DNA of 36,260 nucleotides from Gemmatimonadota bacterium (GTDB taxonomy: Bacteria; Gemmatimonadota; Gemmatimonadetes; Longimicrobiales; Gaopeijiaceae): the NCBI GenBank assembly GCA_007121455.1, contig SKKN01000031.1, positions 1 through 36,260 on the forward strand, in the 5' to 3' direction. The position numbers were made by a program, and so were the translations under genes. A model generated the notes under the pieces. The model was not told the origin of the DNA, did no database searches, and saw nothing but the letters and a program-made list of their open reading frames with translations. How positions within the stretch are numbered: position 1 is the stretch's first letter; each line of letters starts with the position of its first letter. Positions 1-36,260 of this stretch are shown here, piece by piece.

Positions 1-183
1 CCTCGTGCGTCCGGGGGGCAGCAGGGTCTCCCGGGAGCGGGGTCCGGCACATGTCCGGGATCCCGCAAGTGCGTGAGCTCCAGATCCGTCCATGGCTCTT
101 TGGGACGGATCGCTCAGCCGCCCGGGCCCGGGCTGGGCCCACCGTGGGAGGTGGGGGGTGCGCGGTCGAGCGCTTCCCGGGAC
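1..183. other. Intergenic edge with a dyad; no gene supported
   Basis: No convincing gene is seen between the window edge and the 3' end of nth. The stretch holds a perfect 9-bp inverted repeat (GATCCGTCC at 83-91 and GGACGGATC at 103-111, 11-nt loop) followed by a very GC-rich tract near 121-140. On the minus strand this lies about 70-100 nt past the nth stop codon. It could help end transcription there, but neither strand has a T-run after the stem. Confidence 0.4.
83..111. repeat. Perfect 9-bp inverted repeat downstream of nth
   Basis: GATCCGTCC (83-91) pairs perfectly with GGACGGATC (103-111) around an 11-nt loop. It may be a Rho-independent-like hairpin lacking a U-tract, or a protein-binding dyad. 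Confidence 0.45.
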
Positions 184-921
184 TCAGACGCTCGAGGAGG
201 GGCAGAGACGTGAGAGGACACAGACTTCGCAGCGGGGGGTTCGTGCTTTGCACACCGCCCGTCCGTGCCAGATGAGGAGGTGCGCCAGCATGGTCCACCG
301 CTCGGGGGGAAAGAGGTCGACGAGGTCCTTTTCGACTTTCTCGGGATTCTCCTCGCGGGTGAAGCCGAGCCGCCGCGACAAGCGGCGGACGTGTGTGTCC
401 ACGACGATGCCCTCGTCGACCCCGAAGGCGTTCCCAAGCACCACGTTCGCGGTCTTGCGGCCGATCCCGGGAAGCTTCTTCAGGTCGGTCATGCTCCGCG
501 GAATCTCTCCCCCATGATGCCTCACGACCGCGGTTGCCATCCCGATCAGGTTCGCAGCCTTGTTGCGGAAAAACCCTGTCGACCGGATGACCTCCTCGAG
601 CTCCTCCTGACGCGCCCCCGCCAGATCCTCCGGCTCGGGCCACTGCCGGAAGAGCTCCGGCGTGACCATGTTCACACGCTCGTCCGTGCACTGGGCGGAG
701 AGAATCGTCGCGACGGCGAGCTCGTACGGATTCCTGTGCGTCAGCGCGCAGGTCGCATCCGGATACTCCTCCACGAGAAGCTCGTACACGACTCCGGCTC
801 GCTCGCGACGGGCCTTCCTCGATTCCCTTCCCTTCACCCTCTTCGTCACCTTCGCCCCCTTCGCCCCGTTCGCCCCGTTCGCCCCGTTCGTCCCCTGTCC
901 TCTCGCCCCGCTCGCCCTCAC
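184..921 (-). CDS. nth: Endonuclease III (DNA glycosylase/AP lyase)
   Basis: Base-excision-repair enzyme that removes oxidised pyrimidines and cleaves at abasic sites. The helix-hairpin-helix is visible as LPGIGRKTANVVL with the catalytic Lys. The catalytic Asp lies in VDTHVRR, and the C-terminus holds a [4Fe-4S] loop with Cys spacing C-x6-C-x2-C-x5-C. The body matches the usual length of about 210 residues. An extra N-terminal tail of about 30 residues (Gly-Ala-Asn/Lys triplets) is encoded by a 9-bp tandem repeat. The GTG start overlaps the stop of the upstream gene (GTGA), which implies translational coupling. A GTG further in (VTKRVKG, about 849) would drop the repetitive tail and is a reasonable alternative start. 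Last gene of the minus-strand cluster that begins at glyS. Confidence 0.95.
   Translation of the reverse strand: MRASGARGQGTNGANGANGAKGAKVTKRVKGRESRKARRERAGVVYELLVEEYPDATCALTHRNPYELAVATILSAQCTDERVNMVTPELFRQWPEPEDLAGARQEELEEVIRSTGFFRNKAANLIGMATAVVRHHGGEIPRSMTDLKKLPGIGRKTANVVLGNAFGVDEGIVVDTHVRRLSRRLGFTREENPEKVEKDLVDLFPPERWTMLAHLLIWHGRAVCKARTPRCEVCVLSRLCPSSSV
842..895. repeat. 9-bp tandem repeat, about six units
   Basis: Units of TTCGCCCCG and close variants run head to tail from 842 to 895. Read on the minus strand they encode the Gly-Ala-Asn/Lys tripeptides of the Nth N-terminal tail. Because the unit is a multiple of three, changes in copy number keep the frame. Confidence 0.8.
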
Positions 922-1793
922 GCCTCGTCCTCTCTTTCGTCGCCAGCGTCCGATCCGCCTTCCGCTCGGCCTTCCGATCCGCCTTCCGGCTCGGGGGCGA
1001 GTCGAATCTTCCGGAATGGAAGGCTCGAGCCCCTCGGATCCGATTCCGCCTCACGCCCGGCCCATCGTTCCTCAGGCCCGACCACCTCCGGGAAGCGGTC
1101 GAGGTACCAGAACGTGCGGGCCCCAAGCTTCAAAACTTCTCCGGTGTTCAGCACCGAATAGAGCCGATCCAGCGATCCCCCCGGCAAGGTCGTCGAGAAG
1201 TCCTCGCCTTCGGGGCGCGCCTTCTCCCCGAGCCAAGCCCCGGCATCGCGGAGAGGGAGAGGCGGGAGCGCGATCACGCTGAGGCCCGGCCGATCGTCCC
1301 TCATTCCCATTGCCACGAGGAAGGATATCGTTTCCCCGGTCCCGACGGTCCAGAAGTAGCCATCCAGCGCCTCCGCGGGCCCCTCCTCCTCGGGCCCGGA
1401 CCAGAAGAGATGGCGCGGGAGTTGGAGGTACCCGGCATCCGCCGGAGCCCGCGGCTCCCATTCGGTGGGAGAGGGGGCCGCCTCGACCAGATACCGCGCC
1501 ACCCCGGTTTCCATGAGGAAGTACGGCTCACCCGCTCTCCAGAAATGGAAGCCGTGGAAGGCGAGCGCCCCGTACTGGTGGAGGAGTTCGGGATCCTCCC
1601 CACCCCCGCGCAGCTCCTCGACGAGCGCTCCGGTCGATGGAAGGAGGACGAAGGACCCGAGGTCCCGGAGGTCGACCCCCTTCTCCTCTGCATCCTCCTC
1701 GATTCTTCGGAAATGCCCCACGGCGAACTCCCGGCTCGGGAGGGAGAGCTCGAACGGGGTCCGCCGACCATGGGCGTCGTGGATCGAGGTCAT
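918..1793 (-). CDS. Hypothetical protein, unknown function
   Basis: I do not recognise this 291-residue protein. It appears soluble: no signal peptide or membrane segment is visible. It is rich in aromatic residues (for example FHGFHFWRAGEPYF and YFWTVGTGETISFLVAMGM) and has an acidic, Gly/Glu/Asp-rich disordered C-terminus. No catalytic motif stands out. It ends in a GTGA overlap with nth and is preceded by a 112-nt gap filled with a 47-bp direct repeat. The repeat runs into the first codons (ATGACCTCGA), and no ribosome-binding site is visible before this ATG, so the true start may lie slightly downstream. Codon pattern and operon position support a real gene. Confidence 0.75.
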   Translation of the reverse strand: MTSIHDAHGRRTPFELSLPSREFAVGHFRRIEEDAEEKGVDLRDLGSFVLLPSTGALVEELRGGGEDPELLHQYGALAFHGFHFWRAGEPYFLMETGVARYLVEAAPSPTEWEPRAPADAGYLQLPRHLFWSGPEEEGPAEALDGYFWTVGTGETISFLVAMGMRDDRPGLSVIALPPLPLRDAGAWLGEKARPEGEDFSTTLPGGSLDRLYSVLNTGEVLKLGARTFWYLDRFPEVVGPEERWAGREAESDPRGSSLPFRKIRLAPEPEGGSEGRAEGGSDAGDEREDEA

Positions 1794-1896
1794 TGGAACG
1801 CGGCGGGGATCGAGGTCGATACGTCGTGGGTCGAGGTCATCGGAACGCGGCCCGGGTCGAGGTCAATGGGGTGTGGGTCGAGGTCATCGAAGGAGC
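1784..1896. repeat. 47-bp direct repeat with five TCGAGGTC cores
   Basis: TCGAGGTC occurs at 1784, 1810, 1831, 1857 and 1878, with alternating spacings of 26 and 21 bp, giving a 47-bp higher-order unit repeated 2.4 times. The longest match pairs 1784-1820 with 1831-1867. It fills the gap between the metallopeptidase gene and the hypothetical gene and reaches into the latter's start. It could be a protein-binding array or an expanded minisatellite. Confidence 0.8.
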
Positions 1897-1906
1897 TCCG
1901 TGCCGG

Positions 1907-2635
1907 TCACGGTCCGATCCGCCTCGCCTCGGCCTCGGACTCGACGAGGTCCGGCGACACCTTGCGAAACAGCCGACGCAAGCGCTCCCGCAGGGGAACT
2001 TCCCGCACGAGCACGAGCTGAAGCGAGCCTCGCTCCGGACCGGCTCCGCTGATCCATACGTAGTGCACGTCCCCGAGATCCCCGGGACTGGGCATGGTAA
2101 AGCGCTCTCCCTCCCACTCGAACTCCAGCTCGCGTTTCCGCTGGAACTCCTCCTCCGTCCAGACCTGCTCGATGTAGAAGTCGTACTCGACCCGGAAGAG
2201 CCCTTCCTCCACCTCGTCTCCCACCTGGTAGTAGAAGGGATCGAAATCCATCCCCTGGCCCCGCTTGTACGCCTCCTCCATCGCGTAGTCCACGCCCTCG
2301 AGCGCGTCGTCTTCCGCGAGGAACTCCAGGTGGTGGCGGAGCTCGTGAGTGATCGTCTCCCAGATCTCCCCCTCCCAATCGAACTCGGGCGTCCGCTCGG
2401 CCACCTTCCGGAAGGAGCCGTAGTAGAGCGCCAGGAAGGAGCGCGTCGTCTCCGGCCCCATGTAGCCGGACGGATAGGGCTCCGTGTAGCACATCCCCAT
2501 CGTCCAGTAGTCCTCGTGGTCCGGATGAGCCTCCACCTCCCGTTTCACCACCAACCCGTCGATCCCTTCCTTGTACTGCTCGGGGATCTCCTTCCACATC
2601 TCGTGGGCGATCCGGTCGAAGGTTTCGAAGTCCAT
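1907..2635 (-). CDS. Zincin-like metallopeptidase (PF06262-like)
   Basis: A cytoplasmic protein of 242 residues with a zinc-protease signature HELRHH (His97, Glu98, His101) followed by an acidic stretch (AEDD). This is the arrangement seen in the minimal matrix-metalloprotease-like family (PF06262, formerly DUF1025). The N-terminal part (FETFDRIAHEMWKEIPE) also resembles the start of that family. The roughly 110 residues after the motif extend beyond the usual domain and are rich in aromatic and acidic residues; I cannot assign them. No signal peptide is seen. It lies 21 nt after the MetS-like gene. Substrate unknown. The family is structurally protease-like, but activity is rarely proven. 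Confidence 0.75.
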   Translation of the reverse strand: MDFETFDRIAHEMWKEIPEQYKEGIDGLVVKREVEAHPDHEDYWTMGMCYTEPYPSGYMGPETTRSFLALYYGSFRKVAERTPEFDWEGEIWETITHELRHHLEFLAEDDALEGVDYAMEEAYKRGQGMDFDPFYYQVGDEVEEGLFRVEYDFYIEQVWTEEEFQRKRELEFEWEGERFTMPSPGDLGDVHYVWISGAGPERGSLQLVLVREVPLRERLRRLFRKVSPDLVESEAEARRIGP

Positions 2636-2656
2636 GGGCTGCGAACGGGGCCGTGC

Positions 2657-2782
2657 TCAGCCCGTCGGACCGTCGAGAGGGTCCTTGGGATCCTTCCAGA
2701 TCGCCTTTCGCAGGAGGAGCCCCAGCACCGCCGCGTACCCCCCGATGAAGAAGAGCATCCAGGTGAGGAGTTCGATGTCCAT
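2657..2782 (-). CDS. MetS-like small subunit of NSS transporter
   Basis: A 41-residue protein with one membrane segment (roughly LLTWMLFFIGGYAAVLGLLL) and a short charged tail ending KDPKDPLDGPTG. It starts 20 nt after the stop of the NSS symporter. This position, size and single-helix layout fit the MetS family of small partners of MetP-type sodium symporters. The start at 2782 is preferred because GGAGG sits 8 nt upstream. A longer form beginning at 2797 would bury that ribosome-binding site in the coding sequence. Known family role: the small subunit is needed for transport in MetPS. A role here is inferred from synteny. Confidence 0.75.
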   Translation of the reverse strand: MDIELLTWMLFFIGGYAAVLGLLLRKAIWKDPKDPLDGPTG

Positions 2783-2801
2783 GTTCGCTTCCTCCATCGA
2801 A

Positions 2802-4292
2802 TCAGACGCGGGAACGATCGGACGAGCTCGTCGTCTCGGTCATCGGCCCGGCCCGGACGCGGCGCGCAAGAAAATCATTGAGAGCGAAGACCACGAGGAA
2901 GAGGACCAGCCACTGCACGACCATCGTGCCGGTGCTGAACGTCTCGAAGGGATTCCACCAGGTATCCGGGTGATCCACCACGGACTGGTACACCCACCAC
3001 CCGAAGATACCGACGAAGAGCACCGGGATCATCCGCATGCAGACGGACCACCAGCGGCCGATGTGAACGTCGCTCGTTTCGTTGATCTCCGCCCGGGCCT
3101 TCTCGATCCCGTACCGCGTCACCGCGAGCGCGGTGAGGAGGCCGCTGATGAGCAATCCGACGCCCCAGACCCAGTCCTGATTGTCGAGGAAGGTGATGTT
3201 CACGGCAGACGGAATGCCGAAGAGAAAGGTCGCGAGCCCCACCCAGACCGCCGCGCGGCGACGCTCCACCCCGAAGTTCATCAGGTTCGTCGTCGCCAAC
3301 TCGAACATCGCGATGAAGGAGGAGATTCCCGCGAGGGCCAGCGCAAGGAAGAAGAGCGCCGAGAGAACCGCCGCGCCCGGCATCGTCGCCAGCAGGTCGA
3401 CGATGTAGATGAAGGTCAGCCCCACGTTCCCGGCGGCGAGGGCTTCGGCCGCGACCTCGTCCGGAGCGACGGCGAAAAGCGTCCCCAGGATGATCGCTGC
3501 GGCGACGAACCCGACGAGGACGTCCGAGAAGGCGATGATCCCGGAGTTCACACCGATGTCCTCGCGGTCGCGAGCGTACACCGCGTAGACCATCATCAGT
3601 CCCCACCCGGCACCCGTCGACCATGCCACCTGCGTGAAGGCCTCGAGCCAGACCCGCCCGCTCAGGAGGAGGGACCATTCCGGTACGAAGAGGTATCTCA
3701 GCCCCTCGCCCGAACCCGGCAGGGTGACCGCCCGGACCGCGAGCACCAGCAGGATGAAGAGGAGGGCCGGGAGGAAGATCTTGAGGACCCGTTCGAGACC
3801 TCCCTTGATCCCGCGGAAGACCACGCCGGCGGTGAAGGCGACCGCCGCGGCATGGTATCCGATCGTCTCCACCGGGCTTCCGATGAACTCATCCCAGAAG
3901 GCCTGCCCCTCGATCCCCGGCTGCATCCCGCCGGTGGCGGCCACCACGAAATACCGGATGCACCAGCCCGCCACCACGGAATAGTAGAACATGATCCCGA
4001 TGGTGACGCACGCCATGAAGGCGCCGGCCCAGGTGTTGCGCGGGCCCATGAAGTCCCGGAATGCGCCGATGTTGCCGAGACGGCTCCGGGACCCCATCAG
4101 GAACTCGCACATGAGGAGGGGAACCGCCCAGACGACCACCCCCACCGTCACCGCGACCAGGAAGGCTCCACCGCCCCATTCGGCCGCGACACGAGGAAAG
4201 CGCCAGATGTTCCCCGTGCCCACCGCCATGGCCACGGCCGCCACGATGATCGCAACCCGACTTCCCCACTGCTCCCTCTCCTCTCCGGCCAT
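2802..4292 (-). CDS. NSS-family sodium-dependent amino-acid symporter (MetP-like)
   Basis: Inner-membrane neurotransmitter:sodium symporter homologue of 496 residues with about 12 hydrophobic segments. The diagnostic first helix reads VGTGNIWRFPRVA followed by GGGAFL, the sodium- and substrate-binding unwound helix of the LeuT fold. The following gene encodes a MetS-like subunit, so this is most like the MetP type that imports methionine and small neutral amino acids. Substrate cannot be read from sequence. It lies 44 nt after glyS on the same strand, with GAGGGGAGC before the ATG. A shared transcript with a glycyl-tRNA synthetase hints at amino-acid supply but does not show glycine is the substrate. 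Confidence 0.92.
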   Translation of the reverse strand: MAGEEREQWGSRVAIIVAAVAMAVGTGNIWRFPRVAAEWGGGAFLVAVTVGVVVWAVPLLMCEFLMGSRSRLGNIGAFRDFMGPRNTWAGAFMACVTIGIMFYYSVVAGWCIRYFVVAATGGMQPGIEGQAFWDEFIGSPVETIGYHAAAVAFTAGVVFRGIKGGLERVLKIFLPALLFILLVLAVRAVTLPGSGEGLRYLFVPEWSLLLSGRVWLEAFTQVAWSTGAGWGLMMVYAVYARDREDIGVNSGIIAFSDVLVGFVAAAIILGTLFAVAPDEVAAEALAAGNVGLTFIYIVDLLATMPGAAVLSALFFLALALAGISSFIAMFELATTNLMNFGVERRRAAVWVGLATFLFGIPSAVNITFLDNQDWVWGVGLLISGLLTALAVTRYGIEKARAEINETSDVHIGRWWSVCMRMIPVLFVGIFGWWVYQSVVDHPDTWWNPFETFSTGTMVVQWLVLFLVVFALNDFLARRVRAGPMTETTSSSDRSRV

Positions 4293-4336
4293 GCTCCCCT
4301 CGACTCCTCGGTCGCGTGGTTGGGATCAGCCGCTGC

Positions 4337-5662
4337 TCACTCCGAGTCCACCAGCCTCTCCCGGATCCACGGGGCGACCTGGTCCATCGCCACCCGGATC
4401 TGCTCGAGCGTGTCCCTGTCCCGGATCGTCACAGACCCGTCCTCCGCGCTCTGCCCGTCCACCGTCACGCACCAGGGAGTACCGGCTTCATCCTGGCGAC
4501 GATACCGCCGCCCGATGGACCCGGACTCGTCGTAGAAGGAAGGAATCGAAGCCCGGCGAAGGCCCTCCTGAAGCTTTCTCGCCATCTCGGGGAGCCCCTC
4601 CTTTTTCACCAGGGGGAAGACGGCGGCCTTCACCGGCGCAAGACGCGGATGGAGCGCCAGCACCACTCGCTCCTCGCCCTCCACCTCCTCCTCCCGGTAT
4701 GCGTCCGCGAGGAGCACGAGGAGGACGCGGTCCACTCCGAGCGAGGTCTCCACGACGTAGGGGATGAACCGTTCCCCTCCTCCCGGATCGATGTACTCCA
4801 GCCGCTTGCCCGAGTACTCCTGATGCCGCGCGAGGTCGAAGTCGGTGCGGTTGTGGATCCCCTCGAACTCCTTCCAGCCGAAGGGGAACCGATACTCGAT
4901 GTCGAACGCCTTCTTCGCGTAGTGGGCAAGCTCGTCCGGACCGTGCTCGTGGAACCGGAGGTTCTCCTCGCGGATCCCCAGCGACCGGTGCCACTCCATC
5001 CGGTCCGCCTTCCAGAACTCGAACCACTCCTCGTCCGTCCCGGGCTTCACGAAATACTGCATCTCCGCCTGTTCGAACTCTCGAGTCCGGAAGATGAAGT
5101 TGCCCGGGGTGATCTCGTTCCGGAATGCCTTTCCGATCTGGGCGATGCCGAAGGGCACCTTCTGACGGGCCGTCCCCTGGACGTTCAGAAAGTTCACATA
5201 GATGCCCTGGGCGGTTTCCGGACGAAGATAGACCTGCGCTCCGGCATCCTCCACCGGTCCCATGAACGTTCGAAACATGAGGTTGAAGTTCCGCGGTTCC
5301 GTGAAGGCGTCCTTCGTGCCGCAGACGGGACACTGGCCCGCCTCGACCCCCTCCAGGTCCGCGCGGAATCGCCGGTGGCAGTTCGTGCACTCCACGAGCG
5401 GGTCCGTAAAGCCCTCGACGTGCCCGGACGCCTCCCAGACCTTCGGGTGCATGAGGATGGCCGCATCGAGCCCTTCGATGTCCTCGCGCTGATGGACCAT
5501 CCGGCTCCACCAGAGGTCCTTCACGTTTCGCTTGAGCTCCGCACCCAGTGGGCCATAATCCCAGACCGACCCTGCGCCTCCGTAGATCTCGGAGGACTGG
5601 AAAATGTATCCCCTTCGCTTGGTGAGGGAGACGAGCTTGTCCATCACGGTGGTATCGGACAT
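4337..5662 (-). CDS. glyS: Glycine--tRNA ligase, alpha2 type
   Basis: Class II aminoacyl-tRNA synthetase that charges tRNA-Gly. The single-chain (alpha2) form is seen: 441 residues with RNEITPG (about 181-187) and [14 protein letters not shown] (about 191-204, motif 2). [14 protein letters not shown] serves as motif 3, and a C-terminal anticodon-binding domain begins near [13 protein letters not shown] zinc-like knot is present with Cys92, Cys95, Cys111 and Cys114. This is distinct from the alpha2-beta2 GlyQ/GlyS form of Escherichia coli. The ATG is preceded by CCGAGG. It heads a minus-strand cluster continuing into the NSS transporter, and a possible promoter lies at 5743-5771. Confidence 0.97.
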
Positions 5663-5742
5663 GAACCTCGGGTTTCCGGGAAGATGAGGTGGATGGCACC
5701 GGCCGCGCCCCCCCGGGAGGAAAGCCAGCCTGGAAGGCCCGA

Positions 5743-5771
5743 AACCTAGGAGAGGGGCGGATCCTCAGCAA
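5743..5771 (-). promoter_or_regulatory. Putative sigma-70 promoter for glyS
   Basis: On the minus strand, TTGCTG (5766-5771) and TAGGTT (5743-5748) are 17 nt apart, about 80 nt upstream of the glyS ATG. This is a fair match to the -35/-10 consensus in a GC-rich background. Reading by eye only. Confidence 0.35.
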
Positions 5772-5780
5772 GGCGACCGC

Positions 5781-5809
5781 TTGCCTGCGGCCCCCTCGCC
5801 CGGTTATGG
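5781..5809 (+). promoter_or_regulatory. Possible promoter for nfuA
   Basis: TTGCCT (5781-5786) and TTATGG (5804-5809) are 17 nt apart in the divergent glyS/nfuA region. It would give a leader of about 145 nt. The -10 match is weak. Nothing else is recognised in the 298-nt gap. Confidence 0.25.
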
Positions 5810-5960
5810 ATCCGTACACTCATCGGGCCCTCCCGTTACGGGACCTCGGAAGGTAGCGCACGACCGAGAACCCACCGGACGGTCGAGGGTACGAAAGAAC
5901 TGCCGTCCGCGTCTCGCGCGGACGCAGCCCTCGAGCATCGATCGTTGGAGGAAACCGAGC

Positions 5961-6548
5961 ATGCTGACGTTCACCGAGCAGGCCCGTGACACGGTCCTCT
6001 CTTTCATACAAGAAGGGGAGGGCGACCTGCAGGCCCTCCGCATCACCCTTCGAAACGGGAGTCCGCTGGCGCCCGCCTTCGAACTCTCCCTCGTCGGCGT
6101 CGAAGAGGCCGGCCCCGAAGACCTCACCCTCGACGCCGAGGGCTTCAAGGTGATCGTGGAGAAGGAGAGCGTGGACCGCCTTGAAGGAGCGACGGTCGAC
6201 TTCGTAGAGCGGCTCAACGAGAGCGGCTTCGAGATCCGGCCCGCCGAGGGGAAGAGCCTCCACAAGGTGGAAGCGCCGTCGGGGGAGCTGGCCGACAAGG
6301 TGCAGGCGGTTCTGGAGCAGCAGGTCAATCCGGCGATCGCAGCCCACGGCGGCCGCATCGACCTGGTGGAGGTGAAGGGAACGGAGCTGTACATGGAGAT
6401 GTCCGGCGGGTGCCAGGGATGCGCCATGTCCCGCCTGACGCTTCAGCAGGGGGTGGAAAAGATGATTCGCCAGTCCGTCCCCGAGGTCACGGAGATCCAT
6501 GACGTGACGGACCATACGGCAGGAGACAACCCCTACTTCACCGGTTGA
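5961..6548 (+). CDS. nfuA: Fe-S biogenesis carrier protein NfuA
   Basis: Carries and delivers [4Fe-4S] clusters to apo-enzymes. The 195-residue length matches NfuA (about 190). It has an N-terminal A-type-carrier-like domain (residues 1-95) lacking the usual Cys residues, then a C-terminal NifU-like domain. The cluster-binding CQGC (Cys151, Cys154) is followed by AMSRLTL, and HGGRIDLVEV precedes it. The ATG at 5961 is chosen because GGAGG lies 9 nt upstream (5947-5951), and the protein then aligns with the family start. Seven nt separate it from the next gene, so the two are probably co-transcribed. Divergent from glyS. Confidence 0.93.
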   Translation: MLTFTEQARDTVLSFIQEGEGDLQALRITLRNGSPLAPAFELSLVGVEEAGPEDLTLDAEGFKVIVEKESVDRLEGATVDFVERLNESGFEIRPAEGKSLHKVEAPSGELADKVQAVLEQQVNPAIAAHGGRIDLVEVKGTELYMEMSGGCQGCAMSRLTLQQGVEKMIRQSVPEVTEIHDVTDHTAGDNPYFTG

Positions 6549-6555
6549 CGGAGCC

Positions 6556-7443
6556 GTGACCGCGGTGCGTCCAGGGCGGATTCTCCTTCTCCTCCTCGTC
6601 CTTGGCGCGTCCGCGTGTGCACCCAACCGGGCCGAATCCTCCCAGCCCGCCGTCACGGAAGAAGGCGTACCCCAGGTGGGACCGGCGAGAGGTGCTCTCG
6701 TTCTCGCAGGTGGCGGCCAGCTCGGCCCCGAGATCTGGAACCGCTTCGTTCAACTCTCCGGAGGCTCTCGCTCCCGGATCGTCGTGATCCCGACCGCCTC
6801 GACCGACGAGGACATCGTGGCCGGGATCTCCGCCCTGCACCAGATCACGGCCGCCGGCGCCGGGGAAGTGCTGCTCCTCCACACCCGGGACCGCCGGGAG
6901 GCCGATTCGGAGGAATTCGTTCGGAGCCTCCGAGGCGCCACCGGCATCTGGCTGGTCGGTGGGCGGCAGTGGCGGCTCGTCGATGCGTACCTTCACACAC
7001 GCACCCACCGGGAGCTCTTCAATGTCCTGAACCGGGGGGGGGTGATCGGGGGCACCTCCGCCGGCGCGTCGATCCAGGCCTCCTACCTCGCCCGCGGCGA
7101 CCCGGCCACAAATCAGATCCTCATGGCGCAGGGGTATGAGGAGGGGTTCGGCTTTCTCTTGAACGCCGCGGTGGACCAGCACCTCCTCGCCCGCAACCGC
7201 GAGGACGACCTCTGGGAGCTCATCCACACCCGTCCGAGCCTCCTCGGGATCGGTGTGGACGAGGGAACCGCGTTGGTCGTGCGTGGGAATCGAGCGGAGG
7301 TGCTGGGCCGGAGCGGAGTTGCGATCTACAACGGGCTTGGGGACGTCGGCCGACCTCTCCTCCTGCACGACGGGGAAGTCTACGACCTCGGCCACCGGCT
7401 GGTCGTCGTCGGGCGAGCGGTCACCGAGTCCGGAAGCAGGTAG
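6556..7443 (+). CDS. Cyanophycinase-like peptidase S51, predicted lipoprotein
   Basis: Serine-peptidase homologue of family S51 (cyanophycinase/peptidase E fold). The nucleophile elbow GGTSAGAS places the catalytic Ser at about 168. LVGGRQWRL (about 133-141), VDQHLLARNR and GIGVDEGTAL match the conserved blocks of cyanophycinases. An N-terminal hydrophobic segment ending GASAC (Cys21) suggests a lipoprotein or at least an exported enzyme, unlike cytoplasmic cyanophycinases. Known relatives hydrolyse cyanophycin to beta-Asp-Arg. No cyanophycin synthetase is in this window, so scavenging of external polymer or another isoaspartyl peptide is equally possible. The start is GTG, 7 nt after nfuA; a second in-frame GTG at 6565 is an alternative. 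Confidence 0.85.
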   Translation: MTAVRPGRILLLLLVLGASACAPNRAESSQPAVTEEGVPQVGPARGALVLAGGGQLGPEIWNRFVQLSGGSRSRIVVIPTASTDEDIVAGISALHQITAAGAGEVLLLHTRDRREADSEEFVRSLRGATGIWLVGGRQWRLVDAYLHTRTHRELFNVLNRGGVIGGTSAGASIQASYLARGDPATNQILMAQGYEEGFGFLLNAAVDQHLLARNREDDLWELIHTRPSLLGIGVDEGTALVVRGNRAEVLGRSGVAIYNGLGDVGRPLLLHDGEVYDLGHRLVVVGRAVTESGSR

Positions 7444-7451
7444 GCCTGGGG

Positions 7452-8987
7452 TCAGCCGGACGTCGCACTCATCACGTCCCGCACCTTCCACCCCAGCTCC
7501 TCCACCTCCATGGGCTTTTCGACGAAAGCGGTGACCGCTCCGGGCGCTCCCTTCCAGGCCACCTCCCCCGGGAGGTATCCGGACATGTAGACGACCCCGA
7601 GATCGGGCTGCGTCGCCACCATCCGCCCCACCATGGTGAGCCCGGTCATTTCGGGCATGATGATATCCGTCACGACCACGTCCACCGCGCCCCCCTCTTC
7701 TCCGAAGACTCGAAGCCCTGCGAGGGGCCCAGGCGCCTCCAGGACGTCGTAGCCCAGGCGCCTCAGCACGCGCCCCACCGACCGCCGGGCCGCCTCGTCG
7801 TCATCCACCACGAGGATGCGCCGCCCTTCCGGGGGTCGGTCGCCCGAATCCGCCACGGTGCGGCCGGAGCCCCCCTCCCCTTCCCCCCCTTCCTCATCCT
7901 CGTCGAGGAACGCAGGGGGGCCGACCTCGTCCTCGAAGAGAAGGGAGGGCCCCGCCCGCTCGACGCGGTGGGTGTCGCGGCCCCTCCGATCCTCCGGGTC
8001 GAGCTCCGTCGGAGGTTCGGAGGGGCCCGAGGCCTTCAGCAGCTCCTCCGGGGGCACCGGAGTCCCGTCGGGTCCCATCACCCGAACGCAGTCGCGCCCC
8101 GCCTCCTTCGCCCCGTACAACGCCTGGTCCGCCGCCGCGATCAAGATCTCCGGAGAGCCCATCGACTCGTCGTATAGCGCGATTCCCGCGCTCAAGGTGA
8201 CAGGGCCCAGGGGCCACTCCGTCCTCGCGAGCTCCTGCCGTACCCGCTCCGTGAACGCGATCGCACCCTCGAGCGGGCAGTGGGAGAGAATCGACACGAA
8301 CTCCTCGCCGCCGTATCGGGCAGAAATGTCCATCTGGCGGGTCGAACGCGTGAAGACCTGGCCGAGGGTCTCGAGCACGCGGTCCCCCTCCGCGTGGCCG
8401 TGCGTATCGTTGTACGCCTTGAAGTGGTCGACGTCGAAGAAGATGGCTGCGAGCGGCCGCCCCCGCGTTGCCGCCGCGAACGCTGCCCCCAGCACGATGC
8501 CAGCATGTCTGCGGTTCGGGAGGCCGGTGAGCGAATCGGTCAGCGCCTGCTCCTCCGCCCGTCTCCGCTCCCTCCGAAGCACCTCCCCGAGGACTCCTGC
8601 CCCGACACAGACCCCCGCGTAGAGAACCACGGTCACCATCAGCAATGCCCAATTGGGCGTCGCCACGCCCGCTCCCTCCACGAGGAGGTGCGCGAACGTG
8701 AGGACGGCCATCCCCGCGGCCAGGCCGACCGAAGCCCCCTGCCAGCCGCGGTAGTAGGTGAGGAGAAACGGAGGGACGAGGACCGTGAGCCAGAGCAGGA
8801 CCCCGACTTCCTCCGTGACCGACGTGGGGAAAAGGAGGACACCGATGATTGGAACGGCGAGCGCGAGGAGGGAGAGCACGAGCGCCCGGGGCGGCACCTG
8901 CGAGGTGGTTGCGTGCTCGGGAGGGGCGTGGCCGGTCATGACGCGCCCGGAGCGGCGCGGCTGCTCCCGGAGGCAACGAACCTGCAC
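7452..8987 (-). CDS. Membrane diguanylate cyclase with C-terminal receiver domain
   Basis: Predicted to make cyclic di-GMP from GTP. Residues 35-135 hold about four membrane segments. A GGDEF domain follows, with the active-site GGEEF at 226-230 and the product-inhibition RxxD (RQMD, 217-220) exactly five residues before it. After an acidic linker (about 310-385) comes a CheY-like receiver domain with an acidic pocket (VVDDDEAA, 393-400), phospho-acceptor Asp441 and Lys491. The receiver sits at the C-terminus, opposite to PleD/WspR order. The GTG start at 8987 has GGAGAG just upstream; ATG at 8939 (MTGHAPPEH) is an alternative. No adjacent histidine kinase is present. Convergent with the S51 gene. 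Confidence 0.88.
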   Translation of the reverse strand: MQVRCLREQPRRSGRVMTGHAPPEHATTSQVPPRALVLSLLALAVPIIGVLLFPTSVTEEVGVLLWLTVLVPPFLLTYYRGWQGASVGLAAGMAVLTFAHLLVEGAGVATPNWALLMVTVVLYAGVCVGAGVLGEVLRRERRRAEEQALTDSLTGLPNRRHAGIVLGAAFAAATRGRPLAAIFFDVDHFKAYNDTHGHAEGDRVLETLGQVFTRSTRQMDISARYGGEEFVSILSHCPLEGAIAFTERVRQELARTEWPLGPVTLSAGIALYDESMGSPEILIAAADQALYGAKEAGRDCVRVMGPDGTPVPPEELLKASGPSEPPTELDPEDRRGRDTHRVERAGPSLLFEDEVGPPAFLDEDEEGGEGEGGSGRTVADSGDRPPEGRRILVVDDDEAARRSVGRVLRRLGYDVLEAPGPLAGLRVFGEEGGAVDVVVTDIIMPEMTGLTMVGRMVATQPDLGVVYMSGYLPGEVAWKGAPGAVTAFVEKPMEVEELGWKVRDVMSATSG

Positions 8988-9186
8988 CTATTTCTCTCCA
9001 GCTTCCGCCCGCCTCGTCGCATACAGCCTCCCGAGTCCGATGGTTCTGTTCCGGGAGACCAAGGGTAGAACGGAGGTCGAGCAGGGGCCAGACCCCCGGA
9101 GGCAGGCCGGAACTGCGCGAGCCTCCGCTCGTATCAGCCGGGAAGGTTGCCGTGACGTTGAAAGGCCACACGAGGAGGAGCGCCGG

Positions 9187-10590
9187 ATGAGGTGGAGACG
9201 GAACGGGTCGCTGAACGGTTTCGGGGCACGGGTGATCCTCGGCTTCGCCGCCGCGGGCCTCGCGCTTGCTCTCCCGCTTCCTGCCCAGGAGCAGCGCGGA
9301 GGGGGGGCGATCGACTTCGAGTCGTACGAGCTCGAAAACGGGCTGACCGTGATCCTGGCTCCCGATGAGCTCAGCACGGCCGCCGCGGTGAATCTCTGGT
9401 ACGATGTGGGAAGCCGTCACGAGCCTGTCGGAAGGTCGGGATTCGCCCACCTCTTCGAGCACCTCATGTTCGAGGGCTCCGAGCACGTGGGCGCCGGGCA
9501 GCACCAGCTTCTGGTCGAGCGCGCCGGAGGGAATCTCAACGCTTCGATCACCGAGGACCGGACGAACTTCTTCCAGACGATGCCCCCCGAGCGGGTGAAC
9601 CTGGCGCTGTGGCTCGAAGCGGAGCGGATGCGAAACCTCCAGGTCACGGAGGAGAACCTGCGCCGGGAAGTGGAGGTCGTGAAGGAGGAGCGGCGCCAGA
9701 GGATCGACAACAACCCCTACGGAACGACCCAGCTCCAGGCCTTCTATTATGCGGCCTACGACTCCGTGAGCTGCTTCCCCTACGCCCACTCCGTCATCGG
9801 ATCGATGGACGATCTCGACGCGGCCGAGTTGGCGGATGTCCAGGCCTTCTTCGATACCTACTACGTCCCGGGGAACGCCACCCTCTCCGTGGTCGGGGCC
9901 TTCGACCCCGAGGTCGTTCGCCCGCTGATCGACGAGTACTTCGGCGCCGTCCCCGCCGGCGATCCGCCCCCCACCGTGGAATGCACGGATCCGTTCTCCC
10001 ATCTCCCCGTGGAGCAGGAGGTGCGGGACCCGAATGCGAACCTCCCCGCCACGATGATCTCGTACGGCGCCGTGGCCGCGGACCATCCGGACAGCCAGGC
10101 GCTCACGCTTCTCGCTTCGATCCTCGGCACGGGTGAGACGTCCCGACTCCACCAGCGCCTCGTGCGGGAAGAGCAGGCGGCGGTGAATGCCGTCTCCTAC
10201 ACGATGTTCCGGCGGGACCCCGGGCTCCTCGTCCTCTTCGCCATCGCGAACCAGGGCGTCGAGGCGGAACGCCTGGTCGAGCTCCTCGACGAGGAGGTCG
10301 AGCGGGTCGCCCGTGAAGGGGTGACGGAGGCGGAGCTGGAGCGTGCGGCGAACCGCCGTCGCGCATCGGAGACCCTTCAGCGACAGACCGTGATGGGGCG
10401 GGCAAATGCCCTCCAGTGGTACAACCACTTTCTCGGAACCCCGGAGGCGATTCGAGGAGATCTCGACAGCTACCTCGCGGTGACCGCGGACGACGTTAGG
10501 GAAGCGGCCTCCCGTTACCTGCTTCCGGAAAACCGGGCCGTCATCCTCACCATTCCCGGACCCGCCACCGAGGAGCACGACGATGGCTGA
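9187..10590 (+). CDS. M16 family zinc peptidase, exported, catalytic partner
   Basis: Pitrilysin-type metallopeptidase of 467 residues. A signal peptide covers about residues 1-34 (ending LPLPAQ). The inverted zinc motif HLFEH gives His88, Glu91 and His92, and the third ligand Glu lies near 167 in EVVKEERR. The two M16 half-domains follow, the second containing LGTGETSRLHQRLV. ATG at 9187 is preceded by GAGGAGG-like purines at correct spacing; upstream extensions lack coding character. The next gene begins inside its last codons (8-nt overlap) and encodes an inactive M16 partner. This is the classic active/inactive heterodimer arrangement. Likely location periplasm. Family members degrade peptides or help quality control. 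Confidence 0.94.
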   Translation: MRWRRNGSLNGFGARVILGFAAAGLALALPLPAQEQRGGGAIDFESYELENGLTVILAPDELSTAAAVNLWYDVGSRHEPVGRSGFAHLFEHLMFEGSEHVGAGQHQLLVERAGGNLNASITEDRTNFFQTMPPERVNLALWLEAERMRNLQVTEENLRREVEVVKEERRQRIDNNPYGTTQLQAFYYAAYDSVSCFPYAHSVIGSMDDLDAAELADVQAFFDTYYVPGNATLSVVGAFDPEVVRPLIDEYFGAVPAGDPPPTVECTDPFSHLPVEQEVRDPNANLPATMISYGAVAADHPDSQALTLLASILGTGETSRLHQRLVREEQAAVNAVSYTMFRRDPGLLVLFAIANQGVEAERLVELLDEEVERVAREGVTEAELERAANRRRASETLQRQTVMGRANALQWYNHFLGTPEAIRGDLDSYLAVTADDVREAASRYLLPENRAVILTIPGPATEEHDDG

Positions 10591-12688
10591 TTCGATCGAC
10601 TGCCGGACCCGGAAGCTCGTCCTCGTCCTGCTGGCATCGCTCCCGGGTGTCCTCGTGGCGAAAGAGGCCACCGCACAGGTGACGGAACCGCCGCCCCCCC
10701 TTCCGGAACGGCCGCTCGAGTTTCCAGCGTTCCAGGAGACGGCTCTGCCGAACGGACTCGAGATCATCGTGCTCGAGCACCGGAACCAACCCGTCGCCAG
10801 CGCGAGGCTGTACATCCCGGCCGGCTCCAGCCTCGATCCGGCGGACAAGGGAGGGCTCGCCTCGATGGCAGCCGGTGTCCTCACCCAAGGCACCGAGAAC
10901 CGCGACGCCCGTGAGATCGCCGAGACGATCGAAGGAGTGGGCGCTTCACTGAACGCTTCGGCGGGCCGGGACTTCTTCACCGTGTCGGTGAGCGGCCTCG
11001 CGGAGCATCTACCTCTCGGCATGGAGCTCCTCGCGGACGTCACCCTGAACGCCACCTTTCCCGAGGACGAGATCGAGCTCCACCGCCGCCGAACGCTCTC
11101 CTCTCTCCAGGCCGCCCTGGGACAGCCCCAACAGGTCGCGGTCCGCCGCTTCTTCCTCGACGTGTACGGAGAGGACCATCCGTACGGCCCCTCCCCGGAG
11201 TCGGGCACCGTCCAGGCCCTCACCCGAGATGACCTCACGGAATTCCGCGGCGCCCATCTGCGCCCGGACCGCGCACTCCTCGTCGTCGCGGGCGACGTGG
11301 GACTGGAGGAAGTCGAAGAGCTCGCCCGGACCCACCTCGGCGCATGGGAACCCGGCGCACCGTCCCCAATGGAGTTCCCCGCGGCTGCGATGCGGGACGA
11401 GACCCGAATCTCACTCGTCCATCGCCCGGGTTCGGTGCAGTCGACCGTCCTCGTCGGCCATGTGGGGCCGGAAGCGAAGGACCCCGACTTCATCCCCCTC
11501 GAAGTGATGAACCGGGTTCTCGGCGGAGGCTCCGACTCCCGCCTCTTCCGGATCCTTCGGGAAGAAAAGGGCTGGACCTACGGCTCCTACTCCCAGATCG
11601 GGCGGCGTGCGGAAGAAGGCTTCTTCCTCGCCCTGGCCGACGTCCGGACCGAGGTGACGGACAGCACGGTGGTGGAGCTCCTCCACCAGATCGAACGACT
11701 GAAGGACGAGCCCGTTCCGGAAGAGGAAGTGAGTGCGGCGATCTCCTATCTCGCAGGAAGCTTCCCGCTGACGATCGAGACCGCCTCACAGATCGCGGGC
11801 CAGATTGCCGAGAATCGCCTACTGGGCCTCCCCGCGGAGCGATTGACGGGGTACCGCGAGGCGATCCGGGCCGTGGACCCGGAGGATGTCCGTCGGGTGG
11901 CGCGCGGCCACATCCATCCGGATCGGCTGGCGGTGATCGTGGTGGGGGACGCGCAGGAAGTTCTCGCCGGGCTCGACGGCATCGCCGAAGTTTTCCTCTA
12001 CGACGTGGAGGGGAACCCGCTTTCCCGGGAGGAGGTGCTGGGGGAAGCGATCTCGAGCATGCGGGACGGGTCCCTGCTCACTCCGATGGTGCGCACCTAC
12101 GACGTATTCATGCAGGACGAAAGCGCGGGCTCGATCACCTACTCGCTCGAGCGCGATCGGGACTCGTGGGTGGCACGAGCGGAGATGGCGACGGAGGTGA
12201 TCACCCAGGACCAGGAGCTCCGGTTCAGCTACGACGGGCTGGAAGCTCAGTCCCTGGAGCAGGAGAGCAGCCAGCAGGGTGCGCGGGTCTCGGCGAGCCT
12301 CCGGCTGCAGGACGGTCGCCTCGTGGGCGGGGCGGACCTTCCCCCCCAGGCTGGAGGCTCCAGGACCTTCGACCAGGCGCTGTCGGCCGACGTGCTCCTG
12401 CCCGGCATGGACGAGTACGTGCTGGCGGCCTCATCTCTCGCTGAAGGCGAAGAGCTCTCCTTCACCGCCTTCGACCTGATCGCGGGCGAAGTCATTCCCG
12501 TCACGTTCCGGGTCACCGGAACCGAGACGCTGACGGTCGGGGCCGGCACGTTCGACACCTACCGTGTCGAGACGGTCGGCGGGCCGGCGCCCCTCGTCCT
12601 CCACCTCCGGAAGTCAGTCCCACACATCCTCGTGCGGCAGGAGTACGCAGGCGCTCCCCTCCGAGTGGAGCTCTCCTCGATCCGCTGA
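10583..12688 (+). CDS. M16 family inactive partner with extra C-terminal domain
   Basis: Second member of the M16 pair, 701 residues, with an N-terminal hydrophobic export signal (KLVLVLLASLPGVLVA). Where the zinc motif should be (about 88-100) it reads KGGLASMAAGVL, so the metal ligands are missing. It keeps the substrate-binding region seen in non-catalytic subunits (RLFRILREEKGWTYGSYS). Residues from about 490 onward are beyond a normal M16B chain. They form a beta-rich domain with repeated GTETLTVGAGTFDTYRVE-like strands resembling DUF3108-type outer-membrane-associated domains (inference). The ATG overlaps the previous stop by 8 nt, so the two are translationally coupled. Confidence 0.9.
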   Translation: MADSIDCRTRKLVLVLLASLPGVLVAKEATAQVTEPPPPLPERPLEFPAFQETALPNGLEIIVLEHRNQPVASARLYIPAGSSLDPADKGGLASMAAGVLTQGTENRDAREIAETIEGVGASLNASAGRDFFTVSVSGLAEHLPLGMELLADVTLNATFPEDEIELHRRRTLSSLQAALGQPQQVAVRRFFLDVYGEDHPYGPSPESGTVQALTRDDLTEFRGAHLRPDRALLVVAGDVGLEEVEELARTHLGAWEPGAPSPMEFPAAAMRDETRISLVHRPGSVQSTVLVGHVGPEAKDPDFIPLEVMNRVLGGGSDSRLFRILREEKGWTYGSYSQIGRRAEEGFFLALADVRTEVTDSTVVELLHQIERLKDEPVPEEEVSAAISYLAGSFPLTIETASQIAGQIAENRLLGLPAERLTGYREAIRAVDPEDVRRVARGHIHPDRLAVIVVGDAQEVLAGLDGIAEVFLYDVEGNPLSREEVLGEAISSMRDGSLLTPMVRTYDVFMQDESAGSITYSLERDRDSWVARAEMATEVITQDQELRFSYDGLEAQSLEQESSQQGARVSASLRLQDGRLVGGADLPPQAGGSRTFDQALSADVLLPGMDEYVLAASSLAEGEELSFTAFDLIAGEVIPVTFRVTGTETLTVGAGTFDTYRVETVGGPAPLVLHLRKSVPHILVRQEYAGAPLRVELSSIR

Positions 12689-12720
12689 GGAACCCACCCA
12701 CCACCCCGGACGGTACGGGC

Positions 12721-14661
12721 ATGCGGCGACTCCGCGCCTTCGTCCCGACGCAGGCCCCCCTTCTGCTGGGTCTCGTCCTCGCGATGGCCTGGGTCGGCCT
12801 GGAGCGGGGCGCCCTTCCCGTGCTCTCCCTCCTCTACGGGCTGGCGTTCCTGATCGTGCTCCATGCGGCGCGGAGCCGCGAGGGTGTCCTGAACGATCCC
12901 CGCACGCTCCTCCTCTGGGCCATCGCCTTCCGGGTCGCGCTCTTCCCCACCGTACCCGACCTCTCCGACGACGCCTTCCGCTACATCTGGGACGGTTGGC
13001 TCTCCAGCCAGGGGGAGAATCCGTACGCCCGGGTCCCCGCGGACGCGGAGCTGTCTCACCTCCAGGGGGACCGGCTCTTCACGGAGATGAACAGCCCCCT
13101 CTACTTCAGCATCTACCCTCCGCTCTCCCAGATCCTCTTCCTCCCGGCCGGAGCCGCGCACGCCCACATCGGCTGGCCCGGCTCCTTCTACGTCCTGAAG
13201 GCCACAATCCTCCTCCTGGAGATCACCGGGCTCGCGCTCCTCCTCCAGGCGCTTCGCCGCACCGGCCGCCGTCTCGCTCCCTTCGTCCTCTACGCCTGGA
13301 ACCCGCTCGTGCTGGTTGCCGTGGCTGGAAACGCCCACTCGGAGGGGGCGATGATGCTCGGGGTGGGACTCCTCGTGTGGGGACTCTCCTCTCGAAGCCC
13401 CTGGGCGAGTGGGCTCGGGGTCGCCGCTGCCGGGATGGTGAAGGTCGTCCCCTTCGCCTGGTCTCTCCTCCTCCTTCGCTTTTCCGCCCTTCGTTGGGGG
13501 TGGAGGCGGACGGCGATCGCCGCTGCAACGGCCGCGGGCCTCTCCGTCGCCCTCCTCCTCCCCTTCTGGTTTCCGGGACTCTGGAGCCGGGTGACGACCT
13601 CGGCGGAGCTCTACGTGAGGCACTTCGAGTTCAACGCCGGTCTCTACTTCCTCCTGAAGGAGATCGGCGTCCGTTGGACGGGCGAGGACCCCTCCGCGGC
13701 TTTGGGCCCCGCGCTCCGCGTCGCCTTCCTCCTCTGGCTCGTCGCGGTCTCGCTCCTCCACTCCGCCCGGGACGAAGGTTCGGTCATCCGGGGATTCGTC
13801 CTCATCGTGACCGGTTATCTCCTTCTGGCCACGACCGTGCACCCCTGGTACCTCCTCTGGGTGCTCCCCTTCCTCCCCTTCACATCCCTCCTCCGTCCCG
13901 CCTGGTTGTGGGCTTCCTTTGCCTCTTTCGGGACGTACTTCACCTACTGGGAAGTGGAGGATCCGACCCGGGTCCACCTCACGCTCACCGCTCTGGTCTG
14001 GCTCGGATTCCTCCTCCTTCTGCTCGGTCAGTTCGCTCCGGCCGCATACGATGGCCTGCTCCGCTGGGCAGGACGCCGGAAGGCGCGCCACCTCGCACCT
14101 CATCTCGAGGGGAAGAGCGTCCTCGACCTCGGAGCCGGAGAAGGATATGTGGCGGCCGCGCTCGCGAAGCGGGGCCGCCAGGTCGTCGCGGCGGACGTCG
14201 CGCCGATGCGGAAGGCCCGCGTGCCCTATGCCGTCTACGATGGGCGACATCTACCCTTTCCCTCGAAGAGCGTCGACCACGTGGTGCTCTCCCTCGTCCT
14301 CCACCACGCGCGGGACGCGGATCAGGTCGTGCGGGAAGCATTTCGAGTGGCGCGAGGGACGGTCGTGGTCACCGAATCCACGTACCGTTCGAAGGCAGGG
14401 CTTCGCCTCCTTCGGATCATGGACCGGGCCGCGAACCGGTTCCGGGGAGGGGGCGTGCTGAGGGGAATGGAGGAGGACCTCCACTTCCGAACGGTCGAGG
14501 AGTGGGAGGAGACCTTCCGAAAGGAAGGGGGAAGGGTCGTCCGAACCCGGTGGCTCAACCGCACGATCCACCGGTACGTGCTCTTCGAGGTGGATCCGAG
14601 TCCCGCCGTCAGCGAGGAACGAGGTCCTCGAAGAGGGCTGCGAGGACGTGAGCCCGTGTGA
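12721..14661 (+). CDS. GT-C glycosyltransferase fused to SAM methyltransferase
   Basis: Two-part protein of 646 residues. Residues 1-440 contain about ten membrane segments with the early acidic motif LSDDAFRYIWDG (82-92) and HPWYLLW (374-380). These are typical of polyprenol-phosphate-sugar-dependent mannosyltransferases (GT87/PMT-like). Residues 455-625 form a class I methyltransferase: LDLGAGEG (468-475), Asp491 after the second strand, and DGRHLPFPSKSVDHVV with LHHA as motif II/III. The fusion suggests that a lipid-linked glycan or lipid is glycosylated outside and a related intermediate methylated on the cytoplasmic side. Substrate unknown. No strong ribosome-binding site is visible. The 3' end overlaps a convergent gene by 53 nt, with both frames intact. 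Confidence 0.87.
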   Translation: MRRLRAFVPTQAPLLLGLVLAMAWVGLERGALPVLSLLYGLAFLIVLHAARSREGVLNDPRTLLLWAIAFRVALFPTVPDLSDDAFRYIWDGWLSSQGENPYARVPADAELSHLQGDRLFTEMNSPLYFSIYPPLSQILFLPAGAAHAHIGWPGSFYVLKATILLLEITGLALLLQALRRTGRRLAPFVLYAWNPLVLVAVAGNAHSEGAMMLGVGLLVWGLSSRSPWASGLGVAAAGMVKVVPFAWSLLLLRFSALRWGWRRTAIAAATAAGLSVALLLPFWFPGLWSRVTTSAELYVRHFEFNAGLYFLLKEIGVRWTGEDPSAALGPALRVAFLLWLVAVSLLHSARDEGSVIRGFVLIVTGYLLLATTVHPWYLLWVLPFLPFTSLLRPAWLWASFASFGTYFTYWEVEDPTRVHLTLTALVWLGFLLLLLGQFAPAAYDGLLRWAGRRKARHLAPHLEGKSVLDLGAGEGYVAAALAKRGRQVVAADVAPMRKARVPYAVYDGRHLPFPSKSVDHVVLSLVLHHARDADQVVREAFRVARGTVVVTESTYRSKAGLRLLRIMDRAANRFRGGGVLRGMEEDLHFRTVEEWEETFRKEGGRVVRTRWLNRTIHRYVLFEVDPSPAVSEERGPRRGLRGREPV

Positions 14662-16051
14662 TCCGCTCCGCCCCCGCCGCTTGCGCCATGTGGGCGAGAA
14701 TGCGGTCGAGGAGAACCTCCACTTCCCGCTGGAGAAGGGGGTCGCCCATCCGGGCCTCCAGCACGGGCTCGGGTGAGATCCCCGGCCCGAGCGCCGGCAC
14801 ATAGGCGATCTCCTCCGTACGCTCGACGAGGAGGTCGTGGAGGTCCAGGGCGGCGTCCGCCACGCTTTCCAGGGCTCGGAACCGCTCCTCCCGAGCCGCG
14901 CTCCCCGCGTCGAACTCCTCTACGAGGTAGCTCCGGATCTCCTCTGCCTGCTCCGGATCCGAGGGAGCGACCCGCTCCTCCAGAGCCGCGATGAAGAGTG
15001 GGCGGGCGGAGTCCCTCATCTCCTCCACCAACGCTCCATACCGCTGCCAGTAGTCCCGGACGTGGCCGAAGGCGCCGGCATCGGAGAAGTACCGACCGGA
15101 AAGCCACTCGAACGGTGGGCCCTCTTCGAGCTCTCGCTCCACTCTGAGGGCGCCCAGATGCTCACGGAGGTCGTCCCGCACATCGCTCCGGAGGGACCAG
15201 GCTCGCTCCAGGAGTGGTTCCGGGAGGATGGGGTGCGACTCGTAGCGCAGCCCTTCCGGGCCCGACGTGCTCGTCGAACCGTTCGCGGCATCGCCGGAAG
15301 AGCCGGCCTCCCGCCCGTCCGCTGCGGGGAAGGAGGAGACGGCGATCGCGGCGGCGATGCTCACGACGCCCAATCCCAGAAGGAGGAGGGCGCGCCGGGA
15401 TCCTGTGAGGCGGGGCCGTTCGACGCTCGAATCCGCCCTCGACCCACCCGCCACACCTCCCCGACCCGCCGACTCCGAATGGGGCGACGACTCCGAGCGG
15501 GGCGACGGCTCGGAAGAGGGCGACGGCTCCGAACGGAACGAAGCCTTCTGCGGAGGAGGCGGAGGTCGCAGCGGCTCCGAGCCGAGGGGTTCGAGGGCGA
15601 GCGGCTCGGGCGGGTCGGGCTCGCGGGGCTCCGATCTGGGCTCGTGCGAGCTGGGGCCGGGGCTGGATCCGAAGCTGGGCCGGGGTTCGGGCTCGGCCGC
15701 CTCGGGGTCGGAGGGTGGGGCCGGATCGGCCACCGGATCCGGAGTGAGGTCGAGCTCCATCCCGAAGGGGTCCGTATCGGAATCATCGAGCGGAGGATCC
15801 AACGCGTCCAGATCCAACCCGAGACCGCTCGCTGCCCCTCCCTCTTCTTCCTCCCTCCTCCGCGCCAGCTCTTCCTCCAGGAACCGATAGAGAGGAGCGG
15901 ACTCTGCCGTCTCCCACCGGCCGGTGCCCCGATCGAAGAGAAGGCTCGTCGGCGGCACCCGACCCTCCTCCATCTCCCGAGCCAGCGCCTCGACATCGTC
16001 GAGGGGATGGTCGGTCCCATCGGGGAGGCGGAGGATGAAACGGGGTTGCAT
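14609..16051 (-). CDS. GYF_2-domain membrane protein with disordered linker
   Basis: A 480-residue protein of unknown function. Residues 1-60 (FILRLPDG...VPPTSLLFDRGTGRWETAES) resemble the GYF_2/DUF4339 domain often found in front of bacterial membrane proteins. Residues about 75-215 are a low-complexity linker rich in Pro, Ser, Glu and Asp. Part of it is encoded by an 18-bp tandem repeat (15471-15536). One membrane segment (ALLLLGLGVVSIAAAIAV) follows, and then a helical domain of about 220 residues that is probably extracytoplasmic. GGGGAG lies 5 nt before the ATG and a promoter is visible at 16098-16127. Convergent with, and overlapping, the glycosyltransferase gene. No partner gene explains its role. 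Confidence 0.8.
   Translation of the reverse strand: MQPRFILRLPDGTDHPLDDVEALAREMEEGRVPPTSLLFDRGTGRWETAESAPLYRFLEEELARRREEEEGGAASGLGLDLDALDPPLDDSDTDPFGMELDLTPDPVADPAPPSDPEAAEPEPRPSFGSSPGPSSHEPRSEPREPDPPEPLALEPLGSEPLRPPPPPQKASFRSEPSPSSEPSPRSESSPHSESAGRGGVAGGSRADSSVERPRLTGSRRALLLLGLGVVSIAAAIAVSSFPAADGREAGSSGDAANGSTSTSGPEGLRYESHPILPEPLLERAWSLRSDVRDDLREHLGALRVERELEEGPPFEWLSGRYFSDAGAFGHVRDYWQRYGALVEEMRDSARPLFIAALEERVAPSDPEQAEEIRSYLVEEFDAGSAAREERFRALESVADAALDLHDLLVERTEEIAYVPALGPGISPEPVLEARMGDPLLQREVEVLLDRILAHMAQAAGAERITRAHVLAALFEDLVPR
15471..15536. repeat. 18-bp tandem repeat, 3.7 units
   Basis: Units begin at 15471, 15489, 15507 and 15525 (GACTCCGAATGGGGCGAC and variants). They encode Ser/Pro/Glu hexapeptides in the linker of the GYF_2 protein, so copy-number changes keep the frame. 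Confidence 0.75.
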
Positions 16052-16097
16052 GGCTGCTCCCCCCGGCGAGGGGGTGGTCCGAGAAAGGTTGGGGGGA

Positions 16098-16127
16098 ATT
16101 GTACATGTGCGGACGTTGGCTGAACAA
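16098..16127 (-). promoter_or_regulatory. Putative sigma-70 promoter for the GYF_2 gene
   Basis: Minus-strand TTGTTC (16122-16127) and TACAAT (16098-16103) are separated by 18 nt and lie about 40 nt upstream of the translational start. This is one of the best consensus matches in the window. Confidence 0.5.
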
Positions 16128-16244
16128 CCTCCGACGCGGCCCCTCGTGCCGAAGGGACGGACCGCTTGCTGTCAGGCCGCAGTCGGTTCAGCTTTCGCAG
16201 GACCGGGGATCGTTCGGGTCCCCGAAGACCCGAGAGGCGCCCCG

Positions 16245-17105
16245 ATGATGATGACCCGAGCCGTTCACCCGCAGGCCACGTCCTCCGACCGCCGTGCTCT
16301 CGGCTGCGGCATCCGCGGTGCTGCGTTCCGGGCCATGGGCGGGCTCCTCCTCCCGCTCCTCGTCCTCTCCTGCGCGTCCGATCCGGACCCGGAGAGAATC
16401 ATCGAACGGTCCATCGAGGCGCACGGGGTCGACGCTCTGAGCGATGCGAAGGTGACCTTCGATTTTCGCGGCCGGCAGTTCGCGGTCACCCACCAGAACG
16501 GCTGGTTCCGGCAGGAGCGGAGGTACGAAGCGGATGGAGCACATGTGCGGGAGGTGTTGACGAACGAAGGCACGTTCAGGGAGATCGACGGTGCCCCGGT
16601 GCCGCTGACGGACTCGGAGCGGTCTTCGGTGGAAACAGGGGTGAACTCCGTCCTCTACTTCGCCTTCCTCCCATTCCGCCTCGACGACCCCGCAGTGATT
16701 GCCCGCTACCTCGGCGAGGAGATCGTCGACGGAGAGCGCTATGACCGGGTCGAGGTCACCTTCCGTCCCGAGGACGGGGGGCGGGACTGGGAGGACCGCT
16801 TCCTCTACTGGTTCCACCAGGGTGAGGGGACGCTCGATTACCTGGCCTACCTCTATCACGTCGGGGACGGCGGTACCCGCTTTCGGCGCGCAGTGAATCG
16901 GAGGCTGGTCGACGGGCTCGTGGTCCAGGATCATGAGAACTTCGTCGCCCCGGGAACGGACACGCTCGAGGACTACGGCCGACTGTACGAGGAAGGCGCG
17001 CTCGAGTGGGTTTCGGACATCGAGCTCGAAAACGTGCGGGTGGAGCCTCCGCCCGAGGGATTCCCGGACGACGCCGAGGCCCCCCGGGCCCCTGCGACCC
17101 TTTGA
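16245..17105 (+). CDS. DUF6503-like lipoprotein
   Basis: A 286-residue predicted lipoprotein with a signal segment (GGLLLPLLVLSC) and lipobox Cys at about residue 44. The mature part begins ERIIERSIEAHGVDALSDAKVTF. It contains the pattern RVEVTF...DRFLYWF...LDYLAYLYH...GTRFRRAVNRR, which matches DUF6503-type proteins; the fold is probably a beta-rich lipid-binding-like barrel (inference). ATG at 16245 has GAGAGG nearby. Starting instead at an internal ATG (16335) would leave a more usual signal-peptide length, so the long N-terminus is uncertain. Convergent with the metal ATPase gene 33 nt downstream. Function unknown. Confidence 0.78.
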   Translation: MMMTRAVHPQATSSDRRALGCGIRGAAFRAMGGLLLPLLVLSCASDPDPERIIERSIEAHGVDALSDAKVTFDFRGRQFAVTHQNGWFRQERRYEADGAHVREVLTNEGTFREIDGAPVPLTDSERSSVETGVNSVLYFAFLPFRLDDPAVIARYLGEEIVDGERYDRVEVTFRPEDGGRDWEDRFLYWFHQGEGTLDYLAYLYHVGDGGTRFRRAVNRRLVDGLVVQDHENFVAPGTDTLEDYGRLYEEGALEWVSDIELENVRVEPPPEGFPDDAEAPRAPATL

Positions 17106-17138
17106 ACGGATCGTCGACGCGGGGGAGGGGATCCCGAC

Positions 17139-19307
17139 CTACGACCCTGCCGGTCGAAGCCGCGCGAGTCGGAGCGCGTTCAGGGTCACGAGGAGTGAGA
17201 CGCCGAGGTCCCCGACCACGACGGCGGTGATCAGCGAGACCATTCCGAGCGGGACGCCCAGAGCGAGGACCGCCTTGACCAGAATCGCGGTGGCGATGTT
17301 CTGACGGATCACGGTACCCGCACGGCGGGAGAGGTGGCGAAGGTATCCGAGGCGCACCAGGTCGTCGCCCATGAGCGCGATGTCCGCGGTCTCCAGGGCC
17401 GTGTCACTCCCCGCGGCGCCCATCGCGATGCCGACCGTCGCGGCGGCGAGCGCTGGAGCATCGTTCACCCCGTCTCCCACCATCGCGACGGTGCCGTGGG
17501 CCCGCTCGAGCTCCTTCACCGCCTTCACCTTCTCCTCGGGGAGGAGGTTCGCCTGGAAGGAGTCCACTCCGATCTCTCTCCCGACCGCCTCCGCCGTCTC
17601 CGTCCGGTCCCCGGTGAGGAGCACGATCGGGCCCACGCCGAGCCTCCGAAGCTCCCGCACGGCCTCGGCGGCCCCGCCGCGGATGGGGTCGGCGAAGGCG
17701 ATCCATCCGAGGAGTTCCTGGTCGCGCGCCACCCCCACGTAGGTCCCCGTCCCGTTCAGGAGGCCGGGCGGAGGATCCCTTCCATCCGCCACTTCGAGGA
17801 ACTCGGGGCGGCCCACCGCATGCACCACGCCGTCCAGGAGAGCCTGCGCCCCCATCCCCGTGGAGGCGCCGAACCCGCTCACCGACCAGGGAGCGTCGAG
17901 GCCCCGCTCTCCCGCGGCCTCGACGATCGCACGGGCGAGCGGGTGCTCTGAGCGCCCCTCTACGGCCGCCGCCCGTGCAAGCAACTCTTCCTCGGACACT
18001 CCGTCGAGGGCCAGGACCTGCACGACCCGTGGATGCCCAACGGTCAGGGTTCCGGTCTTGTCGAGTGCCATCGCCTTCACCTCGCCCATCGCCTCCAGGT
18101 ACATCCCCCCCTTGATCAGGACGCCGTTTCGGGCGGCGGCGGTGATGCCGCTCACCACCGCCACCGGAGTCGAGATCACCAGGGCGCAGGGGCAGGCGAT
18201 CACGAGAAGGGTGAGTCCGCGGAGGAACCAGGTGAGAAACGGAGCTCCGAACAGGAGCGGGGGCACGAGCACGAGGAGAACCGCGGCCACGGTCACCGTC
18301 GGCGTGTAGTACCGAGCGAACCGCTCCACGAACCGCTCGCTTCGCGTCTTGCTGGCCTCCGCCTCCTCGACGAGCCGGATGATGCGCGAAAGAGCGCTGT
18401 CGGCGGCGGGCTTCACCACCCACATCCTGAGGAAGCCCTCCCGATTGATCGTGCCGGCGTACAGGTCGTCTCCCTTCCGCTTCACCACGGGCATCGACTC
18501 GCCCGTGATCGGAGACTGATCGACCGCCGTCGGCCCCTCCTCCACCACCCCGTCCGCGGGGACCCGCTCTCCGGGCCGAACCACCACCTCGTCGCCGGGA
18601 ACGAGATCCTCGACCGGAACCCGGACCTCCTCTCCACCCCGAAGGACCCGTGCCGCCTCCGGAGCGAGTTCTATGAGACGCTCCACGGAGGCCCGCGCTC
18701 GATCGACCGCGTAGTTCTCCAGCAGCTCGGCGAGGGCGAAGAGAAATGCGATCGCCGCGCCTTCCATGTACTCTCCGATGCCCACGGCGCCGAGGATCGC
18801 CGCGGTCATCAGGAAGTTCATGTCGAGCGAGAGGGTCCTCGCCGCACGCACCCCCTTCGGGAAGAAGTTCCATCCTCCCACGAGGGCGGCAGCGAGGAAG
18901 AACAGATCCGGAAGGCGCACCTCGTGGAGCGGAAGCTCGAAGACCGGCGGGCCGACGCCGGCGACGCGCAGGAGGATCGCGGCGGAGAAAAGGGCCATCG
19001 AACCGAACGCGATCCTGGCTTCTCGGCCGGTCCAACTCGTGGTGGGACCGCCGCCCCCTCTCTCGGTCCCGAGGGGGTGCGCGAGGTATCCCAGGCGCCC
19101 CACCTCGTCCTGAATCCTCCCGGAATCAGTCGCCGTTGGATCCGTCTCGACGGTCAGGATCCGAGCCACGGGGCTCCCCTGGACCTCTCCCACTCCCTCC
19201 AGCCTCTCGAGGCGGTGTTGAATTCTCTGGACACAGCTCGAGCAGTCCATCTCCGAGATGCGGAAGCGGAGGGTCGTCCGGCCCCCGTTTCGGCTACTCG
19301 CGGACAT
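17139..19307 (-). CDS. P1B-type heavy-metal ATPase (Zn/Cd/Pb exporter)
   Basis: Inner-membrane pump of 722 residues that exports divalent metal using ATP. It has an N-terminal metal-binding domain with MDCSSC (Cys22, Cys25). The membrane metal site is ACPCALVIS (CPC at 372-374), with TGE at 268-270, the phosphorylated DKTGT at 416-420, SEHP at 453-456 and GDGVND at 611-616. The last helix carries DLG (Asp700, Gly702), the D-x-G signature of the P1B-2 group that moves Zn, Cd and Pb rather than Cu. The ATG lies inside the end of the ArsR gene (14-nt overlap), so repressor and pump form one operon controlled from the promoter at 19654-19681. Confidence 0.96.
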   Translation of the reverse strand: MSASSRNGGRTTLRFRISEMDCSSCVQRIQHRLERLEGVGEVQGSPVARILTVETDPTATDSGRIQDEVGRLGYLAHPLGTERGGGGPTTSWTGREARIAFGSMALFSAAILLRVAGVGPPVFELPLHEVRLPDLFFLAAALVGGWNFFPKGVRAARTLSLDMNFLMTAAILGAVGIGEYMEGAAIAFLFALAELLENYAVDRARASVERLIELAPEAARVLRGGEEVRVPVEDLVPGDEVVVRPGERVPADGVVEEGPTAVDQSPITGESMPVVKRKGDDLYAGTINREGFLRMWVVKPAADSALSRIIRLVEEAEASKTRSERFVERFARYYTPTVTVAAVLLVLVPPLLFGAPFLTWFLRGLTLLVIACPCALVISTPVAVVSGITAAARNGVLIKGGMYLEAMGEVKAMALDKTGTLTVGHPRVVQVLALDGVSEEELLARAAAVEGRSEHPLARAIVEAAGERGLDAPWSVSGFGASTGMGAQALLDGVVHAVGRPEFLEVADGRDPPPGLLNGTGTYVGVARDQELLGWIAFADPIRGGAAEAVRELRRLGVGPIVLLTGDRTETAEAVGREIGVDSFQANLLPEEKVKAVKELERAHGTVAMVGDGVNDAPALAAATVGIAMGAAGSDTALETADIALMGDDLVRLGYLRHLSRRAGTVIRQNIATAILVKAVLALGVPLGMVSLITAVVVGDLGVSLLVTLNALRLARLRPAGS

Positions 19308-19647
19308 GATCCAACCCGGTGCGGAAGAGCGCGGCGATATGTTCGTCGTCGAGCCGATAGTACGCCATGCGGCCCGACCGCCGGAACTGGACGATGCGCA
19401 TCTGTCGAAGCTGACGGAGGTGATGGCTCACCGCCGACGCGCTGATGCCCACGACCGCGGCGAGGTCGCACACACAGAGCTCGCGACCCGCGAGCGCCTC
19501 CACGATCCGGAGCCGGCTCGGGCTCGCGAGCATCTGGAAGGTTTCGGCCAGGCGCGCCACGTCGACATCGTCGGCTTGCGCACCGAGCACCTCGGACACG
19601 GCCTCTTCGTTCACGAGCGGAACGTCACAGGAGTCGAGCTTCGTCAT
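19294..19647 (-). CDS. ArsR/SmtB-family metal-sensing repressor
   Basis: Winged-helix repressor of 117 residues expected to release DNA on binding Zn, Cd or Pb. ELCVCDLA gives Cys58 and Cys60, and Cys7 lies near the N-terminus. These match the CadC alpha-3N site, although the second N-terminal Cys (position 11) is missing. DEHIAALFRTGLDHVRE gives Asp101, His103, His114 and Glu117, the exact spacing of the SmtB alpha-5 zinc site. The recognition helix is SASAVSHHLRQL. I choose ATG 19647: a longer reading from 19674 would begin inside the operator and -10 box. The -10 box lies 6 nt before this ATG, so the mRNA is likely leaderless. The 3' end overlaps the ATPase gene. Confidence 0.95.
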   Translation of the reverse strand: MTKLDSCDVPLVNEEAVSEVLGAQADDVDVARLAETFQMLASPSRLRIVEALAGRELCVCDLAAVVGISASAVSHHLRQLRQMRIVQFRRSGRMAYYRLDDEHIAALFRTGLDHVRE

Positions 19648-19653
19648 GGGGAG

Positions 19654-19681
19654 AATATATGAATACATGCTCATACATCAA
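19654..19681 (-). promoter_or_regulatory. Promoter of the arsR-ATPase operon
   Basis: Minus-strand TTGATG (19676-19681) and TATATT (19654-19659) are 16 nt apart. Six nt separate the -10 box from the ATG at 19647, so transcription should begin at or next to the start codon. No ribosome-binding site is present, which fits a leaderless message. Confidence 0.6.
19655..19678. promoter_or_regulatory. ArsR/SmtB operator (imperfect 24-bp dyad)
   Basis: The dyad has outer AT/AT and core TATGA (19658-19662) / TCATA (19671-19675) arms, centred at 19666.5. It lies between and over the -35 and -10 boxes. Position and TGA-N-TCA style fit SmtB/CadC-family operators, so binding would block the promoter. It could also affect the divergent gene at 19748. 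Confidence 0.6.
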
Positions 19682-19747
19682 TGGGTGAGTCGGCGGCCAT
19701 TCGCGTCAGGCGGAACCCAACTGGCAGGCACCGTGTATCCGGCCTTG

Positions 19748-20119
19748 ATGCGAATGGAAAATCAGTACGGCACCTCCGTCTTCAGGCTCACCCTCGTGGT
19801 GGCCGCAGCGGTCTTCGCCTTCTCGGGCGTCGTCGCACCCGCGCTTCATATCGCGGGGAGCGGCGACGACGTGACGGAGATCGCCGGGTGGGCTTTTTCC
19901 GGGTCCACCCATGACGATTCTGGACATTCGCACTCGGAGCCGGACGACCATCTCGACTGCCTGACCTGCAAAGTCCTGAATCTCCCGGCCTCCGTCGGCG
20001 TCCTCCCCCACACCACCCAGCCCCCGCGACCGGGGTCCCTCGACCGACCGGTCGAAAGCCCCGGCGTGGAAGGGCCGATTCCCACCGACCATCGCCCCCG
20101 AGCTCCGCCGGCTTCCTGA
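19748..20119 (+). CDS. DUF2946-like metal-associated membrane protein
   Basis: A 123-residue protein with one N-terminal membrane/signal segment (about 11-32, LTLVVAAAVFAFSGVVAPAL). A His/Asp-rich patch follows (GHSHSEPDDH, His60, His62, His68), with Cys71 and Cys74 in DCLTC, and then a Pro-rich tail. A short membrane helix followed by His residues and a C-x2-C fits DUF2946-type proteins, which often lie beside metal-linked TonB receptors. No clear ribosome-binding site precedes ATG 19748 or 19754. It lies divergent from arsR and about 100 nt before the receptor gene. A metal-relay role is an inference. Confidence 0.65.
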   Translation: MRMENQYGTSVFRLTLVVAAAVFAFSGVVAPALHIAGSGDDVTEIAGWAFSGSTHDDSGHSHSEPDDHLDCLTCKVLNLPASVGVLPHTTQPPRPGSLDRPVESPGVEGPIPTDHRPRAPPAS

Positions 20120-20220
20120 CCCGCAGCTCACATCCATTGCGGAGCCGCTTCGTCGAAGTGCTCTTCCGCGAAATCCGGTAGCCGGGGCTCTCACCCCGGA
20201 TGTTCTGGAGAGGGTCGGGA

Positions 20221-22632
20221 ATGATGGTGCATGTCAGAAAGCATTCCGGGTACACACACAGGTCGGCCGCCTGGGCACGCTCCGCCGTGCTCCTGGCACT
20301 TCTGATCGCCCCCCTGACCCTCGGTCCAGCCTCCGCCGCATCTGCCGAGCTCGGGCCTCGCCCGGAGACAGGGGTGCTGCGGGTGCTGGTAGTGGATGAG
20401 GAGACCGGTCAGCCACTGTCCGGCACGACGGTCCGGATCCGGCAGGTCGACCGGACCGGCATTACGGACCGGGACGGTATCGTCGTCTTCGAGGGCCTCG
20501 CGGGGCGCTCCTACAACGTCACGGCGCAGCGGCTCGGCTACATCGACTCCGAGGAGCAGGTCGCCGTGGAGTCGGACGGGGTCGCCACCCTCGAGATCGC
20601 CCTCACCTCCACGCCCCTCGACATCGCGGGCATCGTCGTCACCGGCACCGGGAGGGAACGCCGGGCGGGGGACGTCTACCGTCCCACGACCTCGATGTCC
20701 GGTGCGGAGCTCCAGCGAAACCTGGAAAGCAGCGTACCGGCGACCCTGGAGAACGTCCCCGGGTTCGCGATGCAATACAACGGGCCGGGTGCGGCCAGCC
20801 CGTCGATCCGGGGAATGAGCGGAGACCGTGTCCTCATGCTCGAGGACGGCAACCGCACCGGGGACCTGTATCAGAGCGGATCGGACCACGGCGTCATGGT
20901 GGAGCCCCTTACGGCGCAGCGGATGGAGGTCGTCCGTGGACCGGCCACGCTCCTCTACGGCTCGAATGCGCTCGGCGGCGTCGTCAACGTGATCCGGGAC
21001 GACGTTCCCCGCTCGCTCCCCTCCCAAGTGCAGGGCACCGTCTCGTCCCAGTTCGAGTCCGTGAACGACGGGGCGGGAGGCAGCGTCGTGCTCCTCGCAC
21101 CCGCCGGACCCCTCGCGCTACGCGGGGAGGTCTCCGGCCGGAACATGGGCTCCACCCGAACACCGGCCGGCCCCCTAGACGGGACGGACATGGAGGCGTA
21201 CAACGCCAGCGCAGGGGCGAGCTTCGTGGCGGACTGGGGCTACGTGGGCGGCGCGTTCCGGTACTACGACAACCTCTACGGGGTGCCGGGCGAGTTCAAC
21301 GGAGAGCTCATCCCCGGCGGCCATCCGGGCGGCGTGGACATCGACACCCGGCGGACGAGCGGCCGTCTCCGCGCGGCGATCACCGAGCCCCTCCTCGGGT
21401 TCTTCGAGTCCGTGGAGATGCAGGCGAACGTGACCCGGTACGTCCACGACGAGATCGAGGGGACGGTCGGCGGGGAGCAGGTTCTGGGCGCCCGCTTCGA
21501 CCAGACCACCCGCGACGTGAGCCTTCTCGCACATCACGACCACACCCATCACGACCATGAGGGACCGGAGATCCGGCTCGAAGGTGCGCTTGGCCTATCC
21601 TACGAACACCGGGACCTGTGGGCGGGGGGGACGTCCCCGGGAACCCGGTCGGGAGAGGAAGGAACCCTCTCGGCCTTCGTCTTCGAGGAGTTCGGGTGGG
21701 AGCCGTTTCGTGTTCAGGCCGGCGTCCGCTACGACCACCGCCGTACGACGCCCGAGACGACCGATTCGATCGTCGTGCGGACACGGGAGCGCAGGATCAG
21801 CAAGCCCGTGGCGTCTCGGAGCTTCGGTTCGGTGTCGGCCTCGCTCGCAACGCTCTGGGAGGTCTCGCCGGAGTGGACGGTCGGTGGCAGCGTGGCCCGC
21901 TCCGTGCGAAACCCCGCGATCGAAGAACTTTTCTCCGACGGTCCGCACCTCGCGGATTTCTCCTTCGACATCGGAAGTCCCGACCTCGATCCCGAGGTGG
22001 GGCTCGGATTCGACCTCTTCCTCCGGGGCACCCGCCCGGACCTGAGCGTGGAGCTGGCCGCCTTCTACAACCGGGTCGATGGCTTCATCAACTACCTGCA
22101 GACGGGAGAGACCGTGCGGGTGATCCGGGAAGGAGTCGCTCCCCGCGTCACGCCCGTCTATGAGGCGAGGAGTGATGACGCAGACTTTATGGGGGCCGAG
22201 GGTCGTGTGCAGTGGGAAGTGCTTCCGCGAACGGTGCTCGACGCCACCGCCAGCTACACCCGTGCGTGGCGGCGGGCCGATTCCGACCCCCTCGCATTCA
22301 TCCCTCCCCTTTCCGGCCGTGTCGAGGTCCGGTACGAGGGCCGGACATTCACCGGCTCGCTCGGGATCAATGGGGCGGCCGCACAGGACCGCGTTCCCAC
22401 GCCGGTCCGGGTCGGCGACTCCACGGTGGATCCACAGGAGACCACCGCCGGATACGGACTCCTGAACGCGAGCGTGGGTTGGCGCCACGAGGGGGCGTTC
22501 CTGAACCACAGCCTCACCCTGCAGGCGAAGAACCTCACCGACCGTGAGGCGCACGACCACCTCTCCCGGATCAAGGACATCGCGCCGAAGCCGGGACGAA
22601 ACCTGCAGCTCACCTATCGAGTGCACTTCTGA
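20221..22632 (+). CDS. ZnuD-like TonB-dependent receptor
   Basis: Outer-membrane active importer, about 803 residues. A signal peptide (to about 42, ending ASAASA) is followed by a carboxypeptidase-like beta domain (52-130). The plug contains RGMSGDRVLMLEDG, SDHGVMVEPLTAQRMEVVRGPATLLYG and NALGGVVNV. A 22-strand barrel ends in NLTDREAHDHLSRIKDIAPKPGRN and terminal Phe. The plug and the KDIAPKPGR ending resemble the zinc receptor ZnuD. A predicted extracellular loop carries HHDHTHHDH (438-446), like ZnuD's His-rich loop. ATG 20221 is chosen because GGAGAGG (20207-20213) lies 7 nt upstream; the longer reading from 20200 would overlap it. Zinc is the likeliest substrate; copper or a chelate is possible. 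Confidence 0.9.
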   Translation: MMVHVRKHSGYTHRSAAWARSAVLLALLIAPLTLGPASAASAELGPRPETGVLRVLVVDEETGQPLSGTTVRIRQVDRTGITDRDGIVVFEGLAGRSYNVTAQRLGYIDSEEQVAVESDGVATLEIALTSTPLDIAGIVVTGTGRERRAGDVYRPTTSMSGAELQRNLESSVPATLENVPGFAMQYNGPGAASPSIRGMSGDRVLMLEDGNRTGDLYQSGSDHGVMVEPLTAQRMEVVRGPATLLYGSNALGGVVNVIRDDVPRSLPSQVQGTVSSQFESVNDGAGGSVVLLAPAGPLALRGEVSGRNMGSTRTPAGPLDGTDMEAYNASAGASFVADWGYVGGAFRYYDNLYGVPGEFNGELIPGGHPGGVDIDTRRTSGRLRAAITEPLLGFFESVEMQANVTRYVHDEIEGTVGGEQVLGARFDQTTRDVSLLAHHDHTHHDHEGPEIRLEGALGLSYEHRDLWAGGTSPGTRSGEEGTLSAFVFEEFGWEPFRVQAGVRYDHRRTTPETTDSIVVRTRERRISKPVASRSFGSVSASLATLWEVSPEWTVGGSVARSVRNPAIEELFSDGPHLADFSFDIGSPDLDPEVGLGFDLFLRGTRPDLSVELAAFYNRVDGFINYLQTGETVRVIREGVAPRVTPVYEARSDDADFMGAEGRVQWEVLPRTVLDATASYTRAWRRADSDPLAFIPPLSGRVEVRYEGRTFTGSLGINGAAAQDRVPTPVRVGDSTVDPQETTAGYGLLNASVGWRHEGAFLNHSLTLQAKNLTDREAHDHLSRIKDIAPKPGRNLQLTYRVHF

Positions 22633-22703
22633 GCTGCGGCACCACGGGACGAAGCTACCGACCACTTCGTCCAGTTCATCCAACCGAACGGAGGACCCAC
22701 AAG

Positions 22704-23894
22704 ATGCATCATGACCGCAGGCATGCTCGAAGCGCGTTCAGAACAGCGAGCGCATTCGCCCTCACGGGCCTTTTCGCCCTGACGGCATGTGACAGCGACC
22801 CCGTCGGGGTCAACGGCGACGATCCTCCCGACAACGGCCACGAGGATGCGGGGAGAGTCGAGATCCAGACCCGCGGCGCCGCCTCGGCCACGATCGCCGT
22901 GTGGTCCGACGGAGACGGTTGGACGGATGGGGAGGGCAACGCAATCACGGAGATCGAAGCGCCCGTCGACGTCGAGGGGGAGGGACTCCAGCCTCTCCGG
23001 GCCGGAGGCCAGAACGCGTCGCTCAGCGTCGTGTTCTTCAATCCCGACGGGTCCGAGGTGGAGATGAGCACCTTGAGCCGGGACGATGTGACCAGGGAGA
23101 GAGAGTGCACAGAGTATGAAGCGCGATACTATCCCACCACGGATGACGTGACCGCGATCGCGTGGCCGAACGTCCGCCATCCGGAGAGCACGAACGGCCC
23201 CTTCCACTTCGCGCACCAGCACGACGGGAATCTGGTCGGGATCTTTCACTGCGACCACATCCACTTCTATCCCGAAGCGCCGGGAGAGGTGGAGCTCGAG
23301 TTCCACCTCTGGCACATCGACCACAGCGACGACCACACGGACCCGATCACGATCCGGGTGCACGAGGCCGATGAGGCCGCGCGGATCGAGCTGCAGACCC
23401 GGGGCGAGGCCGGCGCGACACTCGGAGTATGGACGGAAGGTGAAGGCTGGGCCGACGCCGATGGAAATCCGATCACGCGGATCGAGGCCCCCCGGGACGT
23501 GGAGGGCGAAGGGCTGCAGCCGCTGGAAGCAGGAGGCTCGAACGCCTCCCTCACGGTCGAGTACTTCGCCCACGGAGGCAGGGAGGCCGACCAGGGAACC
23601 ATCAGTCGGGACGACGACACACGAGAGCGCGTGTGCACTCATGTCTCGGCCCGCTATACGGTAGAGGCGAACGAAGGCGTGCTCGCATGGCCGAACATGG
23701 CCCATCCGGACAACCCCGAGGGAGATGCGCAGTTCGTCGAGCGGGAGGACGGCACGGTCGTCGGCATCTTCCACTGTGACCACATCCACCTCTACCCGGA
23801 GTCGGCGGGCGAGGTGGATGTGCGCTTCCTGATCCACGGAGGCGAGCAGCCGATCAACCAGGCCGACCCGATCACCTTCGTCGTGAACGAGTAG
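22704..23894 (+). CDS. Duplicated His/Cys-motif lipoprotein, candidate zinc binder
   Basis: A 396-residue protein with a lipoprotein signal (lipobox LTAC, Cys29) and two tandem copies of one domain (about 50-222 and 226-396). Each copy runs IELQTRG/IEIQTRG, GEGLQPL, NASL, R-E-x-C, AWPN-x-x-HP and ends with GIFHCDHIH followed by YPE. The first copy adds HFAHQH and WHIDHSDDH, so it has more potential ligands than the second. I do not recognise a named family. The clustered His, Cys and Asp and the position right after a ZnuD-like receptor suggest a surface or periplasmic metal-binding protein. GGAGG-like purines precede the ATG at 22704. The gene is followed by a strong terminator. Confidence 0.8.
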   Translation: MHHDRRHARSAFRTASAFALTGLFALTACDSDPVGVNGDDPPDNGHEDAGRVEIQTRGAASATIAVWSDGDGWTDGEGNAITEIEAPVDVEGEGLQPLRAGGQNASLSVVFFNPDGSEVEMSTLSRDDVTRERECTEYEARYYPTTDDVTAIAWPNVRHPESTNGPFHFAHQHDGNLVGIFHCDHIHFYPEAPGEVELEFHLWHIDHSDDHTDPITIRVHEADEAARIELQTRGEAGATLGVWTEGEGWADADGNPITRIEAPRDVEGEGLQPLEAGGSNASLTVEYFAHGGREADQGTISRDDDTRERVCTHVSARYTVEANEGVLAWPNMAHPDNPEGDAQFVEREDGTVVGIFHCDHIHLYPESAGEVDVRFLIHGGEQPINQADPITFVVNE

Positions 23895-23895
23895 C

Positions 23896-23977
23896 CGGTA
23901 GGATCTACGCCGGCAGGGTGCTCACCGGCCCTACCGACGGTAAGGCGCCTCGCGGGAGCTCACCCGCGGGGCGTTTT
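23896..23977 (+). terminator. Rho-independent terminator after the metal locus
   Basis: The main hairpin has an 11-bp stem (23946-23956 with 23963-23973, one G-T pair), a 6-nt loop, and TTTT at 23974-23977. Just upstream, from 23896, a second hairpin is formed by CGGTAGG and CCTACCG with an inner GCCGG/CCGGC. Together they mark the end of the receptor/lipoprotein unit. Confidence 0.75.
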
Positions 23978-24066
23978 GCCGTCGGAGGGGTGCCATCCCT
24001 GAAACCCGCAGCGGCGCGAACGGTACGAACCGGTGTCCGCCCAACGCGTCCTGAACCGGAGAATCC

Positions 24067-24405
24067 ATGTCCACGCAACTGGCATCCCGCTCGTGCGAGC
24101 CCTGCACCGGATCCACGCCACCCGTCACCGGTGAGGAGTTGGAGCGACTCTCCGCCGAGCTCTCCTCCCGTTGGCACGTCGAGGACGAGCATCACCTGAT
24201 CGCCGACTTCGAGTTCGACGACTTCGTCGGCGCGCTCGATTTCACGAACCGCGTCGGAGCCGTGGCGGAGGAGGAGGGCCATCATCCGGAGATCCGTCTC
24301 ACCTGGGGCAGGGCTTCCGTCAAGATCTGGACCCACGCGATCGATGCGCTGAGCGAGAGCGACTTCATCCTCGCCGCCAAGATCGACGAGATCGCCTCCA
24401 CCTGA
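24067..24405 (+). CDS. phhB: Pterin-4a-carbinolamine dehydratase
   Basis: Dehydrates 4a-hydroxytetrahydrobiopterin, recycling the cofactor after phenylalanine hydroxylase turnover. The 112 residues match the family length. The active site is EEEGHHPE with His72 and His73, plus His90 in KIWTHAIDALSESDF. GGAG lies 6 nt before the ATG. The gene is alone: the phenylalanine hydroxylase it usually serves is not in this window. The first 20 residues are a non-conserved tail with Cys10 and Cys13. In bacteria lacking the hydroxylase, family members can act in molybdopterin or other pterin metabolism, so the exact role is open. Confidence 0.92.
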   Translation: MSTQLASRSCEPCTGSTPPVTGEELERLSAELSSRWHVEDEHHLIADFEFDDFVGALDFTNRVGAVAEEEGHHPEIRLTWGRASVKIWTHAIDALSESDFILAAKIDEIAST

Positions 24406-24432
24406 GATGAAAAGAGGGCGCCGGGGCGCAGG

Positions 24433-25992
24433 TCAGCTCGACAGCCAGAGGGCGAGCGCTCCGCCCGCCCCGGTATAGAGGAGGGCGACCCAGAGGGTAC
24501 GACGCAGGATTTCCCCTTCGCGGCCCTGGAGCCCCACCGTCGCCCCGGCCGCCACCACGTTATGGGGGCACACCATGTTTCCCACGGCCGCCCCGAAGCC
24601 CTGCGTCCCGACGGTGTCCATCACCGGGAGCCCCACGGTCCGGGCCGTGCTCTGCTGGAAATCCGTGAAGAGGATGTTCGAGGCCGTCGCCGAGCCGGTG
24701 ACGAAGGTGCCGAGCATGCCGACGAAGGGCGCGAATACCGGCCACCGGCTTCCGGCGCCCTCGGCGGCAGTCGCTGCGAGCACCTCGGTCATCCCGGCGT
24801 GGACCATCACCCGGGAGAGGGCCAGCATCGCCACGAGCGCGACGGCCACGGGAACGAGGGTCCGGGTCGCCTCCACCACCGCACCCGTGATGACCGTCCT
24901 CGAGGTGCGCTGCAACCACGCGCCCACCACGAAACCGAGGAGAAGCATCGTCCCCGGGTGATACAGGGGCTGAATCGAGCCCGCGAACGTCCCCTCCCAT
25001 TCCCAGGCCCATGTCGGCGTCTGGAGGAGGTCGCGGAGCGGAGGCACCAGTCGGCTCAGGAGGACGAGAGCCACCAGCACGAGGTAGGGCGCGGATGCCC
25101 GGAGCACGGCCTTGCCGGAGGGGCCGTCGTCCACCGGAGCTGCATCGCGGCCGCCCGCGTCCGACCCTTCCCGGAGTCCACCGACGACCCGAAGGAGAAG
25201 GAGGAAGAGCATTCCGCCGAAAAGAGCCCCCGCCATCGTCGGGAGCTCCGGCCCCACCCAAGCCCAGAGGATCGTGTACGGCACGAGAAAACAGACATAT
25301 GCCGCGGCGGTCCACGCCCAGATTCCGCCCGTGGAGCCCGAGCCCTTCTCCGGCACCGCCCGGCCCACCATCCCCACCATCACGACGAGAGGAATCCACC
25401 CGAGGAGCGAGTGGTAGAGACCGGTGGCTCGAGCGATCTCGAGGCCGCTGAGCCCGGTCACCGCCACCTGGGGGATCACGGGGGTACCCACCGCGCCGAA
25501 AGATACACCCACGACGTGCCCCACGAGCGTGATCGTGACCGCCTCCACCGGCCGAAAGCCCGCCGCCACCAGGAAGGGGGCCGCGAGTGCGACCGAAGCC
25601 CCGAAGCCGGCCGCCCCCTCCATGAACAGGACGAAGAACCAGGCAACGAGGAGCGCAAGGATGCGCGGGTCCGGGGCGAAGCGTCCGAGCGCCTCCCGGA
25701 GGACTTCCGCACCACCGGTCCTGAGCTGGAGCTGGTGGATCCCGAGGGCCGGGCCGATGATCCAGAGTATGGTGAGGGCGGTGAAGCCCGATTCCGCAGA
25801 GACGCCTCCGAGGGCCGGCCCGAGGTCGACCTCGGGCCCAAGGGGGCGGGGAAAGTCGAACACGAACACCGCGACGGCGAGCGAGACCCCCACTCCAGTC
25901 ACCCCCGCCCGGGCCGCCGACCAGCGCCTGCCGAGCATGAGGGCGAGGATGACCAGGATGGGCAGACCCGCCAGAAAAGCGCTCACGGGCAC
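24433..25992 (-). CDS. lctP: Lactate permease, LctP family
   Basis: Inner-membrane symporter of 519 residues with about 13 hydrophobic segments. It carries family blocks such as EGAAGFGASVALAAPFLVAAGF, GAVGTPV and, near the end, TGSATASNILF with QGFGAAVGNMVCPHNVVAAGATVGL. LctP/LldP proteins import lactate (D or L) and glycolate with protons. The GTG start lies 13 nt after the stop of the 2-hydroxyacid dehydrogenase gene, so both belong to one transcript. That partner suggests D-lactate as a substrate. A GTG two codons further (25986) is an equally possible start. Convergent with phhB. Confidence 0.93.
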   Translation of the reverse strand: MPVSAFLAGLPILVILALMLGRRWSAARAGVTGVGVSLAVAVFVFDFPRPLGPEVDLGPALGGVSAESGFTALTILWIIGPALGIHQLQLRTGGAEVLREALGRFAPDPRILALLVAWFFVLFMEGAAGFGASVALAAPFLVAAGFRPVEAVTITLVGHVVGVSFGAVGTPVIPQVAVTGLSGLEIARATGLYHSLLGWIPLVVMVGMVGRAVPEKGSGSTGGIWAWTAAAYVCFLVPYTILWAWVGPELPTMAGALFGGMLFLLLLRVVGGLREGSDAGGRDAAPVDDGPSGKAVLRASAPYLVLVALVLLSRLVPPLRDLLQTPTWAWEWEGTFAGSIQPLYHPGTMLLLGFVVGAWLQRTSRTVITGAVVEATRTLVPVAVALVAMLALSRVMVHAGMTEVLAATAAEGAGSRWPVFAPFVGMLGTFVTGSATASNILFTDFQQSTARTVGLPVMDTVGTQGFGAAVGNMVCPHNVVAAGATVGLQGREGEILRRTLWVALLYTGAGGALALWLSS

Positions 25993-26005
25993 CCATGCCC
26001 GGGAC

Positions 26006-27019
26006 TCACGACCGGCCTCGCACCTCCTCCAGCGTCACCACGTGCAGGTCGCCGTCGCCCTTCTCGAAGGCCGAGGCATTCGCCAGGACCGTCCCGGCGA
26101 TGTTGTCGAGGGCCTCCCGCGTGAAGAACCCCTGATGCCCCGTGATGAACACGTTGGGGAAGGTGAGGAGCCGGGCGAAGACGTCGTCCTGGATCACCGT
26201 CCCCGAGAGGTCTTCGAAAAAGAGGTCGGCCTCCTCCTCGTACACGTCGAGCCCGAGGGCCCCGACTTTTCCGCTCTTCAGGCCGTCGATCATCGCCCGC
26301 GTGTCGACGAGCCCGCCGCGACTCGTGTTGATGAGCATGACCCCCTTCTTCATCCTCTCGATCGCCTCTGCGTCCACGAGGTGATGCGTCTCGGGCGTCA
26401 GCGGGAGGTGGAGGGCGATGATGTCCGATCGCTCGAAGAGGGCTCCGAGCTCCACGTACTCGACCCCGAGCTCTCGCACCTCGTCGCTCGGGTACGGATC
26501 GTGCGCCACAACACGGCAGCCGAAGCCCGCCATGATCCGGCAGAACACCGTGCCGATCTTCCCCGTCCCCGCCACCCCCACGGTCCGCCCGCGGAGGTCG
26601 AAGCCGAGCAGCCCGTCGAGGGAGAAGTTCCCCTCTCGCACTCTGGCGTAGGCGCGGTGCAGCTTCCGGTTCAGCGTGAGGATGATCCCGGCCGCATGTT
26701 CCGCAACCGCGTGCGGGGAGTATGCCGGCACCCGCGTCACGACGACGTCGTGCTCGTGCGCCGCCCGGAGGTCCACATGGTTGAACCCCGCGGAGCGGAG
26801 CGTGAGGAGTCGCGCCCCTCCCTCGGCCAGCGCCGCGATGACGGGGGCGGTCACCTGATCGTTCACGAAGGGGCACACGGCGTCGTAGCCACGGGCGAGA
26901 ACCACCGTCTCCGAAGTGAGGCGGGGCTCGAAGTAGGAGATCACGTGCCCGTGACTTCGGTTCGCACGCTCGAGCGCCTCACGGTCGTACCGCTTCGTGC
27001 TGAAGACGGCAATCCTCAC
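26006..27019 (-). CDS. ldhA: D-2-hydroxyacid dehydrogenase (D-lactate dehydrogenase)
   Basis: NAD-dependent enzyme interconverting pyruvate and D-lactate (337 residues, like LdhA of about 330). The dinucleotide loop GTGKIG spans 151-156. Catalytic residues are visible: Arg234 in NTSRGG, a Glu near 262 in DVYEEEAD, and His295 in GHQGFF. YEEE and HQGFFT point to D-lactate dehydrogenases rather than phosphoglycerate or glycerate dehydrogenases. The GTG start at 27019 is supported by GAGGAGG 4 nt upstream; longer readings run into the divergent aldolase control region. Co-transcribed with the lactate permease. The direction of the reaction in vivo cannot be read from sequence. Confidence 0.92.
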   Translation of the reverse strand: MRIAVFSTKRYDREALERANRSHGHVISYFEPRLTSETVVLARGYDAVCPFVNDQVTAPVIAALAEGGARLLTLRSAGFNHVDLRAAHEHDVVVTRVPAYSPHAVAEHAAGIILTLNRKLHRAYARVREGNFSLDGLLGFDLRGRTVGVAGTGKIGTVFCRIMAGFGCRVVAHDPYPSDEVRELGVEYVELGALFERSDIIALHLPLTPETHHLVDAEAIERMKKGVMLINTSRGGLVDTRAMIDGLKSGKVGALGLDVYEEEADLFFEDLSGTVIQDDVFARLLTFPNVFITGHQGFFTREALDNIAGTVLANASAFEKGDGDLHVVTLEEVRGRS

Positions 27020-27114
27020 GGTACCTCCTCGTCGTCGTGGTGGCCGATCTTCGACCAACCCCCTGCCGGCTCCTCCGTTCCGACGCGCGGAGGGCCCTCC
27101 GATGTTCCAGCGCC

Positions 27115-27129
27115 CGATTATGGTTATCG
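27115..27129. promoter_or_regulatory. Dyad between ldhA and fba, possible operator
   Basis: CGATTATGGTTATCG is an imperfect palindrome (CGAT-x-A-xxx-T-x-ATCG) in the 135-nt divergent region between ldhA and the aldolase gene. It may bind a regulator of one or both genes. No clear -35/-10 pair could be assigned here. Confidence 0.3.
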
Positions 27130-27154
27130 TGTAGAAGGTGCTGGGGAGGCACGA

Positions 27155-28234
27155 ATGACCACCGGAGGTGAAGGGGGCGACATGGCGAAAGTACGCGAGC
27201 AGGGAGCGGAGCTGAACAAGACGGCTCAGGCGATGGTCGCGGCGGGCAAGGGCCTGCTTGCTGCGGACGAAAGCACCGGAACCATCACACGGAGATTCAA
27301 GGCCGTTGGCGTCGAGAGCACGGAGGAGAATCGGCGGGACTACCGGGAGCTCCTCTTCCGCGCGGAGGGCCTCGCTCGATATGTGAGCGGGGTGATCCTC
27401 TTCGACGAAACGATCCGGCAAGAGGCCGCGGACGGGACCCCGCTGGTGAAGATCCTGCAGGACACAGATGTGATCCCCGGGATCAAGGTCGACAAAGGGG
27501 CGAAGCCGCTGGCCGGCTCACCCGGCGAGACGGTCACGGAAGGGCTCGACGGACTTCGTGACCGACTTGCCGAATACAGGGAGCTCGGAGCGCGCTTCAC
27601 CAAGTGGCGCGCGGTCATCCACATCGGCGACGAGACCCCGACCGATTATGCGATCGATGTGAACGCGCATGCCCTTGCGCGGTATGCAGCCCTGAGTCAG
27701 GAAGCGGGGCTCGTGCCGATCGTGGAGCCGGAGGTCCTGATGGACGGCTCGCACACAATCGAACGGTGCTACCAGGTGACGGAGGCGACGCTGCGCGAAG
27801 TCTTCCACCAGCTCGCACGCCAGAGAGTCGACCTGGAGGGGATGGTCCTCAAGCCGAACATGGTCCTGTCGGGATCAAAGGCCTCCGCCCGGGCCGACTC
27901 CGCCGAAGTGGCCGAGGCGACGATCCGGTGCTTCAGGCGCGCCGTACCTGCCGCGGTACCCGGAATCGCGTTCCTCTCCGGCGGGCAGAGCGACGAGGAG
28001 GCGACGAAGAACCTCGACGCGATCAACCGCCTGGCGTCGGAGGTCGGCGTGCCATGGGAGCTGACGTTCTCCTATGGCCGAGGCCTTCAGGCCGCACCTC
28101 AAAAGGCCTGGGCCGGGAAGGCAGAGAACGCCAAGAGCACACAGCAGGCGCTCCTCCATCGTGCGCGGGTCACGAGTGCCGCGCGCAAGGGAGGCTACAC
28201 GCCGGAGCTGGAGACCGAGGGAGCTCCGGCGTAG
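27155..28234 (+). CDS. Fructose-bisphosphate aldolase, class I
   Basis: Schiff-base aldolase of glycolysis/gluconeogenesis splitting fructose 1,6-bisphosphate into two triose phosphates. At 359 residues it has the eukaryote-like class I layout: GKGLLAADES near 31-40, Lys150 in FTKWRAV, PIVEPEVLMDG with acidic residues at 191-193, and the Schiff-base Lys233 in LEGMVLKPNM. The C-terminal WAGKAEN block also matches. ATG 27155 is chosen for GGAGG 5 nt upstream; ATG 27182 (MAKVREQG) is a possible alternative. Followed by a strong terminator, so it is monocistronic. Confidence 0.95.
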   Translation: MTTGGEGGDMAKVREQGAELNKTAQAMVAAGKGLLAADESTGTITRRFKAVGVESTEENRRDYRELLFRAEGLARYVSGVILFDETIRQEAADGTPLVKILQDTDVIPGIKVDKGAKPLAGSPGETVTEGLDGLRDRLAEYRELGARFTKWRAVIHIGDETPTDYAIDVNAHALARYAALSQEAGLVPIVEPEVLMDGSHTIERCYQVTEATLREVFHQLARQRVDLEGMVLKPNMVLSGSKASARADSAEVAEATIRCFRRAVPAAVPGIAFLSGGQSDEEATKNLDAINRLASEVGVPWELTFSYGRGLQAAPQKAWAGKAENAKSTQQALLHRARVTSAARKGGYTPELETEGAPA

Positions 28235-28261
28235 CGGCGAGGGAGGCTCCATTCGGCTGAG

Positions 28262-28309
28262 AAGGCCGCGCGCGCCCCGGTATGATCTTCGGGGCGGCGC
28301 GGCCTTTTT
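28262..28309 (+). terminator. Rho-independent terminator of the aldolase gene
   Basis: A long GC stem (AAGGCCGCGC-CGCCCCG against CGGGGCG-GCGCGGCCTT, with a 1-nt bulge) has a 10-nt loop and is followed by a T-rich run (CTTTTTA). It lies about 30 nt past the aldolase stop. Confidence 0.85.
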
Positions 28310-28675
28310 ATTCGTGCCGGTGCCCTGTTGACCTCGCTCGTCCGCCGCGCGCACACGATCCGCGACGGAAACGATCTTGTGCACCCGTGAATTACGCATC
28401 ATTATGTGAGCCAGGGCCTGCAAGGCTGGGCCTACCGGTTCGCTCGGGTTGGCCTTTCCGGCTCGAGGCTGTGTAGGGAAGGACCTCTTCCTAATCGGTT
28501 TCGCCACTCCCCCGATACGAACTCGTACGCAGGAGCATCACGCGTGCGTCGCCCGACCCACTCCACGGGCCGGTTGGCGCTCGAGTGTGCTCCCACGCGC
28601 GGCACCGGGCGCGCCCGGAAGATTCCCGCGTCAGGGGAGGGGTGCACATCTTTTCCCGACACAGGGAGGAGAAAC
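28310..28675 (+). promoter_or_regulatory. Promoter and long untranslated leader of a lipoprotein gene
   Basis: No gene is seen in this 366-nt stretch. TTGTGC (28377-28382) and CATTAT (28400-28405) are 17 nt apart and would start a transcript near 28412. That leaves a leader of about 264 nt before the ATG at 28676. The leader has several short GC-rich inverted repeats (around 28415-28440 and 28480-28495), but I cannot match it to a known riboswitch or RNA family. Confidence 0.4.
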
Positions 28676-29254
28676 ATGTTTGCTCGTGGAAAACCCGTAC
28701 TGCTCCGCACGGTCGTAGGGGGCACTGTCCTCGGCCTCGGCCTGCTCATCGCCGGCTGCGATGGGTCGATGGTCCAACCGGAAGGCCTCCAGCCGGACGA
28801 CCCGTTGTTCAGTCACAATGACGGTCCGGACCGGCAGACGTTCGATCTGGACGATCCGGTGGTGGAGGAGGTCCGAGATCTCGGCGATGGACTCGGCGAG
28901 GTAGACGTTTCGTGGACCGATGACGGAGAGTGGTTGCGTCACAGCATCAGCCTCTACGCCAGCGTGGACGGCGGAGAGACGGTGCACGAGGTTGGTGGCG
29001 CGGGCGGGGCCAACGCCTCGTTCGATCCCGATGATCCGGCAACCGGTGAGCACACGATCGAGGTCGACCTGAACGAACTCGAGGCAGGCGACTACGCCTT
29101 CTGCGCCGAAGTCATGGCGCGGCAGACGCGAGGTGGCCCGAATCCGGAGAACTTCCACAATGTCACGAGCTGTGACGTGGACGGTGTCTGGTCGGAGGGT
29201 CTCGTCGAAGTCGAGGAAGAGGAAGAGGAAGAAGAGGAAGATCCCGAACCCTGA
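28676..29254 (+). CDS. Acidic lipoprotein of unknown function
   Basis: A 192-residue predicted lipoprotein: signal helix TVVGGTVLGLGLLIAGC with lipobox Cys at about 24. The mature part is strongly acidic and beta-rich (WLRHSISLYASVDGGE, GEHTIEVDLNELEAGDYAF), reminiscent of an Ig/fibronectin-like fold. Two Cys in the second half (CAEVM and SCDVD) could form a disulfide. It ends in a run of Glu (nine in a row). GGAGG lies 6 nt before the ATG. Monocistronic: own promoter region, long leader and tandem hairpins after the stop. Not recognised beyond this. Confidence 0.78.
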   Translation: MFARGKPVLLRTVVGGTVLGLGLLIAGCDGSMVQPEGLQPDDPLFSHNDGPDRQTFDLDDPVVEEVRDLGDGLGEVDVSWTDDGEWLRHSISLYASVDGGETVHEVGGAGGANASFDPDDPATGEHTIEVDLNELEAGDYAFCAEVMARQTRGGPNPENFHNVTSCDVDGVWSEGLVEVEEEEEEEEEDPEP

Positions 29255-29274
29255 CCCCGGCCTCCCGGTCGGAC

Positions 29275-29340
29275 CTGCTCCCCTCTCCGGGGAGCAGCAG
29301 AATGCGAGGGGCACGGCGGCAGCCGTGCCCCTCGTCGTTT
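29275..29340 (+). terminator. Tandem hairpin terminator after the acidic lipoprotein
   Basis: Two hairpins follow the stop codon. CTGCTCCCC/GGGGAGCAG (29275-29297) has a 9-bp stem. GAGGGGCACGGC/GCCGTGCCCCTC (29306-29333) has a 12-bp stem, extendable to 13, and a GGCA loop, and is followed by GTCGTTT. Confidence 0.75.
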
Positions 29341-29368
29341 CTCCGTGCCACGCCGTCCTACCGTGTGA

Positions 29369-29749
29369 TCAGTCGCCGGCCCTCGTGGTCGTCGGTCCCA
29401 CCACTGCGGGCTGGGTTTCCGTCATCAGGCCCCCACCGATCGCGAGGAGCCCGACGAGCAGATGCGGCCAAACGATGATCTGGGCGAACCCGAACAGCCA
29501 TGGTGATAGCGCCAGCACGACGCCGGCCGCCACATCGAGCATCAGGTGCACCGGCATCGAGATCACCGGCATGAACCCCATTTCGTAGGCGGTCAAGGTG
29601 CTGTACACGATCACTCCTACGCCGATGAGGATCGGGACCCACTGGACCGGGCCTCCGACCGCGAATCCGAACAGCCAAGGGGCGAGCACCAGCACCGCAC
29701 CGATCACATAATCGAGCGCGCCGTGGATCCGGGTGGAAAGGATGCGCAT
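29369..29749 (-). CDS. SPW-repeat membrane protein
   Basis: A small inner-membrane protein (126 residues) with four hydrophobic segments arranged as two similar halves. Each half carries APWLFGF or SPWLFGF, the signature of SPW-repeat proteins. The N-terminal half begins IHGALDYVIGAVLVLAPWLFGF and the second MPVHLMLDVAAGVVLALSPWLFGF. AGGAGA lies just before ATG 29749. The family's function is unknown. It stands between the terminator of the acidic lipoprotein and the broken ggt gene, with no obvious functional partner. Confidence 0.85.
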   Translation of the reverse strand: MRILSTRIHGALDYVIGAVLVLAPWLFGFAVGGPVQWVPILIGVGVIVYSTLTAYEMGFMPVISMPVHLMLDVAAGVVLALSPWLFGFAQIIVWPHLLVGLLAIGGGLMTETQPAVVGPTTTRAGD

Positions 29750-29918
29750 GTCGTCTCCTTCACGGGTCGCGTGGGCAAAAGGTGCACGAGGGGATCCTCG
29801 CTCCGCCGTCGTGCCCGCCCGGAAGGGAACCAGGCATCGACGACACCTGGAAAAGTCAGCAAACCATGTGCCAGCACGACCTTCCGTGAAGCGCACCGAG
29901 GTCGGGTATGACGCCGCT

Positions 29919-31141
29919 TCAGTGGCCCGCCGCCTGCCCATCCTTGCGGGGATCCGACCCTGCGGCCCATCCGCGCTTCATCCGGAGCACTGCCTGGGCT
30001 CCTCCGGCGCCGAACCTGCCCAGGAGACCGATGTCGTGCCCCCTCGCGCGAAGCGGCTCGCGAGTCTCGTGGCCGATCGGGGCCTCCAGCCCGACGCTCA
30101 TCCCGGACGTGTGCCGAAAGCGCGGCGCATCGATCGCGTCCTGGAGGTCCATGTCGAAGAGGAGGAGGTTGAGGAGGAGCTGGACGTGCCCCTGGGGCTG
30201 AACCGCTCCTCCCATCACGCCGAAGCTCATCCATGGCTCCTCCACGCCGTCCTCTCCCACCCGGGTGACGAACCCGGGAATGATCGTGTGGAACGGCTCC
30301 TTCTCCGGCCCCACCGTGTTCGGGAGCCCAGGCTCCATCGTGAAACCCGACCCCCGGTTCTGGAGATGGAATCCGGTTCCCGGCACCGCGACGCCCGACC
30401 CGAACGACGAGAACACGGATCCCTGCCCCGGCGGCGGGATCTGCCAGACGCGGTGGCCCCGAAAGGAGGCGGAAAGCGGCTCCACCCAGCGGGACTCGTG
30501 GCACGCGAGATCCTCCAGAGTGACGAATCCCCCGAGCTCCTGAACTCGCTCTGCGACCCGGGCGCCCAACTCCCCCCCGTAGAGGACGTCCGGCCCCTCT
30601 TCCGCAATGAGCCGAAGCGTCGCCGCATAATCGGGGTTCGCGAACCGCTCCCCTGGCTCCGGCGTGCGTTCGCTGTCGATCAGGTAGATCGCCCGCGCGC
30701 CTTCGTCCTGCTTCAACCGATCCAGTTGGCCGCTCCAGTCCTCGGCGACGATCGGAGAGACGGGAACAGGATCGCCTCCCGGGTCATCAGCGAGCCCGAG
30801 CGCCCGTGCCCGCTGAGTCCGTGGAGCTCGCCCTCCTCCTCCGACCAGACGAGCGCGAAGAGGTCGCCGCCCAGACCCGTCATGTGGGGCTCGACCACGG
30901 TGAGAACGACCGCGGCCGTGATCGCGGCGTCCACGGCATTCCCCCCTTCCTCCAGCACCCTGAGGCCGGCGCTGGTCGCCAGGGGTTGGCTCGTAGCAAT
31001 GGCTCCGCGAGGAGCGAAGACGGTGGAGCGCCCTGCCATGGTCCCGGCTCCGGGCGCCTCCTGGGCGGCCAGGTGAGAGGGTCCTGGGATGAAGGATGCG
31101 GGAGTATCGGCTGCCGGAGTGGCGACCGTCAAGCCGAGCAC
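29919..31141 (-). pseudogene. ggt: Decayed gamma-glutamyltranspeptidase gene
   Basis: Clear homology to gamma-glutamyltranspeptidase, but in two frames and with pieces missing. The N-terminal part (STVFAPRGAIATSQPLATSAGLRVLEEGGNAVDAA) reads in one frame and loses homology near SGHGRSG. From PVSPIVAEDW onward the match continues in another frame; roughly 60 residues normally between them are absent. A second, in-frame gap joins PPPGQG directly to SVFSSFGSGV, removing the segment holding the autoprocessing/catalytic Thr. The C-terminus is intact (FGVMGGAVQPQGH, AGSDPRKDG). A signal-peptide-like stretch precedes 31141 without a good start codon. The product cannot be an active enzyme. Confidence 0.85.
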
Positions 31142-31284
31142 GGCCGCGGAGACGAAGAGGGAGCGGATGCTCGGGGGTGTGGCCGCACGCGCTGCCGCCT
31201 GGGCACCCGATATGGCATGACTCTTGACATCGATGACCCCAGCGCCCCTCCACGCCGATCGCCCTCACCCGTCGGGACCCAAGC

Positions 31285-32946
31285 ATGGTGAGAACCCCCC
31301 GCTCCGGATCCGGGACCTCGGGTCACGTTCGAGCCCGGAGCTCGGGCGTGCTCCTTCTTCTCCTCCCCCTGATGGCGGGCTGCGGCCTCACAGACCTCCT
31401 GAGCTCCAGCGAGTTCCATGAGCTCGAGGTAGCGCCGCACGACCTCTCCCACCAGTTCGTGGCTCACCGGGAGGGCCCGACGACCGCGACGATCCACCTG
31501 AAGGAAGTCGGAGGTGACGGGGCGGTGCCATGGGAGGGGTGGACGGCGGGGGGGGCGGCGTGGCTGGCCCTGGACCGGGACCGGGGAACGACCCCTGCAG
31601 ATATCCACGTCAGCCTCGACCCGGAGGGGCTCGAGCCGGGGATCCACCGGGATACGATCTACTTCGCCCGAGCCAGGGCGCTTCCCACCTCCGTGTCGCT
31701 ACCCGTGTCCCTCGAGGTTCTCGACCCTTCGGACCTGGAATGTGAGGAGCGTTCGACCGAGCCCGGAGCGGCGTTCACCGATTCACTCACCGTCACCTCG
31801 TGCGAGGCCCACCGGGGACGTGGCCTCCCAGCGACGCGCATCGCGCTCGACCCGGGGCCAGAGGATTCCCTCTCCTTCGTCCTCGAGACGGACGACTTCG
31901 AAGCGCACCTGGCCCTGCTGGACTCCCGGAACGAGGTCATCTACGAAGCGGACGGGTGCACGCCGGCTGTGGGGGACGTATGTGCCGTATACATGCCACG
32001 AGGGGAGGAGGGAGTCCACACCGTCGAGGTGAGCAGCAGGGCTCCGGACTCGTTCGGAGCCTTCACACTCTTCACGACCGTACCGCGCGCCCCGGACGAG
32101 CCATCGGGGCTCGTGCAGCGCGACGGCGAGCATGGGGGAGAGCTCACACCCGGCGCCATGCTCTCCGATCGATCCGTCGCACTGGAGGCCGGGCTCACGG
32201 ACCCCGATCCGTGGGACGAGCTCCGGCTTGAGGTCGAGCTGCGGTTCGCCGAACGAAGCTTTCGCGGGACGGCGACCCACCGGGGGCGGTTCGGGCCGCA
32301 AGGCACGGTGGAGCTTCGGATCGAAGAGCTCCAGGAGGGGCGGGCATATCGGTGGCAGGCGCGGGCCGTGGATCCGACCGGACGATCGAGTCCCTGGTCT
32401 CCCTTCCAGCCCTCCGCCACGTCCGACCCCGACTTCATGGTGGAGGAGCCGGAGCCCGAGGAAGAGCCGCTCCTCTGCGACCTCGCGAACACCGCCATCT
32501 CCGACGATGTGGAGATCGCACCTGGGGCGAGCTGCACCTTCGAGAACGTGCAGATCGACGGCAACCTGACGCTGCACGAGGGAGCCACGCTCGTGGCAAG
32601 GAACGTCGACGTGGACGGGAACCTCGATGCGGAGGGCGCGAGCTCCCTCACGCTGACCGGCTCGTTCGTCGATGGGAACCTACGGTTCGAGGAGGGGGGA
32701 AGCGCGGAGATCCTGGATACCCTCATCGACGGAAACCTCCACTTCCGCTCGAACCATGGAGCGCTTCGATTGGAGGACAGTACGATCGACGGAACCGTTC
32801 AGGTCGTCGAAAATAGCGGGGGGCCCTTCACCCTCACGGGCAACGAGATCCACGGGAACCTCCAATGCAGGAGCAATTCCCCCTCCCCCACCGGCAGCGG
32901 GAACACGATCCACGGGAACAGCCAGGGCCAGTGTGCCACCTGGTGA
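31285..32946 (+). CDS. Lipoprotein with BACON-like and beta-helix repeat domains
   Basis: A 553-residue predicted surface or periplasmic lipoprotein. Signal and lipobox: LLLLLPLMAGC (Cys about 33). Residues about 40-150 resemble a BACON domain (AAWLALDRDRGTTPADIHVSLDPEGLEPG). A pre-peptidase-like domain follows (LSFVLETDDFEAHLALLDS), and then a fibronectin-like segment (RAYRWQARAVDPTGRSSPW). After an acidic hinge (EEPEPEEEP), residues about 400-553 carry seven repeats of the type [VI][DH]GN spaced about 20-24 residues, probably a right-handed beta-helix. The role is likely carbohydrate or surface binding (inference). Only a weak ribosome-binding site precedes ATG 31285. Confidence 0.82.
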   Translation: MVRTPRSGSGTSGHVRARSSGVLLLLLPLMAGCGLTDLLSSSEFHELEVAPHDLSHQFVAHREGPTTATIHLKEVGGDGAVPWEGWTAGGAAWLALDRDRGTTPADIHVSLDPEGLEPGIHRDTIYFARARALPTSVSLPVSLEVLDPSDLECEERSTEPGAAFTDSLTVTSCEAHRGRGLPATRIALDPGPEDSLSFVLETDDFEAHLALLDSRNEVIYEADGCTPAVGDVCAVYMPRGEEGVHTVEVSSRAPDSFGAFTLFTTVPRAPDEPSGLVQRDGEHGGELTPGAMLSDRSVALEAGLTDPDPWDELRLEVELRFAERSFRGTATHRGRFGPQGTVELRIEELQEGRAYRWQARAVDPTGRSSPWSPFQPSATSDPDFMVEEPEPEEEPLLCDLANTAISDDVEIAPGASCTFENVQIDGNLTLHEGATLVARNVDVDGNLDAEGASSLTLTGSFVDGNLRFEEGGSAEILDTLIDGNLHFRSNHGALRLEDSTIDGTVQVVENSGGPFTLTGNEIHGNLQCRSNSPSPTGSGNTIHGNSQGQCATW

Positions 32947-32980
32947 GACGGGGAGCCCCGACTCCGCCGGGAAGGGCTCG

Positions 32981-34042
32981 ATGACCGAGCGCCAGGCCCG
33001 AATCCTGATCGTGCTCGTCTCGCTGGGCCTCGCGCTCGCCGCCGGAGCCGCACTCCGGGCGACCTACATCGTCACCATGCCGCTCGTATTCGCCTTCTTC
33101 CTGGCCGTCCTCGTGTGGCCGGTGCACGAAGGGATGAGAAGGCGGCTTCCGGAGCGAGTCGAGTGGCTCGCCACAGCGACCACGATCCTCGGAATCCTGA
33201 TCGTGATGGCGGGAGTGCTCGCCGGCATCTCCTTCCTCATTCTCGAGATCGCGAGCGAACGGGGCGAGGAAATCGTGGGGGAGGTGACGGACCGATGGGA
33301 AGTCATTTCGCAGGAGCTCGCCGCGCGTGGTTTTCCCATGCCTGAGGATGGAGAAAACAACGGTATGCTCGAGCCCCTGCTCGAATGGCTCGGTGCGGCC
33401 GCGCTCTCCCTGACCGGCGTCTCCACCGTCCTGGTTCTCATCGTCTTCTTCACGCTCCTCATGCTCGTGGAGGCCCATCACTGGAGGGAAAAGAGCCGGA
33501 CCTCGCTTCCGGCGGGCGGATTCGGGAGCGCGATGGCGGCGATCAGCCGGCAGGTGCGCGCCTTCCTTCTCGTCCAGGCTGCCGTCGCCTTCATCACGGC
33601 CGTCGTGACCGGCATCTGGATCTGGGTGATGGGTGTGCCCTTCGTGCTGCTCTGGGTCCTGCTGACCTTCCTGGTCGACTTCGTTCCAAACATCGGCCCG
33701 GTCGTCGCCGGTATCGCGGTCTCGTTGATCGCGCTCGTGGCGCTGGGTTGGGAGCGAGCGGTGCTGACCGGCGTCGGGATCCTCGCGATCCAGCAGTTCT
33801 TCGGGAACTATGTCGACCCGCTCCTCAAGGGACGGCGCATGGACATCTCACCCCTCATCGTCCTTCTCTCCGTCGTCTTCTGGGCCTGGGTCTGGGGGCC
33901 GGCGGGAGCCATCCTGGCGGTCCCGATCACTGCGACGCTGATCATCGCGTGTGCACACGTGCCGGCGTTGAAGCCGATCGCGCTGATGCTGGCTCATACG
34001 GCCGACGAGGAGCGGCTCGAGGAGCAGACCGGGTCCGGATGA
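32981..34042 (+). CDS. AI-2E family transporter
   Basis: An inner-membrane protein of 353 residues with about eight hydrophobic segments in the pattern of the AI-2E (formerly UPF0118) family. Two opening helices are followed by a soluble region near 85-130. The conserved block VDFVPNIGPVVAGIAVSLIAL comes next, and later QQFFGNYVDPLLKGRRMDISPLIVLLSV. Some family members export quorum-sensing AI-2 and others act as Na+/H+ antiporters; neither can be chosen here. The start at ATG 32981 has GGAAGGG 6 nt upstream and lies 34 nt after the lipoprotein stop, so the two may share a transcript. Confidence 0.9.
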   Translation: MTERQARILIVLVSLGLALAAGAALRATYIVTMPLVFAFFLAVLVWPVHEGMRRRLPERVEWLATATTILGILIVMAGVLAGISFLILEIASERGEEIVGEVTDRWEVISQELAARGFPMPEDGENNGMLEPLLEWLGAAALSLTGVSTVLVLIVFFTLLMLVEAHHWREKSRTSLPAGGFGSAMAAISRQVRAFLLVQAAVAFITAVVTGIWIWVMGVPFVLLWVLLTFLVDFVPNIGPVVAGIAVSLIALVALGWERAVLTGVGILAIQQFFGNYVDPLLKGRRMDISPLIVLLSVVFWAWVWGPAGAILAVPITATLIIACAHVPALKPIALMLAHTADEERLEEQTGSG

Positions 34043-34143
34043 GGTAAAACGCCCTGGTCCCGGCCCTGGCCCCCGCTCGATCTCACGTCGGAAAGGACGG
34101 AGGGAGCCTGGGCTCCCGGGCGAGATGTCTTAGATTCTTTCCC

Positions 34144-36111
34144 ATGATTTCCGTATCCAATCTCGGCATGTCCTATGGTGACCGCACCCTGTTCGCCGGG
34201 GCCACCTTCCAGCTCAATCCCGGGGAGCGCTACGGCCTCGTCGGCGCCAACGGCTCGGGCAAGACGACCCTGCTGAACATCCTCAGTGGAGATCTCGACG
34301 CGACGGAAGGGACGTTCTCCATCCCGAAGCGAGTCCGCCTCGGGGTGCTCCGACAGGACCAGTTCCTCTACGAGGAGGAATCGGTCCTCGGGACTGCGCT
34401 CATGGGGAACCGGGAGCTGTGGGAAGCGATGGTGGAGAAGGAGGAGGTGCTGGCGAAGGCCGAGGAATCCTTCGACGCGGATCGGTTTTCGAAGCTCGAG
34501 GAGATCGTCCAGCTCCATGACGGATACGCTGCCGAGGCGCGGGCCGCGGCGATCCTGGAGGGTCTGGGCATCCCCGCGGAGACGCACCGGAGCCCCCTGC
34601 GTACGCTGTCGGGAGGCTTCAAGCTGAGGGTGCTCCTGGCCCAGGTCCTCGCGAGCTCCCCCGACATCCTCCTCCTCGACGAGCCGACGAACCACCTGGA
34701 CATCCTCTCGATCCGCTGGCTCGAGACATTTCTCTGCGACTTCCCCGGGCCCGTCGTCGTCATCTCCCACGACCAGCGCTTCCTCGACAACGTGGCGACC
34801 CACATCCTGGACGTCGATTACCAGACCGTCGAGCTCTACCACGGGAACTACAGCGCCTTCGTCGAGGCGAAGGCCGCCGACCTCGAACGACGGGAGAAGG
34901 AGCTCGCGAGCGCGCAGCGGGAGATCGCCCACCATCAAAAGTTCGTGGACCGCTTCCGGGCGAAGGCCAGCAAGGCTCGCCAGGCGCAGAGCAAGGCGCG
35001 GATGATCGAGCGCAAGGCGGAGGACCTCCAGGAGCTGCCGGTCAGCTCCCGGCGATATCCGAAGTTCCGCTTCGAACAGAGGCGCCACAGCGGACAGGAC
35101 GTGCTGAAGATCGACGGAATCCGCAAGTCCTTTGGCGACAACGAGGTGCTCCACGGGGTGGACCTGGTGGTGAAGCGGGGAGACCGCGTGGCGATCATGG
35201 GTCCGAACGGAATCGGAAAGTCGACGCTCCTCAAGATCGTGATGGGCGACCTCGAGGAGGACGAGGGAGAGGTGGAGTGGGGATACGAGACGCACCCCGG
35301 CTACTTCGCGCAGGATTTCCGGGATGGGCTCGACACCTCCCATGCGACCGCGCAGGACTGGATCTGGTCGTTCTGTCCGGAAAAGGACCTCGGCTTCGTG
35401 CGGAGCCAGATGGCCCTCATGCTCTTCTCGGGGGACGACCCGAAGAAGCCGCTCGACAGCCTGTCCGGTGGAGAGGCCGCGCGACTCGTCTTCACCCGCC
35501 TGGCGATGGAACGTCCGAACGTCCTCGTCCTCGACGAGCCCACGAACCACCTGGACCTGGAATCGATCGAGGCCCTCGTGGAAGGGCTGAAGAACTTCGA
35601 CGGCACCCTCATCCTCGTCTCCCACGACCGGTGGTTCGTGAGCGAGCTGGCGACTCGGGTGGTGGAGATCCAGTCCGACGGGATCGTGGATTACAGGGGG
35701 ACCTACGACGAGTACGTCCACTTTCGCGGAGACGATCACCTCGACGTGGATCGCGTGGTCCTGAAGGCGAAGGGCGAGAAGCGGAGGGAGAAGAAGCAGG
35801 AAGCGAGGAAGTCCAAGCCCGCGGCGAAGGACGGCCGCGGCGAGGGGCGGGCCAGCAGCGCCCCCCCGGCCCCGACGATGAGCCCGAGGATGCTCGAGCA
35901 GCGGCAGAACGAGCTCACGGAGCAAATCGAAGCGGCGGAAACGCGGATCGAGGAGATCGATCAGCTCTTCTGCCGGCCCGGCTTCTACGACGAGACGCCG
36001 GCAGAGGAGCTGCGCGCGCTCGAGGAGGAGCGGGCGGGCCTCCTTGGGGAGGTGGAGGAGCTGATGCCCGAATGGGAGCGGACCTCCGAGGCCCTCACCG
36101 CGACGGAGTAG
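34144..36111 (+). CDS. ABC-F ATPase (ribosome-associated)
   Basis: A soluble protein of 655 residues with two ABC ATPase domains and no membrane part, typical of ABC-F translation factors (EttA/Uup/YbiT group). Walker A motifs are GANGSGKT (34-41) and GPNGIGKS. Both domains have LSGG signatures, DEPTNHLD Walker B motifs and an SHD switch. Between them lies a charged helical linker (KELASAQREIAHHQKFVDRFRAKASKARQAQS), the segment that touches P-site tRNA in this family. The C-terminus is a Lys/Glu-rich stretch and a coiled coil, as in Uup. No ribosome-binding site precedes ATG 34144; instead TAGATT lies 7 nt upstream, which suggests a leaderless mRNA. Confidence 0.94.
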   Translation: MISVSNLGMSYGDRTLFAGATFQLNPGERYGLVGANGSGKTTLLNILSGDLDATEGTFSIPKRVRLGVLRQDQFLYEEESVLGTALMGNRELWEAMVEKEEVLAKAEESFDADRFSKLEEIVQLHDGYAAEARAAAILEGLGIPAETHRSPLRTLSGGFKLRVLLAQVLASSPDILLLDEPTNHLDILSIRWLETFLCDFPGPVVVISHDQRFLDNVATHILDVDYQTVELYHGNYSAFVEAKAADLERREKELASAQREIAHHQKFVDRFRAKASKARQAQSKARMIERKAEDLQELPVSSRRYPKFRFEQRRHSGQDVLKIDGIRKSFGDNEVLHGVDLVVKRGDRVAIMGPNGIGKSTLLKIVMGDLEEDEGEVEWGYETHPGYFAQDFRDGLDTSHATAQDWIWSFCPEKDLGFVRSQMALMLFSGDDPKKPLDSLSGGEAARLVFTRLAMERPNVLVLDEPTNHLDLESIEALVEGLKNFDGTLILVSHDRWFVSELATRVVEIQSDGIVDYRGTYDEYVHFRGDDHLDVDRVVLKAKGEKRREKKQEARKSKPAAKDGRGEGRASSAPPAPTMSPRMLEQRQNELTEQIEAAETRIEEIDQLFCRPGFYDETPAEELRALEEERAGLLGEVEELMPEWERTSEALTATE

Positions 36112-36260
36112 CGGCCCGGAAGAGGAGGAGCCCACCGGCGATCAGGGCGAACCCCCCGAGGTGGAAGAGGTGGAGGGTTTCCCCGAGGAAGGGGATGGCC
36201 AGGACCGCGGTGAACACCGGCACGAGACAGACATAGAGACCCGCCGCACCCGCCCCCACC
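36095..36260 (-). CDS. EamA/DMT-family transporter, 3' end only
   Basis: Only the last 54 codons are in the window; the gene continues past the right edge. The fragment reads AAGLYVCLVPVFTAVLAIPFLGETLHLFHLGGFALIAGGLLLFR, the last two helices and closing loop of an EamA (drug/metabolite exporter) repeat. In the family, VPVF..L....LGE is the usual signature. Substrate unknown. The stop codon lies inside the end of the ABC-F gene on the opposite strand (17-nt convergent overlap). Confidence 0.8.
   Translation of the reverse strand, partial: VGAGAAGLYVCLVPVFTAVLAIPFLGETLHLFHLGGFALIAGGLLLFRAATPSR

Follow-up and report, generated by a model that had tools for sequence, protein, structure and literature searches.

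A lipoprotein with two tandem domains of predicted Ig-like fold encoded beside a ZnuD-like receptor in a Gemmatimonadota bacterium, a probable accessory protein of outer-membrane zinc uptake

Through analysis of a 36,260-nucleotide stretch of DNA from a Gemmatimonadota bacterium, hereafter the window, a lipoprotein gene located directly behind the gene of a ZnuD-like TonB-dependent receptor has been characterized. The encoded protein belongs to an unnamed family of lipoproteins with a predicted Ig-like fold, of which it is a divergent representative with a duplicated domain, and it probably acts as an outer-membrane accessory lipoprotein of the ZnuD-type zinc receptor. Lipoprotein genes are paired with the genes of TonB-dependent receptors for scarce nutrients in TbpA-TbpB, HpuA-HpuB, SusC-SusD and BtuB-BtuG, and the pair in the window probably works like these. 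It differs from them in the construction of the lipoprotein, made of small, predicted Ig-like domains with a His/Asp site, and in the zinc type of the receptor; no sequence relation to lipoproteins of the TbpB, HpuA, SusD or BtuG type was found. The passage of zinc across the outer membrane is poorly known outside the Proteobacteria. No partner lipoprotein for ZnuD-type receptors was found in the literature searched, and the word "lipoprotein" is absent from the ZnuD structure paper (PMC4557270).

The lipoprotein gene (22704..23894, forward strand) encodes 396 residues with the following elements: (i) a signal peptide; (ii) a lipobox LTAC containing Cys29; (iii) an acidic linker; (iv) two tandem domains predicted to be Ig-like. 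Domain 1 (residues ~51-222; 22854..23369, forward strand), delimited by comparison of the repeats, and domain 2 (residues 226-396; 23379..23891, forward strand) are 53% identical over 171 residues (194 bits, E 4e-69), far above chance, which bears out a preliminary description of this DNA, in which an unrecognised lipoprotein was seen to contain two copies of a domain of about 170 residues. All the motifs listed there as shared, namely TRG, GEGLQPL, NASL, R-E-x-C, WPN-x-x-HP and GIFHCDHIH-x-YPE, have been located in both copies. In domain 1 the HCDHIH segment occupies residues 182-187 (23247..23264, forward strand), and its Cys183 co-occurs with the cysteine of R-E-x-C-T. Domain 2 appears as a derived copy, in which HCDHIH (residues 357-362) and both cysteines are kept and a WHxDHxD motif is lost. 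Two histidine-rich segments had been described as extra to the first copy, HFAHQH (residues 168-173) and WHIDHSDDH (residues 203-211), and both are indeed missing from the second. Among relatives, however, their fates differ: WHIDHSD is conserved, whereas close relatives read FQFAR or similar at the position of HFAHQH, which was rejected as a conserved site because relatives do not keep it.

The earlier remark that the protein belongs to no named family holds for the libraries searched. In Pfam nothing exceeded a cut-off: Filamin stayed below its threshold of 26.9 bits, with 19 bits and E 0.0026, as did Big_2 in one relative of the lipoprotein (16.9 against 22.8 bits); NCBIfam gave nothing relevant, and the search of PDB sequences gave no match. 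The AlphaFold2 model of domain 1 (residues 51-222), run with 26 sequences, is all-beta with a pLDDT of 92.7 and a pTM of 0.86, and the model of the whole mature lipoprotein has a pLDDT of 90.1. In VIA-align the best Z was 7.2, and the top matches are Ig-like domains (the S-layer protein SbsC, 4uid, Z 6.7; filamins, Z about 5), where Z values below 8 denote a shared arrangement only, in a common fold that says nothing on function. A Foldseek search against the PDB returned no match under E 0.001. These results fit an Ig-like sandwich with insertions, a fold that does not in itself prove family membership. The general fold is likely to be that of the Filamin and BIG2-type Ig-like domains and of the SbsC Ig domain, from which the lipoprotein domain differs by a large insertion, two cysteines and the His/Asp motifs.

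Relatives with the same long form of the domain occur in Gemmatimonadota and, by record name, in metagenome-assembled Gemmatimonadetes, Salinibacteraceae, Rhodothermaceae and Myxococcales; many of the records are named CSSed, which we take to mean soda-lake sediment. They carry one, two or three domains. A deeper search led to shorter relatives and then to a wide family with the core ...GGHLHGEAxGET...F.LMHG..HADF, spanning Bacteroidota, Gemmatimonadota and Myxococcota. The long-form and wide-family profiles match in hhalign with 97.6% probability (E 2.6e-12), a comparison that is partly dependent, as a few rows of the wide-family alignment (A5) were first recruited with the window lipoprotein. 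A member of the wide family is present in 69 of the 296 genomes of a Bacteroidota sample, the phylum to which we assume the Salinibacteraceae genome to belong, and a narrower profile matched 34 of 394 genomes of the window's own phylum. Within the genome of the window, profile A5 matched domain 1 (E 1.3e-7); it matched neither domain 2 nor any further protein. Two multi-domain relatives may be mentioned separately: a Myxococcales lipoprotein of 542 residues (L118; G409:C623), a distant relative with four repeats carrying GDHWHG, and a Rhodothermaceae protein (L079, 2-1300) that runs off the contig at its start and has three or more long-form domains, all of them lacking WHxDHxD.

The invariant columns of the wide family comprise one glycine, two histidines and one aspartate, the latter three forming H-x(2-8)-H-x-D after a G-x-T/V strand. 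In the window lipoprotein they correspond to H204, H207 and D209 within W203-H-I-D-H-S-D209 of domain 1 (23310..23330, forward strand), which thus keeps the family-wide site as H-x2-H-x-D; the pattern is missing from domain 2. The triad lies on a beta-hairpin of the model, where a turn of two residues, bordered by H204 and H207, joins strands 144-154 and 157-161, and where the predicted secondary structure places D209 beside H207, in one strand and facing the same way. It is plausible from this model that H204, H207 and D209 act as three ligands on one hairpin face, and judged by conservation the triad is the best candidate for a metal site. WHxDHxD is kept in 9/9 first domains and in all four single-domain long-form relatives, whereas the 11 domains in second or third position have all lost it, so that the suspected difference between the copies in putative metal-ligand content is supported. 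The preliminary description had also suggested that the cysteine of HCDH and one upstream could pair or bind metal together with His and Asp. Both cysteines are found in 28/28 long-form domains and in 0/5 of the distant domains tabulated; since the two come and go as a pair and distant members have neither, they more probably form a disulfide than a metal site. A Cys-metal site was accordingly rejected as the likeliest reading, and WHIDHSD is a more probable ligand site than HCDH with the upstream cysteine.

A tree built from 33 domains groups every second and third domain of Gemmatimonadota into one clade (98/91), which indicates a single duplication, with the third copies derived from second copies. 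We read this history as the loss of a putative metal-type site in the second copy and the gain of a probable disulfide in the long form. Multiplication is not always accompanied by loss of the site, as L027, a distant relative with three short domains, keeps H-x-x-H-x-D in each. The persistence of the second domain in all two- and three-domain relatives despite the loss of its His/Asp site means that part of the protein has a site-free role, and Ig-like domains are often binding modules only. Both points agree with an alternative in which the lipoprotein serves the folding, gating or docking of the receptor, the His and Asp residues are structural and no transported metal is carried. We nevertheless consider this alternative quite unlikely: His/His/Asp does not vary from phylum to phylum although the sequences around it have diverged greatly, as for a ligand site and unlike a generic docking surface, and the linkers are also rich in His and Asp.

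The preferred reading, that of an accessory protein in zinc uptake, draws on the neighbouring receptor (20200..22632, forward strand; likely true start ATG ~20221). This protein exceeds the Pfam cut-offs for the TonB plug (PF07715, 9.5e-20) and barrel (PF00593, 5.9e-40), and its best solved relative is ZnuD (4rdr, E 3.4e-36). Its score with the NCBIfam ZnuD model NF038289 is 156.2 bits against a cut-off of 950, for which reason it is called ZnuD-like and not ZnuD. The buried zinc ligands of ZnuD, the TonB-dependent zinc receptor of Neisseria and others, are Asp99, His100, Glu340 and His499 (PMC4557270); counted along the alignment, they correspond to D229, H230, E418 and H583 of the window receptor. 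The four ligands are also present in 12 aligned receptors from family loci, as far as the sequences are complete, and the first three (Asp, His and Glu) are kept in 20/20 Bacteroidota receptors. The Asp-His pair is missing from the other kinds of receptor encoded in this genome, with the exception of a second ZnuD-like receptor on another contig. The window receptor possesses in addition a histidine-rich loop, HHDHTHHDH (residues 445-453; 21532-21558), resembling the zinc-collecting loop clusters of ZnuD, partly kept in close relatives and reduced in distant ones. A difference from ZnuD is an N-terminal carboxypeptidase-regulatory-like domain recognised by Pfam. Between the zinc ligands of this adjoining receptor and the invariant His/His/Asp of the lipoprotein family, the metal link proposed for the lipoprotein at the outset has become probable. 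As to the second ZnuD-like receptor (L039, 4098-6380; G000:C26), its gene is divergent from that of a FecA-like receptor and no family lipoprotein accompanies it.

The pairing of lipoprotein and receptor extends across phyla. At Gemmatimonadota loci the receptor gene comes first and the lipoprotein gene follows; all 20 of the Bacteroidota members fetched adjoin a ZnuD-like receptor, in the opposite order, and Salinibacteraceae and Myxococcales also have the two genes side by side. Two exceptions show that the partnership can be broken: in the genus g17 the lipoprotein gene stands alone, with the receptor (59-60% identity) elsewhere in the genome, and L027 has no adjoining receptor. At one Gemmatimonadota locus, the genes of a ZnuD-like receptor and of a distant member are immediately preceded by that of an AztD-like lipoprotein (L029, 3419-4708; E 5e-30). 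The AztD family are zinc metallochaperones, and the presence of such a protein beside a distant member and a receptor points to zinc independently of ZnuD. As a periplasmic or surface zinc metallochaperone, AztD may be comparable in function, since it too would be an accessory protein that carries zinc outside the cytoplasm; the window lipoprotein is unrelated to it in sequence and presumably in fold, AztD being a beta-propeller. A ZnuA-family binding protein is encoded in the same genome as the window.

The first gene of the operon, preceding that of the receptor, encodes a CruR/DUF2946-like exported leader of 123 residues (19748..20119, forward strand). Its features are: (i) a hydrophobic N-terminus serving as an export signal; (ii) a CLTC motif; (iii) a spacing of 43 residues; (iv) a terminal RAPPAS followed by the stop codon. 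The match to PF11162 (E 4e-4, 21.6 bits) falls just under the gathering cut-off of 23.7, so the leader is called CruR-like only. In Bordetella, CruR (DUF2946) controls a TonB receptor gene in a copper-responsive manner by means of a CxxC and an RAPP motif separated by about 45 residues (PMC9426467). The window leader shares with that of Bordetella bfrG the CxxC, the C-terminal RAPP, the spacing and the position as first gene before a TonB receptor; in contrast to it, leaders of the window type head a ZnuD-type receptor gene or, in some genomes, a lipoprotein gene alone. The latter arrangement, seen in g17 and L027, indicates that the link between leader and lipoprotein is independent of the receptor. 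Like leaders occur in most long-form loci having upstream sequence and in several distant loci, RAPP being replaced by RGPP in L024, L025 and L027; none was found at the Myxococcales locus L081. Both RAPP and RGPP belong to the established arrest motifs (PMC10987492), though CruR itself was not known to cause arrest. The gap between leader and receptor genes gave RNA-structure z values of -1.9 in the window and -0.9 and -4.3 in two relatives, and no Zur-like box or palindrome common to the promoters upstream of the leaders was found.

The leader is also the origin of the main rival explanation, a copper-import operon in which the CruR leader would sense copper and regulate a receptor for copper together with a lipoprotein that binds it. 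The known CruR leader does sense copper and not zinc (PMC9426467), and known CruR relatives head operons of OprC-type copper receptors. Against this, the receptor of the window is much nearer to ZnuD than to copper receptors (1.3e-45 with the NCBIfam ZnuD model and 6.7e-19 with the copper-receptor model), and it keeps the four zinc ligands. The copper site of OprC is of the Cys/Met type; the window receptor contains no cysteine at all, which speaks against such a site, and the lipoprotein motif is built of His and Asp, with no conserved Met. Moreover, the authors of the CutF study suggest that copper specificity does not hold for every CutF/CruR-like leader (PMC9973294), and DUF2946 genes also occur in a zinc regulon (PMC4176598). 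On balance, we find a copper operon unlikely, and zinc remains the preferred metal.

Regarding metal binding, the identity of the metal, the direction of its transfer, the side of the membrane and the role of domain 2, we infer the following course from sequences and models. Domain 1 would bind zinc through H204, H207 and D209 on one beta-hairpin, perhaps aided by HCDHIH. An outward-facing lipoprotein would hand zinc to the receptor, whereas one on the periplasmic side would take zinc from the receptor's exit. Domain 2, duplicated once, would have lost the site while keeping the fold, the putative disulfide and HCDHIH, and might act as a spacer, a docking domain or a weaker site. The nascent chain of the leader would sense metal via CxxC and so set the expression of receptor and lipoprotein. 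A broader proposal can be put forward only tentatively, as a possibility less likely than the accessory role itself: that the ZnuD-type receptors of Gemmatimonadota, Bacteroidota and Myxococcota have as partners a wide, unnamed family of lipoproteins that hand over zinc, and that in Gemmatimonadota and Salinibacteraceae a CruR-type nascent-chain sensor, retuned from copper to zinc, sets their expression. Such a family would be the zinc counterpart of the lipoproteins of TbpA-TbpB and SusC-SusD. If the accessory role in zinc uptake is true, an unannotated domain of about a quarter of the sampled Bacteroidota genomes gains a testable role. CruR-type leaders, so far associated with copper, would then also govern receptors of the zinc type outside their original phylum, and the metal specificity of nascent-chain sensors would become directly testable.

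Divergently from this operon, the reverse strand encodes an ArsR/SmtB-type repressor (19294..19674, likely start 19647; NF033788, E 5.8e-29) and a P1B ATPase of the zinc/cadmium/lead type (17139..19307). The repressor shows both known SmtB metal-site patterns, ELCVCDL and an alpha5 D-x-H-x10-H-x2-E. The ATPase is above the cut-offs of TIGR01525 and TIGR01512 and carries CPC, ...AILVK and GDLG; the PRK11033/ZntA models match it strongly, but below their own cut-offs. A palindrome TATGA-N8-TCATA (19658..19675) overlies a promoter-like site (19681-19654, reverse strand) of the ArsR gene; it has one exact match in the window, with 0.10 expected at up to one mismatch, and is probably that gene's own operator. 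The adjacency of these zinc-type genes, with an operator-like palindrome in between, would suit a protective programme in which the lipoprotein is an outer-membrane zinc buffer or sensor against excess zinc, joined by the SmtB-like repressor and the ZntA-like pump. No other family locus was found to carry the repressor-ATPase pair, although the uptake-type receptor recurs at such loci; the pair has therefore been given little weight and a protective role is judged highly improbable. Downstream of the lipoprotein gene lie a pterin-4a-carbinolamine dehydratase gene (24067-24405, forward strand), set aside because no counterpart was found at the other loci of the family, and a gene for a lactate permease-like protein (24433-25992, reverse strand); both are apparently unrelated.
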